From: a bacterium
Lineage (GTDB): Bacteria > Patescibacteriota > Patescibacteriia > UBA1558 > S5-K13
Assembly: GCA_029555085.1 (NCBI GenBank)
Contig: JAKPTO010000052.1
Location: 1 to 61,599, forward strand
Reading direction: 5' to 3'
DNA length: 61,599 nucleotides
Shown here one piece after another: positions 1-61,599 of this stretch (within the stretch, counting starts at the first letter, position 1; each line of letters begins with the position of its first letter). A program made the translations under genes and the position numbers. A model generated the notes under the pieces. It was not told where the DNA came from, searched no databases, and was given only the letters and a program-made list of their open reading frames with translations.

Positions 1-1
1 A

Positions 2-166
2 TTATCTGTTCCAAAAGTATATTTAGTAGGTGATAATGGACTAATAAGGTGGATCAAAACAGAAGAAAAAGCAATAGAATTGTATGGAAAAAATTGGAAT
101 AAATTAGTATATGATTTAGATGAATCATTGTTTGGTGATTACACAGAGGGAGAAGCGATTGAATAA
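2..166 (+). CDS. C-terminal fragment of a secreted surface protein (truncated by window edge)
   Basis: An open frame runs from the window edge to TAA and encodes the last 54 residues of a protein. The fragment contains VPKVYLVGDNGL and WIKTEEKA. It is strikingly similar to the last ~55 residues of the GLUG-repeat protein at 48263-50815 (VPKVYLASDGGL, WIKTEAKA), so the two are paralogous or at least share this C-terminal repeat. The N-terminal part lies outside the window. By analogy with the paralogue it is probably exported and displayed on the cell surface, which is inference. A rho-independent terminator follows about 20 bases after the stop. Confidence 0.75.
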   Translation, partial: LSVPKVYLVGDNGLIRWIKTEEKAIELYGKNWNKLVYDLDESLFGDYTEGEAIE

Positions 167-186
167 AAAAATTCATGATTTTTTAT

Positions 187-217
187 AAAAATAGCCAATT
201 CGTGGCTATTTTTATTA
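187..217 (+). terminator. Rho-independent terminator
   Basis: A perfect 11-bp stem (187-197 with 203-213, arms aaaaatagcca / tggctattttt) closes a 5-base loop and ends in a T-run. It sits just after the stop of the surface-protein fragment and before the promoter of the PfkB kinase gene. Confidence 0.85.
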
Positions 218-230
218 TACGAATAATAAT

Positions 231-259
231 TTTTCTAAACTTAAATATTTTGCTATAAT
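231..259 (+). promoter_or_regulatory. Extended -10 promoter for the energy-metabolism block
   Basis: TGCTATAAT at 251-259 is a perfect extended -10 element. A poor -35 (TTTTCT, 231-236) lies 17 bases upstream. The predicted start is about 30 bases before the ATG at 295. The same TGnTATAAT form recurs at several other transcription starts in this window. Confidence 0.6.
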
Positions 260-294
260 AATAATGGTTTTAAGAAACTGATTTTATTTATTTT

Positions 295-1287
295 ATGAAA
301 AAACAATTTGACATAATTACATTTGGTGGGGCAACTCAAGATATTATGTATTATACAAAAGAAGGCGTAATTATTAAAAATAAAAAAAATATTTTAGCTC
401 CAGAATTATTAGCATTTGAATATGGCGAGAAAATAAACTCAGATGATGTTCATATGACATTTGGTGGAGGAGCAATGAATACAGCAGTAAGCTTTGCAAA
501 TTTAGGATTCAAGACTGGTATTTTTACAAACTTAGGAGATGATCGATTCTCCGATGCGATTGTGCGTGAGCTTAAAAGTAAAAAAATTGACATAACCAAT
601 ATAACAAAATCAACAAAAACTCATTCGGGATTTTCTTTTATTATAAATTTTAACAACGAAAATCATAATGAACATATTTTATTTACTCATCGTGGTGCAA
701 ATTCATTATTAAACATTTCTGGTAAAAAATTAGAAAATATTAATTCACAATGGTTTTATATTGCATCGCTTGGTGGCGCTAAAAAATTATTCACGAAAAA
801 TATAAATACAATTTTTGAAATTGCTGAAAAGAAAAATATAAAAATAGCATGGAATCCAGGGGTTCCACAAATAAAATTAGGTTATAAATTTTTTAAAAAA
901 TATTTCAAAAATATAGAAGTTTTTTGCTTAAATAAATCCGAATCAATTGATATGGTAAAAACATACGGAATAAAAACAGATAATGTAGAAAAATTACTGA
1001 AAACAATTCATTCCTGGGAAGTAAAAATATGCGTTATAACTTGTGGTCGTCTTGGCGCGTATGTTTATGATGGAAATAAAATATATTTTGAAAAAGCCAC
1101 AAAACATAAATCAACAGATACAACTGGCGCTGGAGATGCATTTAATTCAAGTTTTGTAGCGGGATTAATGATTTATAATAACGACATAAAAAAATCTTTA
1201 AAATTATCAATGCTTAGAAGTGGAAATGTTGTTTCAAATATTGGCGCTCAATCTGGACTTTTAACAAAAAATCAAATTAAACCTTAA
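295..1287 (+). CDS. PfkB-family sugar or nucleoside kinase
   Basis: A 330-residue protein of the ribokinase/PfkB family, which phosphorylates a sugar or nucleoside hydroxyl with ATP. The N-terminal substrate-binding signature is seen as FGGGAMNTA near residues 56-64. The C-terminal family signature TTGAGDAF is at 276-283, with the catalytic aspartate in GAGD at 281. The length is normal for the family. The substrate (ribose, adenosine, fructose-type sugar) cannot be read from the sequence. It is the first gene after a promoter and is followed within 12 bases by pduL and then ackA, so it is probably co-transcribed with the acetate-forming genes. Confidence 0.85.
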   Translation: MKKQFDIITFGGATQDIMYYTKEGVIIKNKKNILAPELLAFEYGEKINSDDVHMTFGGGAMNTAVSFANLGFKTGIFTNLGDDRFSDAIVRELKSKKIDITNITKSTKTHSGFSFIINFNNENHNEHILFTHRGANSLLNISGKKLENINSQWFYIASLGGAKKLFTKNINTIFEIAEKKNIKIAWNPGVPQIKLGYKFFKKYFKNIEVFCLNKSESIDMVKTYGIKTDNVEKLLKTIHSWEVKICVITCGRLGAYVYDGNKIYFEKATKHKSTDTTGAGDAFNSSFVAGLMIYNNDIKKSLKLSMLRSGNVVSNIGAQSGLLTKNQIKP

Positions 1288-1299
1288 CAATAAAAATCT

Positions 1300-1866
1300 A
1301 TGAAAGTAAAAATTGAATATTCAAACAGACACATTCATCCATCAAGAGAATTAATAGAACAATTATATGGAGAGGGTTATCAATTAAATTTTTTAAAAAA
1401 ATTATCTCAGGCGGATGATTTTGCAGCAAAAGAAACAGTAACAATAATGGGACCAAAAACCTCAATAGAAAATGTAAGAATTTTAGGTCCAGAAAGAAAA
1501 GAAACTCAAATAGAAATTTCAAAAACAGATGCATATAAATTGGGAATAGAAGCACCAATAAGATTATCTGGTGATATAGATAACACACCTGGAATTAAAA
1601 TTATAAATGAATTAAATGAAGTTAAGATAGAAAAAGGCGTAATAATAGCAAAAAGACATTTACATGTTTCCCCAGATGACGCAAAAAAATTTAATTTAAA
1701 AGATGGACAGGTTGTAAAACTAAAATTTGATGGTGAAAGATCTGCTATTCTTGATCAGATAATTGTTAGAATTGGGGATGGTTTTCAACTTAGAGTTCAC
1801 CTTGATACAGATGAAGCCAATGCGCTAGGCATAAACCAAAACGACGAAGGCGAATTAATAATTTAA
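1300..1866 (+). CDS. pduL: Phosphate propanoyltransferase-type phosphotransacylase (PduL family)
   Basis: A 188-residue PduL-family enzyme, which interconverts acyl-CoA plus phosphate with acyl-phosphate plus CoA. The two halves each carry the histidine-rich zinc-site motif: NRHIHPS near residues 9-15 (His11, His13) and KRHLHVSP near 118-125 (His120, His122). PduL is unrelated to the classical Pta enzyme. There is no N-terminal microcompartment-targeting extension: the protein starts directly at the first beta strand, and no shell genes are nearby. Its position 9 bases before ackA points to acetyl-CoA to acetyl-phosphate conversion rather than propanediol degradation. Confidence 0.9.
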   Translation: MKVKIEYSNRHIHPSRELIEQLYGEGYQLNFLKKLSQADDFAAKETVTIMGPKTSIENVRILGPERKETQIEISKTDAYKLGIEAPIRLSGDIDNTPGIKIINELNEVKIEKGVIIAKRHLHVSPDDAKKFNLKDGQVVKLKFDGERSAILDQIIVRIGDGFQLRVHLDTDEANALGINQNDEGELII

Positions 1867-1875
1867 TTTAATAAA

Positions 1876-2985
1876 ATGTATTTAGTAATCAACAGCGGAA
1901 GCACATCATTAAAATTTAAAATTTTTGATGAGCAATTAAAAAAACTTGATTTTGGCATTATAGAAAAAATAGGCCAAGATCATTCTATTATTGAATTTAA
2001 AAATCTAAAAGAAACTAAAGATGTTTCATCTCACAAACAAGCGCTAGTTATTGTAAAAAATTATCTAGATGCAAAAAAAATTATTGTAACTAAAATGATT
2101 CATAGAATTGTTCATGGGGGAGACAAATTTCAAGCACCAGTAAAATTAAATTCAAAAACAATAAAAGAAATTTCAAAATACAACTCACTTGCGCCTCTTC
2201 ATAATCCAATAAATTTAAAAACTGCGGAGCATTCTTTGAATTTATGGAAAAATATAAATCATGTTGGAGTTTTTGATACAATGTTTTTTAAAACTCTGCC
2301 TGAAAAAGTATATTCCTATCCTATAAATTACGACATTGGCAAAAAATATGGAATAAGAAAATTTGGATTTCATGGATTTTCTCATTATGGAATGTTACAG
2401 GAAGTATCAAAAAAATTAAATAAAAAAGTTAATAATTTAAATATCATAACATGTCATTTGGGCGGAGGAGCAAGTATTTGCGCTATAAAAAATGGAAAAG
2501 CAATTGAAATATCAATGGGATTTTCACCAAGCTCTGGAGTTATGATGATGACAAGATCTGGAACAATTGATCATGAAATCATTTTTTATCTTTTGGGTTG
2601 TGGCCTAAAAACTCAAGAAATAAAAGATATACTAAATTATACATCTGGATTATTTGGTATTTCGAAAATTAGAGATTTAAGAGACATAATGATTTTATGT
2701 GGATATAAAATTCCCGGATATGTATCGCACTTAAAAATGAATAAAAACTTGAAGAAAAATGCGCAACTCGCGTTAAATATGTTTATTTATAGTATTCAAA
2801 GACAAATTTCTTCCTACATCACTTTATTTGATAAAATTGATGCAATTGTTTTTTCTGGTGGAATAGGGGAAAGAAACAAAGATATTAGAAATTTAATATT
2901 AAAAGATTTAAAAATATTAAAAAACATACCTAGTATAGTTGTAAAATGCGATGAAGAAAAATATATGTTGATGTTATCCAAATAA
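1876..2985 (+). CDS. ackA: Acetate kinase
   Basis: Converts acetyl-phosphate plus ADP to acetate plus ATP in the cytoplasm. The ASKHA-fold phosphate-1 motif is at the N-terminus (NSGSTSLKF, residues 6-14). The family motifs HGFSHYG and MMTRSGTID follow, and SGGIGER lies in the C-terminal half. At 369 residues it is somewhat shorter than the usual ~400, with loop trimming rather than a missing domain. It lies directly after pduL, making an acetyl-CoA to acetate substrate-level phosphorylation pair. Acetate is the expected substrate, although propionate kinases share these motifs. Confidence 0.92.
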   Translation: MYLVINSGSTSLKFKIFDEQLKKLDFGIIEKIGQDHSIIEFKNLKETKDVSSHKQALVIVKNYLDAKKIIVTKMIHRIVHGGDKFQAPVKLNSKTIKEISKYNSLAPLHNPINLKTAEHSLNLWKNINHVGVFDTMFFKTLPEKVYSYPINYDIGKKYGIRKFGFHGFSHYGMLQEVSKKLNKKVNNLNIITCHLGGGASICAIKNGKAIEISMGFSPSSGVMMMTRSGTIDHEIIFYLLGCGLKTQEIKDILNYTSGLFGISKIRDLRDIMILCGYKIPGYVSHLKMNKNLKKNAQLALNMFIYSIQRQISSYITLFDKIDAIVFSGGIGERNKDIRNLILKDLKILKNIPSIVVKCDEEKYMLMLSK

Positions 2986-3054
2986 GTTTTAATAAATAAA
3001 ATAAATCCGCAAATAACATTAACAATAAATTATTAAATATTTTATATCACGATA

Positions 3055-3693
3055 ATGAAAAGTAGAATCTCTAATGGATTAAAATTAGTATTAGCATCTA
3101 TTTTTATAAATATTTTTTGTTTTAATTTTTGTATTGCTGAATATCACAAAACAAATGAAAATGGAACTGAAATATCAACAAGCACAGCACAACAATTAGA
3201 ATTACAATTCCCAGAAAGAGAATCTGGAAAATTAAAAAATGAATTAAATGGACTAGATCAAGAAGACCCAGTTTCTATAAATATAATAGACTATAAAAAA
3301 CCATATTTTTGGGCATTATTATTGTCTTTATTTCTAATTATTGGAATTTTAATTCGATTGTTTAAAAAATTATCTTACATGGATAGGGAATTTAAACAAT
3401 ATGAAAATAAAATAAAAAATGAAATAGACCAGGGAGAGATATTAGATAATGATGAAATTGTTTACTCAATAAACGAAACAAATAAAATCAAACCCGAACT
3501 AAAAGATAATAAGCAAATGTCTAAAATAAAAATTACAACACAGGAAGATGACGACATCGAAGAAGAGGACGACATCGAAGAAGAGATAGAAAATAAAAAA
3601 ATTAAAATACAAGATGAATCAACAGATCAAGAATTAATTATTAATAATAAAAAAAATGAAAACGAAGATGATGATTATATTTTCGATAATTAA
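3055..3693 (+). CDS. Membrane protein with signal peptide and acidic cytoplasmic tail, unknown function
   Basis: A 212-residue protein I do not recognise. Residues 1-29 look like a signal peptide or first membrane segment, ending near CIAEY. A second hydrophobic helix lies near residues 84-104 and is followed by a basic stretch. The C-terminal half is highly charged and acidic, including a tandem repeat DDIEEE DDIEEE encoded by an exact 18-base duplication. The likely topology is an extracytoplasmic loop of about 55 residues, one membrane span and an acidic cytoplasmic tail. It lies between ackA and the oxidoreductase genes, with 69 and 15 base gaps. No function is assigned. Confidence 0.6.
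   Translation: MKSRISNGLKLVLASIFINIFCFNFCIAEYHKTNENGTEISTSTAQQLELQFPERESGKLKNELNGLDQEDPVSINIIDYKKPYFWALLLSLFLIIGILIRLFKKLSYMDREFKQYENKIKNEIDQGEILDNDEIVYSINETNKIKPELKDNKQMSKIKITTQEDDDIEEEDDIEEEIENKKIKIQDESTDQELIINNKKNENEDDDYIFDN
3550..3585 (+). repeat. 18-bp exact tandem duplication inside the acidic tail
   Basis: The unit gacgacatcgaagaagag occurs twice head to tail (3550-3567, 3568-3585), in frame, and adds six acidic residues to the upstream membrane protein. It looks like recent slippage or duplication. Confidence 0.9.
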
Positions 3694-3708
3694 TTAAATT
3701 TTAATAAT

Positions 3709-4767
3709 ATGAGTAAAGAACTATTAACAGGAAATGAAATAATTGTACGCGCTGCATTAAATGCTGGAGCTCAAGCTTTTTTTGGTTATCCAATAACTCC
3801 AGCAACAGAAATAATGGCAGAGTGGGACACTTTTTACGAAAAAAATCGTAATAATTTGCTTTTTCTACAAACAGAAGATGAGATGTCAGCGGGCTTTGCA
3901 ACAATAGGCGCTGTTGTAACCGGAAAAAAAGCATTTACAGCTACCGCTGGTCCTGGAAATATTTTAATGCAAGACGCATTTTCAATGGCTGAAGCAATGC
4001 AAATTCCAATTGTAGCCATTATAGGTCAGCGTGGCGGACCTTCAACTGCTTCGGTTATTTACTCCCAACAAGAATTAACATTGACAGCATTTGGGGGAAA
4101 TGGCGAAGGATATCGAATTGTGTATAGTCCATCAACAATTCAGGAATTATATGATTACACAATAAAAGCATTTAACACTGCGTGGAAATATACAACTCCG
4201 ACTTTTGTTTTAACAGATGGTTATACTCTAAAAACAAGAACAAATGTTGAAATAACTCGTCCAAAAAATTTAGAAAAAAGCTTTCCGATGGTTTTAAAAT
4301 CAAATAAAAGAGGAAAAAAAGAATCAGAATATGTAAATTTGAGAAATACTTATTCAGTAGAAGAAGAATGTTTTAAAAATAATAAAACCTTAATCGAAAA
4401 ATGGAATAAAATAAAATCTCAAATTGAGGAACACGAAGTATATGAATTAAATAAATCAAAAAAAGACACGCTTATTATTGCTCACGGAAATGTTGCTTCA
4501 TCAGCAAAACAAGCATTGTATGACACAAAGAAAAAATCAGTAAAATTATTTAGACCAATTACAGTAAATCCATTTCCGATTAATGCCTTAAAAAAAGAAC
4601 TCAAAGGAATTAAGCAAATTATAGTAACAGAATCAGCAAATAATCAATTATTAAAACTTGTAAAAGAAAATTTATACGGACTAAATATTCCTATCAAAAC
4701 TTATAATAAACCAGCACTTGGAATAACTCCAGAAGAAATAATTGAATTAATTAAAAAGAATAAATAA
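3709..4767 (+). CDS. 2-oxoacid:ferredoxin oxidoreductase, alpha subunit (pyrimidine and transketolase-type domains)
   Basis: The 352-residue alpha subunit of a three-subunit 2-oxoacid:ferredoxin oxidoreductase (KorA/VorB/PorA group). The N-terminal motif ALNAGAQAFFGYPITPATEI (cut here at 20 residues) is diagnostic. The active-site loop ATAGPGN follows, and QRGGPST lies beyond it. With the beta and gamma subunits it oxidatively decarboxylates a 2-oxoacid to acyl-CoA and reduces ferredoxin. The substrate cannot be fixed from sequence alone. Pyruvate is favoured because the pduL-ackA pair that would consume acetyl-CoA lies just upstream. The beta gene follows after 4 bases. Confidence 0.88.
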   Translation: MSKELLTGNEIIVRAALNAGAQAFFGYPITPATEIMAEWDTFYEKNRNNLLFLQTEDEMSAGFATIGAVVTGKKAFTATAGPGNILMQDAFSMAEAMQIPIVAIIGQRGGPSTASVIYSQQELTLTAFGGNGEGYRIVYSPSTIQELYDYTIKAFNTAWKYTTPTFVLTDGYTLKTRTNVEITRPKNLEKSFPMVLKSNKRGKKESEYVNLRNTYSVEEECFKNNKTLIEKWNKIKSQIEEHEVYELNKSKKDTLIIAHGNVASSAKQALYDTKKKSVKLFRPITVNPFPINALKKELKGIKQIIVTESANNQLLKLVKENLYGLNIPIKTYNKPALGITPEEIIELIKKNK

Positions 4768-4771
4768 ATAT

Positions 4772-5503
4772 ATGGAAAATAAAAATAATCTATCTTGGCC
4801 AAAATGTTGGAAACATTCTTCCAAACCTCACAACTTTTGTCCTGGTTGTGGTCACCCAATAATACTTAAACAATTAGGACATACAATTGATGAATTAGGA
4901 ATTCAAAGCAACACGCTTTTTGGAATAGATATTGGTTGCTCGCTTTTGGCTTGGAATTTTTTCAATGTTGACACAATACAAACTCATCACGGCAGAACAA
5001 TTCCTGTTATGACTGGCGCAAAAAGATCAAAACCTAAGATGGTTTCAATTGCATATTTAGGAGACGGGGGAGCGTATGCAATAGGAATGCAACATTTGAT
5101 AAGTGCGAGAATAAGAAATGAAAATATCACTGTTATTATTGTAAATAATGCAAATTATGGCATGACAGGCGGTCAAGAAGCACCAACAACTATTCCTGGT
5201 CAAATTACAGCAACAACGCAATCTGGCGCTGATGAATTTTTTACAAAAGGACCAGAATTATTATCAGGTGCAAGTGAATCACCTGCTTATATTGCTCGTG
5301 GCTCGGTTGATAATCCAATTCAATTAAAAGGATTTATCAAAAAGGCAATTGAATGGCAAATGACTGGAAAAGGATTTTCATTTGTTGAGGTTTTATCATT
5401 TTGCCCTACAAACTGGAGAACTGACGCAAAAGCAACTATTGAGTTTATGAATAAATTAAAATCAATATACACAATAAAAGAATTTACAAAGGAGAATAAA
5501 TAA
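4772..5503 (+). CDS. 2-oxoacid:ferredoxin oxidoreductase, beta subunit (TPP-binding)
   Basis: The 243-residue thiamine-diphosphate-binding subunit. FCPGCGHP near residues 22-29 supplies two cysteines expected to ligate the [4Fe-4S] cluster. GDGGAYAIG followed about 30 residues later by NNANYGMTGGQ is the TPP/Mg-binding motif. A further cysteine occurs near the C-terminus in SFCPTNW. There is no separate ferredoxin-like delta subunit gene in the cluster, so electrons would leave through the beta-subunit cluster to a free ferredoxin. It is tightly packed between the alpha (4-base gap) and gamma (1-base gap) genes. Confidence 0.88.
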   Translation: MENKNNLSWPKCWKHSSKPHNFCPGCGHPIILKQLGHTIDELGIQSNTLFGIDIGCSLLAWNFFNVDTIQTHHGRTIPVMTGAKRSKPKMVSIAYLGDGGAYAIGMQHLISARIRNENITVIIVNNANYGMTGGQEAPTTIPGQITATTQSGADEFFTKGPELLSGASESPAYIARGSVDNPIQLKGFIKKAIEWQMTGKGFSFVEVLSFCPTNWRTDAKATIEFMNKLKSIYTIKEFTKENK

Positions 5504-5504
5504 T

Positions 5505-6050
5505 ATGAAAAAAATTTTAATAGCTGGTGAGGGTGGACAAGGTGTTCAATCACTTAGCAAAATTTTACTTGATATTTTAAATAACAAAGATTTTCACATA
5601 AGCTTTGTGCCAAATTACGGAGTGGAGCAACGCGGTGGAGTTTCTTTGGGCTATATTCAATTTGGAACTGAAAATATTTATTATCCAAAATTTTTAAAAG
5701 CAAATATTATGGTAATTTTATCAGAACGCGCTTTTAAACGAACAAGTGATTATATAAACAAAGATTCAATTGTAATCTATAATGCTGATTTGATAAATGA
5801 TCCCACAATTAAAAAAATCAAAAAATCTTACGGCTTTACATTTGATACACTTTCAAAAGAAATTGGCTCTTTGCGCGTTATGAATATGATAGTACTTGGT
5901 ACAATTATGAAAACAATAAAAGATTTTATAAAATTAGGAGACGCGAAAAAATCAATAAATCGTGTTTTTGGAGACAAGTATATCAAAAATCCTAATTTGA
6001 AAGTTTTAAACGAAAAAGCGCTTGAATTAGGATACAATTTAATTAAATAA
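5505..6050 (+). CDS. 2-oxoacid:ferredoxin oxidoreductase, gamma subunit
   Basis: The 181-residue gamma subunit. It starts with GEGGQGVQSLSKIL, the hallmark of this subunit, and has NYGVEQRGGVSLGYIQF near residues 40-56. The ATG is preceded by a recognisable GGAG about 13 bases upstream, a rarity in this window. It is the last gene of the oxidoreductase trio. The following 130 bases contain an imperfect palindrome and then the GAPDH gene. Confidence 0.87.
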   Translation: MKKILIAGEGGQGVQSLSKILLDILNNKDFHISFVPNYGVEQRGGVSLGYIQFGTENIYYPKFLKANIMVILSERAFKRTSDYINKDSIVIYNADLINDPTIKKIKKSYGFTFDTLSKEIGSLRVMNMIVLGTIMKTIKDFIKLGDAKKSINRVFGDKYIKNPNLKVLNEKALELGYNLIK

Positions 6051-6076
6051 AATTTTTGTAAATTGTCTTACCCTTG

Positions 6077-6125
6077 TCATTCTGAATTTATTTTAAAATC
6101 CCATCTTGAATCAAGTTTAGGATGA
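6077..6125. repeat. Dispersed imperfect palindrome (TCATTCTGAA type)
   Basis: tcattctgaattt (6077-6089) can pair with aagtttaggatga (6113-6125) through 13 positions, with G-U wobbles. A similar palindrome with the same GTCAT-CTGAA arms lies at 29862-29947. A related GTCATTCCCGCG form lies at 14620-14645. It may act as a weak terminator or be a small dispersed repeat. Confidence 0.55.
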
Positions 6126-6180
6126 TATATAAATAAAAATTTTTTAAAAAATAAATAATTTAAAAAAATAAAAAAACAAT

Positions 6181-7179
6181 ATGACAAAAAAAAGAATAGC
6201 AATTAATGGTTTTGGTAGAATTGGAAGAGCTGTGTTTAGAATAGCACTAAACAAAAAAAACATAGAAGTAGTAGCAATAAATGATTTAACAGATTCTGCT
6301 ACGCTTGCGCAGTTGTTAAAATACGACAGCGCGCAAAAAAGAATTGAAAATAAAGTAAGTTCAAACAAAAAAGGAATTGTGGTTGATGGAATTACATATC
6401 CAGTTTTCACACAAAAAGATCCAACACTTTTACCATGGAAAGATTTAAAAGTTGATGTAGTTTTAGAATGTACTGGGGTTTTCAGAACATACGAAGATGC
6501 GCAAAAACACATGCAAGCTGGCGCAAAAAAAGTTATTATTTCAGCTCCTGCAAAAGGAGAAAATGTTGAAACCATAGTTTTGGGAGTAAACGAAGAAAAA
6601 ATAAAAAAATCTAAAAATGTTTATGATATAGCTTCTTGCACAACAAATTGTATTGCTCCGGTTATGAAAATAATAAGCGATAACTTCACAATAGAAAAAG
6701 CCCTTATGACAACTGTTCATGCTTACACTGCTGATCAAAACCTCATGGATGGTCCTCATAAAGATCTAAGACGCGCTAGAGCCGCGGCAATGAACATTAT
6801 CCCAACTTCAACTGGTGCAGCAATTGCTGTGACTCGTGCAATTCCAAAATTAAAAGGAAAATTTGACGGATTTGCAATTAGAGTTCCTGTAATTGACGGA
6901 TCTCTATCAGACATCACGATAAAATTAAAAGAAAATGTTACAGTGGAAAAAATAAATGATTTATTTATAAAAATGTCAAAAGATAAAAAATTCAAAGGAA
7001 TACTTACAACAACAAAAGACCCAATTGTATCTTGCGACATAATCGGAAATCCATATTCATCAATAGTTGATTTATCGCTTACAAATGTAATGGATGGAAA
7101 TTTATTAAAAGTTGTTGCTTGGTATGACAATGAATGGGGATTTAGTAATAGAATGCTTGAGTTGTGTGAAAGAATTTAA
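6181..7179 (+). CDS. gap: Glyceraldehyde-3-phosphate dehydrogenase, type I
   Basis: A 332-residue phosphorylating GAPDH of glycolysis, converting glyceraldehyde-3-phosphate to 1,3-bisphosphoglycerate with NAD. The Rossmann motif INGFGRIGR is at residues 8-16, the catalytic ASCTTNC has Cys153, and the C-terminal WYDNEWGFSNRM is intact. The length is full and all key residues are present. The DpnI homologue begins only 5 bases after the stop, so the two may share a transcript. Triose-phosphate isomerase is encoded elsewhere in the window at 54194. Confidence 0.96.
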   Translation: MTKKRIAINGFGRIGRAVFRIALNKKNIEVVAINDLTDSATLAQLLKYDSAQKRIENKVSSNKKGIVVDGITYPVFTQKDPTLLPWKDLKVDVVLECTGVFRTYEDAQKHMQAGAKKVIISAPAKGENVETIVLGVNEEKIKKSKNVYDIASCTTNCIAPVMKIISDNFTIEKALMTTVHAYTADQNLMDGPHKDLRRARAAAMNIIPTSTGAAIAVTRAIPKLKGKFDGFAIRVPVIDGSLSDITIKLKENVTVEKINDLFIKMSKDKKFKGILTTTKDPIVSCDIIGNPYSSIVDLSLTNVMDGNLLKVVAWYDNEWGFSNRMLELCERI

Positions 7180-7184
7180 TAAAA

Positions 7185-7955
7185 ATGAATCTATCATTTA
7201 ATATAAAATTAGCAGAGGGATATAGTAGTCCAACCCAAAAAATTAAAAAAATGTCAGAAAGTTGGGTTGATAATGAAATGTATTGCCCAAATTGTGGATT
7301 TAGTAGTATAGATAAATATGAGGAAAATAAACCCGTTGGAGACTTTTTTTGCTCAAAATGTGGAGAAGATTATGAATTGAAAAGTAAAAAAGATAAGTTT
7401 GGTACTAAAATTGATGATGGAGCCTATCGCATAATGATTGAAAGATTAAAAAGCGATAATAATCCCAACTTCTTCTTGTTAAATTATAATGCGAGTGATT
7501 TTAAAATTAAAACTTTTTTTGTAATCCCTAAACATTTTTTCACTCCTGATATTATCGAAAAAAGAAAACCACTTTCACAAACCGCTAGGCGCGCAGGTTG
7601 GGTTGGATGTAATATTTTATTCAACAATATACCTCAAAGTGGAAAAATATATATTATAAAAAATGGATCAATAGAACCAAAAAATGCAGTTTTAAAAAAT
7701 TGGCAAAGGACACTATTTCTAAAAGAGGAAAGAAAAATTGAAACACGTGGTTGGTTACTAGATGTAATGAATTGCATTGACATTATAAATAAACAAAAAT
7801 TTAATTTAAACGAAATATATTTATTTGAAAAAACATTAAGCAAGAAACACCCAAACAACAAACACATAAAAGATAAAATAAGACAGCAGTTGCAAATTCT
7901 TAGAGATAGAGGATATATCAAATTTATAGAAAAAGGAGTTTATCAAAAAATATAA
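7185..7955 (+). CDS. DpnI-type methylation-dependent restriction endonuclease (cuts methylated GATC)
   Basis: A 256-residue protein that matches DpnI (254 residues) along its whole length, as I recall the DpnI sequence. The PD-(D/E)xK core is complete and at the same residue numbers: Asp53 in PVGDFFC, then Glu64 and Lys66 in YELKSKK. Four zinc cysteines are present (Cys34, Cys37, Cys56, Cys59). The shared segments DNNPNFF and TARRAGWVGCNI are there, and the C-terminal winged helix carries IRQQLQILRD. DpnI cleaves GATC only when the adenine is methylated, destroying Dam-modified foreign DNA. Activity implies that the host does not methylate GATC. It sits 5 bases after gap and upstream of a methylase-nuclease cluster. 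Confidence 0.92.
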   Translation: MNLSFNIKLAEGYSSPTQKIKKMSESWVDNEMYCPNCGFSSIDKYEENKPVGDFFCSKCGEDYELKSKKDKFGTKIDDGAYRIMIERLKSDNNPNFFLLNYNASDFKIKTFFVIPKHFFTPDIIEKRKPLSQTARRAGWVGCNILFNNIPQSGKIYIIKNGSIEPKNAVLKNWQRTLFLKEERKIETRGWLLDVMNCIDIINKQKFNLNEIYLFEKTLSKKHPNNKHIKDKIRQQLQILRDRGYIKFIEKGVYQKI

Positions 7956-7977
7956 TATTATTATTTTCAAAAAAATA

Positions 7978-9096
7978 ATGCGAAAATCAAACAAAATTAT
8001 AGGAATATTTTTAGTATCAACTTTATTGATAGTGTTAGTTTTTATTATAATTTTTAGAGAGAAACAAATAAAAAATAATAATGACAATTTTAAAATAGAA
8101 TTAGATGTTGAACAGCAAGACACTTCCCAAGAAAATGAGAAGAGTGAAATTGATGTTTTATACGACCAATACTGGGAAGATACAGAAAATAAGGAAAATG
8201 AATTAAAATCATTGTTAAAACAAAGTGGAGATTTAAAATTTATTCAATTTGAAAACATATATACAAGTAACCAAGAAAACGATAGCCAAAAATATCCAAT
8301 ATTAGATTGCGACAATGAAATAGTTAAGTTTGAATTTATTCCAGATCCATATAGAAAACAGACAGATGAAAATATCATTTTTGAAGATAGAATGGATATT
8401 CAGATTATAAACAAAAAAACTAACAAAATAATTCAACAAAAAGAAACATATGTACCATGGAGTATATCAAAATTAAATTTTAATAATGCGGATTATTATA
8501 TAACAGAGGAATATACTGGTGGCGCTCATTGTTGTCACGAGCAAAGAATAATTGCATGCAAAGATGGTAAATTTACAATTGGTGATACTGCTAACTTTGG
8601 AAGTAATGGAGATCTTGGAGATTTTTTTATAAAAAATAATCAAATTTATTTTACTAAATTATGTGGTAGATTTGATTATTTTAATCTTAGTTATGCGTCA
8701 TCAGGTGGAATGAATTATGTGGCTTTTTATAAACTAGACACTGATTCTAATAAATTTGTAGATGTCTCAAAAGAATTTCCAGACTACTATTCCGCATTAG
8801 CAAAACAACAAAATGATTGGGTAATTAAATTAAAAAACTACGAACCAAATTTTTTTAGTGGATTAGATGAATTGTGGTATTATCCACTCATCAAGAGATT
8901 GACTGCAAGTTATTTTTCTGGAGAAAGTCAGGAAATTTATAAAAAACAATTTATAGAAGACATGAATTATTTTATAGGTGATTCTTCTACAGAAGAACAA
9001 AGTTTTTTATTGCCCATTACGAAAGATAATGTTGAAAAAATTTTTAATGATGCGATGAGGATTTTAAATTCTAACAACATAGATACTACAATATAA
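7978..9096 (+). CDS. Membrane-anchored extracytoplasmic protein, unknown function
   Basis: A 372-residue protein with one N-terminal hydrophobic segment (about residues 8-27) after a basic start, which suggests a signal anchor. The remainder is charged and extracytoplasmic. A short distinctive motif, TGGAHCCHEQ, lies near residues 180-189 and recalls secreted proteins of unknown role. No catalytic family is recognised. It lies 22 bases after the DpnI homologue and 38 bases before the alkyltransferase gene, all in the same direction. Confidence 0.6.
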   Translation: MRKSNKIIGIFLVSTLLIVLVFIIIFREKQIKNNNDNFKIELDVEQQDTSQENEKSEIDVLYDQYWEDTENKENELKSLLKQSGDLKFIQFENIYTSNQENDSQKYPILDCDNEIVKFEFIPDPYRKQTDENIIFEDRMDIQIINKKTNKIIQQKETYVPWSISKLNFNNADYYITEEYTGGAHCCHEQRIIACKDGKFTIGDTANFGSNGDLGDFFIKNNQIYFTKLCGRFDYFNLSYASSGGMNYVAFYKLDTDSNKFVDVSKEFPDYYSALAKQQNDWVIKLKNYEPNFFSGLDELWYYPLIKRLTASYFSGESQEIYKKQFIEDMNYFIGDSSTEEQSFLLPITKDNVEKIFNDAMRILNSNNIDTTI

Positions 9097-9134
9097 ACAT
9101 TGTTAATAAATTCGATAAAAAATAAAATAAACTA

Positions 9135-9392
9135 ATGCCCTCATTTTCAGAAAAAGTATATAAAATTGTTTCCAAAATTCCAAAAGGCAGTGTTATGACA
9201 TACAAACAAGTTGCAAAACTCGCTGGAAATGAAAAAGCATATAGAGCAGTTGGAAATATTTTGAACAAAAATTATAATCCAAAAATTCCATGTCATAGAG
9301 TCATAAAATCTGATGGAAAAATTGGTGGATACAATAGAGGCGAAAAGGAAAAAATTGAAATGTTAAAAAAAGAAGGATATAAATTTAATTAA
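9135..9392 (+). CDS. Methylated-DNA--[protein]-cysteine S-methyltransferase, minimal (Ogt/MGMT family)
   Basis: An 85-residue protein consisting only of the DNA-binding winged-helix and active-site domain. The active-site motif IPCHRV is present with Cys53, so it should accept alkyl groups from O6-alkylguanine. Alkyltransferase-like (ATL) proteins would lack this cysteine. It lacks the N-terminal ribonuclease-H-like domain of Ada-C/Ogt; such short forms are common in small genomes. It sits inside the restriction-modification neighbourhood. Confidence 0.9.
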   Translation: MPSFSEKVYKIVSKIPKGSVMTYKQVAKLAGNEKAYRAVGNILNKNYNPKIPCHRVIKSDGKIGGYNRGEKEKIEMLKKEGYKFN

Positions 9393-9432
9393 TAATGTAT
9401 AATTAATTTGTGTAAAAAAATTATAATTTAAT

Positions 9433-10215
9433 ATGGGGTCATTTAATGATATCAATTTAAAAAAATGGAAAGAGTCAGAAATTTGGACTGATAGTCTTTG
9501 GATTATTCCAGAAAGAGATAAAAGTGGAAAACATGATAACTCATATCATGGAAATTTTGTACCACAAATACCAAGACAATTAATTTTAAGATACACTAAA
9601 AAAAATGATATTGTTTTTGATCCATTTGTTGGTAGTGGAACAACTGCTTATGAGGCGGAAAGCTTAAAAAGAAATTTTATTGGAATAGATATTCAAAAAA
9701 AATTAATTTCAAAAATAAAAAATAATTTGGATGGCAAGAATAATTTTTCTATTTTAGTAAAAGGTGATAGTACAAAAAAAATAACACTTAATAAAATAAT
9801 AGAATCCCTCAAACAACGAAAAAAAAAGAAAGTTCAATTAGCTATTCTTCATCCACCATATTTTGATATAATAAAATTTTCACAATTTAATGATGATTTA
9901 TCAAATGCAAAATCTTTAGAGGATTTTCTAAAAAAATTTAGGTTAGTCTTGGAAAATACCGCATCTCTCTTAGAAGAAAAGAGATATTTAGCAATAGTTA
10001 TTGGAGATAAATATTCTGATAGTCAATGGATTCCATTGGGATTTTATTGCATGAACGAAGCTCAAAAATTAGGATTAACTCTAAAAAGTATTATTGTGAA
10101 AAATATGAGCGGAAATAGAGGGAAGCAAAATAAAGAAGCTATTTGGAGATATCGAGCACTTGCCAGTGATTATTATATTTTTAAACATGAATATATATTA
10201 ATTTTTAAAAAATAA
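9433..10215 (+). CDS. Site-specific DNA methyltransferase (N6-adenine or N4-cytosine)
   Basis: A 260-residue amino-methyltransferase. SAM-binding motif I is FDPFVGSGTT (residues 62-71), followed by NFIGIDI. Catalytic motif IV reads HPPY (140-143) rather than the usual D/N/SPPY. The order motif I then IV differs from the common beta class. The HGNFVPQIPRQLI stretch before motif I is typical of DNA methylases that end in this module. It is the first gene of a compact methylase / nuclease / second methylase cluster, with the next gene 4 bases away. The recognition site is unknown. Confidence 0.82.
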   Translation: MGSFNDINLKKWKESEIWTDSLWIIPERDKSGKHDNSYHGNFVPQIPRQLILRYTKKNDIVFDPFVGSGTTAYEAESLKRNFIGIDIQKKLISKIKNNLDGKNNFSILVKGDSTKKITLNKIIESLKQRKKKKVQLAILHPPYFDIIKFSQFNDDLSNAKSLEDFLKKFRLVLENTASLLEEKRYLAIVIGDKYSDSQWIPLGFYCMNEAQKLGLTLKSIIVKNMSGNRGKQNKEAIWRYRALASDYYIFKHEYILIFKK

Positions 10216-10219
10216 AATT

Positions 10220-11080
10220 ATGGCAATATTAAGTATCAAGGATGTTAATTTTATTAAATTAAAATCTTTGAAAAAGGAATATCTAAAAAAATTTTGTACT
10301 AATTTTAGCATTGAACAATCCAACAATATAACACAGATGATAAAAAATATTTTATCTGCTTTCGATACTGGGTTGATATCAACAAAACACATTAATGAAT
10401 ATATAAAAAATCTGTATAAACAAATTCGCATAGAAGAAATAAGACAAACTGGCGCTAACCATGAGTCAATAATTAAAGAATTGAATCATGTAGATTCCCA
10501 TATATGGGGAATGGTTCAGGGGGCCGTAGATGCCCATATACAGTCTAATTATGTCAGAAAATATTTCAAATATAGTGATATTATAGACGCCATTAGAGGC
10601 TCTCTTTATGGAACCATAGAATCTTATACTCTTTGTACTTGGTATAATCATTGGAGTACTGTATTTCTAGAAGATTTAATTTGTAAAAACGATAAAGTTG
10701 TACCAATTATTAAGAAGGTTAGGGGTGTTGATGTTATATGGAATGAGCAACCAGTAGATATAAAAGTAACTAATTTACCAAAAGAGTGGTTTAATGATGG
10801 AAAAACAATTGACGATGCAATTAACAATCCAGTTTCTGTGTGCGAATATTTATATAGACTTCAGGGCGCTCAAAGATTTGGATCAGAAAACAGATTATTT
10901 ATTATTATTTACGATAAAAATAATCCGATAGATAGTTGGAAAATAAAAAGAGAGTATTCATTAATAAAAGAATCGGTCGATAATTTTTTTAATCAAAACA
11001 TACCCCTAGATCCGATTAACTTTAGTTTTAATTCCTCTCAACACCTAGCACATGCTAAGGTAATGTTTATTTTAAAATAA
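10220..11080 (+). CDS. Putative type II restriction endonuclease
   Basis: A 286-residue protein placed exactly between two DNA methyltransferases, with gaps of 4 and 1 bases. A PD-(D/E)xK-like motif can be read as RGVDV (Asp171) followed by VDIKV (Asp180, Lys182). GAQRFG lies downstream. The family is not recognised with certainty. The restriction-enzyme call rests mainly on this motif and on the neighbourhood. If correct, it cleaves the site protected by one or both flanking methylases. With one methylase on each side, an asymmetric recognition site (type IIS-like arrangement) is plausible. Confidence 0.65.
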   Translation: MAILSIKDVNFIKLKSLKKEYLKKFCTNFSIEQSNNITQMIKNILSAFDTGLISTKHINEYIKNLYKQIRIEEIRQTGANHESIIKELNHVDSHIWGMVQGAVDAHIQSNYVRKYFKYSDIIDAIRGSLYGTIESYTLCTWYNHWSTVFLEDLICKNDKVVPIIKKVRGVDVIWNEQPVDIKVTNLPKEWFNDGKTIDDAINNPVSVCEYLYRLQGAQRFGSENRLFIIIYDKNNPIDSWKIKREYSLIKESVDNFFNQNIPLDPINFSFNSSQHLAHAKVMFILK

Positions 11081-11081
11081 A

Positions 11082-12143
11082 ATGAATTATATAGGAAGTA
11101 AATTATCATTATTAGAATTCATAGAGGATTCTATAAATAAAGTAGCTGATAAAAACTGCAAAATTTTTTGTGATTTGTTTGCTGGGACTGGAGTAGTTGG
11201 TAGTTATTTTAAAAAAAGGGGATACAAAATAATTGCAAACGACATTCAATATTATAGTTATGTTCTTAATAGACATTATATTGGGAATCATAAATTGTTA
11301 GAATTTAATAGTTTACTAAAAGAAATTCCAGTTTTAAAAAAATTGAAGATTCGAAATAGAAAAGATTATGTTTGTAAATATCTATCAAATTTAAATGGAG
11401 CAAAGGGTTTCATTTATAAAAATTATTGTTTAGGTGGAACCAAAAATACAAAAATAAAAAGACAATATTTTTCAGATTTTAATGGAATGAAATGTGATGC
11501 GATACGACAAAAAATAGAAAAATGGAAGCAAAAAAAATTAATATCAAATAATGAGTATTATTTTTTAATTACAAGTCTAATTGAATCAATAGATAAATAT
11601 GCAAATACGGCATCTGTTTATGGAGCATTTTTGAAAAAGTTAAAAAAAACAGCTCAAAATAACCTCATACTCAAACCAGCTGAAATTATAATCAATGACT
11701 ATGCTCATAAGGTTCTTAATGATGATATAAATATTGCGATAAAAAAAATTCATGGGGATATTTTATATTTAGATCCGCCATACAACCAGAGACAATATGC
11801 AACAAATTATCATCTATTAGAAACTATAGCAAAATATGACAATCCTAAAATCTACGGGAAAACGGGATTAAGAGAATACCAAAGTCAAAAATCTCTATAT
11901 TGTTCAAAGCCTGAGGTAAAAAAGGCGTTTAAAGATTTAATTTTAAATGCAAATGTAAAATATATATTTTTAAGTTACAATAATGAAGGTCTGATGACTT
12001 TAAATGATATAAAAGAAATTATGAGTTTGAGAGGACAATATGGAAATTTTAAAAAAGAATATAGTCGCTTTAGAGCGGATAAAAACAGAAAATATATAGC
12101 TAGCAAGACTACGGAATATCTTCATTATGTAATCTGTAAATAA
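11082..12143 (+). CDS. D12-class DNA adenine-N6 methyltransferase
   Basis: A 353-residue methylase. The N-terminal MNYIGSKLSLLEFI is typical of D12-class (Dam/FokI-like) enzymes. SAM motif I is FCDLFAGTG (residues 29-37), and catalytic motif IV is LDPPYNQRQY around residue 230. ANDIQYYS supplies the acidic residue of motif II. It transfers a methyl group to adenine N6. It starts 1 base after the putative endonuclease stop and is the last gene of the system. It should not target GATC if the nearby DpnI-like enzyme is active. Confidence 0.88.
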   Translation: MNYIGSKLSLLEFIEDSINKVADKNCKIFCDLFAGTGVVGSYFKKRGYKIIANDIQYYSYVLNRHYIGNHKLLEFNSLLKEIPVLKKLKIRNRKDYVCKYLSNLNGAKGFIYKNYCLGGTKNTKIKRQYFSDFNGMKCDAIRQKIEKWKQKKLISNNEYYFLITSLIESIDKYANTASVYGAFLKKLKKTAQNNLILKPAEIIINDYAHKVLNDDINIAIKKIHGDILYLDPPYNQRQYATNYHLLETIAKYDNPKIYGKTGLREYQSQKSLYCSKPEVKKAFKDLILNANVKYIFLSYNNEGLMTLNDIKEIMSLRGQYGNFKKEYSRFRADKNRKYIASKTTEYLHYVICK

Positions 12144-12148
12144 TTAAC

Positions 12149-13039
12149 ATGTCAATTTCAATAATCATCGTAAATTACAAAGTAAAAGATTTACTTGATA
12201 AAACATTATCTTCACTTTTTGAGTTTAATAAAAATATTGAACTAGATGTGATTGTTGTTGATAATGACTCAAATGACGGAAGCGAAGACATGGTAAAAAA
12301 TAAATATCCACAAGTTAGATATGTTCAATCAGGTGGAAATTTAGGTTTCGCAAAAGCAAATAATATTGGTTATAAATTAGCAAAATATGATCACATACTA
12401 CTACTAAATCCTGACACAGAATTTATTGAGCCAGATTCACTAAAAAAACTTATTGAGATTTTTGATTCATGCGAAAATATCGGAGCAATTGCATGTAAAT
12501 TATTAAATAGTGACGGAAGTTTACAAGCATCTTGTAGAACATTTCCAACTCTGTCTTCACAAATTTTTGTATTATTAAAACTTCACAATTTTTTTCCGCG
12601 TTTAATTCCTAGCATAAAAAAATATTACATGCTTGATTTTGATTACAATAGTGAAAAAAAAGTTGACCAAGTCATGGGTGCATTTCTACTTACAAATAAA
12701 AAAATTATTGAAAAGGTTGGTGGATTATTAGATGAAGATTATTGGTTACTTTTTGAAGAAGTTGATTTGTGTACTAGAATTAAAAAACACGGATTTGATA
12801 TTATATTTACGCCAATTACAAGTATAAGGCACCACAAAGGAGAGAGTTTTAAACAAGAAAAAATATTAAAAAATCAAAAAACTTTCAATAATAGTTTATT
12901 AATGTATTTCAAAAAACATAAAAACGAATTACAGGTTTTAATTTTAAAATTTTTTATTGTAATAAACTGGTTTATCGTGCGATTAGTTATGGTTGCTGCG
13001 AAACTAAAAATCTTACCTAAAAAAAAGAAATATTTATAA
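12149..13039 (+). CDS. Family 2 glycosyltransferase
   Basis: A 296-residue GT2 enzyme with the rhamnosyltransferase-like layout: SIIIVNYKV at the start, VVDNDSNDGSED (nucleotide-sugar binding), LLNPDTEF (DxD-like metal site) and LLFEEVDLCTR near residues 209-219. It likely adds a sugar to a cell-surface glycan on the cytoplasmic face. A weak hydrophobic stretch near the C-terminus suggests membrane association. It overlaps the following membrane protein gene by one base, indicating translational coupling. Confidence 0.88.
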   Translation: MSISIIIVNYKVKDLLDKTLSSLFEFNKNIELDVIVVDNDSNDGSEDMVKNKYPQVRYVQSGGNLGFAKANNIGYKLAKYDHILLLNPDTEFIEPDSLKKLIEIFDSCENIGAIACKLLNSDGSLQASCRTFPTLSSQIFVLLKLHNFFPRLIPSIKKYYMLDFDYNSEKKVDQVMGAFLLTNKKIIEKVGGLLDEDYWLLFEEVDLCTRIKKHGFDIIFTPITSIRHHKGESFKQEKILKNQKTFNNSLLMYFKKHKNELQVLILKFFIVINWFIVRLVMVAAKLKILPKKKKYL

Positions 13040-14514
13040 TGTTTAACTTTCTTAAAAATAAATACTTTTCAATAACCTTCTTATCTCTTATTGTATTAGA
13101 TGCTATTTTTTTTCTTGCTCATAAATTTACAACATTTAATTATATCGCATTTTCACTTCTTGCAATTTGTATAATTTATTTAATTTCTTACGATATAAAA
13201 TGGATTATTTATATTAGTTTTTTGGAATTATTTGTGGGTTCTTTTGGGCGACTCATGAGCATAGATTTATTTGGATTTTCTCTATCATTACGAATATTTA
13301 TTTTTGTAATTTCATTTATTTTCGGAATGATTTATGTTGTAAAAAATAAAAAAATCGACTTTTTGAAAAGTCAGTATAAATGTTTTTATTTTGTTTATAT
13401 TTTAATTCTTATATTTGGAATAATTATTGCATTAATAAATAAAGCTAAAATCTCAAACATTTTCTTTGACATAAATAATTTTATATTTTTCTTAATTCTA
13501 CCAATTTATTATCAAATTATTATAAAAGAAGAGAGGATTCTAAAAAATTTATTTTATATTTTCATTTCTGCGACTCTATTTTTATCACTAAAAACAATTA
13601 TTGTTTTTTATTTATTTTCACAACATTTCTCGTGTTTGGACTTTACAAGTCTTTATAAGTGGATCAGGGATTCTCGACTTGGTGAAATTACAAAAATGAA
13701 TGAACATTTTTACAGAATATTTTTTCAAAGTCAAATTTATTTAATGATTGCTTTTATAATAAATTCAGTAATTTTAATATTTCAAAAATTAAAAAAGAAA
13801 GAAAAAATATTTTTTTATATATTATTAATTATAAATCTATCTGCAATCATAATTAGTTTTTCAAGAAGTTTTTGGCTTGGAATTGTAAGTTCGTTATTAA
13901 TTTTATTCATAATATTAATCCTTAAAAAAGAAAAATTTATAAACATTGTAACAAACTATTTAAAACTTTTTGGAATTTTGATTTTGTCAGTATTTTTTGT
14001 TTTTATATTATTAAAAATTCCAGATACTCATATAAATTTTGCTGATATGTTATCGGGTCGTGTAAGTGAATCTGACGCGAGTAGTAATTCAAGAATGGAA
14101 TTACTTAATCCAATGTTACGTGATATAAAAAAATCTCCAATATTAGGTCATGGATTTGCCCATGAAATAAGTTATTTTTCAAAAGATCCAAGAAATTTAA
14201 ATGATTCTAATCCCACGGGCGAAGTTACAACTTACAGCTTTGAATGGGGTTGGCTCAGTTTTTGGCTTAAAATAGGCATTTTTGGACTATTATTTTACAT
14301 AATTTTGAGCTTGAAAATAATTAAAGATTCTGTTAAATTAATTGGTAGTAATAATGTAATTTTTATTGCATCATTGCTTTGTTTTATATCTATTTCAGTA
14401 GTTCATATTTTTTCACCATATTTAGATCACCCACTAGGACTTGGATTTATAATATTAATAATTTGTATAATAGAAAAATATAAAAACGACTCATTGTCAT
14501 TCCCGCGCAGTTGA
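13039..14514 (+). CDS. O-antigen ligase / polymerase-like multi-spanning membrane protein
   Basis: A 491-residue protein with about 10-12 hydrophobic helices. A long extracytoplasmic loop contains SGRVSESDASSNSR and PILGHGFAHE, a layout typical of the WaaL/Wzy family. These proteins join or polymerise lipid-linked glycans outside the membrane. Surrounding glycosyltransferases support this role. The last six residues are encoded by the start of a repeat (ttgtcattcccgcg). A 127-base-offset imperfect copy of the gene end follows downstream, so the original C-terminus may have been altered by the duplication. Confidence 0.78.
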   Translation: MFNFLKNKYFSITFLSLIVLDAIFFLAHKFTTFNYIAFSLLAICIIYLISYDIKWIIYISFLELFVGSFGRLMSIDLFGFSLSLRIFIFVISFIFGMIYVVKNKKIDFLKSQYKCFYFVYILILIFGIIIALINKAKISNIFFDINNFIFFLILPIYYQIIIKEERILKNLFYIFISATLFLSLKTIIVFYLFSQHFSCLDFTSLYKWIRDSRLGEITKMNEHFYRIFFQSQIYLMIAFIINSVILIFQKLKKKEKIFFYILLIINLSAIIISFSRSFWLGIVSSLLILFIILILKKEKFINIVTNYLKLFGILILSVFFVFILLKIPDTHINFADMLSGRVSESDASSNSRMELLNPMLRDIKKSPILGHGFAHEISYFSKDPRNLNDSNPTGEVTTYSFEWGWLSFWLKIGIFGLLFYIILSLKIIKDSVKLIGSNNVIFIASLLCFISISVVHIFSPYLDHPLGLGFIILIICIIEKYKNDSLSFPRS

Positions 14515-14634
14515 ACAATTATCAATGGTTTATATTTTTTCACCATATTTAGATCATCGGCCAGAATCTAGATTTATAATATTAATAATTTGTATAATAG
14601 AAAAATATAAAAACGACTCATTGTCATTCCCGCG
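14405..14634 (+). repeat. Tandem duplication of the 3' end of the ligase-like gene
   Basis: 14405-14507 and 14532-14634 are direct repeats at a constant offset of 127 bases. They are near-identical except for roughly ten changes around 14427-14440 / 14554-14567. The second copy keeps an open frame encoding YIFSPYLDH and ILIICIIEKYKND, i.e. a second copy of the last transmembrane helix, but it lies after the stop of the gene. Both copies end at the same REP-like sequence. Confidence 0.92.
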
Positions 14635-14645
14635 TAAGCGGGAAT
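14620..14645. repeat. REP-like palindrome (GTCATTCCCGC...GCGGGAAT)
   Basis: attcccgc (14626-14633), loop gtaa, gcgggaat (14638-14645) form a perfect 8-bp hairpin of unusually high GC for this region. The first, truncated copy of the repeat at 14494-14507 keeps only the left arm. Such GTCATTCCCGCG palindromes are widespread dispersed repeats in bacteria. The partner gene just downstream encodes a GIY-YIG nuclease. Confidence 0.75.
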
Positions 14646-14689
14646 CCAGTGCGACACAACAATACAAAGTTTAATAAAAAAAGCGATTT

Positions 14690-14986
14690 ATGAAATACGA
14701 AAAAGAGTATTTTGTCTATATACTTGCAAGTTATAGAAATGGAACATTGTATATAGGTCTAACAAATAATTTAATAAGGAGGGTTTCTGAACACAAATCA
14801 GGAATAATAAAAGGATTCACAAAAAAATATAATATTAAAATGTTAGTTTATTATGAATCAACAAATGATATTTTTTCAGCAATAACAAGAGAAAAACAAA
14901 TGAAAAAATGGAATAGAAAATGGAAGCTTGAATTAATAGAAAAATTCAATCCAAATTGGGAAGATTTATATTATAAATTATTTTAA
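14690..14986 (+). CDS. Single-domain GIY-YIG endonuclease (UPF0213/YhbQ-like)
   Basis: A 98-residue protein consisting of one GIY-YIG nuclease domain: YFVYIL (residues 7-12) and TLYIGLT (19-25) form the GIY-YIG core. The catalytic arginine sits in NLIRRVSEH and a glutamate in AITREKQMKKW. It is intact and full length for the family. It lies 45 bases after a REP-like palindrome and interrupts a glycosyltransferase cluster, which suggests insertion. Such nucleases are often found next to palindromic repeats. A role in repeat mobility is inference. Confidence 0.88.
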   Translation: MKYEKEYFVYILASYRNGTLYIGLTNNLIRRVSEHKSGIIKGFTKKYNIKMLVYYESTNDIFSAITREKQMKKWNRKWKLELIEKFNPNWEDLYYKLF

Positions 14987-14990
14987 CACA

Positions 14991-16004
14991 ATGTCTAGAA
15001 TAAGTATCAACTTAGTTACCTGGAACGGAGCAAAATACATTAAACATTGTATTAATTCTATATTACAACAAACTTTCACAGATTATGATGTAAATATTTT
15101 TGATAATAATTCTAACGATAATACAGTTGAAATTATAGAAAAAAACTTTCCACAATTTAAAGTGCTAAAAAATAGAGAAAATATTGGTTTTGCTCCTGCG
15201 CATAATAAATTATTTGCATGGAGTAAATCAGATTACATAATGTGCTTAAATCAAGATATGATACTAGAGCCAAATTTTTTAGAAAATATCTTCAATTTTT
15301 TAAATAGCACCAAAGAAACAAATATTGGAACAATTGCTCCAAAATTATTTCAATGGAAATTTGACGATAACGATCCTTATAATTCAGATAAAACTGGTAA
15401 AACAAATATAATTGATACTTGTGGATTTCAAGTTTTTAAAAATCATCAAGTTGTAGATATTGGTCAGTCAAAAGAAGACGCTCCAGAGTTTAATAAAATA
15501 AAAGAAGTATTTGGTTCATCTGGCGCTTGTCCTATTTATCTAAAAAAAGCCCTCGAAGATGTTAAAATTAATAATGAATATTTTGATGAAGATTTTTTTA
15601 GCTATAAAGAAGATGTCGATTTGGCATTTCGCCTAAGACTTGCTGGATATAAATGTTATTTTTTACCCAACGCAATTTGCTATCACGACAGATCTATTAA
15701 AACTGGAACAAGTACTATAAAAAACAGAAAAGCGAAACCATCTTGGATAAATAAATATTCTTATAGAAATCATGTTTATTTACTTATAAAAAATGAATTT
15801 TTTGTAAATTTTATCAAATGTTTTTTTCAATTATTTTTTTATGAATTCAAAAAATTTATTTATGTATTATTTTTTGAACATGAAAGTTTTAAATTTTTAT
15901 TTAAAAATAAAAAATTATTCTCTAAAATGAAAAATAAAAGAAAATACATATTTAAAAATATTGTGCGTATTACAAGTAAAGAATTATATAAATGGTATAA
16001 ATAA
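14991..16004 (+). CDS. Family 2 glycosyltransferase
   Basis: A 337-residue GT2 enzyme: ISINLVTWNG at the N-terminus, IFDNNSNDNTVE, MCLNQDM (DxD position) near residues 82-88, and DEDFFSYKEDVDLAFR near 198-213. The C-terminal ~70 residues are hydrophobic and basic, suggesting peripheral membrane attachment. It is probably part of the same surface-glycan pathway as its neighbours. The ATG follows 4 bases after the GIY-YIG stop. Confidence 0.87.
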   Translation: MSRISINLVTWNGAKYIKHCINSILQQTFTDYDVNIFDNNSNDNTVEIIEKNFPQFKVLKNRENIGFAPAHNKLFAWSKSDYIMCLNQDMILEPNFLENIFNFLNSTKETNIGTIAPKLFQWKFDDNDPYNSDKTGKTNIIDTCGFQVFKNHQVVDIGQSKEDAPEFNKIKEVFGSSGACPIYLKKALEDVKINNEYFDEDFFSYKEDVDLAFRLRLAGYKCYFLPNAICYHDRSIKTGTSTIKNRKAKPSWINKYSYRNHVYLLIKNEFFVNFIKCFFQLFFYEFKKFIYVLFFEHESFKFLFKNKKLFSKMKNKRKYIFKNIVRITSKELYKWYK

Positions 16005-16005
16005 C

Positions 16006-16848
16006 ATGGAATTATCTATAATAATTTTAAATTATAAATCATCACAACTTATAAAATACCAATTAAAAAAATTGGCTAATTATAATTTTAACTTTGATAC
16101 AGAAATTATAGTTATTGATAATGATTCTCGTGATGACATAGAAAGCATTGTGCAAGAATTTCCAAATGTAAAATTTATTCAATCAGGAAAAAATATTGGA
16201 TTCTGTGCTGCGAACAATTTAGCTGCAAAATCCGCAAGGGGCAAATATATAATGATATTAAATCCAGATATAAGAATAGAGCAATTTACAATAGAAAAAC
16301 TTTACGAAACCCTGAAATCAAATGATAATATTGGCATTATTGGACCTCGTCTTATAAATGCAGATGGATCTACTCAAGAAACAAGTTTCACATTTCCAAA
16401 TATTTATTATCCATTATTCAGAAGAACATTTTTAGGGAAAACAAAAATCGGCCAAAAATGGCTTTATAAATTTTTATTAAAAGACAAGGATAGGACTAAA
16501 AATTTTGAAGTTGATTGGCTCCAGGGCGCTTGTTTTATAATAAAAATGCATGTTTTTAATAAAATAAATGGCTATGATGAAAAAATATTTATGTACTTAG
16601 ATGATATGGATTTGTGTCGTCGTGTCTGGGAAGCTGGATATTCAGTGTATTACATGGGCGAAGTTACAGCAATTCATTTGCACCAAAAAATGTCCGCTAA
16701 TAAAAATATATTTATTTCTATATTTACAAATAAATTGTCTAGAATTCATATAAAAAGCTGGTTGCATTACATAAAAAAATACTCTGGCATGGATTTTCCA
16801 AAAAATTGTCCATCAGGAAAAAATTATTCAAACTCACAAGTTAAATAA
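16006..16848 (+). CDS. Family 2 glycosyltransferase (rhamnosyltransferase-like)
   Basis: A 280-residue GT2 enzyme starting at the ATG at 16006. An upstream in-frame TTG at 15961 would overlap the previous gene and adds nothing conserved. Motifs: LSIIILNYKS, VIDNDSRDD, MILNPDIR, LQGACFIIK and YLDDMDLCRRVWEAGY. This is the classic layout of dTDP-rhamnosyl-type transferases, though the donor is not certain. Its 3' end overlaps the 3' end of the convergent MEMO-like gene by 25 bases. Confidence 0.88.
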   Translation: MELSIIILNYKSSQLIKYQLKKLANYNFNFDTEIIVIDNDSRDDIESIVQEFPNVKFIQSGKNIGFCAANNLAAKSARGKYIMILNPDIRIEQFTIEKLYETLKSNDNIGIIGPRLINADGSTQETSFTFPNIYYPLFRRTFLGKTKIGQKWLYKFLLKDKDRTKNFEVDWLQGACFIIKMHVFNKINGYDEKIFMYLDDMDLCRRVWEAGYSVYYMGEVTAIHLHQKMSANKNIFISIFTNKLSRIHIKSWLHYIKKYSGMDFPKNCPSGKNYSNSQVK

Positions 16849-17636
16849 ATTTCTTTAAATTCTATATCAATAGATAATATATTTGGCGTTAATTTTTGTT
16901 CTAATAAATGATTAGATATAACGGCAAATGGTTTTATTCCTAGGTAATTACCATTTTCAAATTGATTGGTATATTTCAAAAAATCATTATATTTTTTATT
17001 TTTTATTGAATCTACAAATAACTTTAATAATTCTTCTATTGATTTTCTGTCTTCTTTTTTTATTTCCTTTGCAAAATCCCCACATGCTATTACAACAATC
17101 TTTTCATCTGATTTTTTAATAAAATCAAATAATAATTTTCCAAATTTTAAATGATACGATAGATCACTAGCAGAACAATTAATTATAATAAATTCTGTAT
17201 TCTTAGATTCTTGTTTTATGTCTTTATCAGGTCCTTTTGAAAAAACATGATATTGATTTAAAAAATAAAACGGAACAAATGATTTATAATTTATTTCCGA
17301 ATCTGAAAAAATTGAAACTGGAAAATCATTTTTCCTTAAAAAATATTTTAATTTTGTAGAAAAATCCATATCTCCCATCACTTCAAATCCTGCGGATAAG
17401 TCTCCAAAATCTTTAAAATTAATACTATATGATTCGCATTGATTTATTGAAATATTATTAAACTTGGAATATTCTGGCATTATTATAATAATTTTTTGCG
17501 GGTCTATATTGTAAATTTTTTGCCTAATATGCTCCCATGCTGTTATGGATTTTTTTAATTTGTCAGAATGCTTACCGCCTATTTTTGATATAAGCAGAGG
17601 ATTGTGTGGAGAAAAAATTGTATAAACTTCTTTCAT
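16824..17636 (-). CDS. MEMO-like / class III extradiol dioxygenase-fold protein (AmmeMemoRadiSam B-like)
   Basis: A 270-residue protein using the ATG at 17636 (MKEVYTIFSPHNPLL). The longer reading from 17684 would overlap the upstream gene. The SPHNPLLI start and the segments HSDKLKKSITAWEHI and KIIIIMPEYSKF match the class III dioxygenase superfamily that includes MEMO proteins. The second metal-binding His, usually in a PH motif after the IIII strand, is replaced by PE here, so metal-dependent activity is doubtful. The radical SAM partner is encoded two genes upstream on the same strand. Confidence 0.7.
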   Translation of the reverse strand: MKEVYTIFSPHNPLLISKIGGKHSDKLKKSITAWEHIRQKIYNIDPQKIIIIMPEYSKFNNISINQCESYSINFKDFGDLSAGFEVMGDMDFSTKLKYFLRKNDFPVSIFSDSEINYKSFVPFYFLNQYHVFSKGPDKDIKQESKNTEFIIINCSASDLSYHLKFGKLLFDFIKKSDEKIVVIACGDFAKEIKKEDRKSIEELLKLFVDSIKNKKYNDFLKYTNQFENGNYLGIKPFAVISNHLLEQKLTPNILSIDIEFKEIYLTCEFE

Positions 17637-17640
17637 ATTT

Positions 17641-19098
17641 TTATAGTGGATGTGATTCTTGTGCTGGCAAGAGTTCATCTTCATTAATATTTTCTAAAAT
17701 TATATTTATTGAATCACCAATTTTATTTAAATTTAATATTTCATCTGACACAACTACAACATCGCTCCATGAAAATCCTAATTGCTCAAAAATTTCAGCA
17801 CTTATTATTGGCTTCCTGACTCCATCAGATACAAAATAAACAGCGCTATTATTTTCAGATCTCACTAAAACTCCATCTCTTATTATTGTATCATCTATGC
17901 TTTCTAATTTTTGTATTTCTTCACTACTAACTTTAGAAATATATTGATTAGGATAATTTAATTTTGCTAAATCACTATTTAAAACAAAGGACTTTTTACC
18001 ATCTTTTGCGTAATAAATTTTTTGATCATTAATGTCTTGTAAAACTATTCCATTTGGATATAGACTATTTATTGTAATATCTTGTCCTTTGGGATAATAA
18101 TTACAATCATCATAAGATATACTTATTGCCTCCTCTGGATTCACACCAAAATATCTTGCAATCTCACGAGATTGAAATTTTCTAAGTTTGTTATTATCTA
18201 CCATATAAAAATCGCCGTCTGGCGTCCTTAAATATGCATAATTTTCAAATTTTATTGAATCTCCTACAGCATATTTTTCTAAATCACTATAAGAAACATT
18301 TATTATATCAGATTTATTATATCTACTTATAAACGACGCCCATGTCACAAATGGTTTTTTGTGTCCATCTTCAATTAACCAAACACTTGGAGAATCATAT
18401 GCCTTTACAATCGTTCCATTTGGATATTTTTTAGTAAACCATTTTTGCCAAATTTTCCAAAAATTATAATTACCGTTATAGTGTGGAGTGTAATTATATA
18501 AATTTACAGTTGCTTGATTTAATGGCGTAATTTTTTTACCGTCAATATTGTATTCTTGATTAATCTGAAAAAGCCAAATTAAATCATTGTTCTCAATATA
18601 AAATCTATTTCTTTGAGCAGCATAAAAAACTTGATTATAAAAACCTTTATATTTTTGTAAATATGGATCATCCTTGGAGCAATTATCACAAATTGCAAAA
18701 CCAGTAGCCCAATCAAGCTGTCTTTGTGTAGGATTCGGATCTGTAATTAAACTCTGTTCTTTCTGAATTAAAACTATCAAATACTGGGGATTAATTTTAT
18801 ACTGATTTGCTGCATTATAAATTATTTCAGACGCTGAAATCAATTTTCCAGAATTAGGATCTTTAATAATGTAATTTTTTAGTATTCCATTTTGTCTATT
18901 TAAAAAACTCTGTATTTCATAAACATCCATCGAGGAATAATCTTCTAATTCAAAATCTGAAATAATAAAATTAGGATTAAAAACAGCGTCGTATTCTTGT
19001 GATGAAGACCTGAGACAAAAAACAAAAAACAAAATAGTAATTAAAAATAAAACACCCCTGAATTTATTTTCATATATTTTATTATTTTTTATTTTCAT
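17641..19098 (-). CDS. Secreted protein with lysozyme-like N-domain and C-terminal surface repeats
   Basis: A 485-residue protein with an N-terminal signal segment (about residues 14-32). Residues ~90-240 look like a lysozyme-like helical domain (AANQYKINPQYLIVLIQKEQ, with a candidate catalytic Glu) including TGFAICDNCS and YNYTPHYNG. Residues ~245-475 contain four related units built around YP-G, W/Y-V-DG, KPF/KPI and VS--EL elements, e.g. VYFVSDGVRKPI. The same unit occurs at the C-terminus of the proteins at 2-166 and 48263-50815. It could act on peptidoglycan at the cell surface, which is inference. Its stop lies 4 bases before the MEMO-like start. Confidence 0.65.
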   Translation of the reverse strand: MKIKNNKIYENKFRGVLFLITILFFVFCLRSSSQEYDAVFNPNFIISDFELEDYSSMDVYEIQSFLNRQNGILKNYIIKDPNSGKLISASEIIYNAANQYKINPQYLIVLIQKEQSLITDPNPTQRQLDWATGFAICDNCSKDDPYLQKYKGFYNQVFYAAQRNRFYIENNDLIWLFQINQEYNIDGKKITPLNQATVNLYNYTPHYNGNYNFWKIWQKWFTKKYPNGTIVKAYDSPSVWLIEDGHKKPFVTWASFISRYNKSDIINVSYSDLEKYAVGDSIKFENYAYLRTPDGDFYMVDNNKLRKFQSREIARYFGVNPEEAISISYDDCNYYPKGQDITINSLYPNGIVLQDINDQKIYYAKDGKKSFVLNSDLAKLNYPNQYISKVSSEEIQKLESIDDTIIRDGVLVRSENNSAVYFVSDGVRKPIISAEIFEQLGFSWSDVVVVSDEILNLNKIGDSINIILENINEDELLPAQESHPL

Positions 19099-19119
19099 AA
19101 ATATTTAAATAATAAAAAA

Positions 19120-20145
19120 TCACTTATTAATTATATTTAAATAATAATTACAATTTTGACAATGTCCGTTTTTATCACTTCTTGTTATTATATATCCCTG
19201 TCTTTCTATGTTCAATGCCTCACATTCTGGACAATATGTATTTTCCCTCAAATCAATTGCCACATTACCCAAATAAACATAATTTAATCCAATCTTTTTA
19301 CCTATAATATAGGCGTTTTGCAATTCTTCGCTTGAAGTTTGCTTGCGAGATAATAATTGATACGAAATTTCAGGAGAAAATCTTGAAATGTGCCATGGAG
19401 TATCAGCGCCTAAATTTTCTTTTATAAACTTTGCAATATTCTGAATCTGACTTTTCACATTTGTTTCTCCTGGAATTAAAAGTGTTGTAACTTCAATAAA
19501 AACTTTTTTCTTTTTTAAATAAATTAAATTTTCCAAAACAGGATCAAGAGATGCTTTTGCTATTTTTTTATATTGATCATTGCTAAAAAATTTCAAATCA
19601 ACATTTATTGCATCTAAGTATGGAATTATTAAGTCCAAACATTTGCGACTCATAAATCCATTGGATATCCAAACATTTTTTAAATTATTTTTATGTGCGA
19701 GTTTCATTATAGGATATGCGGATTCTAAAAAAACAGTTGGTTCAGTATATGTGTAAGAAATTGATTTACTTTTTGATTTAATTGCTTCTTTAATAATTTG
19801 CTCTGAAGTCATTAACTCTCCAGGAAATTCATTATCTAACTTTTCCAATCTTTGGATTTGTGAAATCTGCCAATTCTGACAGTTTGAACACTGAAAATTG
19901 CATCCAATCGTTGCAATTGAATAAGTTTTCGATTCTGGCAAAAAATGAAAAAATGGTTTTTTTTCAATGGGATCTACATTGTTTGCAATAATCCTATTGT
20001 AATTTAGGGCATATAATTTACCGTCAATATTTCTTCTCACTCCGCATATTCCTGTACAATTTTTATTTATTTTACAAAAATGCGAACAAAGTTCACAATT
20101 AACACTTTTATCCTTATTTTTTATGTATAATAATGCTTCTTTCAT
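19120..20145 (-). CDS. amrS: AmmeMemoRadiSam system radical SAM enzyme
   Basis: A 341-residue radical SAM protein with start at 20145 (MKEALLYI). The earlier in-frame ATG would lie inside the promoter. An N-terminal zinc-like knuckle CELCSHFC ... CGVRR comes first. The radical SAM cluster motif CNFQCSNCQNW and ISYTYTEPTVF follow, then a C-terminal CPECEAL / CQNC pair. This architecture is specific for the AmmeMemoRadiSam / PFL-activase-like family, whose substrate is unknown. The MEMO-like partner lies downstream. No AMMECR1-domain gene is seen in the window. Confidence 0.88.
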   Translation of the reverse strand: MKEALLYIKNKDKSVNCELCSHFCKINKNCTGICGVRRNIDGKLYALNYNRIIANNVDPIEKKPFFHFLPESKTYSIATIGCNFQCSNCQNWQISQIQRLEKLDNEFPGELMTSEQIIKEAIKSKSKSISYTYTEPTVFLESAYPIMKLAHKNNLKNVWISNGFMSRKCLDLIIPYLDAINVDLKFFSNDQYKKIAKASLDPVLENLIYLKKKKVFIEVTTLLIPGETNVKSQIQNIAKFIKENLGADTPWHISRFSPEISYQLLSRKQTSSEELQNAYIIGKKIGLNYVYLGNVAIDLRENTYCPECEALNIERQGYIITRSDKNGHCQNCNYYLNIINK

Positions 20146-20151
20146 ATAACT

Positions 20152-20160
20152 ATTATACCA
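20152..20160 (-). promoter_or_regulatory. Extended -10 promoter giving a nearly leaderless amrS mRNA
   Basis: TGGTATAAT on the minus strand ends only 6 bases before the chosen ATG at 20145, so transcription should start at or next to the start codon. No Shine-Dalgarno site exists upstream. Confidence 0.55.
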
Positions 20161-20241
20161 TTTTAGACACAATCAGAAAACAAATATTATTAACAATTAA
20201 ACAATCTAATGAAATTCTGTTTTTATTTATTACAAAAACTC

Positions 20242-20270
20242 TTGACAATAAATTTTATAAAGAGTAAATT
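20242..20270 (+). promoter_or_regulatory. Sigma-70-type promoter of the 20345-22639 operon
   Basis: A consensus -35 TTGACA (20242-20247) is followed after 17 bases by TAAATT (20265-20270). This is the best -35 in the window. It drives the 7TM / asparaginase-like / deoxyribosyltransferase-like operon. Confidence 0.6.
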
Positions 20271-20275
20271 AAAAA

Positions 20276-20304
20276 TATAAGCCGTCCTTAATTTATAAGC
20301 CGTC
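20276..20304 (+). repeat. Two 11-bp direct repeats just downstream of a promoter
   Basis: tataagccgtc occurs at 20276-20286 and 20294-20304, an 18-base period, at or just after the predicted transcription start. It could be an operator or a leader element. Two copies only. Confidence 0.6.
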
Positions 20305-20344
20305 GGTTTTATATAAAAAGCGATTTAAAATTAATTTTAAATAT

Positions 20345-21028
20345 ATGAACATTCAATGGTTAAAATTTGGGATACTAATTATAGTAGGATTAATCAATCT
20401 TACTATTGGTATAGTAATATTTACAAAATATGGGGGAGGAGAAAAATCTACTAAATATTTTGGTTTGCTTTGTGTTAGTACATTGCTGTGGTCAATAAAC
20501 ATAGGCCTTATAGCAGTCGTAAAAAATAATAGCATCTATAAAACATTAGGAAATTTAACATACACAACTGGCGCGTTGATTTTGATAAATTTCTTCATAT
20601 TCTCAATATACTTTCTACACACTACAAAAAATAAATCTTTGATACTGTTTAAAATATTAATAATAATATTTTCTATATTAACTCTGTATATTTTGTTTAC
20701 CAATATAATGGTCTCAAAAATTTATACAAAAAATAATCAAATATCATACACGCCAAACGCAATACTACATCTACTATATGGAATTTTGTTCTTAATAATT
20801 TTATTATATGCATATTACATTCTAATAAAAAAATATATTAACTCACAAGGTATTAATAAAAAAAGAATTTCAATTGTTGTGCTCGGAACTGCAATTTCTT
20901 TTATTTTAGGATTTTATTTTGACTGGTATCTTATACATATAAATGTATTTAAATTTTTCTGGTTGGGTCCAATATTTACAATAACCATGAACTTCTCAAT
21001 AGCATACCTATTATTTAAGAAAAATTAA
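20345..21028 (+). CDS. Seven-helix membrane protein resembling the N-terminal 7TM sensor domain of histidine kinases
   Basis: A 227-residue protein with seven predicted hydrophobic helices and almost no soluble part. The spacing, the short loops and the YGGGEKSTKYFGLLCVSTLLW region resemble the 7TM histidine-kinase N-terminal domain, but no kinase or other output domain follows. It may act as a stand-alone sensor or membrane partner of the two soluble proteins encoded 3 and 10 bases downstream in order. Family assignment is by topology and weak similarity. Confidence 0.6.
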   Translation: MNIQWLKFGILIIVGLINLTIGIVIFTKYGGGEKSTKYFGLLCVSTLLWSINIGLIAVVKNNSIYKTLGNLTYTTGALILINFFIFSIYFLHTTKNKSLILFKILIIIFSILTLYILFTNIMVSKIYTKNNQISYTPNAILHLLYGILFLIILLYAYYILIKKYINSQGINKKRISIVVLGTAISFILGFYFDWYLIHINVFKFFWLGPIFTITMNFSIAYLLFKKN

Positions 21029-21031
21029 CAA

Positions 21032-22012
21032 ATGAAAAAGGTATTTCTAATATTTTATGGAGGAACTGGGCTTTACGATAAAAAAGCCGGTCTTAAATTT
21101 GTAGAAAAATACGAGGATATTTATGATTGGCTAAAATTAATTCCAGAATTATCAATAATGGCTGAAATTGATTATACTATAATAGATAAAAATAAAGATT
21201 TACTTTCCAGGGAGAACATCGCGGAACTTCTTAAAACCATATCAGAAAATTTATCGAAATATGATGGAATAATTATTCTTCACGAAGTTGATTCAATTCC
21301 AATGCTTGCAAATACAATTTTTTGGCAAATTCAAGCGCCAGAAAAACCAATTATAATAACAGGAGCAAACACAATAGAAAAACAAACTCACATAATTCCC
21401 GATTTATCATTTAAAGCAAATTTAATAAACGCATTTCAACTTGTTGAGAGCAAAGTAGCAAGAGTAAGCGTTATATATGGAAGTAGAATTATATGTCCCA
21501 GTAGATTAAAAAGAGTTGGGCTTTCTGGACTTAATATATTTGATTCCGTGAATAAACAATACATTGCAAGAATTGACTTTGGATTATCCATAGAAGACAA
21601 AACTTATAAAGCCAAAGAAAGTGAATATTACTTTAAATTTGATAGGGATTTTGTGTTTTTCAAAACAATTCCAGGTGTAAAATTATTGGAAAAATTATTA
21701 GAAAAAAATAATGAAATCCATGCAATCATTTTTGAAGCATGGAAAAATCAAATTACAGAAAGAAGTAAATTAATAGATCTTTATAAATTAGGACAAAAAA
21801 ATAATAAAATTATAATTTTTTATAATCAAATTGGTTTTGCAAAAGATTTTTTCAAACACACCATAATAACAATAAGTAATATAACTCCAGAATGCCTAAG
21901 TGCAAAACTTTCTTGGATATTAGGACAAACAAAAAATAAATCTCAAATCAGAGAAATGCTAAAAAAAGAAATAATGGATGAGTTTTTTGTAAATGAAATA
22001 ATAAAAGATTAA
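21032..22012 (+). CDS. L-asparaginase-like protein with altered active site
   Basis: A 326-residue protein with the asparaginase fold outline. The N-terminal FYGGTG motif keeps the first catalytic threonine (Thr12). The second active-site motif, normally HGTDT, reads HEVDS (residues 84-88): the catalytic threonine is replaced by valine while the aspartate is kept. IIITGA (residues ~107-112) matches the third family motif. It could be an inactive or repurposed asparaginase, or a GatD-like relative. It is tightly linked to the 7TM protein (3-base gap) and the next gene (6-base gap). Confidence 0.65.
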   Translation: MKKVFLIFYGGTGLYDKKAGLKFVEKYEDIYDWLKLIPELSIMAEIDYTIIDKNKDLLSRENIAELLKTISENLSKYDGIIILHEVDSIPMLANTIFWQIQAPEKPIIITGANTIEKQTHIIPDLSFKANLINAFQLVESKVARVSVIYGSRIICPSRLKRVGLSGLNIFDSVNKQYIARIDFGLSIEDKTYKAKESEYYFKFDRDFVFFKTIPGVKLLEKLLEKNNEIHAIIFEAWKNQITERSKLIDLYKLGQKNNKIIIFYNQIGFAKDFFKHTIITISNITPECLSAKLSWILGQTKNKSQIREMLKKEIMDEFFVNEIIKD

Positions 22013-22018
22013 ACTCGT

Positions 22019-22639
22019 ATGAAAATATATTATTTTACAAATTTAGACAAACTGAAAGACAAATATTGGGAAAACAGATATATTGAAATACACAAATTTT
22101 TAATTAAAAATGGTGTAAACTTGGTTAGTAATTTAGAAAAAAAACTTTCTCGCGGAGAAAATGAAGCAAGAAAAAGTATAAGTTACGATCAAATAGAAGC
22201 AGTAATAATAGAAGGAACAAAAATTTCTCCTGATGCAATTTATGTTATTGCGACTGCTTTAGCATATAAAAAACCCGTACTATATTTAATGGAAAAAGGA
22301 AACGCAATCCCAGAACAACTTGAATACATAAGAAAAGATCCAAACTTGGGAGAAAATTTCTTTTTAAAATTTTATTCAAAAAATGAAAAAGACAAATCAA
22401 GCTATAAATCCATTATTCCGGACTTTTTAAATCTCCTAGAATCTGGATCTTTAATTAAAGAAAAAGTAAATGTTAAATTTACATTAAGAATTTCTCCAAA
22501 GATAGAAAGATATTTAACATGGAAATCCATGGCAGAAAAAAAAGCCAAAGCAGAATATTTAAGACAAAAACTAGAAGAAATAATGTCTAATGACCCAGAA
22601 TACAAAAATTTCCTCAGAAAAGCTCGTTCCAACTTTTAA
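22019..22639 (+). CDS. Nucleoside 2-deoxyribosyltransferase-like protein with possible ribbon-helix-helix tail
   Basis: A 206-residue two-part protein. Residues 1-110 look like the nucleoside 2-deoxyribosyltransferase / TIR-like alpha-beta fold (VIIEGTKISPDAIYVIATAL, then KKPVLYLME). Residues ~145-205 start with a beta strand VKFTLRISPKIERYL and continue as helices, resembling a ribbon-helix-helix DNA-binding domain. It could bind or cleave a nucleotide and regulate DNA, which is speculation. It is the last gene of the operon. Confidence 0.55.
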   Translation: MKIYYFTNLDKLKDKYWENRYIEIHKFLIKNGVNLVSNLEKKLSRGENEARKSISYDQIEAVIIEGTKISPDAIYVIATALAYKKPVLYLMEKGNAIPEQLEYIRKDPNLGENFFLKFYSKNEKDKSSYKSIIPDFLNLLESGSLIKEKVNVKFTLRISPKIERYLTWKSMAEKKAKAEYLRQKLEEIMSNDPEYKNFLRKARSNF

Positions 22640-22667
22640 ATAACAAATTCCGAAAAATATGTATTTA

Positions 22668-22676
22668 TGCTATAAT
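22668..22676 (+). promoter_or_regulatory. Extended -10 promoter for the glycosyltransferase-argS-gatB operon
   Basis: TGCTATAAT (22668-22676) lies 29 bases upstream of the ATG at 22706. The region at -35 has no clear consensus. Confidence 0.55.
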
Positions 22677-22705
22677 TAACCAATAAATGCATATTATTTT
22701 TATTT

Positions 22706-23785
22706 ATGAAAACACTTTTAATAACACTTGACTTTTTACCAAATCGTGGTGGAGTATCAAATTATTATTACAATATTTTCAAAAATTTCCCTGACAATGA
22801 ATTAGTTATTCTTACAAATGTAAAAGGAGAGGAATCAAAAAACATAATAAGAAAAAATCTAAACTTTGGAATATTTCATTTTTTCAACACATTGAAAGAA
22901 ATAAAAAACATAATAAAGCAAGAAAAAATAGAGCATATTCTTGTAGGAAATATTTTACCAATAGGAAAATTTGCATATTTTATAAAAAAATCACTAAAAA
23001 TAAATTATTGTATTTTTATTCATGGACTTGATATAAAACTTGCGCAAAATAAATTTTTTAAAAAATTTTTAACTAAAAAAATTTTAGATAATGCAAAAAC
23101 TATTTTTGCAAACAGTGAATCAACTAAATCAATAATTAAAACAAAAACTCCGATAAAAATAATCTATCCTGGAATAAACGAGAATTTCAATAATATAAAT
23201 CAAGAGAAAAAATTAAAAATAATAAAAAAATATAATTTAGATGGTAAAAAAATAATTTTAACAGTAGGACGCGTCGTAAAAAGAAAAAATCACGAATTTA
23301 TAATAAGAGCAATAAGTGAATTAAAAAATGAATTTAATAATTTAATATATTTAATTGTCGGAACTGGGAATAATTTAGAATACCTAAAAAATCTAACAAA
23401 AAATAATAAAAATATAATATTTCTTGGCGAAATCAATGACGATGAATTACCATATTTTTACTCAATCTGTGATATATTTGCAATGATAAGTCGCGAAACA
23501 AAAAATGATACAGAGGGATTTGGAATTGTTTATCTCGAAGCTGCATTGTTTAAAAAACCAGCTATTGCTGCAAACTCTGGTGGTGCAAAAGAAGCCGTAA
23601 TTGACAATGAAAGTGGCATACTCATAAATAATGAAAATTTAGAAGAACTAAAAAATGCTATAAAAAAATTAATAACTGATGAAGATTTTAAAAATCAACT
23701 AGGAGAAAAGGCCTATAAAAGAGTGATTGAAAATTTTACATGGCAAAAAATTACACACAAATTAATACAAGAATTAAATGCGTAA
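22706..23785 (+). CDS. Family 4 glycosyltransferase
   Basis: A 359-residue GT-B retaining glycosyltransferase. The N-terminal NRGGVSNYYYNIF forms the acceptor-side loop, and ILTVGRVVKRKNHEF starts the donor domain. The EX7E signature region is EGFGIVYLEAALFKKPAIA, followed by SGGAKEAV. It probably acts in lipid or surface-glycan mannosylation or glucosylation. It overlaps the next glycosyltransferase gene by 8 bases, so the two are likely coupled. Confidence 0.9.
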   Translation: MKTLLITLDFLPNRGGVSNYYYNIFKNFPDNELVILTNVKGEESKNIIRKNLNFGIFHFFNTLKEIKNIIKQEKIEHILVGNILPIGKFAYFIKKSLKINYCIFIHGLDIKLAQNKFFKKFLTKKILDNAKTIFANSESTKSIIKTKTPIKIIYPGINENFNNINQEKKLKIIKKYNLDGKKIILTVGRVVKRKNHEFIIRAISELKNEFNNLIYLIVGTGNNLEYLKNLTKNNKNIIFLGEINDDELPYFYSICDIFAMISRETKNDTEGFGIVYLEAALFKKPAIAANSGGAKEAVIDNESGILINNENLEELKNAIKKLITDEDFKNQLGEKAYKRVIENFTWQKITHKLIQELNA

Positions 23786-24962
23786 AACACAAAAACAAGA
23801 ACAAAAATTTGATATAGTGATGTTTTCAATGTCCAGCTACAGCGAATGGGACAGTGGGACAAGTAATAGAAATTTTCAAGTTTTAAAACAACTTAAAAAT
23901 AATCCGAAAATTGACAAAATTCTAACAGTCGATTATTTGCCACATACAATAAAAAGAGCAATTAAAAATTATAAAGTAAATATTTTAGGGAACACAAAAG
24001 GAAATATAATAAAAAAATCTCGTCTTACAAAAATTTACCAACCAGAGGAAAAAATTACGGTTTATTCAACTATTTCTAATATTTTTTCTACCAAAAAAAC
24101 TCTACAAAACATTAATAAATTCCTAAAAAAACATGGATATAAAAATGTAATACTTTGGTCATATTACCCATTAAATGCTGATTACTTTGACGAGGTCGAG
24201 CATTCTGTTTCTGTTTTTGATACTGTAGATAATTGGTGCGAACATTCAAGCTACCTAAAATTCAAGAAAAAATTAGAAAAAAATTATAAAACAATTAAAG
24301 AAAAAGCAAACATAATTTTTGTTTTATCAAAAAGTGGAGAGGAAATTTTTACCCCAAGAAAAGACAATATTTATCACATAACCCAAGGAGTTGATTTAGC
24401 TCATTATATGATGAAAAATAAATTAATAAACAATGATATAGCAAAAATTCATCGTCCAATCATTGGCTACATAGGAATAATTCAAGAAAATAGAATAAAT
24501 TTTGATTTAATAGAATACATTGCTAAAAAAAATCTCGATAAATCAATTGTTTTAATAGGGCCTATTTGGAACAAAGACCATGAAAAACTACTAAAAAATT
24601 ACTCAAATATATATTTATTAGGTAAAAAAACATATGGAGAGGCTCCTGATTATATAAACCAATTTGATGTTGGAATAATCCCGCACATGTTAAATGATTT
24701 TATAAAATATACCTGCCCAATGAAAGTTTATGAATATTTAGCATGTGGAATTCCGGTTGTAACAACCGATGCTCCTGGAATTGAACAATTCAAAGATGTT
24801 GTAAGCGTTGCAAATGATTTTGAAAAATTTAATATAGCCATACAAGAAGAATTAAATAATGACTCACAAGAAAAAATAGATAACAGGATAAAAATTATAA
24901 AAGATCACACTTGGGAAAAAAAGGTTGATCAAATGTTAAATCACATACAAACATTAATATAG
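23778..24962 (+). CDS. GT-B glycosyltransferase (group 1-like)
   Basis: A 394-residue protein with the GT-B outline: a divergent N-terminal domain with MFSMSSYSEWDSGTSNRNF, then IIGYIGIIQENRINFDL at the start of the donor domain. Later CPMKVYEYLACGIPVVTTDAPG is the nucleotide-sugar binding segment typical of family 1/4 enzymes. The substrate is unknown. It starts within the end of the previous gene, and argS begins 18 bases after its stop. Confidence 0.85.
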   Translation: MRKTQKQEQKFDIVMFSMSSYSEWDSGTSNRNFQVLKQLKNNPKIDKILTVDYLPHTIKRAIKNYKVNILGNTKGNIIKKSRLTKIYQPEEKITVYSTISNIFSTKKTLQNINKFLKKHGYKNVILWSYYPLNADYFDEVEHSVSVFDTVDNWCEHSSYLKFKKKLEKNYKTIKEKANIIFVLSKSGEEIFTPRKDNIYHITQGVDLAHYMMKNKLINNDIAKIHRPIIGYIGIIQENRINFDLIEYIAKKNLDKSIVLIGPIWNKDHEKLLKNYSNIYLLGKKTYGEAPDYINQFDVGIIPHMLNDFIKYTCPMKVYEYLACGIPVVTTDAPGIEQFKDVVSVANDFEKFNIAIQEELNNDSQEKIDNRIKIIKDHTWEKKVDQMLNHIQTLI

Positions 24963-24980
24963 TTTAAAAACTAATAAACG

Positions 24981-26669
24981 ATGTTCGAATACAAAATAAA
25001 AAAATTAATAGAAAATTCAACGGAAATCAAAAACCCTGAAATCGAAATTCCTCCCAAGCATGAAATGGGTGATTATGCTTTTCCATGCTTTGAGCTTTCG
25101 AAAAAATTAAATAAGCCAGCTCCGGAAATTGCAAATAAAATAGTTTCGAAAATAAAAAAACCGAGTTTTATAAAAGAAATAAAAATTATTGGTCCTTATA
25201 TAAATTTTTTCATTGATTACGCAAGTATTTCAAGGAAAATTATATGTGACATTTTTAAAGAAAAAAATAATTACGGAGTTCAAAATATTGGCAAAAACAA
25301 AACAATTGTAATTGATTTTTCTTCTCCAAATATTGCAAAACCTCTTAATATTGGACACTTGAGAAGCACAGTAATAGGAAATTCATTATACAAAATCCAC
25401 AAAACACTTGGATACAAAGTAATAAGAGTAAACCACCTGGGCGACTGGGGGACGCAATTTGGAAAATTAATTTATGCATATAAAACTTGGAGCAATTCAA
25501 AAGAATTAAAAAAAGACCCAATAAAACATCTATTTAATTTATATGTTAAATTTCACAAAGAATCAAAGCTAAACTTAAACTTAGATGATTTGGCGAGAAA
25601 CGAATTTCAAAAACTAGAAAAAAAAGATAGAAAAAATTTAGAATTATGGAAACTTTTCAGATCACTATCTTTAGAGGAATTTAAAAAAATATATAAAATA
25701 TTAAATATACAATTTGATTCATACGATGGAGAAGCTTCTTATGTTTCTCAATCCGAAAAAACTTTAAAAATTGCTAAAAAATTACTAAACACAAAAATTT
25801 CTGAAGGTGCTCTTATAGTTGATTTAGAAAAATTTAAAATGCCACCATTTTTCCTAGTAAAATCAAATGAAACAAGTTCGTATCACCTGCGTGATTTATC
25901 AGCTGCTCTTTATAGATTAAAAAATTATAAACCTTACAAACTTTTATATGTAGTAGGAAGTGAACAAGAATTACATTTCAAGCAATTGTTTAAAATTTTA
26001 GATTTAATGAAATTGAATAAAAATAGATTTTTTCATATAAATTTTGGGATGTTTAGTTTTTCTGATAACACAATGTCAACTCGCGAGGGAAACATAATAC
26101 TCTTAGAAGATGTAATAAATAAATCAATTGATTTAGCTAAAAAAATAATGCAAGAGAAAAATTCTATTGCAAAAGATGATTCTAATATTGCCAAAAAAAT
26201 AGGAATTGGTGCTGTAATTTTTGGTGATTTATCAAATGATAGAAATAAAAATATAGTTTTTAATTGGAGCAGAGTACTTGCCTTTGATGGAGATACTTCT
26301 CCCTATTTACAATATACTTATGTAAGATGTTTGAGTATTTTAAAAAAAGCAAAAAAAGAACAGAAATTAATACCAGACACAAAAATTAATTATAAATTAT
26401 TGCAAGACAGTCAAGAAACAAAACTTATAAAAGATTTAAGTAATTTTAAAAAAATAATTATAAAATCGGGAGAAGAATATAAACCAAATATTTTAGCAAA
26501 TTATTTAATTGATCTGGCAAAAGATTTTAATGAGTTTTATAATAATGTTAAAGTAATAACAGATGACAAAAATTCGACAAAAGCGAAAATTGCTTTAGTT
26601 TATTGTGTATCACAAGTAATTAAAAATGGATTAAATTTGCTTGGAATAGAAACCGTTAATAAAATGTAA
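24981..26669 (+). CDS. argS: Arginine--tRNA ligase
   Basis: A 562-residue class I synthetase charging tRNA-Arg. The N-terminal Add-1 domain is present. The HIGH motif appears as NIGHLRST near residues 123-130, and MSTREGN (the KMSKS-equivalent region of ArgRS) follows. The anticodon-binding DALR domain contains DTSPYLQYTYVR. The length is normal. It sits in an operon with gatB, whose ATG comes 2 bases after the argS stop. Confidence 0.95.
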   Translation: MFEYKIKKLIENSTEIKNPEIEIPPKHEMGDYAFPCFELSKKLNKPAPEIANKIVSKIKKPSFIKEIKIIGPYINFFIDYASISRKIICDIFKEKNNYGVQNIGKNKTIVIDFSSPNIAKPLNIGHLRSTVIGNSLYKIHKTLGYKVIRVNHLGDWGTQFGKLIYAYKTWSNSKELKKDPIKHLFNLYVKFHKESKLNLNLDDLARNEFQKLEKKDRKNLELWKLFRSLSLEEFKKIYKILNIQFDSYDGEASYVSQSEKTLKIAKKLLNTKISEGALIVDLEKFKMPPFFLVKSNETSSYHLRDLSAALYRLKNYKPYKLLYVVGSEQELHFKQLFKILDLMKLNKNRFFHINFGMFSFSDNTMSTREGNIILLEDVINKSIDLAKKIMQEKNSIAKDDSNIAKKIGIGAVIFGDLSNDRNKNIVFNWSRVLAFDGDTSPYLQYTYVRCLSILKKAKKEQKLIPDTKINYKLLQDSQETKLIKDLSNFKKIIIKSGEEYKPNILANYLIDLAKDFNEFYNNVKVITDDKNSTKAKIALVYCVSQVIKNGLNLLGIETVNKM

Positions 26670-26671
26670 TT

Positions 26672-28141
26672 ATGAAATTAGAACCAATAATAGGATTAGA
26701 AATACACACACAGCTCAAAACAAAAAGCAAAATGTTTTGTGCTTGTTCAAATACTCCAGATAACACCAAACCAAATAGCGCTGTATGTCCAATTTGTTTA
26801 GGACACCCAGGAACGCTACCCTCTTTAAATGAACAAGTTGTAGATTGTGCAATAAAATTAGCGCTCGCATTAAATTTAAAAATAAACTCTAATAGTGTTT
26901 TTGAAAGAAAAAATTATTTTTATCCTGATCTGCCAAGTGGTTATCAAATTTCACAATTTGAATATCCATTATCTGAAAATGGATTCCTTGTAATAGAAGA
27001 AAATGATAAAAAAACAAAAATTGGAATTGAAAGATTGCACATAGAAAATGATAGTGCAAAAAGCATGCATGTTGACGGAGAAACTCTTGTTGATTTTAAT
27101 CGCGCTGGAACTCCACTTGCAGAAATTGTGACAAATCCTGATTTTAGATCCCCTCAACAAGCAAAATTATTTCTACAAAAATTGAGACAAATTTGTAGAT
27201 ATTTAAATGTTTCAGACGCTGACATGGAAAAAGGAAATCTAAGATGTGATGTAAATATTTCAATGCGTCCAATTGGCGACACAAAGCTTTATCCAAAAAC
27301 AGAAATTAAAAATCTAAACTCCTTTAGATCGGTAGAAAAAGCCATTGAGTATGAAATAAAAAGGCAAACAGAATTATGGGAAAAAGACGAAAGGCCAAAA
27401 ATACAAACAACACGAGGTTATATAGATGCAAAACAAATTACAGAACTTCAACGCGAAAAAGAAGAATCAAATGATTATAGATATTTTCCGGAACCAGATT
27501 TAAATCCACTTATAGTTTCAAAACAAAAAATCCAAAAATTATCAATTGAAATTCCAGAATTACCAGATGAAAAAATAAAAAGATTTGTCAGTGAATATAT
27601 TCTAACAAAAAATGAAGCAGAAGTATTATCTAATACAATAGAAATTTCTTCGTATTTTGAAAATACAGTATCAGAATTTAAAACACTAATATCAGAAAAA
27701 GAATACAAAAAAGAAAAACAAAAAATCACAAAACTTATTAATGGTTGGATAACTTCAGAATTATTCAAACTAATAAACAAAGAAAATATGAATATTTCTG
27801 AAATAAAAATAACCCCGTATGATTTTGCAAAATTTATTTCCTTTATTTACAAAAACACAATAAACAGTTCAAATGCGCAAAAAGTTTTAAAACTTATGTT
27901 TGATAATGGATCTGATCCAGAAGTAATTATAAAAGAAAATGATTTTAGTCAAATAAATGATGAGAGCGTCCTTAAACAATTAGCTCAAAAAATTATCGAT
28001 AATAATAAAAATCAAGTAGAAGAGTATAAATCTGGAAAAGAAAATCTAATGAAATACTTCATAGGAATTGCCATGAAAGAAAGCAAAGGAAAGGCAAATC
28101 CCGAGATAATAGAAAATATCTTAAAAAATAAATTAAAGTAA
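26672..28141 (+). CDS. gatB: Aspartyl/glutamyl-tRNA(Asn/Gln) amidotransferase subunit B
   Basis: A 489-residue GatB: it starts with LEPIIGLEIHTQLKTKSKMF, followed by the zinc cysteines CACS and CPIC, and later YFPEPDLNP. The C-terminal YqeY-like tail is present. GatCAB converts misacylated Glu-tRNA(Gln), or Asp-tRNA(Asn), to the amide. Because asnS is also encoded here (43750), the Gln pathway is the likely need. gatA and gatC are not in the window. Confidence 0.96.
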   Translation: MKLEPIIGLEIHTQLKTKSKMFCACSNTPDNTKPNSAVCPICLGHPGTLPSLNEQVVDCAIKLALALNLKINSNSVFERKNYFYPDLPSGYQISQFEYPLSENGFLVIEENDKKTKIGIERLHIENDSAKSMHVDGETLVDFNRAGTPLAEIVTNPDFRSPQQAKLFLQKLRQICRYLNVSDADMEKGNLRCDVNISMRPIGDTKLYPKTEIKNLNSFRSVEKAIEYEIKRQTELWEKDERPKIQTTRGYIDAKQITELQREKEESNDYRYFPEPDLNPLIVSKQKIQKLSIEIPELPDEKIKRFVSEYILTKNEAEVLSNTIEISSYFENTVSEFKTLISEKEYKKEKQKITKLINGWITSELFKLINKENMNISEIKITPYDFAKFISFIYKNTINSSNAQKVLKLMFDNGSDPEVIIKENDFSQINDESVLKQLAQKIIDNNKNQVEEYKSGKENLMKYFIGIAMKESKGKANPEIIENILKNKLK

Positions 28142-28157
28142 ATAAATTTAAATTTAA

Positions 28158-28190
28158 AAGTGTCGAGCTGAACTCGACACTTATATTTTT
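28158..28190. terminator. Bidirectional terminator between gatB and the YdcF-like gene
   Basis: A perfect 10-bp stem (28158-28167 with 28173-28182, arms aagtgtcgag / ctcgacactt) has a 5-base loop and AT-rich flanks with T-runs on both strands. It separates two convergent genes. The stop codon of the minus gene lies within its right arm. Confidence 0.88.
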
Positions 28191-28720
28191 CCCTGCAAGA
28201 GATATAAAACTCTTGCGAAAATTTCTCTTGGAATGAATAACAACCTATTCCTTGTCCATTCTTGAGTAGATAAACTATCATATGGACAAGCACTTGTGTC
28301 AATCACACAAGTATTTAACCCCAGCTTTTCAAGAGTTTTTTTACATCTCCATGCATGATCTGGGTGCGCCAAAACAAGTACTTCTTTAAAACCATGCTCT
28401 TTACACAATTCATATATCTGAAAAGCCACTTCATATGTATCAAGATACTGTCCCGGTATTCTACTTTCCCTTATTGTGTAAACAGAATTAGATATATGAT
28501 CGCCTATATTAGATTGTGCAATAATGGGCAATTCATATTTTCTAGATAGACAAGAAGCAATTTTAATTAAAAATGCATTACTGTGTCCAGGTCCACACCT
28601 TCTTGCACCAAATGAAAATGCTACTATTGCTTGGGCATTTTTGATTTGCTCTTTTGTAGCGTATTTTTCGCGCCAACAAAAGACACATCTCAATAACATT
28701 TTGACAAATCTTATTATCAT
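28181..28720 (-). CDS. YdcF/DUF218-like protein
   Basis: A 179-residue protein starting at the ATG at 28720. That start has a strong Shine-Dalgarno site immediately upstream, unlike the in-frame ATG at 28732, which contains it. Segments AIVAFSFGARRCGPGHSN, GQYLDTYEVAFQIYEL and VLVLAHPDHAWRCKKTLEKL match the DUF218 fold. These proteins are often envelope-associated with unknown biochemistry. Base composition is less AT-rich than its neighbours and the ribosome site is unusual for the window, which hints at acquisition. It is monocistronic. Confidence 0.72.
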   Translation of the reverse strand: MIIRFVKMLLRCVFCWREKYATKEQIKNAQAIVAFSFGARRCGPGHSNAFLIKIASCLSRKYELPIIAQSNIGDHISNSVYTIRESRIPGQYLDTYEVAFQIYELCKEHGFKEVLVLAHPDHAWRCKKTLEKLGLNTCVIDTSACPYDSLSTQEWTRNRLLFIPREIFARVLYLLQGKI

Positions 28721-28724
28721 TATT

Positions 28725-28730
28725 CCTCCC
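28725..28730 (-). promoter_or_regulatory. Strong Shine-Dalgarno site deciding the start at 28720
   Basis: GGGAGG on the minus strand ends 4 bases before the ATG at 28720. Most genes in this window have no comparable site. Confidence 0.75.
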
Positions 28731-28909
28731 AAAATAAATTTACACTCTATTATATACTATTTTTTAATTTTGTCAACACGAAATATAATAAATACAGTTA
28801 ATCTCAATTAACAACTAACTATAAAATCCATTTTATAAAAATAATAAAAACATAGGTGATTTTCCCATGCACTTATTTTCTTATAAAAATTACTTTAACT
28901 CTAATTAAT

Positions 28910-29800
28910 TCAGGAACTTAAAAATTGTTTAACTAATTTTTCCGCCTGCTTATAATCCTTTATCCATATTATATCTTTTCTTTTATTAAACCAAGTCATT
29001 TGTCGCTTTGCAAACTGATGAATTGCGATTGATAATTGTGTAAACAATTCGCCATAATTTATTTTTTTCTGTAAATATCTTGAAATAAATCTATACTCAA
29101 GTCCAAAATCTTCTAATCTTTTCCATGAAACGCCATTTTTATGTAAATTCTTAATCTCATCAATCATATTATCATTTTCTAAACGATGTTTTAATCTTTC
29201 ATCAATTCTTTTGTTAATTATATTTCTATCAAATGTAATTCCAATTACAAGCGATTTAAATAATTTCTTTTTTATTTTCTTAGATATTGAACTGTCTGAT
29301 TTTGCAATTTCAATTGCTCTTATTACGCGTCTTTTGTTTTTTATATCAATTTTATTGTAAGATTTTAAATCTAATTTTTTTAACATTTTTTGAAGCTCTG
29401 GCAGAGGAGTGTTATTTAATTTTTTTCTAAAATCTTTGTTAATTTTTTGATCTGCTAAAATATAACCATCAACAATTGAATTTATATAAAGTCCCGTTCC
29501 ACCAACTATAAAAGGAACTTTCTCTCGACTATTAATTTCTTTTATTTTTTCTATAGCTTGTTTCTGCCAATCAAATAGAGTAATTTGTTTCTTTGGATTT
29601 TCTATATCAATTAAATGATATGGTATTTTTCCATAATCACATAAATCTTTTCCAGTTCCAATATCCATTCCTTTATAAACTTGTCGAGAATCTGCAGAAA
29701 TTATTTCACCATTAAATCTACTTGCGAGCTTAACTCCCAATTTAGTTTTGCCACATGCTGTGGGCCCCACCACACAAATTATTTTTTGTTTTTTATTCAT
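28910..29800 (-). CDS. miaA: tRNA dimethylallyltransferase
   Basis: A 296-residue enzyme that adds a dimethylallyl group to N6 of A37 in tRNAs reading UNN codons. The P-loop VVGPTACGKTKLG is at residues 10-22, followed by ISADSRQVYKGMDIGTGK and FIVGGTGLY. The C-terminal RQMTWFNKR is the tRNA-binding end. The length is standard. It pairs functionally with the miaB gene encoded just upstream on the same strand. Confidence 0.96.
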   Translation of the reverse strand: MNKKQKIICVVGPTACGKTKLGVKLASRFNGEIISADSRQVYKGMDIGTGKDLCDYGKIPYHLIDIENPKKQITLFDWQKQAIEKIKEINSREKVPFIVGGTGLYINSIVDGYILADQKINKDFRKKLNNTPLPELQKMLKKLDLKSYNKIDIKNKRRVIRAIEIAKSDSSISKKIKKKLFKSLVIGITFDRNIINKRIDERLKHRLENDNMIDEIKNLHKNGVSWKRLEDFGLEYRFISRYLQKKINYGELFTQLSIAIHQFAKRQMTWFNKRKDIIWIKDYKQAEKLVKQFLSS

Positions 29801-29861
29801 ATATTATTTAATAGGAGTTTTTTCATTCCTGACTTATTATCCTAAAATTAAAACCTCCACC

Positions 29862-29947
29862 TGTCATCCTGAACTTGAAATCCCCCACCTGTCGGATCTC
29901 GATATTGTACTTCCTCAATGGGATTCTGAAATAGATTAAGAATGACA
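29862..29947. repeat. Dispersed imperfect palindrome (TGTCATCCTGAAC type)
   Basis: Outer arms tgtcatcctgaactt (29862-29876) and agattaagaatgaca (29933-29947) pair with G-U wobbles. Inner tgaaatccc and gggattctga extend the pairing. It shares the GTCAT-CTGAA arm with the element at 6077-6125. A further partial arm lies at 29823-29835. Confidence 0.6.
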
Positions 29948-29966
29948 TCTAAATATTAATAAAAAT

Positions 29967-31241
29967 TTATTTGATTATTTTGCCTTCAAGACCCCATTCA
30001 AGAGCTTTGTTTATTTTCACATCTACAAATTGTCCTAAATCACAATCTATCGCATTAAAAATCTTTACAGTTTCATAAGTTTGCATTTTTCCTAAATAAA
30101 TTCCTTTTTTACTTTTATTTGTAACTAATACCTTTACAACACTACCTAAATATTTTTTATTTCTTTCTAATGATTGCTTTGCGATTAATTTTGTCATTTT
30201 TTCATCACGCTTTCTTTTTTTAATTTGTGATACATTATCATTATACATTTTATAAGCTAAAGTTTGTGGACGAGGAGAATAAAGTCCGCTATAAACTAAG
30301 GTTATTTTTGCCTTTTTTAAAATATTTAAAGTGTCTTTAAAATCCTTTTCAGTTTCACCACAAAAGCCAACAATTACATCTGTTGTGATATTTGCGTCCG
30401 GAATTGCTGTATATATTTTTTTAATAATTTCTAAAAATTGTCCTGAATTATATTGCCTGTTCATGATTTTTAAAATTTTATCACTTCCAGATTGCAGAGG
30501 AATATGAATATGATTTGATATATTATTATATTTTGCAATAACTTTTATAAGTTTATTATTAAATTTTGTTGGATATGGAGCCATAAAATTAATCCACATA
30601 TCTGGTTTTAAAATTGCAACAGCTTCTAGTAAATCGCTAAAATCTTTAATTCTAGAATTTTTGTCTGGGTTAATATAGGAATTAACAGTTTGGCCAAGTA
30701 ATGTAACTTGTTTAATGTTTTTAGGTAATTTTTTTACCTCATTTAAAATTTCTTTTGCTAATCTATTTTTTTCTAAACCCCTAGTATAGGGAACAGCACA
30801 ATATGAACAAAAATTATTACATCCATTTGAAATAGGAATTAATGCTAAAAGATTATCGCTCTGCTTTGGAATTATTTTTAAATAATCAATGTCTTCTGGA
30901 TTATAATTATAAAATTTCTTTTCCTTAATTAGCTTTGGAAGATTTTTTATTTTTGTAATATCAATTATAATATCAAATATTTTTTGAAGTTTTTGTATGT
31001 CTTTTTTTAATACACAACCTGTTAAAATCTTTATTGCACTTTTTTTGATTTTCTTTTTTCTAAAAACTTCATAAATTCTATTAACGGCGCTTTGTCTTAC
31101 ACTACATGCTAAAATAATAATTGCATCAGCATCGAAAATATTTTCTGTTTTTTTGAATTTCATAGAATCAAAAACAGAGCAAATGCGCTGCGCGTCTGAC
31201 TTATTCATATCACAACCAAAATATTTTATGTAATAGTTCAT
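29967..31241 (-). CDS. miaB: tRNA-2-methylthio-N6-dimethylallyladenosine synthase (MiaB-like)
   Basis: A 424-residue methylthiotransferase. The N-terminal UPF0004 domain starts YIKYFGCDMNKSDAQ and carries further cluster cysteines (ILACSVR, LTGCVL). The radical SAM motif is CNNFCSYCAVPYTRG. HIPLQSGSDKILKIMNR and the C-terminal TRAM domain are present. It methylthiolates the i6A37 made by MiaA, encoded next to it. RimO or MtaB relatives are less likely given that neighbour. guaB lies 3 bases upstream. Confidence 0.92.
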   Translation of the reverse strand: MNYYIKYFGCDMNKSDAQRICSVFDSMKFKKTENIFDADAIIILACSVRQSAVNRIYEVFRKKKIKKSAIKILTGCVLKKDIQKLQKIFDIIIDITKIKNLPKLIKEKKFYNYNPEDIDYLKIIPKQSDNLLALIPISNGCNNFCSYCAVPYTRGLEKNRLAKEILNEVKKLPKNIKQVTLLGQTVNSYINPDKNSRIKDFSDLLEAVAILKPDMWINFMAPYPTKFNNKLIKVIAKYNNISNHIHIPLQSGSDKILKIMNRQYNSGQFLEIIKKIYTAIPDANITTDVIVGFCGETEKDFKDTLNILKKAKITLVYSGLYSPRPQTLAYKMYNDNVSQIKKRKRDEKMTKLIAKQSLERNKKYLGSVVKVLVTNKSKKGIYLGKMQTYETVKIFNAIDCDLGQFVDVKINKALEWGLEGKIIK

Positions 31242-31244
31242 AAT

Positions 31245-32663
31245 TTACAATATTTCATTATCATGCGAATTGGATTCTCTAATGCCTGAATTAGTAATTT
31301 TTACAAATTCACAATCTCTTAAATCTTTTATAGTCATTGCATTTCCATAACTCATCCCAGAACGAAGCCCGCCAATATACCTACTTACAACATCTTTCAC
31401 TGGTCCACGATATGGAACTCTTGCCTCGACTCCTTCTGGTGTAATTTTAGACAAATCTTCTTTTGCGCCAGGACGACTTATTGAAGCTGTTAGTGATGCC
31501 ATACCACGAGAAATTTTATATCGTCTGCCATTATAATTTATAACTGGTCCTGGGGCTTCTTCGGTTCCTGATAATTGACCGCCAAGCATAACTGAATCAG
31601 CGCCAGCAGAAAGTGCTTTTACTAAATCTCCTGGTTGTTTTATTCCACCGTCGGCAATCATAGGAACTCCTAATTCACGACACACTGGATAAATATCCAT
31701 AATTGCAGTAAGTTGCGGAACGCCAAATCCCGTTGTAATTCTTGTTGTGCAAATTGATCCCGGTCCAATTCCAATTTTCACACAATCAGCCCCAACATTT
31801 ATTAAATCACGCGCCGCATCTGCTGTCGCAATATTTCCTGCCATTATTTCTAAATTTGGATATTTTGCTTTTATTTGTTGTAATGCCTCAATTTCAATTA
31901 AAGAATGGCCATGCGCAATATCTAAAGCGATTATATCAACCTCCGCATCAACTAAAGCATCGACGCGTTCCATAAAATCATCACCAACTCCAACCGCAGC
32001 TCCCACGAGCAATCTACCATGTTTATCTTTCGCAGAAAACTTATCATCAAAATTTTCTACTAAATCTTTTTTTGTAATCAATCCTTTGATATTAAAATTC
32101 TCGTCAACTATTGGAAGTTTTTCAATTTTATATTTTACAAAAAGTTTTTTTGCGTCTTCGATTGAAATTTCGTTTGTAGCTGTAATTAATTTATCCTGCG
32201 GAGTCATCAAATCACGAACAAATTTTTCATCACCATTTTCTAAAACATAATCTCTTTTTGTAATAATTCCCAAAAGTTTTGTGCTACCCTCCTCGCAAAC
32301 CAAAAATCCAGAGTATCCGTATTCTTTTGCTTTTGCACGGAGCTCTTCTAGTGTGCTGTTTGGATCTATTGTCAAAGGTTTTCGAACAATCATACTTTGA
32401 TGTCTTTTTACTCTCAAAACTTCTTTTGCTTGATATTCAATAGAACAAAATCTGTGAATTATTCCAATTCCTCCAATACTTGCCATTGCAATAGCCATTT
32501 TACTCTCAGTTACAGTGTCCATGTTGGAAGAAACAATAGGAATATTCAATGTAATATTTTTTGATAATTTTGTACTTGTATTGACATCTTTTCTAGATCT
32601 AATTTGAGACATTTTTGGTACTAGTAGTACATCATCATAAGTTAGAGCTTCGCGTATATTCAT
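31245..32663 (-). CDS. guaB: Inosine-5'-monophosphate dehydrogenase
   Basis: A 472-residue enzyme of GMP synthesis, oxidising IMP to XMP with [12 protein letters not shown] is at the N-terminus. The two CBS domains span about residues 90-205. The catalytic loop [13 protein letters not shown] carries the active-site Cys. [12 protein letters not shown] and YKISRGM are present, as is the flap region. It is complete. The 180 bases upstream contain a candidate structured RNA in addition to the promoter region. Confidence 0.96.
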
Positions 32664-32712
32664 AATAGCTTTTATTAATAATAAACATTGTTTAGTTTAC
32701 AACAATTAAAAG

Positions 32713-32797
32713 AAAAGGGGAATAGCTGAGCCATCCTACTGCATAGATATTACAATGCAAGAGTTATCTCGTGTAAAGAAATGGTTATTTGCCTTTT
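32713..32797. ncRNA. Candidate structured RNA element between guaB and a divergent gene
   Basis: A long closing helix pairs 32713-32726 (aaaaggggaatagc) with 32784-32797 (gttatttgcctttt), 14 positions with one mismatch. Inside, tgcat...atgca and gag-ttat-ctc hairpins can form a multi-branched structure. On the plus strand it ends in a T-rich run. It could be a leader of guaB (minus), a leader of the 32847 gene (plus), or an independent RNA. No known class is recognised. Confidence 0.4.
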
Positions 32798-32846
32798 ATT
32801 TTGATAGTGATAGAATTTAAATAGTTATAATTAATTACAAAAACAT

Positions 32847-33440
32847 ATGGGATTATTTTTATCATCCATGGAAAAACAAATAAAAAAACAATATATAAAA
32901 ATGATGTTAAATTTAGGTATGTCAGACTCAGAAGCTACGGAGACGGTTGAGGAATTAATGCGTATCGCAAAAGAAAACATTATAAAAAAAGGAGAGGATT
33001 CTTTACCGAAAAACTTTGCAGAACTAATACTATCTGGTGATACAAGATTCAAAAAAGATCTTAAAAAAATCAAAAAAGAAGGTGTTAGAGATGAGGATAT
33101 AAGATGGTGGTGGAATTTAGATCCATTGGAAAGAGAAATGATGAGAATGTCTGATTTTTATAATAAATTAACTTTATATACCTCTCTTTTAAGAGAAGGC
33201 AAAAGCATAGAGGAAACATTTCCCATAATATCAAAATATCATCCTCGATTTGAGCAGGAGAAAGGTACTCAATTTGGTTCGGATGAAGACGCTCCATTAC
33301 CAGAAGAATTAAAGGATAGGATAAATATTTATATTCAAAAAAGATTTATGAATGATAATGAACAGTATAAAAAGGAATTAGAAGAGTCTTCTAGTTTTAA
33401 TGCCCTTATTAGAAAAGAGATTAGGGAGGGAAAGTTATAA
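32847..33440 (+). CDS. Hypothetical charged helical protein
   Basis: A 197-residue soluble protein that I do not recognise. It is mostly helical and strongly charged. Residues ~15-65 include LGMSDSEATETVEELMRIA, which might be a UBA- or EF-Ts-like helical bundle (a guess). IRWWWNLDPLEREMM is near residues 88-102. A second ATG lies at codon 7, so the start is uncertain. It is followed 2 bases later by a small membrane protein and then two more small genes, probably one transcript ending with the HEPN-like gene. Confidence 0.55.
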   Translation: MGLFLSSMEKQIKKQYIKMMLNLGMSDSEATETVEELMRIAKENIIKKGEDSLPKNFAELILSGDTRFKKDLKKIKKEGVRDEDIRWWWNLDPLEREMMRMSDFYNKLTLYTSLLREGKSIEETFPIISKYHPRFEQEKGTQFGSDEDAPLPEELKDRINIYIQKRFMNDNEQYKKELEESSSFNALIRKEIREGKL

Positions 33441-33442
33441 AA

Positions 33443-33634
33443 ATGGAATGTGATAATCCTCAGGTATCTAACAATAATCCATATTCAACATTTTGGTGGT
33501 TTTTATTATTAGTAATTACAAAAACATTTTATAAATCAGACCACTTCAATACTGGTAGTATTTTTATATTGATGGGTATTATATTATTTATAATGTTTAT
33601 ATATTGGGCAATAGGGTATAAAAATAAAATTTAA
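33443..33634 (+). CDS. Small two-helix membrane protein
   Basis: A 63-residue protein with two hydrophobic helices (about 17-27 and 39-57) separated by a short polar loop. The function is unknown. It is 2 bases after the preceding gene and 4 bases before another small membrane protein. Confidence 0.5.
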   Translation: MECDNPQVSNNNPYSTFWWFLLLVITKTFYKSDHFNTGSIFILMGIILFIMFIYWAIGYKNKI

Positions 33635-33638
33635 AAAT

Positions 33639-33791
33639 ATGGTGGGATTTATTATTAGTATACCATTAATTCTTCTTATTGTGACTGGTCTTTTTACAAT
33701 AGCATCTAAAAAAGACGATGGTTCTGTTAAAAATTTTTTGTTGGTTTTATTTTTAGTTATAATAATGGCACTTTGCTTTGCCCTTCTTTAA
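33639..33791 (+). CDS. Small 50-residue membrane protein
   Basis: ATG at 33639 to TAA at 33791 encodes 50 residues with two hydrophobic helices (about 3-21 and 33-49) around a KKDDGS turn. It is placed head to tail in a compact set of small genes, with 4 and 5 base gaps, which supports a real gene despite its size. No family is recognised. Confidence 0.5.
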   Translation: MVGFIISIPLILLIVTGLFTIASKKDDGSVKNFLLVLFLVIIMALCFALL

Positions 33792-33796
33792 AAAAT

Positions 33797-34264
33797 ATGA
33801 ATAATAACAAGGTAATAACTATACCCACTCATAATTCTTTACAATATAAAGAAAAATTATTATTCCTTAAAAATTTAATAAATAAACTATATGAAGAAGA
33901 ACAATATTTGTTACCAATTTTTCTTTTAAGGTGTCAATTAATAGAATTTTCTTTAAAATACTTATTAATAAATTATCCATATAAACCGGACTATTTTGAT
34001 GAAAAAAAAATTGAAAAATTAACCATAGGACAAGTAATAAAAAAAATCAATAAATTCAACGATCCATACATGAAAAATATAATAAAGAATGGAACTGATC
34101 TTGTGAATCTTAGAAACGATTTAACACATAATTTTATAAAATCTAACACATCCATAAATGAAATAAATAAAAATATCAAAGATAATATGAGTGTTGCAGA
34201 TTTAATAGAGAAAAACATCTATTATTATCTTGAATTTGTTGAAAAAGAATTATATGGAATGTAA
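33797..34264 (+). CDS. HEPN-motif protein, possible RNase or toxin
   Basis: A 155-residue helical protein using the ATG at 33797; an in-frame upstream TTG lies inside the previous gene. It carries NLRNDLTHNF, a match to the HEPN active-site signature R-N-x3-H (Arg106, His111), near the start of a helix. HEPN proteins are RNases or nucleotide-binding partners in toxin-antitoxin and defence systems. No nucleotidyltransferase (MNT) partner is adjacent; the nearest neighbours are two small membrane proteins. Confidence 0.55.
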   Translation: MNNNKVITIPTHNSLQYKEKLLFLKNLINKLYEEEQYLLPIFLLRCQLIEFSLKYLLINYPYKPDYFDEKKIEKLTIGQVIKKINKFNDPYMKNIIKNGTDLVNLRNDLTHNFIKSNTSINEINKNIKDNMSVADLIEKNIYYYLEFVEKELYGM

Positions 34265-34295
34265 ATAATAATATAAATAATCTAAAAAATAATAA

Positions 34296-36068
34296 CTATA
34301 TTTCCAAACTTCTATTCTGTACCTTTTCCAATAAATCTTTCACGAATTTGTCTTTTGAAATTTCAACTAAATCTTTTTGACCTCTCACGCGAACTGATAA
34401 TTTTACAGATGCGATTTCCTTATCTCCAATAACTAAAACATAAGGAATTTTTTCATGTGACGATTTTCTTATTTTATTTCCAACTGTTTCACTCGTATCA
34501 TCGATCTCAACCCTTATTCCAAACTTTTCAAATTCATCTGCTAATTTTTTACAATGTTCAATATGTGATTCACCAACTGAAATAATCTTCACCTGAACAG
34601 GGGAGAGCCATAAAGGAAATGCGCCAGCATAATGTTCAACCAAAACTCCCAAAAATCTTTCAACGCTTCCCAAAATTGCGCGATGAATCATAACTGGTCT
34701 CATTTTCTGATTATTTGGTGCTTCATAAGTTAAATCAAATTTTTCTGGCATTTGAAAATCAAGTTGAATTGTTCCGCATTGCCATCTGCGACCAATTGCA
34801 TCATTTAAATGAAAATCAATTTTAGGACCATAAAAAGCGCCATCACCCTCATTTAATTTGTATTCTTTTTTAGTTGAGTCAAGCACTTCTTTTAAAGTAT
34901 TTTCAGCAAGCGCCCAAAGTTCCGGATCTCCCATTGCTTTTTCTGGTCTTGTAGATAATTCCATTTGATATGAAAATCCAAAAGTAGAGTACACTTCATC
35001 AACTAAATTTATTAAATCTAATATTTCATCTTTTATTTGTTCTCGGGTACAAAACACATGAGCATCGTCTTGAGTAAAAAACCTCACCCTAAATAATCCC
35101 GATAAAACTCCTGACAATTCATGTCTGTGACAAATTCCAAATTCTCCAGCACGAATCGGCAAATCCCTATAAGAATATTGATGGGATTTGTAAATTAATA
35201 AATTTCCAGGACAATTCATTGGTTTTAGAGCATAATCAACTTCATCAACTTTTGTAAAATACATATTGTCTTTGTAGTGATCCCAATGCCCTGATTGTAA
35301 CCACAAAGCTTTGTTTAAAATTATTGGAGTTTTATTTATTTCATAATTTCTCTTATGCATTTTCTCTGTCAAAAATTCAACTAATTTATCCCAAATAATC
35401 GTTCCTTTTGAATGAAAAAATGGCATTCCAGGTGCTTCTTCATGAAAACTAAATAAATCTAATTCTTTTCCAATTTTTCTATGATCCCTGCGTTCTGCTT
35501 CTTCTAACAATTTTAGATAATCATCCAGTTCTTTTTGATTCTCAAATGCAATTCCATAAATGCGAGTTAACATTTTATTTTTTTCATTTCCGCGCCAATA
35601 AGCGCCAGCAAGTTTTGTTAATTTAAATGCGCAATCTTTTAATTCTCCTGTGCTTTCAACATGAGGACCACGACATAAATCAACAAACTCTCCAGTTTTA
35701 TAAGTTGAAACTTTTTCAACTGTTCCAAAATTTTCTTCGTCATTTATTTTTGTTGTACCTTTTTTATCCAAATCTTTTAATAATTCTACCTTGTAATCCT
35801 GATTTAATTTTATAAATAAGTTTATTGCATCTTTTAATTTCATTTCCTCTCGTTCAAATTTCAAATCAGATGAAATAATTTTTTTCATTTCATTTTCAAT
35901 TTCCTGTAATTTATCTTCTGAGATAGAGGATGGCAATTCAATATCATAATAAAATCCATTTTCAATACTAGGACCTACTCCAAATTTTGATTTTGGATAA
36001 AGTTTTAAAACAGCGCTCGCCATAACATGAGCAAGTGAATGTCTTAATAATTCCATATCTTTTTTCAT
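34296..36068 (-). CDS. thrS: Threonine--tRNA ligase without N-terminal TGS domain
   Basis: A 590-residue class II synthetase charging tRNA-Thr. It begins almost directly at the editing domain (LLRHSLAHVMASA, residues 7-19), so the ~60-residue TGS domain of typical ~640-residue ThrRS is absent. The zinc-site and catalytic motifs are present: MNCPGN, RAGEFGICHRHELSG (motif 2), FYGPKIDFH and RPVMIHRAILGS (motif 3). The C-terminal anticodon-binding domain is complete. It is preceded by a ~290-base leader with a T-box-like antiterminator and terminator, so its expression is probably controlled by uncharged tRNA-Thr. Confidence 0.95.
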   Translation of the reverse strand: MKKDMELLRHSLAHVMASAVLKLYPKSKFGVGPSIENGFYYDIELPSSISEDKLQEIENEMKKIISSDLKFEREEMKLKDAINLFIKLNQDYKVELLKDLDKKGTTKINDEENFGTVEKVSTYKTGEFVDLCRGPHVESTGELKDCAFKLTKLAGAYWRGNEKNKMLTRIYGIAFENQKELDDYLKLLEEAERRDHRKIGKELDLFSFHEEAPGMPFFHSKGTIIWDKLVEFLTEKMHKRNYEINKTPIILNKALWLQSGHWDHYKDNMYFTKVDEVDYALKPMNCPGNLLIYKSHQYSYRDLPIRAGEFGICHRHELSGVLSGLFRVRFFTQDDAHVFCTREQIKDEILDLINLVDEVYSTFGFSYQMELSTRPEKAMGDPELWALAENTLKEVLDSTKKEYKLNEGDGAFYGPKIDFHLNDAIGRRWQCGTIQLDFQMPEKFDLTYEAPNNQKMRPVMIHRAILGSVERFLGVLVEHYAGAFPLWLSPVQVKIISVGESHIEHCKKLADEFEKFGIRVEIDDTSETVGNKIRKSSHEKIPYVLVIGDKEIASVKLSVRVRGQKDLVEISKDKFVKDLLEKVQNRSLEI

Positions 36069-36088
36069 ATATTTGTAAATTATTAATC

Positions 36089-36359
36089 AATAAAAAAATC
36101 CCAAAAAACTTACCAATTTTGGGACCCTATTTTATCACTCAACAAATGTAAACAACCTACTACTAGAAACGAACAAAGTGAGCGAAGGGTGGTTCCACCC
36201 AAATTCTCTGCAAAATTCATGAAATTTCACAAAGCACTTTATAAATTGTCTTAAAGTTTAGAGCGCCTTATGGAGCTACTCTTACGAGTATTGGTTTGGT
36301 AAACCAATCAATCACTTCTGAAAAGAAGTATATCAAAAATATTTTTAAAATGCAAATAA
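36089..36359 (-). promoter_or_regulatory. T-box-like riboswitch leader of thrS
   Basis: On the minus strand the T-box core reads GGG-UGGAACC-ACC (36200-36188). Two mutually exclusive structures can form. The antiterminator pairs AATTTGGG (36205-36198) with CCCAAAATT (36123-36115) and ACC (36190-36188) with GGT (36126-36124), leaving the 7-nt UGGAACC bulge exactly as in T-boxes. The terminator pairs TCCCAAAA (36124-36117) with TTTTGGGA (36106-36099) and runs into seven T (36098-36092). UGGA would pair with UCCA, the 3' end of both tRNA-Thr genes of this window. An upstream hairpin (36290-36308) presents ACC, a Thr codon, in its loop. A canonical long Stem I is not recognised. Confidence 0.75.
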
Positions 36360-36365
36360 AAAAAT

Positions 36366-36395
36366 ATTATATCAATCAAAACCCTTTCTAAACAA
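36366..36395 (-). promoter_or_regulatory. Promoter of the thrS leader
   Basis: On the minus strand TTGTTT (36395-36390), an 18-base spacer and TATAAT (36371-36366), preceded by TG-A to give the extended form TGATATAAT. The predicted start near 36359 leaves a leader of about 290 bases before the thrS ATG. Confidence 0.65.
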
Positions 36396-36418
36396 AAAGC
36401 CGGGAACATATCCCGACT
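36392..36418 (-). terminator. Terminator after the baseplate-J-like gene
   Basis: On the minus strand agtcggga (36418-36411) pairs with tcccggct (36405-36398) and is followed by a T-run. It ends the transcript of the gene at 36444-37622 just before the thrS promoter. Confidence 0.82.
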
Positions 36419-36443
36419 CTTTCTCAAAAAAGATAATAAATTA

Positions 36444-37622
36444 TTACTCTATAATAACTTTTATGTGATCTGCCATTTTAGGAGCTTTTTTAACCCAGAA
36501 AGGAGTAAATTTCACTTTTACATTTTCAACGCCCGCTATTGTTCTAAAATAATCAATTATTTCTTCCTGTGTTAACCCCTTGAATTTTTCTGTATTAAAG
36601 GCTTCTGCACCTGAATCAGCAACAATACTTGCAGATAATTCTGATTCTATAGTAGCGCTTTTTTCTTCAGATATGTAACCACTAATATGATATTTAAATG
36701 ACTCGTCATCGTAATTTAAAAGTTTTTGCCCCTGAGAAAGTTGTTTATCCAAAAGTGATTGCGCTAATTTAACTAGCTCTTCTTCATTAAAAACCACGCC
36801 CACAACTTTTAATTTTACTGTATATTCAAATTTCGAAACCTTGTCTCCTAATTTTTTATTAGCTGTTCTTGAAACAACTTCTGTATATATAGAATTTTCA
36901 TCTATTGTTTCATTTTGACTTAAAACTTCTTTTATTTTAAACGCTGCGTCAACTTTCAAATCATTTGTAAGTTCTAATTCTGCTTTATCAAAATCTTCCT
37001 GCGTTATTTGATTTATTGTTATGCTTTCTTTTGTCATTGCATTTTCTAATTCTCCGTAAACATATTTCTGCGAATCTGCATTAAGTCCTGGAATAGTGAA
37101 TTTACCAGGTTGTTCTGCATATTCTTCTCCAATTTCATCAGCTATAACATAAGCATTTATGGATCCATTTCCCGGAATAGTAACTCTGTCCTGTATCCTA
37201 AAAATCTTTCCACTTTGCGATTGAAATCTTGTTGTGGCAATAAGTGTTTGACTTGTGGATCTATTATTTACAATTTTCATTGTTCCACCATATTTATCTG
37301 CGGATGTTTTCTTTTCCAAAACATAGAATTCTTTAGTTTTTTCTAAGGTTAGCTCAACCATTCTCCCGTTTAAAATATTAGTTTCTAAATAATTATTATT
37401 AGTTATTCCTTCTTTCACTTGAGTTGTTGCGCTTATCTTAGCTGTTTGACTTTTTACTTTTACTATTATCTCTGCTCTTGATAAAGAAAAATATAAAATA
37501 ATCGCAACCAAAAATATTGTTGCAAAAATAAATATACTTGCAATTTTTTTATAAGTAGAGCTAATAGAGTTTGCTCTTGTTCTTTGTATATTATTACTTT
37601 CAAAATTTGTATTAATTACCAT
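36444..37622 (-). CDS. Membrane-anchored baseplate J/gp47-like protein
   Basis: A 392-residue protein with one transmembrane helix near residues 27-47 and a long extracytoplasmic part. The segment FRIQDRVTIPGNGSINAYVIADEIGEEY (quoted in parts: VTIPGNGSI, GEEYAEQPGKFTIPGL) resembles the beta-rich region of baseplate J-like proteins, a family label often given to such CPR proteins. The N-terminal anchor argues against a phage tail role and for an envelope-attached assembly. The function is unknown. It lies between thrS and dnaE on the same strand and has its own terminator. Confidence 0.6.
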   Translation of the reverse strand: MVINTNFESNNIQRTRANSISSTYKKIASIFIFATIFLVAIILYFSLSRAEIIVKVKSQTAKISATTQVKEGITNNNYLETNILNGRMVELTLEKTKEFYVLEKKTSADKYGGTMKIVNNRSTSQTLIATTRFQSQSGKIFRIQDRVTIPGNGSINAYVIADEIGEEYAEQPGKFTIPGLNADSQKYVYGELENAMTKESITINQITQEDFDKAELELTNDLKVDAAFKIKEVLSQNETIDENSIYTEVVSRTANKKLGDKVSKFEYTVKLKVVGVVFNEEELVKLAQSLLDKQLSQGQKLLNYDDESFKYHISGYISEEKSATIESELSASIVADSGAEAFNTEKFKGLTQEEIIDYFRTIAGVENVKVKFTPFWVKKAPKMADHIKVIIE

Positions 37623-37673
37623 ATTTTTATTTTAATTTTTACAATATAATTATATAACAAAATAACAAAAAAA

Positions 37674-37841
37674 TCACCCATTTAAAATATTATCTATCTT
37701 TTCTCTTAAATCATAAGAATCTAACACAAGTCCATTTATCCTAATCTTATTTATCTCACTGCCTCTTTTTACATAAAAATACACGGGAGACTTACCAGGA
37801 TATTTTGAAAATAAAGATTTAAATTTTTCTATTTGTCCACC
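37674..37841 (-). pseudogene. Out-of-frame C-terminal domain of DnaE
   Basis: In the +1 frame relative to dnaE, the minus strand encodes 55 residues starting GGQIEKFKSLFSKYPGKSPV and ending in DNILNG before TGA. This is the conserved DnaE C-terminal segment (normally L-LF--YPG--PVY). It overlaps the 3' end of the main dnaE frame by 23 bases. The slip site reads AAT TCT AGG TGG in frame 0 and TCT A GGT in the +1 frame. It may be a genuine mutation, a sequence error, or programmed frameshifting at the AGG codon. Confidence 0.85.
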
Positions 37842-40800
37842 TAGAATTAATCTCTATTTCAATTGGTTTTATTTCTTCAATTGAATTAGTATTTGAGTCA
37901 ATATTTGAAAAACTTTCTGCTAAAATTTTTGGTTGGTCGTCTTTAAAATTTAATTTACCCTTCACAGAAACTATATTGTCTTCTACTAATATATCTAAAT
38001 ATTCTTCGCATAATTTAGGAAATACAATAACTTCTATCTGTGCAGAGGAGTCCTCAATTGTAACAAACAACATTCTTTCATTATTTTTTGTAAAAACTTT
38101 TTGAATCGAATTTATAATACCCGCAAGCTCTACAACTTGCTCTTTTTTCAATTGCCTTACTTTGGTAATTGGCTTTATCCTATCGGAAATATGTTTTTCA
38201 TATGCTTTAAATGGATGTCCTGTAATATAAAGTCCCAGCATCTGTTTTTCCCATGATAATTTTTCTCTTGAATCAACTGGCGGATATTGTTCAAGTCTTA
38301 TTTTTGGTTTTTCATAATTACTCATTCCAGAAAAAATATTAAATTGTCCATTTTCTGATTCTTTTCTTTGATTTCTATTAAACTCCAATAATTTATCTAT
38401 ATTTTTTAATAATAAATTCTGCTCTCCCAGTGCATTCATTGCGCCAGATTTTATCAAACTTTCTAATGATTTTTTATTTAAATCCTTGTCTTGAATTCTT
38501 GAAAGAAAATCCTCAATGCTTTGAAATTCGCCGTTTTGTTTTCTTTCTTTAATTATTGCTTTAACAATATTATTTCCAACATTTTTTATTGCATTTAATC
38601 CAAATCTTATTTTTTTGCGTCCCTCTTTTAACTCATCTGCTAAAACTGTAAATGTTGAAAAACTTCTATTTATATCCGGTGCTAAAACTTCTATTCCCAT
38701 ATTTTCACATTCCTTTATTTTAAATGCGACTTTCTCTATATCATTTTGATCAGCTGTAAGCAATGCCGCCATAAATTCAGCCGGATAATTTGCTTTAAAG
38801 TATGCTGTCTGAAAAGCAATCATTGCATAACAAGTTGCATGTGACTTATTGAATCCATAACTCGCAAATGGTTCAATTGTTTTCCAAATTTTTTCTGCAA
38901 CTTTCTTTGTTATACCATTTTTTATCATTCCATTTATCAATTTTTCTTTCTGTTCCTCTAATAATTCTTTTATTTTTTTTCCTACGGCCTTACGAAGCAC
39001 ATCAGCCTCAGCATAAGTAAATCCCGCGAGTTCTTTCGCAATATCCATGACCTGCTCTTGGTAAATAGCAATTCCATATGTATTCTGTAAAATTGGTTTT
39101 AATCTATAATCATCATAGACAATTTTTCTTCTTCCATGTTTACCATTTATAAAATCTGGTATAAATTGCATAGGTCCAGGACGATACAAAGACACCATAG
39201 CAATTATATCTTCAAATTCTGTTGGCTTTAATTGTTTTAAATATCTTTTCATTCCAGAGGACTCAAGTTGAAAAACTCCGGTTGTTTGTCCACGCTGTAA
39301 AAGTTCGAAAGTTTTCTTATCTGTTAAATCAATATTTTTTAAATCAAATTTAATTCCGTGAATTTTTTCTATAATTTCTATTACATTTTCTATAATTGTT
39401 AAGTTGGACAAACCCAAAAAATCCATTTTTAAAAGTCCTATATCTTCAATTGGATGAAGAGAGTATTGAGAAATTATGGTTTGATCAGAAGAAGATGCGT
39501 ATTGCAATGGAACAATATCCGTTAATGGATCTTTACTTATAACAACGCCACACGCATGCATTGAATGATGTCTTGCAACGCCTTCTAATTTTTTTGCATA
39601 ATCAATTAAAACCTTTGCCTGAGGATCGTTATTGTATGCATCTTTTAATTCGGGAGACATGATAAGAGCTTCTTTAAAACTGGCCATTTGCGGAATCATC
39701 TTTGCTATTTTATCGCAATAATTGTAACTATAACCAAGTACACGGCCAACATCTCTTATTGCAGCACGAGCAGCCAGAGTTCCAAAGGTTATAATTTGAG
39801 CAACGCGATCTTTACCATATTTATTTTCAACATACTTTATAATTTCATTTCTTCTTGTATCAGCAAAATCCATATCAATATCAGGCATTGAGATTCTATC
39901 TGGATTTAAAAATCTCTCAAAAATTAATCCATATTTCAATGGATCAATATCCGTAATATTTAACAAATATGAAACAATGCTTCCGGCTGCGCTCCCACGA
40001 CCAGGACCAACAACTATTTTATTTTTTTTTGCCCAATTTACAAAATCAGCGACTATTAAAAAATAAGAAGCAAAACCGGTTTTTTCTATAATACTAAATT
40101 CATAATCTAATTGTTGTCTAATTTTTTCAGTAACCTTCCCATTATATCTGTATTTCAAACCCTCCTCACATAATTCTCTCAAATATGAATTATCTGTTTT
40201 TCCTTCCGGCAATTCAAAGTGTGGAAGTAAAATTTTATTTAATTCTATCTCCACATTACACATATCCGCTACTTTAGAAGTATTAGAGATTGCATCTGGA
40301 TAATCTTTAAATCCTTCTGTCATTTGCTCTGGAGATCTAAAAGATAAATCGAAATCTGTCAAGCTCATTCTATCTTTATCATCAATTTTTTTCTTGCTCT
40401 GAAGACACATTAAAATATCCTGAGCTTCTTTATCTTCTGGCTTTAGGTAATGAACATCATTTGTAGCAAGTAGAGGAATGTCCAATTTTTTTGAAAACAT
40501 AGACATTGCCTCATTAACTTTTATCTGCTCTTTTTCATTTGGGTGATATTGCATTTCCAAATAAAAATTGTCCCTGCCGAATAAATTTGCATATTTTTTA
40601 ATTAATTCTTCAGCTCCTTTTGTATCTCCGGATAAAATTGTTTTAGGAATTTGCCCATTTAAGCAAGCAGTAGAGCATATTAATCCATTATGATATTTTT
40701 CTAACAACTCAAAATCTATTCTTGGCTTATAATAAAAGCCCTGTAAATGAGCGATTGAAGTTAATTTTAAAAGATTTTTATAGCCAATATTGTTTTTTGC

Positions 40801-41073
40801 AAGCAAAATCAAGTGATATGGTCTTGCATCCATGTTTGAATTCTTATCGCTTATTCTCCTCCTTGCAAGATAAAATTCACATCCTATTATTGGTTTTATA
40901 TTTTGTTTTAAGCATTCTTTATAAAACTCTATAACTCCATACATGGAACCATGATCAGTAATTGCAAGCGCGTTCATATCATAACTTTTTGCTTCAGCAA
41001 CAAAGTCTTTAATCTTTGGAAGACCGTCAAGCAAACTATAATGTGTATGATTGTGCAAATGAACAAATTTCAT
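37819..41073 (-). CDS. dnaE: DNA polymerase III alpha subunit, C-terminus cut by frameshift
   Basis: A 1084-residue replicative polymerase. The N-terminal PHP domain starts FVHLHNHTHYSLLDG. The polymerase core has the two catalytic aspartates in PDIDMDFADTRR and the GPGRGSAAGS motif. YGFNKSHA and the helix-hairpin-helix region follow, and the OB domain VELAGIINSI lies near residue 975. The frame then reads NSRWTNRKI and stops. The expected C-terminal domain continues in the +1 frame at 37674-37841, so one base is extra (or two are missing) near 37840-37845. Confidence 0.94.
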   Translation of the reverse strand: MKFVHLHNHTHYSLLDGLPKIKDFVAEAKSYDMNALAITDHGSMYGVIEFYKECLKQNIKPIIGCEFYLARRRISDKNSNMDARPYHLILLAKNNIGYKNLLKLTSIAHLQGFYYKPRIDFELLEKYHNGLICSTACLNGQIPKTILSGDTKGAEELIKKYANLFGRDNFYLEMQYHPNEKEQIKVNEAMSMFSKKLDIPLLATNDVHYLKPEDKEAQDILMCLQSKKKIDDKDRMSLTDFDLSFRSPEQMTEGFKDYPDAISNTSKVADMCNVEIELNKILLPHFELPEGKTDNSYLRELCEEGLKYRYNGKVTEKIRQQLDYEFSIIEKTGFASYFLIVADFVNWAKKNKIVVGPGRGSAAGSIVSYLLNITDIDPLKYGLIFERFLNPDRISMPDIDMDFADTRRNEIIKYVENKYGKDRVAQIITFGTLAARAAIRDVGRVLGYSYNYCDKIAKMIPQMASFKEALIMSPELKDAYNNDPQAKVLIDYAKKLEGVARHHSMHACGVVISKDPLTDIVPLQYASSSDQTIISQYSLHPIEDIGLLKMDFLGLSNLTIIENVIEIIEKIHGIKFDLKNIDLTDKKTFELLQRGQTTGVFQLESSGMKRYLKQLKPTEFEDIIAMVSLYRPGPMQFIPDFINGKHGRRKIVYDDYRLKPILQNTYGIAIYQEQVMDIAKELAGFTYAEADVLRKAVGKKIKELLEEQKEKLINGMIKNGITKKVAEKIWKTIEPFASYGFNKSHATCYAMIAFQTAYFKANYPAEFMAALLTADQNDIEKVAFKIKECENMGIEVLAPDINRSFSTFTVLADELKEGRKKIRFGLNAIKNVGNNIVKAIIKERKQNGEFQSIEDFLSRIQDKDLNKKSLESLIKSGAMNALGEQNLLLKNIDKLLEFNRNQRKESENGQFNIFSGMSNYEKPKIRLEQYPPVDSREKLSWEKQMLGLYITGHPFKAYEKHISDRIKPITKVRQLKKEQVVELAGIINSIQKVFTKNNERMLFVTIEDSSAQIEVIVFPKLCEEYLDILVEDNIVSVKGKLNFKDDQPKILAESFSNIDSNTNSIEEIKPIEIEINSRWTNRKI

Positions 41074-41155
41074 AATATTTTATAAAGCTATAAAAACAAA
41101 AATATAATTAAAAAATATTTTAATTCTAAAATTTTAATTTGAGAAATAGTAAAGA

Positions 41156-41479
41156 TTATTTTTGTTTTCTAGTTTTTGTTTTTGTATTTTGCTTTTTTGA
41201 TGATTTTTTCTTAAAAAAACCCTTATCAATATATTGTATAAGCTTATCTGTAATTACATTAAATAGCTTAAAATATGTTGCAGAACTCTTAGCCTTTTGT
41301 TTCATATCTGAAACAAAATCATTAACAGAAGTAGTTATCTTCGAAATGAAATTAATTACATCATGTGTTTTCTTAAGTGTTTTTATTAAATAAAACAACA
41401 ACCAACACAAAAACACAGCGACAAACAATGAACAAATGGATAATGTTAAATACAATATATCCAACGATGAATTTATCAT
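41156..41479 (-). CDS. Small membrane protein with helical tail (DUF948/YtxH-like)
   Basis: A 107-residue protein with an N-terminal transmembrane helix (about residues 7-33) and an amphipathic helical stretch (TSVNDFVSDMKQKAKSSATY). The tail is very lysine-rich. The layout resembles DUF948-type envelope-associated proteins, with no known reaction. It has its own extended -10 promoter, and the region downstream leads to dnaE after an 80-base gap. Confidence 0.55.
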   Translation of the reverse strand: MINSSLDILYLTLSICSLFVAVFLCWLLFYLIKTLKKTHDVINFISKITTSVNDFVSDMKQKAKSSATYFKLFNVITDKLIQYIDKGFFKKKSSKKQNTKTKTRKQK

Positions 41480-41515
41480 ATTTTTGTTTTTTAATTTTTA
41501 ATTTTGAACAAATTT

Positions 41516-41524
41516 ATTATAGCA
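41516..41524 (-). promoter_or_regulatory. Extended -10 promoter of the small membrane protein gene
   Basis: TGCTATAAT on the minus strand, 36 bases before the ATG at 41479. It is identical to the elements at 251 and 22668. Confidence 0.55.
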
Positions 41525-41609
41525 CATTTTCAATTATTTATAAAAAAGTGTAAAATATAAGTAGTAAAAAATAAAATTTTTTAACTTTTATAACTTTATA
41601 AATAATTAT

Positions 41610-42431
41610 ATGATTATAAAAAATAAAATATCAGACAAAGAAATAGAAAGAAATCTGTGGTTCATAAACAATTTAAAAAAAATAAAAAAGGCAATAATTT
41701 TAATACTGATTATTTCGTGTCTAATAATTTATGCATTTGCCATATTTGGATTTATAAAATTTTTTACAGAAAAAGATGTTGAACTTGATAATTTTGCATC
41801 CGTAAAATTCGAAAACAAAACAAGACCTCAAAACCTTGTAGTACAAGATCAGCAAATAATAAATAGAGGCGATGGTAAATACGATGTTGTAATTACAATT
41901 CAAAATCCAAACGAAAAATTTTTTGCAAAAGAGGTAAAATACAAAATTGTAATAAGTGGTATTCAAACACAAGAAAAAACAACTTTTATAATGCCAGGGG
42001 AAACAAAAAAAATAGTAGAATTATCCATACCCTCGGCCAATCTAATAGACGATGTAGATATATCATTCATAGAAATAGCATGGTATAGAATTAAACAAAA
42101 AGATGTAGAGAAACTAAAAGAACAAGTTTTTGAAATAAAAGAACAAAGTATAAATATAAATCCAGAAGACAGATCAATAAGAAACTGGATTGAATTCAAA
42201 GTAAAAAATATATCCCCATACAATCTCAAACAATCTAAATTTTATGTATTTTTATATGTTGGCTCACAAATCGTAGCTACAAATCAAATAGAACAGACTT
42301 ATTTTAAATCAAATGAGGAAAGAAATATGCAATCTAGTTGGTATTATGTATTACCATCTTATGCTACCTTAGAAGTCCAATATGAAACAAATTTACTTGA
42401 TAAAAATAATTACTTTATAGAAACTAAATGA
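41610..42431 (+). CDS. Single-pass membrane protein with extracytoplasmic beta domain
   Basis: A 273-residue protein with a basic cytoplasmic N-terminus, one transmembrane helix (about residues 27-51) and a ~220-residue beta-rich extracytoplasmic part. The latter reads like two Ig-like/FixG-type domains (VVITIQNPNEKFFAKEVKYK; FKVKNISPYNLKQSKFYVFL). The function is unknown. It overlaps rodA by the ATGA start-stop junction (4 bases), so the two are translationally coupled and may cooperate in envelope growth. Confidence 0.6.
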   Translation: MIIKNKISDKEIERNLWFINNLKKIKKAIILILIISCLIIYAFAIFGFIKFFTEKDVELDNFASVKFENKTRPQNLVVQDQQIINRGDGKYDVVITIQNPNEKFFAKEVKYKIVISGIQTQEKTTFIMPGETKKIVELSIPSANLIDDVDISFIEIAWYRIKQKDVEKLKEQVFEIKEQSININPEDRSIRNWIEFKVKNISPYNLKQSKFYVFLYVGSQIVATNQIEQTYFKSNEERNMQSSWYYVLPSYATLEVQYETNLLDKNNYFIETK

Positions 42432-43534
42432 GATTCTCAATAAAAAATTTTTGGAGAATGGATATTCTAATGCTTGTTGCTGTATTACTGCTAACAACAA
42501 TAGGTTTAATAAGTATATACAGTGTGGGTCTAAGCGACATTAAAACGAGAATGATTTTTTTTAACAGACAAATGGTTTTTGTAATACTTGGTATTTTTAT
42601 AATGTTTATATTTGCAGCTCTAGAATATAGATTTCTAAAAGCATATTATAAAATCTTTGTAATATTTTCATCAATACTACTTTTAATAGTTCTTATAACC
42701 GGCCGCGTCATAAGAGGAACAAGCGCTTGGATTGAATTTTTTGGTATACAATTTCAACCAGTTGAACTTGCAAAAATATGTCTTGTGATTTTCATGGCTA
42801 CATATTTATCAAAAAATGCTAAAGAGTTTTATTTTTCATGGAAACCAGTAATCGTATCTGGCCTCGTTGCTTTCTTTTTAATATTTTTAGTATTAGCTCA
42901 ACCAGATATGGGATCAGCTCTCATACTTTTTGCAATTTGGTTAATAATGATTTTTTTTACAAATATTGATAAGAAAAAAATTATAATAATGGCGCTTTTG
43001 GTGTTAATTGCTTTATCTTTTGCTTGGTTTGGTTTTTTGAAAGATTATCAAAAAAATAGAATAATGACTTTTTTAAATCCATCAAGCGATCCACTTGGAT
43101 ATGGATACAATGTAACTCAGTCAATAACAGCAGTTGGTTCTGGTAAATTTCTGGGTCGTGGATTTGGTTTGGGTTCCCAAAGTCAACTAAATTTCCTACC
43201 AGAACAAAGAACTGATTTTATCTTTGCAGTAATATCAGAAGAATTTGGATTCCTGGGATCATCTATTACAATACTTTTAATAATTCTATTATTATCAAGG
43301 ATAGTAAAAATAATAAGAACCACTACTGATAATTTAGCTATTTATCTTGCGCTTGGATTTCTGATAATGTTTTTTGTTCAATCAGTTATGAATATATCTA
43401 TGAATATAGGTCTTGCGCCTATTATAGGAGTTCCTCTTCCATTTGTAAGCTACGGAGGAAGTTCAATTCTCATGTCTTTTGTGGCTATTGGAATATTACA
43501 AAGTATTGTAATTCATAAAGCAGAATATTTATAG
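42428..43534 (+). CDS. rodA: Peptidoglycan polymerase RodA (SEDS family)
   Basis: A 368-residue SEDS glycosyltransferase with ten hydrophobic helices. SEDS signatures: QFQPVELAKI, AQPDMGSALIL (with the essential Asp), FLNPSSDPLGYGYNVTQS, GLGSQSQLNFLPEQRTDFIF and VPLPFVSYGGSS. The TDFIFAVISEE block and DPLGYGYN fit RodA better than FtsW. It polymerises glycan strands for cell elongation, normally with a class B PBP, which is not seen here. It starts inside the stop of the upstream membrane protein gene. Confidence 0.92.
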   Translation: MRFSIKNFWRMDILMLVAVLLLTTIGLISIYSVGLSDIKTRMIFFNRQMVFVILGIFIMFIFAALEYRFLKAYYKIFVIFSSILLLIVLITGRVIRGTSAWIEFFGIQFQPVELAKICLVIFMATYLSKNAKEFYFSWKPVIVSGLVAFFLIFLVLAQPDMGSALILFAIWLIMIFFTNIDKKKIIIMALLVLIALSFAWFGFLKDYQKNRIMTFLNPSSDPLGYGYNVTQSITAVGSGKFLGRGFGLGSQSQLNFLPEQRTDFIFAVISEEFGFLGSSITILLIILLLSRIVKIIRTTTDNLAIYLALGFLIMFFVQSVMNISMNIGLAPIIGVPLPFVSYGGSSILMSFVAIGILQSIVIHKAEYL

Positions 43535-43631
43535 AATTTTTCAATTATAAATTTTTAATTTTGAATAAATTTCAAAATTTTTTATTTTTAAAAATGAATC
43601 ATCCAACATATTAATTTATTTATGTCAATAA

Positions 43632-43659
43632 TTGAAAAAAACATCATAAATGTTATAAT
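43632..43659 (+). promoter_or_regulatory. Promoter of asnS
   Basis: TTGAAA (43632-43637), a 16-base spacer, and TATAAT (43654-43659) preceded by TGT, giving the extended form TGTTATAAT. It lies about 90 bases before the asnS ATG. Confidence 0.65.
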
Positions 43660-43693
43660 TATAATATTAAAAATTAATAAAAACCTTATAAAA

Positions 43694-43717
43694 ATCCACA
43701 AAAATTTTCATGTGGAT
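43694..43717 (+). other. Leader hairpin before asnS
   Basis: atccaca (43694-43700) and tgtggat (43711-43717) form a 7-bp stem with a 10-base loop in the asnS leader. No T-box motif is present and no T-run follows directly, so the role is unclear. Confidence 0.45.
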
Positions 43718-43749
43718 GGTTTGATTTTATAAACTAATAATTGAAAATT

Positions 43750-45051
43750 ATGCAAAAAATTCTTGTCTCAAAAATAAAAGATTTCATAGACAAAGAAATA
43801 GCATTACAAGGTTGGGTTCTCAATTTCCGGTCTTCTGGACAAATTTACTTCATACAACTAAGAGATGGAAGTGGTTTTATTCAGTGTGTTGTTTCGAAAA
43901 ATGAGGTAAATGAGGAGACATGGAATAATTGCAATAATTTAACACTTGAATCATCAATTGAATTAAGTGGGGTTGTCACAAAACATCCCAAAAAAGATGA
44001 ATACGAAATTCAGGTCAAGGATTTAAAAATTTTACAAATTGCAGATGATTATCCAATTGCCAAAAAAGAACATGGTCCAGAGTTTCTTTTTGATAAACGC
44101 GATTTATATTTAAGAAGTAAAACTCCTTGGGCGATAATGAGAATTAGAGATTCTATATTTCGTTCAATTACAAATTATTTCGCAGAAAATGATTTTATAA
44201 GATTTGACACTCCAATACTTCAACCAACAAGCTGTGAAGATACAACAGAACTTTTTTCCATAAAATATTATGATGAAGGAAAAATGTATCTAACTCAATC
44301 AGGGCAATTGTATTTAGAAGCTGGGATTATGAGCTTTGGTCGTGCTTATGATTTCGGACCAGTTTTTCGTGCTGAAAAAAGTAAAACAAGAAATCATTTA
44401 TCTGAATTCTGGATGATGGATGCTGAAATGGCATTTTGTGATTCACAACAGAGCGAAAATATCCAAGAAGCGCTTATAAAAAGAATTTTAAAGGACGCGT
44501 TAGAGAATTGTAAAATAGAACTAGAAATTCTAGAACGCGATATAACTTTACTGCAAGAAATTGTAAAAAAACCATTCATAAGAATGAAACATTATGACGT
44601 TAAAAAATTATTAGAAGAAAAGGGGATGAAAGTTGATTATGAGGATGATTTAACAACAGAGGAAGAAACCGCAATCGGAGATATTTTCAAAATTCCCGTT
44701 TTTGTAGAGGATTATCCATTCAAAGTTAAGGCATTTTACATGAAAAAATATACCGATGAACGCGGTATGGAAAGAGCTGTAAATACTGATTTAATAGCTC
44801 CTGAAGAAGCTAGAGAAATAATTGGCGGAAGTCAAAGGGAGGAAAGTTATGAAAAATTATTAGAAGAATTAAAGAAAAGAAAATATAAATTAGAAGACTA
44901 TGAATGGTATTTGAATATCAGAAAATATGGCTCAGTTCCTCATTCAGGATTCGGAGTTGGATTAGAGCGCGTTGTAAGGTGGATTACAGGAGTTCACCAC
45001 ATCAGAGAAACAATTCCATTTCCAAGAACATTAAATAGATTTAAACCGTAA
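43750..45051 (+). CDS. asnS: Asparagine--tRNA ligase
   Basis: A 433-residue class IIb synthetase with ATG at 43750; the in-frame TTG at 43741 is less likely. An N-terminal OB-fold anticodon domain (IALQGWVLNFRSSGQIYFIQLRD, residues ~18-40) is followed by catalytic motif 2 FRAEKSKTRNHLSEFWMMDAE. The C-terminal motif 3 is GVGLERVVRWI, with HIRETIPFPRT. The FRAEKS--RNHLSEF and PFPRT forms indicate AsnRS rather than AspRS, which is separately encoded at 46817. It charges tRNA-Asn directly. Confidence 0.93.
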   Translation: MQKILVSKIKDFIDKEIALQGWVLNFRSSGQIYFIQLRDGSGFIQCVVSKNEVNEETWNNCNNLTLESSIELSGVVTKHPKKDEYEIQVKDLKILQIADDYPIAKKEHGPEFLFDKRDLYLRSKTPWAIMRIRDSIFRSITNYFAENDFIRFDTPILQPTSCEDTTELFSIKYYDEGKMYLTQSGQLYLEAGIMSFGRAYDFGPVFRAEKSKTRNHLSEFWMMDAEMAFCDSQQSENIQEALIKRILKDALENCKIELEILERDITLLQEIVKKPFIRMKHYDVKKLLEEKGMKVDYEDDLTTEEETAIGDIFKIPVFVEDYPFKVKAFYMKKYTDERGMERAVNTDLIAPEEAREIIGGSQREESYEKLLEELKKRKYKLEDYEWYLNIRKYGSVPHSGFGVGLERVVRWITGVHHIRETIPFPRTLNRFKP

Positions 45052-45057
45052 AAAAAT

Positions 45058-45588
45058 ATGTGGAAGTCCTACACAATATTAATAATTGCCTTATTGTGGA
45101 TAATACCAGCTATATTTTATATTTCTAATGGGGCATGGAAAATCAGAAAAAATTTGATGAAAAAATTTGCAAGTAAATTAAATTTAAATTTTAATGAAAA
45201 TTCTAAAATTAAAAAATATTACAAAATAGAGGGGTTATATAAAAATAAAAATATTTCTATAGAAGAATCACTATACCACCTAAAAGAAAACGAGAATTTG
45301 CCCTCTTTGGATTATACAAGAGAAGGAGTTGAACTCTTTACCACTGGAAGTCCCTACAACTCAACACATAAAAGAATCGTAATTAAAGTTGATAATAAAA
45401 TAATATATAACAGAGATAAGGATGTTTTACTCCCAACAACTAATAAAACTAAAAAAATAATTGATCAATATATTGAGAGTGGAAAAATATCAAATACAAA
45501 TATTCTAAATAAAATTGGTTTATTTGTGTTAATATGCGCTTCTCTAATTCCACTTGTATACATATTCATAACTTTTATTTTAAATTAA
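45058..45588 (+). CDS. Two-helix membrane protein, unknown function
   Basis: A 176-residue protein with hydrophobic helices at both ends (about 4-23 and 153-174) and a soluble middle of ~125 residues, including LKENENLPSLDYTREGVELF. No family is recognised. It sits 6 bases after asnS and 26 bases before the HExxH protein. Confidence 0.5.
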   Translation: MWKSYTILIIALLWIIPAIFYISNGAWKIRKNLMKKFASKLNLNFNENSKIKKYYKIEGLYKNKNISIEESLYHLKENENLPSLDYTREGVELFTTGSPYNSTHKRIVIKVDNKIIYNRDKDVLLPTTNKTKKIIDQYIESGKISNTNILNKIGLFVLICASLIPLVYIFITFILN

Positions 45589-45614
45589 TATTTTAAAACT
45601 TTTAATTCTATAAA

Positions 45615-46721
45615 ATGAACGAAACAAAATTTATAAATTCAGAATCTTATTTAGAAAAACTAAATCAAGTCAAATATGATCCAGAATCTGAGGAAATTTT
45701 AACTTCAGTGCAAAATTTAGAAAAATCCATGTTCCAAGATTCGGAAATTGTAAATAATAGCGAAGAATATTTAAATAAAGACATGAGTTTAGAAAATAGT
45801 GAGTGCACATTGAACTTTAAATATGTACAATTAGAGGAGCCCTATTTAAAAGAAAAAATTTTGAACGATCTACAACCAAAATACAACATTGATATAAAAA
45901 ATCTTTACATTTTAAAAAAATTTATCATTAGCTTGAAAAATAACGAAACTAAATTAGATATTTTTACCCTACTACCTAATGATTACGAAATCATATTCAC
46001 ACCACATACAATTAATCCACCGGAAACAAAATCAAGCGGATGTTTAAATATAATTGATAATTTTATATACACTTATGGAGACCCAACTTCAAAAGCTTTT
46101 CCAATAACTCTACTTCATGAAATTGGACATATTGTAGATAAAGAAAATTTGAAAAAAAATAATGTTAAAAGCTTAATAAATGAAGACCAATATAGTGATT
46201 ATGCAGAAGAATTAAGAAGAGAAAGAACAGCAAGCGCATACGCAATAAATAAACTAAGACCATTTGTAAAAAGTAAATTTATAGACAAAAAAGATCTTTT
46301 AAATTATTTAAAAAATGATTCTCTAGGAAGTCATTGTTCTGTTATAGAGTTTAATATAGCAAGGTTGGAATTAAGAAAAGAAACTGGCGAGCTTATAAAT
46401 AAGTACATAACATCGTTAGAATACTATGAAACTATAATAAATGAATACGCAATGTTAATAGAAGAACATCAAAAATTAAATAACGATCTTATACAAATTC
46501 AAATTGATAAAGAAATAGCAGACGAAGAATTACAATCACTACTATATAAAAATGAAATAGAAAAACATGAAAAAAGGATAAAAGAATATAAAAACGAAAT
46601 AGAGGAATATAAAAAGCATATAGAAGAATGTGAGGAAGAGATAGAAGAATATGAAAACGAAATAGAATATTCGCTTAATATGATAAAAGAGAGTGATGAA
46701 ATAGCAGAATATAATTCATAA
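45615..46721 (+). CDS. HExxH putative metalloprotease with C-terminal coiled coil
   Basis: A 368-residue protein. HEIGH at residues 168-172 is a zinc-metalloprotease motif, and a possible third ligand glutamate follows in ELRRERTASAYA (Glu199 or Glu203). The N-terminal third is variable. From about residue 255 to the end the protein is a highly charged coiled coil made of repeated EIEEYKKHIEE-type heptads. There is no signal peptide or membrane helix, so it looks cytoplasmic. The substrate is unknown and no neighbour gives a clear hint. Confidence 0.6.
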   Translation: MNETKFINSESYLEKLNQVKYDPESEEILTSVQNLEKSMFQDSEIVNNSEEYLNKDMSLENSECTLNFKYVQLEEPYLKEKILNDLQPKYNIDIKNLYILKKFIISLKNNETKLDIFTLLPNDYEIIFTPHTINPPETKSSGCLNIIDNFIYTYGDPTSKAFPITLLHEIGHIVDKENLKKNNVKSLINEDQYSDYAEELRRERTASAYAINKLRPFVKSKFIDKKDLLNYLKNDSLGSHCSVIEFNIARLELRKETGELINKYITSLEYYETIINEYAMLIEEHQKLNNDLIQIQIDKEIADEELQSLLYKNEIEKHEKRIKEYKNEIEEYKKHIEECEEEIEEYENEIEYSLNMIKESDEIAEYNS

Positions 46722-46816
46722 TCATTAATAAATATGAAAACTCTTATCAATAAAAAAATAAAAAAATGATAGAAGTGTTTTGGAATCCTATAATTAATTT
46801 TTTTAAATAAATTTCT

Positions 46817-48235
46817 ATGAAAACCTATATTAACGAAACAATAAAAAAACAAATCGGTGAACAAATTACTGTTTGTGGTTGGATAAATAAACTCAGAAAA
46901 ATGGGAAAACTTGTTTTCTTTGATTTAAGAGATTCTACTGGACTTTTACAAATAATTTGTGTACCAAGTGAAATGACAAATGGTGAAATTTTAAAAGATT
47001 TAGGACATGAATATGTTGTTGAAATAACTGGAATTATTCAAAACAGAGGAGAAAAACAAATTAATAAAGAAATGCTTACTGGAGAAATTGAACTTTTAGC
47101 AAAAGATGTAAAAATAATTTCCAGATCAAATGTCCCACCATTTGAAATTGACAATGAAGAAAGACAAGCCGGAGAGGAATTAAGATTAAAATACAGATAC
47201 TTGGATTTACGACACGAGAGAATGATGAAAAATATTCATTTTAGACACAAAGTTATTCATTTTTTCAGAAACTTTTTAACTGATAATGGTTTTACGGAAG
47301 TGCAAACCCCTATTCTTACAAAATCAACTCCAGAAGGAGCAAGAGATTATATTGTGCCATCTCGTTTACACAAAGGAAAATTTTTTGCGCTCCCACAAGC
47401 GCCACAACAATACAAACAACTACTCATGATTGCAGGATTGGAACGATATTTTCAAATTGCTCCATGCTTCCGCGATGAAGATGCAAGAGCTGATAGATCG
47501 CCGGGAGAGTTTTATCAACTTGATATGGAGATGTCTTTTATGAATCAATCTGAAATTTTGGACTTAGTTGAAGAAATGATGACAAAAATGGTAAAAAAAT
47601 TATTTCCAGAAAAACATTTTACATTTTCTCCATGGCCAAAATTAAATTACAAAGATGTAATGGAAAAATACAAAACAGACAAACCGGATTTAAGAAAAGA
47701 TAAAAATGATAAAAATGAATTAGCTTTTGCCTGGGTAATAAATTTTCCATTGTTTGTAGAGCAAAGCCAAGAAGATTTTTTTCACGGCTCTGGAAATGCA
47801 AAATGGGCGCCATCGCACAATATGTTCACAGCGCCACAAGAAGAAGATTTGGAATTATTAGATAAGGAACCAGGAAAAGTAAAATCATATCAACATGATA
47901 TGGTTTTAAATGGATTTGAAGTGGGTGGTGGAGCAATAAGAATTCATGATGTAAAATTACAGGAAAAAATTTGGGATTTAATTGGTTTTACGGATAAACA
48001 AAAAGCACAATTTAAACATTATTTTGAAGCATTTAAGTATGGGGTGCCACCTCACGGAGGAATTGCTCCAGGAATTGATAGATTGCTTATGGTTTTATTA
48101 AATGAAAAAAATCTAAAAGAAGTCACAGCATTTCCATTAACATCAGACGGAAGAGATCCAATGATGGAATCTCCTGCTGAAGTTTCAAAAGAGCAATTAG
48201 ATGAATTAGGATTAGAAATAAAAGAAAAAAAATAA
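46817..48235 (+). CDS. aspS: Aspartate--tRNA ligase lacking the GAD insertion domain
   Basis: A 472-residue class IIb synthetase. The N-terminal OB domain is VCGWINKLRKMGKLVFFDLRD. Class II motifs: FTEVQTPILTKSTPEGARD, FRDEDARADRSPGEFYQLDME and GIAPGIDRLLMVL. In bacterial AspRS a ~120-residue GAD domain separates the YGTDKPDLR-type segment from FAWVVDFPLF. Here KTDKPDLRKDKND is followed within ~10 residues by FAWVINFPLF, so that domain is missing and the total length falls from ~590 to 472. The rest has bacterial-type features. Confidence 0.94.
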   Translation: MKTYINETIKKQIGEQITVCGWINKLRKMGKLVFFDLRDSTGLLQIICVPSEMTNGEILKDLGHEYVVEITGIIQNRGEKQINKEMLTGEIELLAKDVKIISRSNVPPFEIDNEERQAGEELRLKYRYLDLRHERMMKNIHFRHKVIHFFRNFLTDNGFTEVQTPILTKSTPEGARDYIVPSRLHKGKFFALPQAPQQYKQLLMIAGLERYFQIAPCFRDEDARADRSPGEFYQLDMEMSFMNQSEILDLVEEMMTKMVKKLFPEKHFTFSPWPKLNYKDVMEKYKTDKPDLRKDKNDKNELAFAWVINFPLFVEQSQEDFFHGSGNAKWAPSHNMFTAPQEEDLELLDKEPGKVKSYQHDMVLNGFEVGGGAIRIHDVKLQEKIWDLIGFTDKQKAQFKHYFEAFKYGVPPHGGIAPGIDRLLMVLLNEKNLKEVTAFPLTSDGRDPMMESPAEVSKEQLDELGLEIKEKK

Positions 48236-48262
48236 ATATAATATATGACTAACTAATAAAAT

Positions 48263-50815
48263 ATGCTAAAAATAAATAAATATTTAATATTTTCTTGTAC
48301 CGTATTTTTATTCTTTATGGTAAATATTACTAATGCAATTGCAACAACTATGATAGATAGTATTCAGGATTTATACAACATAAGAAATGATTTGTTTGGA
48401 AATTATTCTTTAACTAAAAATTTGGACTTTAATGATGTAAATAGCTACGACGAAACAATACCAAATGGATATTCCAATGTTTCAGATTTTAAAACAGCAA
48501 TGACAAGTAATTCTGGTTGGATTCCAATAGGAGATGAAAATAATCTTTTTAAGGGAACTCTAAATGGTAATTCATATAAAATATCAAATCTATATATAAA
48601 CACCGACAATACTGGCCTATATAGAAACATTGGTCTATTTGGATCAGCTGGTGATATGTCTATTCTTACAAACATATGTCTAGAAAATATATATATAAAT
48701 GCGATAGATGATGATGGTTACTCTGCTGTGGCCATCGGGGGATTAGTTGGTGAAAATTATAATACAATATCAAATTCATATGTAACAGGAACAATAGTTA
48801 CTACTGAAAAAGGATTTTTTGTTGGAGGGTTAGTTGGTTATAATGAGCAAGGTACAATATCAAATTCATATTCTAATGTAGATGTAACAGGGGGTGATTG
48901 GGGGATCGGGGGATTAGTTGGTCATAATGAGCAAGGTACAATATCAAACTCATATGCAAGGGGAAATGTAAGTGGTACTGATGATGCTATTGGAGGACTT
49001 ATTGGTGCAAATTATGGAGTTATCGAAAATTCATATTCTACTGTGGATGTAACAGGAGATAATTGGGGGGTTGGGGGATTAGTTGGTCAAAATTTTGGTT
49101 CAATATCAAATTCACACGCAACTGGAACAGTAAATGCTTCCTCAATAGGAGAGGCTGTTGGGGGTTTGGTTGGTGGAAATCTTGGTCCAATATCAAATTC
49201 ATATTCTACTGTGGATGTGACGGGAGGTGTATGGGGAGTTGGGGGATTAGTTGGTCAAAATAAAGATACGATATCAAATTCACACGCAACTGGAACAATC
49301 GTTACTACCGAAGCAGGACAGGCTGTTGGAGGTTTGGTTGGTTACAATGAGCAGGGTACAATATCAAATTCATATTCTACTGTAGATATAACAGGTGGTA
49401 ATTGGGGAATAGGTGGATTAGTCGGTGAAAATGATGATACAATATTAAATTCATATGCAATGGGAAATGTAAGCGGTACTGATGATGCTGTCGGGGGACT
49501 TGTTGGTGCAAATTATGGAGTTATTGAAAATTCATATTCAACTGGATTAGTAACGGCAATGGGGGATGATATTGGTGGATTGGTTGGTGAACAATGGACT
49601 TCTTATGATATTGTAAATAGTTACTACAACAGTAACACATCAGGACAATCAGATAATGACGAAAGAGGATATCCTAGAACAACAACTGAAATGACATATC
49701 CATATGATAATAGTATTAATGATACTTATCTAAATTGGGATTTTGATAATATCTGGCATCATGATACAACAAGGACCACTAATAATGGTTATCCATATAA
49801 TTATACTATAACTTCTTCAGATACCACACCTCCAATTATATCGGGACTATCGTCGACTACAACACCTACAAAATCAAAAACATGGCAATGGTCTAGTAAT
49901 GAAGATGCAACATATAGGTATACAATAGATCAAATATCAGATACTAATCCAAGTGGCGATTATTCTAGTGTGCAAATAGCGACACAATCATCTGGTAATG
50001 GAACATATTACATACATGTCCAGGCAAAAGATAATGCTGGAAATGAAAGCGAAGTCACTCATGTTTCCGCTCTTTTAGATAATACTGAACCAGAAATTAC
50101 TATCCTGGGTTCTAATCCAGCATCAATATACAAAGAAGATAGTTATATAGATGCTGGAGCAACAGCTTATGATAATATAGATGGAAATTTAACAAGTAGC
50201 ATAGTGGTGACCAATGATCTAGATATAAATACAATTGGGACATACACATATACTTATGTAGTAAGCGACACAGCTAGAAACACCTCTACTTCAACGAGAC
50301 AAGTTAATGTATTAACAAGGCCAAGTATTGGAGGGGGGATGACCATATTACCACCGACTATTGATAATAATGTTGAAAATGATACAAATAATGACAGTAA
50401 TACTAATAAAATTATTCAAATATCGGGAACTAATTCTTGGATTACCGGATTTTTTGTAAAAACGAATAGTATGTCAACAGTATATTTTGTAGATGGAGAT
50501 GGTATTAGACACATATATCCAAGTGAATCAATATGGAAATCATACTTTGGCAAAGATTTTTCATTCGTAAAAATAATAACTAATAAAGAATTATCTGGTT
50601 ATCCATTAGGAAACAATGTGGTATTTAAAAAAGGGACATTATTTAAAATACCATCTGTTCCTAAAGTATACCTTGCTTCTGATGGCGGTTTAGTTCATTG
50701 GATAAAGACAGAGGCAAAAGCCACAGAATTATATGGGAATAAATGGAATAAACTAATATATGATTTAAATGAAGCTTTCTTTGATGACTATCTAGAGGAA
50801 AACGCTACTGAATAA
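48263..50815 (+). CDS. Secreted GLUG-repeat surface protein with Ig-like and C-terminal CPR repeats
   Basis: An 850-residue exported protein. It has a signal peptide (residues ~8-27) and an N-terminal region ~28-157 (IQDLYNIRNDL, WIPIGDENNLFKGTLNG, as in right-handed beta-helix GLUG proteins). Eleven GLUG units (GGLVG-N---ISNS) span 158-461. An Ig-like segment follows (~528-612), then a DUF5011-like domain (~613-690; YIDAGATAYDNIDGNLTSS). Two C-terminal units (VYFVDGDGIRHIYPS; VYLASDGGLVHWI) are shared with the fragments at 2-166 and 17641-19098. It is probably an adhesin-like cell-surface protein. No sortase or Por sorting motif is visible. Confidence 0.82.
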   Translation: MLKINKYLIFSCTVFLFFMVNITNAIATTMIDSIQDLYNIRNDLFGNYSLTKNLDFNDVNSYDETIPNGYSNVSDFKTAMTSNSGWIPIGDENNLFKGTLNGNSYKISNLYINTDNTGLYRNIGLFGSAGDMSILTNICLENIYINAIDDDGYSAVAIGGLVGENYNTISNSYVTGTIVTTEKGFFVGGLVGYNEQGTISNSYSNVDVTGGDWGIGGLVGHNEQGTISNSYARGNVSGTDDAIGGLIGANYGVIENSYSTVDVTGDNWGVGGLVGQNFGSISNSHATGTVNASSIGEAVGGLVGGNLGPISNSYSTVDVTGGVWGVGGLVGQNKDTISNSHATGTIVTTEAGQAVGGLVGYNEQGTISNSYSTVDITGGNWGIGGLVGENDDTILNSYAMGNVSGTDDAVGGLVGANYGVIENSYSTGLVTAMGDDIGGLVGEQWTSYDIVNSYYNSNTSGQSDNDERGYPRTTTEMTYPYDNSINDTYLNWDFDNIWHHDTTRTTNNGYPYNYTITSSDTTPPIISGLSSTTTPTKSKTWQWSSNEDATYRYTIDQISDTNPSGDYSSVQIATQSSGNGTYYIHVQAKDNAGNESEVTHVSALLDNTEPEITILGSNPASIYKEDSYIDAGATAYDNIDGNLTSSIVVTNDLDINTIGTYTYTYVVSDTARNTSTSTRQVNVLTRPSIGGGMTILPPTIDNNVENDTNNDSNTNKIIQISGTNSWITGFFVKTNSMSTVYFVDGDGIRHIYPSESIWKSYFGKDFSFVKIITNKELSGYPLGNNVVFKKGTLFKIPSVPKVYLASDGGLVHWIKTEAKATELYGNKWNKLIYDLNEAFFDDYLEENATE
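48734..49645 (+). repeat. Eleven tandem GLUG units arranged as alternating dimers
   Basis: The units are 27-29 residues (about 81-87 bases). Types alternate: one ends in TGT/ARGNV-type strands, the other in SYSTVDVTGG-WG. The true repeating unit is therefore a dimer of about 55-57 residues. Near-identical stretches at DNA level, e.g. around 48840 and 49340, point to duplication of whole dimers. Confidence 0.85.
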
Positions 50816-50888
50816 AAATAAAATAATTTCTTATGATTAGTATCGCTAGAACACATTCGTCGTATATTGGATATTACTAAAAATTCTT

Positions 50889-51194
50889 ATGCGAAAATTA
50901 TCAAAATTACAAAATTTTATCCTCAGAAAATCTCTTTTAAACACAGAGACAAAAAAGAGCGTTTTCGCTGGATTTTATAAGGATAAAAAAGTAAAACCAC
51001 GCGATATAGAAAAAATTATTACTTCCAGTATTAACAAATTAATTAAACGCAATCTATTAATTGCATATTGCAAAAAAACGAAAGAAAAAATATTTATTGA
51101 ACGCGTTACTCTAACACCAAAAGGAAAAAGATTAGCAAAACAATTATTGGGAGTTCAAGAACATTTACCATTTAAATATAAAAATAAAAAATAA
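50889..51194 (+). CDS. Small winged-helix-like DNA-binding protein
   Basis: A 101-residue basic protein with a helix-turn-helix arrangement (residues ~37-55) and a wing-like end VTLTPKGKRLAKQLLG, typical of winged-helix regulators (MarR/PadR-like). No ligand or oligomerisation domain is present. It could regulate the YbaK-like gene 10 bases downstream, which is inference. Confidence 0.6.
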   Translation: MRKLSKLQNFILRKSLLNTETKKSVFAGFYKDKKVKPRDIEKIITSSINKLIKRNLLIAYCKKTKEKIFIERVTLTPKGKRLAKQLLGVQEHLPFKYKNKK

Positions 51195-51204
51195 TTAAAA
51201 ACAT

Positions 51205-51843
51205 ATGGACAAAAAAGTTCAAAATTATCTAAAAAAAACAAATTTATCTCATGAGCTAATTCCTCACAAAAAAGTTTACACTGCTTATGATGCTTCTCAA
51301 ACTTTAAAAATGCAACCAAAACAAATTGTAAAATCATTAATTGTGAAAGTAAAAAACAATTTCGCTTTAATCTTATTATCTGCAGACAAAAATATTGATT
51401 TCAAAAAATTAGCAAAACAATTTAACGCAAAACCAATTGATGTAAAAATTCCGGATGAAAAAGTTTTAATGAAAAAATTAGGAATAAAGCCAGGAACAGC
51501 GCATGTATTTGGTGAAATTTACAAAATTCCAGTTGTTATTGAGAAAGATTTAGCAAAACTAAACGATGCGGTTTTTTCCTCAGGAGATTTAACACAAAGT
51601 TTAAAATTAAAAGTAAATGATTTTATAAAACAGCAAAAAGCTGAAATTGCACAATTCGGAGTTGTAAAAAAATTCAAAAAAGCCGTAAAAACAGGGAAAA
51701 AAGTACAAAAAGTCATAAAAAAAGGCGTAAAAGATATAAAGAAAACCAAAGGTAAAAAACTAAATAAAAAAAATATTAAAAAGTTATTGAAGCCAGTTAA
51801 AAAATCTACATTGAACAAAAAAACAAATAAAAAAAATAAATAA
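51205..51843 (+). CDS. YbaK/ProX-type aminoacyl-tRNA deacylase domain with lysine-rich tail
   Basis: A 212-residue protein. Residues ~1-150 match the YbaK/EbsC/ProXp fold (YTAYDASQTLKMQPKQIVKSL; KLGIKPGTAHVFGE), which hydrolyses mischarged tRNAs such as Ala- or Cys-tRNA(Pro). The last ~60 residues are a low-complexity lysine-rich tail (KKFKKAVKTGKKVQKVIKKG and onward), probably disordered and nucleic-acid binding. The stop codon overlaps the scpA start codon by one base. Confidence 0.8.
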   Translation: MDKKVQNYLKKTNLSHELIPHKKVYTAYDASQTLKMQPKQIVKSLIVKVKNNFALILLSADKNIDFKKLAKQFNAKPIDVKIPDEKVLMKKLGIKPGTAHVFGEIYKIPVVIEKDLAKLNDAVFSSGDLTQSLKLKVNDFIKQQKAEIAQFGVVKKFKKAVKTGKKVQKVIKKGVKDIKKTKGKKLNKKNIKKLLKPVKKSTLNKKTNKKNK

Positions 51844-52598
51844 TGAAAAATTATAATATAAAACTTGAAAATTTCGAGGGGCCACTTGATTTATTACTCT
51901 CACTAATAAATGAGAGTAAACTAGATATAAGCGAAATTTCCCTTGCAAAAATTACAGATCAATATTTGCATTATATAAAAGACAATGAATCTCTTGAAAT
52001 TGGAGAAATTGCTGATTTTTTACTAATTGCTTCAAAGTTAATTTATATAAAATCAAAATTATTATTACCGGACTTAATTAATGCTCAAGACGAGGAAGAT
52101 ACAAAAGAATTAGAAAGACAATTAAAAATTTATAAAGAATATTATGAAGCTAGAAAAATAATTGGAAAAATGATATTGAAAAAAAATTTTTCATATTCTA
52201 GAACTACAAAATTAGTAAAAATTAAAAAATCATTTATTCCACCTGAAAAATTAAAAATTGAAGAATTAGAAAAAAGATTTGAAAAATTAATATCATTTAT
52301 AAAACCAGTTATTAAAATTTCTGCAAAAACAATAAATAGAACAATAAATATAAAAGAAAAAATTGATAATATTTATAAAAAAATTAACGATTTTAGTTTT
52401 ATAAAATTTTCTGATTGTCTTAATGACAAAAAGGATAAAATAGAAATCATAGTTTCATTTCTTGCAATTTTAGAGCTTATAAAACAGAGGACAATAGTAG
52501 TAGAGCAAAATAATTTATTTGATGAAATTACAATTAATAAAATCGACTATAAATTAAGTACTAATACTTACCTAGCCACCGGCGAGGAAGAAAGCTAA
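51843..52598 (+). CDS. scpA: Segregation and condensation protein A
   Basis: A 251-residue kleisin subunit of the SMC condensin. It starts FEGPLDLLLSLINESKLDISEIS, the hallmark ScpA N-terminus, and has IADFLLIASKLIYIKSKLLLP and a C-terminal winged helix (FLAILELIKQRTIVVEQN). It bridges SMC heads with ScpB for chromosome compaction. The scpB gene starts 4 bases after its stop. smc is not in the window. Confidence 0.94.
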   Translation: MKNYNIKLENFEGPLDLLLSLINESKLDISEISLAKITDQYLHYIKDNESLEIGEIADFLLIASKLIYIKSKLLLPDLINAQDEEDTKELERQLKIYKEYYEARKIIGKMILKKNFSYSRTTKLVKIKKSFIPPEKLKIEELEKRFEKLISFIKPVIKISAKTINRTINIKEKIDNIYKKINDFSFIKFSDCLNDKKDKIEIIVSFLAILELIKQRTIVVEQNNLFDEITINKIDYKLSTNTYLATGEEES

Positions 52599-52602
52599 TA
52601 AA

Positions 52603-53148
52603 ATGGACAAAAAAACAATAATAGAAAGTTTATTACTTATCTCTGATAGGCCACTATCTATTGATTTAATTGCAAAAAAAATCGATTCAAGTAAAAAAGA
52701 AACCAAAGAATTGATAAAAGAAATTCAAGATAAATTTAATACGGAAAATAGTGGAATTCATATTGCAGAATCTTGGGGGAAAATTCAATTTACAACAAAT
52801 CCAAAATGCGAAGCAATTGTAAAAGAATTCGTAAAAGAAGAAATTAATAGCAATTTATCAGACGCATCACTTGAAACGCTTACAATAATTGCATATCGTG
52901 GACCAATTACAAGGTCTGAAATTGAACAAATAAGAGGAGTCAATTGCAGTGTCATATTAAAAAATTTAATGATAAAAGGACTCATAGAATCTGAATTTAA
53001 CAAAGAAAAAATAACCGATGAATATAATATAACAGTTGATTTTCTAAAGTATTTAGGAATTAATAATTCAAGCGAACTCCCAAATTATGAACAATTAAAT
53101 AGTAACGAGATAATAGATACAATACTAAATCAAAATCAAAACGAATAA
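52603..53148 (+). CDS. scpB: Segregation and condensation protein B
   Basis: A 181-residue protein with tandem winged helices typical of ScpB: IIESLLLISDRPLSIDLIAK in the first, and LETLTIIAYRGPITRSEIEQIRGVN (quoted in parts: LTIIAYRGPITRSEIEQIRG) in the second. It works with ScpA (upstream gene) and SMC on the nucleoid. The length is standard. Confidence 0.94.
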   Translation: MDKKTIIESLLLISDRPLSIDLIAKKIDSSKKETKELIKEIQDKFNTENSGIHIAESWGKIQFTTNPKCEAIVKEFVKEEINSNLSDASLETLTIIAYRGPITRSEIEQIRGVNCSVILKNLMIKGLIESEFNKEKITDEYNITVDFLKYLGINNSSELPNYEQLNSNEIIDTILNQNQNE

Positions 53149-53208
53149 CGAAATAATGTTAGAATATTGATAATCGAAAAAAAATTATTAAACATTTTGG
53201 AAAATAAA

Positions 53209-54126
53209 ATGCAATTTTTAATTATAATACCAATAATATTATCCATTTTAAACACAACAAGCACCAATAATGTTTTTGTATATCCTGAAATTTATAAAGA
53301 TAATAACAAAATTTTTATAAAATTTATTGATAATAAGGATCAAAATTCTTTTCCCAAAAAACTAATAAATGATTCTCTTGGAGTAAGAGTTGGCGCAAAA
53401 TCAGTTTTAGTAAAAGATTTAAATACGGATAAAATATTATTTTCAAAAAACAAAGACGAAAAAAGACAAATAGCAAGCATAACAAAATTAATGTCTGCTA
53501 TTATAATAAAGGATTTAAATGTAGATCCTGAGAAATTAGTAGAAATAACATCCAGTGATAATGTTGGAGATTTTTCAAAAACAAAAATATCTCCTGGTGA
53601 TAAAATAAAATTTAAAGATTTACTTTCAGCATCACTCGTTGTATCGTCGAATTCTGGAATGCTTTGCGCGATAAAAAATTCCGACATATCAGAAGAGGAA
53701 TTTGTAAAAAAAATGAATCAGAAAGTAGAGGAATTAAATCTAAAAAATACACATTTCGATGACGCAACTGGATTAAGCAATAAAAATGTATCAACAGCGG
53801 ATGAAATTTTAAAAATAACAAAAATAGCATTTTCATATCCAGATATAGAATTAGAAACAGCACAAAAAAAATATTCATTTACCACGGATACTGGAAAAAC
53901 CATAGAAGTTAAAAATACAAATGAATTAATTGGAAGTTATTTAGATATAAAAGCTGGAAAAACTGGTTACACAGAAGAAGCTGGGTATTGCCTTGTGTCA
54001 AAAGTAGGGTATGATAATAAGGGTCCTATTCTCGTAGTTGTTTTAGGAAGTGATTCTCATTTTGAAAGATTTTCTGATTTAAAAGATGTCTCAAGTTGGG
54101 TTTTTAATAATTATGTTTGGAAATAA
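53209..54126 (+). CDS. dacA: D-alanyl-D-alanine carboxypeptidase (S11 family)
   Basis: A 305-residue exported penicillin-binding peptidase. The start at ATG 53209 gives an N-terminal signal peptide; an in-frame TTG at 53167 would add a charged stretch before it. The three active-site motifs are SITKL (SxxK), SSNSG (SxN) and KTGYT (KTG). It trims terminal D-Ala from peptidoglycan stem peptides. It lacks the C-terminal amphipathic anchor domain of E. coli DacA, as in short S11 enzymes. It complements rodA in wall synthesis. Confidence 0.92.
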   Translation: MQFLIIIPIILSILNTTSTNNVFVYPEIYKDNNKIFIKFIDNKDQNSFPKKLINDSLGVRVGAKSVLVKDLNTDKILFSKNKDEKRQIASITKLMSAIIIKDLNVDPEKLVEITSSDNVGDFSKTKISPGDKIKFKDLLSASLVVSSNSGMLCAIKNSDISEEEFVKKMNQKVEELNLKNTHFDDATGLSNKNVSTADEILKITKIAFSYPDIELETAQKKYSFTTDTGKTIEVKNTNELIGSYLDIKAGKTGYTEEAGYCLVSKVGYDNKGPILVVVLGSDSHFERFSDLKDVSSWVFNNYVWK

Positions 54127-54193
54127 TACTATAAAAATATAATCCCGCGACAATTATAAATTAAAAATAAAATTAACAAATAAAATAAATTAT

Positions 54194-54976
54194 ATGAAAA
54201 AAATATTAATACTGAACTGGAAAATGCAATTATCTGTAAATGATTCCTGCGCTTTAGCGGAGGAAATTAATAACGAATTTGATAATTTGAATTTAGATAA
54301 AATTGAATTAGGTATTTGTCCAGATTTCTTATCAATGCATAAAATATCTAAAATCATCAAAGCGTCAAATATAAAACTTGGGTCGCAAGATGCTTTTTGG
54401 TATGAAAAGGGGGCTTATACTGGAGAAATATCCCCTGTATTTTTAAAAGAACTTGGTGTTGAATTTGTTATACTGGGTCACAGTGAAAGAAGAACGCATA
54501 TGCAAGAATCCGATATATTCATTAATAAAAAAATGAAAACCGTTTTAGAAAATAACATGGTGCCAATACTATGTGTTGGTGAAAATTTCGAAGAAAGACA
54601 AAATAATCAAAAAGATTTGGTAATAATAAATCAGGTAAAAAACGCTTTAAATAATATAGATTTAGAAAATTTAAAAAGATTAATTATTGCATACGAACCA
54701 ATATGGGTTATAGGATCTGGACAAGCAATAGAATCAAACGAAGCGCAAGAAACAAATGTAATCATCAAACAAACATTGTTAGATATATTTTACGAAAAAG
54801 GAATAGAGTTAAATGATGAAAATTTTAAAAATAAAATACAAATCCTATACGGGGGAAGTGTTGATTCAACCAATGTATCAAACTTTCTCAATGAAGAAGA
54901 TATAGATGGAGTATTGGTTGGCGGTGCTGGAGTAAAATTTGAAACATTTTGTAGTTTAACAAAAGCAATAAATTAA
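54194..54976 (+). CDS. tpiA: Triose-phosphate isomerase
   Basis: A 260-residue TIM-barrel enzyme interconverting dihydroxyacetone phosphate and glyceraldehyde-3-phosphate. The N-terminal LNWKM (catalytic Lys), HSERR (catalytic His, residues ~96-100), AYEPIWVIGSGQA (catalytic Glu, loop 6) and YGGSV (phosphate binding) are intact. It feeds GAPDH (6181) in glycolysis. Confidence 0.96.
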   Translation: MKKILILNWKMQLSVNDSCALAEEINNEFDNLNLDKIELGICPDFLSMHKISKIIKASNIKLGSQDAFWYEKGAYTGEISPVFLKELGVEFVILGHSERRTHMQESDIFINKKMKTVLENNMVPILCVGENFEERQNNQKDLVIINQVKNALNNIDLENLKRLIIAYEPIWVIGSGQAIESNEAQETNVIIKQTLLDIFYEKGIELNDENFKNKIQILYGGSVDSTNVSNFLNEEDIDGVLVGGAGVKFETFCSLTKAIN

Positions 54977-55021
54977 TATTTAATAAAATAATTCGTTTTT
55001 GAAAACGAATATAATAAAAAT

Positions 55022-55906
55022 ATGATTATAAACATAATATTAACAATACTTGTTGTTATTAGCATAGGAATTATTGGGTCCATAATTATAAAAAAACTCC
55101 CACAAATAAAAAGAGTCGATGTCACAACAATAGATTCATATAGGGAAAATCAGATAAAAAATAAAATTCTAGAAAAAAAATTACGCAGAGATATAAGCTC
55201 TTTCAAGAAGTCCGTAAATTCAAAACTAAAACCAATACTTTCTAATCTTGGAAATTGGTTAAAAAAAATTAAAGCAAGAATTTTAAGAATTGAAAAAAAA
55301 TATAGAGAAAAATTGGCAAGAGTGCATTTTGACGATAAAATAAACTCTGAAGTAAAAGTTAATAAACATTTAGAAAATGCTGAAAATTTCATTAAAGAAA
55401 AAGATTGGATAAATTCAGAAAATGAATACATAGAAGCTCTAAAAATTGATATTCATAATATTAATATATATATAAAATTAGGCGATCTTTATCACCTAAA
55501 AAAGGATTATGAAAAAGCAAAAGAAACATACGAATATGCAATAAAATTACAAGAAAATGATTATATTTATAATAAACTAGGAGATATTTCAACAGAAATG
55601 GGTGATTTAAACAATGCGGCAATAAGCTATTCAAAATCAATATCAATGACAGCAAACAATCCAATATATTACTTTAATTTAGCAAAAATCAACCTAAAAT
55701 TAGAACAATACGAAGATTGTTTAAATAATATCAATAGATCTTTAAACCTAGAACCCGAAAACCCTAAATTTCTTGACTTTCTACTTAATTTAAGTATAAT
55801 TATGAAAGATAAAAATTTAGCTGAGAAAACAATAACTAAACTAATAGAAGTTAATCCGGAAAACAACAATATTCCAGAATATAGAGATAAGATAAATAAA
55901 ATGTAA
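55022..55906 (+). CDS. Membrane-anchored TPR protein
   Basis: A 294-residue protein with one N-terminal transmembrane helix (residues ~2-22). A basic linker (residues ~38-105) follows, then four to five tetratricopeptide repeats (residues ~117-290; e.g. IYIKLGDLYHLKKDYEKAKE, YNKLGDISTEMGDLNNAAIS). TPRs form protein-binding superhelices, so this is a scaffold, probably on the cytoplasmic face. The partner is unknown. It is the last protein gene before the tRNA cluster. Confidence 0.82.
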   Translation: MIINIILTILVVISIGIIGSIIIKKLPQIKRVDVTTIDSYRENQIKNKILEKKLRRDISSFKKSVNSKLKPILSNLGNWLKKIKARILRIEKKYREKLARVHFDDKINSEVKVNKHLENAENFIKEKDWINSENEYIEALKIDIHNINIYIKLGDLYHLKKDYEKAKETYEYAIKLQENDYIYNKLGDISTEMGDLNNAAISYSKSISMTANNPIYYFNLAKINLKLEQYEDCLNNINRSLNLEPENPKFLDFLLNLSIIMKDKNLAEKTITKLIEVNPENNNIPEYRDKINKM

Positions 55907-55920
55907 ACTTGGAGTTATAA

Positions 55921-55996
55921 GCCGTTGTAACTCAGTTGGTAGAGTAACTCCATGGTAAGGAGTAAGTCCGCGGTTCGAGCCCGCGCAACGGCTCCA
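55921..55996 (+). tRNA. tRNA-Thr (GGT anticodon)
   Basis: A 76-base cloverleaf: acceptor gccgttg / caacggc, D-stem actc / gagt, anticodon loop atggtaa with anticodon GGT, T-loop ggttcgagcc, encoded CCA. Discriminator base T73, so the 3' end is UCCA, complementary to the UGGA of the thrS T-box. GGT reads ACC (and ACU) codons. Confidence 0.95.
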
Positions 55997-56003
55997 TTAA
56001 AGT

Positions 56004-56089
56004 GGGTAGATAGCGAAGTGGTCAAACGCGACAGACTGTAAATCTGTTGACATATGTCTTCGTAGGTTCGAATCCTGCTCTACCCACCA
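56004..56089 (+). tRNA. tRNA-Tyr (GTA anticodon)
   Basis: An 86-base class II tRNA with a long variable arm. Acceptor gggtaga / tctaccc, anticodon loop ctgtaaa with anticodon GTA, discriminator A, encoded CCA. Confidence 0.95.
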
Positions 56090-56123
56090 TATTTAATTTA
56101 ATATATTTAAAAAATTAATATTT

Positions 56124-56199
56124 GCCACCCTAGCTCAGTTGGTAGAGCAACAGTTTTGTAAACTGTGGGTCGTCGGTTCGAGTCCGACGGGTGGCTCCA
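56124..56199 (+). tRNA. tRNA-Thr (TGT anticodon)
   Basis: A 76-base cloverleaf with acceptor gccaccc / gggtggc, anticodon loop tttgtaa with anticodon TGT, discriminator T and encoded CCA. It reads ACA and probably other ACN codons. It again ends in UCCA, as the thrS T-box requires. Confidence 0.95.
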
Positions 56200-56274
56200 C
56201 TAAACAATATCTAAAAATTAAACAACTTAACAAATTAACCGAAATTCTTAATTCATAATTAAATAATTAAAAAT

Positions 56275-56430
56275 ATGTCACAAGATAATTTGATAAAAAT
56301 GGAATGTAGTGAATGTCATAGAATAAACTATCATACATATAAAAATAAAAAGATTTTAAAGAATAAAATTGAATTAAAAAAGCACTGCAAATGGTGTAAA
56401 AAACATACTCCGCACAAAGAAACAAAGTAG
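56275..56430 (+). CDS. rpmG: 50S ribosomal protein bL33
   Basis: A 51-residue zinc-ribbon ribosomal protein: MECSECHRINYHTYKNKK and LKKHCKWCKKHTPHKETK. Two CxxC pairs (Cys11, Cys14, Cys39, Cys42 approximately) bind zinc, and the HTPHKETK end is typical of bL33. It lies between tRNA-Thr(TGT) and tRNA-Trp, a classic bL33-tRNA-Trp linkage. It is followed by a strong terminator. Confidence 0.9.
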   Translation: MSQDNLIKMECSECHRINYHTYKNKKILKNKIELKKHCKWCKKHTPHKETK

Positions 56431-56450
56431 TTCTTTAATTTTTTACATAA

Positions 56451-56490
56451 AAATTCTTTGAATTATTTTGTTCAAAGAATTTATTTTTAT
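56451..56490 (+). terminator. Terminator after rpmG
   Basis: A 12-bp perfect stem (56451-56462 with 56471-56482; aaattctttgaa / ttcaaagaattt) has an 8-base loop and a T-rich tail. It separates rpmG from tRNA-Trp. Confidence 0.85.
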
Positions 56491-56564
56491 GGGGGCGTCG
56501 TTCAGTGGTAGGACATCGGTCTCCAAAACCGAGGACGTGAGTTCGATTCTTACCGCCCCTGCCA
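56491..56564 (+). tRNA. tRNA-Trp (CCA anticodon)
   Basis: A 74-base cloverleaf with acceptor gggggcg / cgcccct (a terminal G-U pair), anticodon loop ctccaaa with anticodon CCA, discriminator G and encoded CCA. UGA is therefore not expected to be read as Trp. Confidence 0.94.
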
Positions 56565-56566
56565 TG

Positions 56567-56594
56567 AAAAAGCCGATATTTATGGGCTTTTTTT
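56567..56594 (+). terminator. Terminator after tRNA-Trp
   Basis: aaaaagcc (56567-56574) pairs with ggcttttt (56585-56592), with a 10-base loop and a T-run, directly after the tRNA-Trp 3' end. Confidence 0.88.
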
Positions 56595-56690
56595 GTTGAA
56601 AAAAAATACGATTAGAATTAAAATGTTTTACTTCTTGATTTTTAAATCCAATAATGAGAAAATAAATACATAATTATTAATTAAAAAAAC

Positions 56691-57530
56691 ATGGAAAAAG
56701 AAAAATTTTCAGAAGAATTTTCAGGAGACATTGTAAGGCACAGTAAAGCGTCTTATAAAGCATACATAAGGGATCTTACTGGAGAAAATCCCGCAATACC
56801 ATTTGACAAAAATAATCAGGAATTAAATGACTTAACAGAAAAAGGGAAAGAGCTTGCAGAAAATTCAGCGAGAGAATATTTTGCAAATTTAAATCCAGCA
56901 GAAGATAAATTATTTTTTGCTTCTAGTAACGAGGTAAGAGCAATTGAAACTGCGGAAATATATAGAAAGATTGCCAAAGAGATGGGTTTTGAGATAATAC
57001 ATCCAGAACATTCTAGAAGTAAAATTTCAGACGAAATTGCAGATGGCGATATAAGGGTTCTAGACGCACTATCTTTAAATTCTGACAACCTTTTATTGGA
57101 TGCTATTTTTCAACCTGCTTCAACAAAAAAATATATTAATTTATCCAATGTTCCACAAGATCTTAGAGAAAAATTTGAAAAAGCGTCATCCATAGTAGAT
57201 GAAGATGATCAAGGAAATTGGGGAAATAATTTTTATAAACACGTTGATAGGGTGAAAGAAATCTTTCCAGAAATTAAAAATGTCCAACAAGAATATGAAA
57301 ATAAATTTAGATATTTGTTAAAACATTTTAATACTGGCAAAGAAAGGGCGGGTGACTCTGGTGTTACTGGCAATATAAAAGTATTGGGATTTGGTCACGA
57401 AAATTATCTTTTGTATGCAATTAGAAATATATTTCAAGAAGAGGGAATCAATAATTGCGAAGTGCTCCATATAACAACAGACAGTGATGGTATTACTGGA
57501 AAATTTCGCAACAAAGAGGCTAAACTATAA
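56691..57530 (+). CDS. Histidine phosphatase-superfamily protein
   Basis: A 279-residue protein of the phosphoglycerate-mutase-like histidine phosphatase superfamily. The phospho-acceptor motif reads VRHSKAS (Arg16, His17; usually RHG). FFASSNEVRAIETAEIY contains the second arginine. LGFGHENYL near residues 240-248 carries the C-terminal catalytic histidine. The substrate is unknown; the middle ~100 residues are an insertion relative to minimal members. It lies 3 bases before the phosphohistidine-swivelling-domain gene. Confidence 0.78.
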   Translation: MEKEKFSEEFSGDIVRHSKASYKAYIRDLTGENPAIPFDKNNQELNDLTEKGKELAENSAREYFANLNPAEDKLFFASSNEVRAIETAEIYRKIAKEMGFEIIHPEHSRSKISDEIADGDIRVLDALSLNSDNLLLDAIFQPASTKKYINLSNVPQDLREKFEKASSIVDEDDQGNWGNNFYKHVDRVKEIFPEIKNVQQEYENKFRYLLKHFNTGKERAGDSGVTGNIKVLGFGHENYLLYAIRNIFQEEGINNCEVLHITTDSDGITGKFRNKEAKL

Positions 57531-57533
57531 AAA

Positions 57534-59036
57534 ATGAAACAATTAAAATTCCAGAAAACATGGGAAGCTCACGCAATGGGTGCACTGTGGGGAGAGATGG
57601 TTGCAAAAAATTTTTCTTTGAAAAATCCATATAGAAATATTGCTGGTCTTAAAGAGAAGAATGTATTATTTTACTTTGATAAGGATTTAGGGACTCAATT
57701 CTATAATAGATTAGATGAGTTAAAAAATTCATCAATTTTTGGCTATAAAAAATTTTCAGATAAAAAAAACTTTTCTAGATACTTGAATTTGTCAAAAAAA
57801 TCTATAGTTAATTGTGATAAATTATACATTAATTTTTTGAATTCTGATTGGCAAAAGTGGGATGATGTAAAATTATGGAAAGAATTCAAAAAACATGTTT
57901 ATGCTTTTAACTATATTTATACTTTTTATCATGCTTGTCAGCCACAATATTTTGAAAAAATTGAGGACACAATAAATAAATATTTGGAAAAAAATTTTGA
58001 ACAGAATAAAATTTTAAAAATATATAATATCTTAACAACACCCGATAATTTTAACTGTATAAGAATTGAGGAATTTGAATGGTTAAGTATAGTTAAATCT
58101 ATTAAAAATTTAAAAAGTTATAAATTATCCAAAGAAGATTTTTTAAATAAGAAAAAAATAAAAAATCATATTAATAAATATATTGCCCTAGGAACTGTTG
58201 AGGCTAATACTCCGTGGGACTATAAATTTTACTGGAAACGTTTTAATAAAGATTTTAAAAAAAATTTAAATAAAAAAATTCAAAAAATAAAAAATACTAA
58301 AAAAATAGCATTTCAAAATAAATTAAAAATACTAAAAAAATACAATATCGATAAAAAAATAATTGATTTATCAAATAAAGTTTCTGCAATTGGGATATTG
58401 CGTTTAGATATGAGATTTGGTTGGACAAAATTAGGGTATACAACACAACTTATGTTTACTGAACTCGGTAAAAGAAAAATTCATGAATTAATAAATGAAA
58501 ATACTATTTGGGATATTAAATTTGATGAATTAGATAAACTTATATTAAAGAAAAATTTTAAATTAACAAAGAGGGAGATTTTAAATAGAAAAAATGCTTT
58601 TTTATATAATGTTCAAAATGGTAAAATAAATTTTTATGAAGGCATTGCAGCAAAAAAAATTAAAAATAAATTAATTCTAAATGAAAATTATAATTTAAAA
58701 GAATTTAAAGGTTCCATAGCCTGTGTTGGTAGGGTTATTGGAAGAGTAATAAAGTTTAGTTGGACAGAACCCAATCTTATAAAAAAAATGGAGCGCATGA
58801 AAAAGGGAGATATATTAGTTGCTGGCCAGACAAGACCAACGCTTATGACAGCCATTCATAAGGCCGGAGCAATAGTTACCGATGAGGGTGGAATTATATC
58901 TCACGCGGCAATAATATCTAGGGAATTAAAAAAACCCTGCATAATAGGGACTAAAATAGCTACAAAAATATTAAAAGATGGAGATTTGGTGGAGGTTGAT
59001 GCAAACAATGGAATTGTTAAAATATTAAAAGACTAA
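57534..59036 (+). CDS. PEP-utilising-enzyme mobile (phosphohistidine swivelling) domain protein
   Basis: A 500-residue protein. Residues ~395-498 form the swivelling domain of PEP synthase / PPDK-type enzymes: CVGRVIGRVI, ILVAGQTRPTLMTAI, then TDEGGIISHAAIISREL with phospho-acceptor His457, then KPCIIGT. The N-terminal ~390 residues are lysine- and aromatic-rich and contain no recognisable ATP-grasp or PEP-binding barrel. It is therefore not a complete PEP synthase. It may be phosphorylated by another enzyme or form an unusual dikinase-like partner of the adjacent histidine phosphatase. Confidence 0.75.
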   Translation: MKQLKFQKTWEAHAMGALWGEMVAKNFSLKNPYRNIAGLKEKNVLFYFDKDLGTQFYNRLDELKNSSIFGYKKFSDKKNFSRYLNLSKKSIVNCDKLYINFLNSDWQKWDDVKLWKEFKKHVYAFNYIYTFYHACQPQYFEKIEDTINKYLEKNFEQNKILKIYNILTTPDNFNCIRIEEFEWLSIVKSIKNLKSYKLSKEDFLNKKKIKNHINKYIALGTVEANTPWDYKFYWKRFNKDFKKNLNKKIQKIKNTKKIAFQNKLKILKKYNIDKKIIDLSNKVSAIGILRLDMRFGWTKLGYTTQLMFTELGKRKIHELINENTIWDIKFDELDKLILKKNFKLTKREILNRKNAFLYNVQNGKINFYEGIAAKKIKNKLILNENYNLKEFKGSIACVGRVIGRVIKFSWTEPNLIKKMERMKKGDILVAGQTRPTLMTAIHKAGAIVTDEGGIISHAAIISRELKKPCIIGTKIATKILKDGDLVEVDANNGIVKILKD

Positions 59037-59205
59037 TTATATATTCACAAAAAATTTAAAGATGCGCTAATGTTGCTCCGAATTTGAGCGAGCTTATATT
59101 ATAGAAAAAAGTATAGATAATTTTGATAATGATTTAGAAGAATATTTAGAGGCAAAGTCTCAATAATAATTTATAAAGACTATTCCACATTTCTCAAAAA
59201 ATTAC
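59037..59205 (+). other. Non-coding gap with a possible antitoxin-like gene remnant
   Basis: No intact gene spans 59037-59336. Between 59087 and 59166 a short open stretch encodes ERAYIIEKSIDNFDNDLEEY ... EAKSQ before TAA. It resembles the C-terminal helix of small RelB/CopG-type antitoxins, without a start or N-terminal half. It could be chance. A promoter for carbamate kinase follows. Confidence 0.3.
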
Positions 59206-59233
59206 TTGAAAAATTTATTTTAGACTGTATACT
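59206..59233 (+). promoter_or_regulatory. Promoter of the carbamate kinase / OTC pair
   Basis: TTGAAA (59206-59211), a 16-base spacer and TATACT (59228-59233). The ATG of carbamate kinase lies about 100 bases downstream. Confidence 0.6.
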
Positions 59234-59336
59234 ATAAATATAGTAAATTAAAAATTATATTTAAAATTTAATGATTGTGAGGTGTGTTAAGGGCTATAAT
59301 AAAATACACTTCTCAATTCAAAATCAATTAACTATT

Positions 59337-60281
59337 ATGAAAAAATTAGCAGTTGTTGCTTTTGGTGGAAACGCTTTACTAAGAGCAGGAGAAAAAGGAA
59401 CCATCGAAGAACAAGAAACAAATGTTTACCAAACATGTGAGGGTTTATTGGGATTAATAAAACAAGATTATGATATTGTCATTGGACATGGTAATGGTCC
59501 ACAAATTGGAAACATACTTTTACAAGTAAATGCAGGAGAGAAACTATATGGCATTCCTGAAATGCCTATGGATATTTGCGGAGCATATTCACAGGGCTTT
59601 ATAGGATATATTATCGAGCAACAGCTTAAAAATTTATTGAATAAACATAAATTGAATCGAAATATTGTTTCAGTTATAACACAAGTGGTAGTTGATAAGA
59701 ACGACAAGGCATTTCAAAACCCCACCAAACCAGTTGGACCGTATTATTCCGAAGAAGAAATGCAAATGTTAAAAGTAAAAAATCCAACGCATGCCTTTGC
59801 AGAAGATCCAAAAGGCAAAGGATGGAGAAGGGTAGTAGCCTCTCCACAACCATTGGAAATTAATAATACCAATGTTATAGAAGAATTAGCTAGAAAAGGT
59901 CATATAGTTATTACGGTTGGCGGAGGGGGAATTCCTGTTTTTTATGTAACAAACCATACTCTACAAGGAATAGATGCTGTTATTGATAAAGATTTAGCGT
60001 CTTCTTTATTGGCAGTTAAAATTAAAGCAGATGAGTTTTATATCTTAACAGATGTTCCTAATGTATTTATCAATTTTCGCAAACCTGATGAAAAAGCCCT
60101 GGATGTCATAACAGTAGCTGAAGCTAAATCATACCTCCAACAAGGCCAATTTACTGAAGGATCTATGGCGCCTAAAATTCGTGCTGCTCTTCATTTTGTA
60201 GAGAATGGTGGAAAGGAGTGTATAATTACTGAAGCCGGACAATTGTCTAATCCTGATTGTGGTACGCGTATCATAGCTTAA
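59337..60281 (+). CDS. arcC: Carbamate kinase
   Basis: A 314-residue amino-acid-kinase-fold enzyme making ATP and carbamate (hence NH3 and CO2) from carbamoyl phosphate. Start ATG 59337; the upstream frame from 59271 adds nothing conserved. Motifs: VVAFGGNALLRAGEKGT, GHGNGPQIGN, VVASPQP and GIDAVIDKDLASSLLA. The length is normal. Together with ornithine carbamoyltransferase downstream it forms the energy-yielding half of the arginine deiminase pathway. Its base composition and codon choice are less AT-rich than the neighbours, suggesting acquisition. Confidence 0.95.
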   Translation: MKKLAVVAFGGNALLRAGEKGTIEEQETNVYQTCEGLLGLIKQDYDIVIGHGNGPQIGNILLQVNAGEKLYGIPEMPMDICGAYSQGFIGYIIEQQLKNLLNKHKLNRNIVSVITQVVVDKNDKAFQNPTKPVGPYYSEEEMQMLKVKNPTHAFAEDPKGKGWRRVVASPQPLEINNTNVIEELARKGHIVITVGGGGIPVFYVTNHTLQGIDAVIDKDLASSLLAVKIKADEFYILTDVPNVFINFRKPDEKALDVITVAEAKSYLQQGQFTEGSMAPKIRAALHFVENGGKECIITEAGQLSNPDCGTRIIA

Positions 60282-60326
60282 AACAATATCTAAATACAAT
60301 ATAATTAATAATTAAAAATAAATTTT

Positions 60327-61328
60327 ATGGCTTTTAATTTACGAAACAAAAACTTTCTTAAACTATTAGATTTCAACACCAAAGAAATACAATTCTTACT
60401 GGACTTAGCATCTGATTTAAAAAAGGCAAAATATGCAGGTACAGAGCAACCAAGATTAAAAGGAAAAAATATAGTATTGTTGTTTGAAAAAGATTCTACG
60501 CGCACCCGCTGTGCTTTCGAGGTAGCTGCCTTGGATCAAGGAGCACATGTCACATATTTAGGTCCATCTGGCTCGCAAATGGGGAAAAAAGAGTCAATGA
60601 AAGACACTGCCAGAGTATTGGGTAGATTATACGATGGAATAGAATATCGTGGATATTCGCAAGAAATAGTAGAAGCACTTGGTGCTTATGCAGGTGTACC
60701 TGTATGGAATGGACTAACAACCGAATTTCACCCCACTCAAATACTTGCCGATTTTTTAACAATGACAGAGCATTGTAATAAACCTCTGAATAAAATTTCT
60801 TTCTGTTATTTAGGTGATGCTCGTAACAATATGGGGAATTCATTAATGGTAGGTGCTGCTAAAATGGGAATGGATTTCAGAGCTGCAGCTCCTAAGGCCT
60901 GTCAACCAGATGAAAAATTGGTAGCTACTTGCAAACAAATAGCTAGAGAAACCAGCGCTAAAATAACTATTACTGACAATATTGAAAAAGCAGTTAAAGA
61001 TGTGGATTTCTTATATACAGATGTATGGGTATCCATGGGAGAACCAGCAGAAGTATGGGCAGAAAGAATTAAGTTATTAAAACCCTACCAGGTAAATATG
61101 AATGTGGTTAAAAAAACAGCCAATCCCAATGTTAAATTCCTACATTGTTTACCAGCATTTCACAATAGAGAAACAACTATTGGAGAAGAAATTTTTCAAA
61201 AATATGGTTTAGAATCCATGGAAGTTACAGAGGATGTTTTTGAATCACCTATGTCAATTGTCTTTGATGAAGCTGAAAACCGTTTACATACTATCAAAGC
61301 AGTGATGGTAGCCACACTAGGACAATAA
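60327..61328 (+). CDS. arcB: Ornithine carbamoyltransferase (catabolic type likely)
   Basis: A 333-residue enzyme interconverting citrulline plus phosphate with ornithine plus carbamoyl phosphate. The carbamoyl-phosphate motif [13 protein letters not shown] is near residues 53-65, followed by [18 protein letters not shown] and the ornithine motif HCLPAFH. All catalytic residues are intact. The position 45 bases after carbamate kinase supports the catabolic (ArcB) role, but ArgF cannot be excluded. arcA (deiminase) is not in the window. GC content is visibly above the surrounding genes. Confidence 0.93.
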
Positions 61329-61370
61329 ATTATATTATCATTCTAAATATCTTTATAGCATTTAATACTA

Positions 61371-61397
61371 AAAACACTGATGTATCAGTGTTTTTTT
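61371..61397 (+). terminator. Terminator after ornithine carbamoyltransferase
   Basis: A 10-bp stem aaaacactga (61371-61380) / tcagtgtttt (61385-61394) has a 4-base loop and a T-run. It closes the arcC-arcB transcript. Confidence 0.88.
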
Positions 61398-61406
61398 GAT
61401 TGATTT

Positions 61407-61434
61407 TTGACTCAAAATATGAGAAGATTATAGT
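61407..61434 (+). promoter_or_regulatory. Promoter of the gene at the window end
   Basis: TTGACT (61407-61412), a 16-base spacer and TATAGT (61429-61434). The ATG at 61465 is about 25 bases beyond the predicted start. Confidence 0.55.
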
Positions 61435-61464
61435 AATATTAATATAATATAATTATTTAAAAAT

Positions 61465-61599
61465 ATGAGAGAACAAGAATATTTTCCAAATACAGATCCA
61501 CAGGTAGATATTTCACAAGAAATAGATCAACAAGCAATCGAGCAGGAAATGATAAAAAAATTATCAAGAGGCTTCAATATAGATGAAGCTATAAATGAA
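61465..61599 (+). CDS. N-terminus of a hypothetical protein (truncated by window edge)
   Basis: An open frame from ATG 61465 to the window end encodes 45 residues, acidic and glutamine-rich (VDISQEIDQQAIEQEMI), with no signal peptide. It follows a terminator and a plausible promoter. The family cannot be recognised from this portion. Confidence 0.5.
   Translation, partial: MREQEYFPNTDPQVDISQEIDQQAIEQEMIKKLSRGFNIDEAINE

Follow-up and report, generated by a model that had tools for sequence, protein, structure and literature searches.

The window, i.e., the whole analyzed stretch of 61,599 nucleotides, contains on its minus strand a threonyl-tRNA synthetase gene (thrS), a leader with a series of putative regulatory elements in front of it and another protein-coding gene further upstream. 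Two tRNA-Thr genes are located on the plus strand. The features are listed in Table 1. The leader measures about 230 nt, counted from P1 through the terminator, and only about 60 nt separate the two strands of P1.

Table 1. Features of the thrS locus and the two tRNA-Thr genes (RNA letters are given for the leader elements).
Feature	Positions	Strand	Observations
Upstream gene, 392 aa, no NCBIfam family	36444..37622	-	Homologue precedes the T-box in most relatives, directly in ~17 of 30 leaders
Sigma70-like promoter TTTGCA-18-TATACT (alternative reading TTGCAT-17-TATACT)	36327..36356	-	9/12 match; 6 nt between the end of -10 and P1
P1 5' strand, helix closing the putative codon-presenting domain	36314..36320	-	7/7 pairs with double-sided changes, 82% of cells paired
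Conserved GAUUG	36309..36313	-	A, U and G invariant in 30/30
Specifier hairpin AUUGGU-[UUACCAA]-ACCAAU, 6 bp, 7-nt loop	36290..36308	-	97% of cells paired, 6/6 pairs with double-sided changes
Putative Thr specifier codon ACC, cognate to tRNA-Thr(GGU), with invariant A on its 3' side	36298..36300	-	A-C-C-A invariant in 30/30
Variable hairpin(s) within P1	36262..36289	-	Length and sequence vary among relatives
Conserved CUAA, 3' partner of GAUUG in the internal loop	36258..36261	-	Invariant columns in unguided MAFFT alignment
P1 3' strand	36251..36257	-	Pairing and covariation
AAGUG, RRRxG purine string before Stem III	36235..36239	-	About 22 of 24 aligned leaders; motif as defined in PMC7583486
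Stem III hairpin	36206..36234	-	Covarying pairs, 95% of cells paired; followed by AA at 36205-36204
Antiterminator helix A1, 5' strand UUGGG	36198..36202	-	Pairing, covariation
7-nt T-box bulge UGGAACC	36191..36197	-	UGGA complementary to the tRNA-Thr 3' end UCCA
Antiterminator helix A2, 5' strand ACCC	36187..36190	-	Pairing
Antiterminator helix A2, 3' strand GGGU	36124..36127	-	Pairing
Antiterminator helix A1, 3' strand CCCAA, common to terminator	36119..36123	-	Sharing in 30/30 leaders
Intrinsic terminator CCCAAAA...UUUUUGGG and U tail	36092..36123	-	Hairpin 36123-36100, seven T 36098-36092
thrS, threonyl-tRNA synthetase without N-terminal TGS domain	34296..36068	-	TIGR00418, 712 bits, cut-off 384
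tRNA-Thr(GGU), 3' end UCCA, predicted ligand	55921..55996	+	
tRNA-Thr(UGU), 3' end UCCA, anticodon mismatched to ACC	56124..56199	+	

Expression platform and profile evidence

In the leader, UUGGG-UGGAACC-ACCC (36202-36187) pairs with GGGU-CCCAA (36127-36119), leaving a 7-nt bulge. The initial annotation had described the core of this structure, GGG-UGGAACC-ACC with its GGU-CCC partner at 36126-36121, and both letters and positions are as given there. It had also described CCCAAAA as the 5' arm of a terminator with a tail of seven T, which agrees with our reading; since this stretch is common to the antiterminator and the terminator, the two folds are mutually exclusive. The insert separating the antiterminator halves exists as annotated, at a length of 59 nt instead of the suggested 70 or so bases (7-110 nt in relatives). 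The unconstrained fold contains the terminator and has an energy of -29.7 kcal/mol, as compared to -22.5 kcal/mol with the antiterminator enforced, suggesting that the default state is OFF, as expected of a switch that needs its ligand for ON. The 316-nt leader was more stable than each of 100 shuffled sequences (z = -2.93).

The search with the Rfam T-box model RF00230 that the initial annotation had proposed gave, at permissive settings, a weak match of 21 bits exactly at the leader (36345-36183, minus strand; E = 0.016 over 601 bases). A search of the entire 1.02-Mb genome (99% complete) gave no other match up to E = 10 and an E-value of 0.006 for this one. A lone match located exactly in front of an aminoacyl-tRNA synthetase gene is already suggestive of a T-box. 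The score is below the gathering score of 93 bits, which is a curators' threshold fitted to members with a long Stem I and not a biological criterion; at gathering scores, Rfam reported no T-box at the thrS leader and the four tRNAs of the window were the sole matches. The Trp_leader_2 model scored slightly higher than RF00230 at the leader (27 bits, E = 0.16), far short of its cut-off of 100, and was rejected because the match rests on the terminator and one shared stretch. A weak RF00230 match in genome G003 (L004), located within a coding sequence and lacking the T-box core, was discarded.

Conservation among the thrS leaders of the order

Leaders of thrS were gathered from the order by a protein search with the synthetase (ThrRS), independently of Rfam, and 30 of them were readable. 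All 30 genes have GGUGGAACC upstream and the UGGAACC core in their leader, including those of genomes that were missed by RF00230. All 30 leaders have the same order of parts, namely P1, GAUUG, the ACC hairpin, variable hairpins, CUAA, the 3' strand of P1, a linker and Stem III, followed by A1, UGGAACC, A2, the insert and the 3' strands of A2 and A1. The GAUUG segment has few variants. The hairpin loop NNACCNN is 7 nt long and shows ACC in 30/30 leaders; the stem forms 6/6 pairs in most leaders and 5 in a few, L150 being the weakest.

For 65 paired or anchor columns in the 30 leaders, 92.9% of the cells were paired, as compared to 69.1 ± 1.1% after shuffling and at most 51.2% after sliding. 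Double-sided changes were counted in 162 cells (47.9 in shuffled data) and affected 19 of the 21 pairs; for A1 and A2, 98% and 100% of the cells were paired, respectively. Because the partners in this set of columns had been picked with pairing in mind, the count was repeated on an unguided MAFFT alignment of 24 leaders, in which 92.8% of the cells were paired versus 61.9%, with 149 versus 45.3 double changes, Stem III included. The invariant letters (A-UUG, ACCA, CUAA and GGUGGAACC) correspond to the codon with its 3' A, the bulge and the internal loop, and the latter stays fixed while all surrounding helices change. About 22 of the 24 aligned leaders retain the RRRxG string before Stem III together with the AA that follows the stem.

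These letters also bear on leader-peptide attenuation, in which a ribosome stalled at threonine codons would select the antiterminator. A terminator and an alternative fold do exist, as that mechanism demands, but the leader has no short frame rich in threonine, with at most two Thr codons in any frame, and what is conserved is the sequence of a T-box bulge. We therefore regard attenuation as practically excluded.

The A2 pair next to the bulge is A-U in the window; among the 30 leaders it is G-U in 14, A-U in 13, G-C in two and U-A in one, and its 3' U is kept in 27. A G-U pair at the base of A2 is conserved in known T-boxes and has been proposed to sense 3'-aminoacylation.

A terminator-like hairpin with a T-rich tail starts in the 3' strands of A1 or A2 in all 30 leaders. 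The terminator takes the 3' strand of A1 in each of them, suggesting that the exclusivity of the two folds is general. Thus the aligned relatives retain both the bulge and the exclusivity in 30/30 cases, with strong covariation, and the loss of either, which the initial annotation had named as speaking against its claim, was not seen. The low RF00230 score and a reduced architecture that lacks both the long Stem I and Stem II might indicate a decayed T-box that no longer switches and has left a constitutive terminator or weak constitutive readthrough. However, six families retain the same elements, with numerous compensating changes, and coupling of the terminator to A1 is invariable; since a decayed element would not keep codon, bulge and helices, we consider such a remnant very unlikely.

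The best sigma70-like promoters matched 9 to 12 of 12 consensus positions in all 30 leaders, and in 26 of them the -10 element ends 4-10 nt before P1. The 9/12 match in the window is weak alone and expected by chance, and the promoter argument rests on the relatives. Based on their promoters, transcription seems to start at P1, so that a conventional Stem I would not fit. We rejected a long Stem I located 5' of P1, because the promoters lie directly before P1 in 26/30 leaders and no conservation is seen further upstream.

Codon, bulge and architecture

The initial annotation had noted that the UGGA of the bulge is complementary to UCCA, and both tRNA-Thr genes of the window do end in UCCA. The ACC triplet that it had placed in a hairpin loop 95 bases upstream was found at 36300-36298, about 100 nt 5' of the bulge. 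Among the 33 distinct tRNAs of the genome, only those for Thr (three), Gly (two) and Cys (one) have a discriminator U. Of these, tRNA-Thr(GGU) alone also has the anticodon for ACC and so suits both contacts. By inspection, the UACCA present in most loops is complementary to positions 37-33 of this tRNA, i.e., to A37, the anticodon and U33.

Codon and bulge vary together in front of the different synthetase genes: ACC with UGGA for thrS, GUC with UGGU for valS and AAC with mostly UGGC for aspS. With tRNA 3' ends read solely in the window's own genome, the UGGU bulge of the valS leaders, which present GUC in an apical loop, corresponds to Val tRNAs ending in ACCA, and the bulge of the four aspS leaders of the class that show AAC (UGGC in three, UGGU in one) to tRNA-Asn ending in GCCA. 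The valS leaders (L102, L092, L135 and others, from the order and the class) form a second ultrashort type with a terminator. The AAC in the hairpin loop of the aspS leaders L133, L138 and L139, plus L136, points to tRNA-Asn and not to tRNA-Asp; judged from these sequences, the aspS T-boxes would be compatible with an AspRS that is non-discriminating and serves Asn as well.

The discriminator U is likewise found in the tRNA-Gly of the window's genome, and the glyS leaders of the phylum use UGGA. Cores with UGGA precede glyS-like genes, identified by eye, at L298, L302, L308, L309, L311 and L314. In genome G018, a T-box with UGGU (L086, 1990-3153) lies before an anthranilate phosphoribosyltransferase-like gene (TrpD domain, below the curated cut-off).

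Autogenous control by ThrRS also had to be weighed. In E. coli, the thrS operator is likewise a tRNA-like hairpin in the thrS leader; there, ThrRS binds an anticodon mimic and blocks translation, whereas in the present leader a codon occupies the loop and a terminator serves as the platform. A 7-nt loop resembling an anticodon arm and the location before thrS are what a hairpin mimicking the anticodon arm of tRNA-Thr would predict, but the loop triplet is the codon ACC and not a Thr anticodon (GGU, UGU or CGU), and the valS and aspS loops show GUC and AAC. Nor would ThrRS binding explain the invariant UGGAACC, the RRRxG-Stem III-AA segment or the antiterminator that shares its strand with the terminator. 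Control of the E. coli type is therefore extremely improbable.

Taken together, the bulge, the exclusive folds, the discriminator, the ACC loop, the relatives and the covariation bear out the initial annotation, which had claimed a T-box-like element before thrS. Its anatomy is far above chance and the leader is almost certainly a T-box riboswitch, with readthrough predicted to depend on tRNA. The elements, their covariation, the exclusion of the folds and the double match to tRNA-Thr(GGU) are established at the level of sequence. The divergent or reduced architecture that had been suspected is borne out: Stem I is ultrashort, presents the codon in its 7-nt apical loop and is enclosed by P1, and Stem II is lacking.

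The thrS leaders have neither an elbow-binding motif nor a recognizable K-turn or long Stem I. Class I T-boxes are characterized by a long Stem I with elbow-binding interdigitated T-loops, which the thrS leader lacks. Class II T-boxes have a Shine-Dalgarno sequestrator, where an intrinsic terminator with a U tail is seen in 30/30 leaders, and a Stem II S-turn and Stem IIA/B pseudoknot F-box; a search of the 30 thrS leaders recovered the S-turn AGUAGA in one and an F-box-like sequence in one.

Firmicutes thrS class I T-boxes (RF00230) share the UGGA bulge, the fold exclusivity, the purine string of Stem III and the position before thrS. The core was present at 38 of 64 thrS loci checked from named genomes, mostly Bacillota, usually about 300 nt upstream. 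In Firmicutes, however, the specifier is located in a side bulge and accompanied by a long Stem I with an elbow-binding motif, whereas it occupies here the 7-nt apical loop of a 6-bp hairpin. The ACC hairpin was absent from all Firmicutes leaders checked, which gave only scattered matches to 5 of 6 pairs.

The ultrashort Stem I T-boxes of ileS in Actinobacteria similarly have an apical-loop codon, a very short Stem I and no elbow-binding motif. The ultrashort Stem I has been tied to translational T-boxes that depend on Stem II (Actinobacteria ileS, Sherwood et al. 2015, reviewed in PMC7583486). The ileS type thus acts on translation through Stem II, whereas the thrS leaders have a terminator and no Stem II, and add the closing helix P1 with the conserved GAUUG/CUAA. 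The valS and aspS leaders of the same class likewise have the apical codon (GUC, AAC), the bulge fitted to the tRNA end and the terminator. Unlike the thrS leaders, they mostly keep S-turn-like (AGUAGA/GAAGAAA) and F-box-like (CCGUUA) sequences, the former in 8 or 9 and the latter in all of 10 valS leaders as motif matches. We hypothesize that the GAUUG/CUAA loop below the codon hairpin substitutes for Stem II.

Thus, the leader is very probably a transcriptional T-box riboswitch of a reduced type, with tRNA binding, the sensing of charging and the direction of control all predicted from its structure. RNA polymerase would begin just 5' of P1, and the nascent leader would fold into a small domain consisting of P1, the GAUUG/CUAA internal loop and the hairpin. 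The ACC exposed in the 7-nt apical loop would pair with the GGU anticodon of tRNA-Thr. A charged tRNA-Thr could not be held by the bulge; CCCAA would then join the terminator and transcription would stop.

The T-box kind is already known; judged from the open-access literature, the architecture and the host group are new. We lean towards a third T-box class, which would be transcriptional, present a bare codon in a 7-nt apical loop resembling an anticodon loop, replace the elbow-binding Stem I and Stem II by GAUUG/CUAA enclosed by P1, be widespread in one class of the CPR/Patescibacteria and be kept where the synthetase gene has apparently been exchanged.

Synthetase gene, distribution and significance

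In a tree of 78 ThrRS sequences, the family of the window is separated from most of the order and groups with three sequences labelled DPANN and with others mainly from Bacillota. Constraining this family into the main clade of the order was rejected (p-AU = 0.022), the group having been named after the tree was seen. The upstream gene is the same at about 17 of 30 loci, including those of the window and genome G002. The ThrRS stands outside most of its order, but the leader conforms to the type found in that order and the upstream gene is shared. This would be most simply explained by replacement of the synthetase gene in place, with the riboswitch retained, for which there is moderate evidence (34296-36068 in the window, also L142 and L143). 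Joint acquisition of leader and gene from Firmicutes is unsupported, as the Firmicutes leaders checked lack the ACC hairpin. The nearest ThrRS relatives among the sequences examined, from the DPANN metagenome-assembled genomes L005 and L009, have no T-box core. In genome G002 (L003, 1929-2549), the T-box and thrS are separated by a HAD-family phosphatase-like gene, which may share the switch.

In the order, 26 of 36 genomes gave RF00230 matches (E ≤ 0.1), none over the cut-off and nearly all before thrS or valS. Matches were found in at least 165 of 381 genomes of the class (E ≤ 0.01; at least 10 over the cut-off) and in at least 127 of 380 genomes of the phylum (E ≤ 0.001; at least 13 over the cut-off), these two counts being lower bounds because few candidates were scored per genome. 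A covariance model of the thrS form built from the order (R1) matched 180 of 381 genomes of the class and 34 of 362 in the phylum sample, where weak matches include glyS and others. Its best matches outside the training order are thrS leaders with GAUUG and the ACC hairpin from other families of the class; this recovery is an independent test that the model passed. The core was present in four of 29 other thrS leaders sampled across the phylum, suggesting that the trait belongs to the class and not to the phylum as a whole.

Further loci in CPR-type genomes, before argG, glutamate-cysteine-ligase-like and other genes, scored up to 126 bits with RF00230 and have long Stem I-like leaders (L112-L132, e.g. 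L117 and L132, also L118-L120; L140 for argG). The thrS leader L237 of the phylum sample is very short, with an ACC hairpin about 40 nt before the bulge and no obvious Stem III.

Ribosomal protein uL30 is missing from 17/17 relatives and present in 13 of 14 controls. Its absence, the genome size of about 1 Mb and a group of more than 200 families are consistent with the CPR/Patescibacteria, and the host is a tiny, probably episymbiotic bacterium. T-boxes are known chiefly from Firmicutes and Actinobacteria; a survey listed them in these two groups, Chloroflexi, Deinococcus/Thermus and two Proteobacteria (PMC2494555), and for TBDB the translational class was sought in Actinobacteria and in those class I hits whose Stem I is truncated. 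Among 5.39 million open-access papers we found no report of a T-box in CPR, Patescibacteria or Parcubacteria; unlabelled CPR entries may exist in databases, because some CPR leaders exceed the Rfam cut-off.

The presence of T-boxes in a large share of the sampled CPR-type genomes of about 1 Mb widens the known range of tRNA-sensing RNA, and minimal cells would thus be seen to regulate tRNA charging at the level of single genes. The thrS form bears on the mechanism, as its transcriptional platform is joined to an ultrashort Stem I while Stem II is absent; according to current models, such an RNA should bind tRNA too weakly and too slowly. The small size of the leader (~230 nt) suits direct biochemical and structural study of the minimal needs of a T-box. 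For genetically intractable organisms such as these, it offers a predicted regulatory circuit that may be tested.
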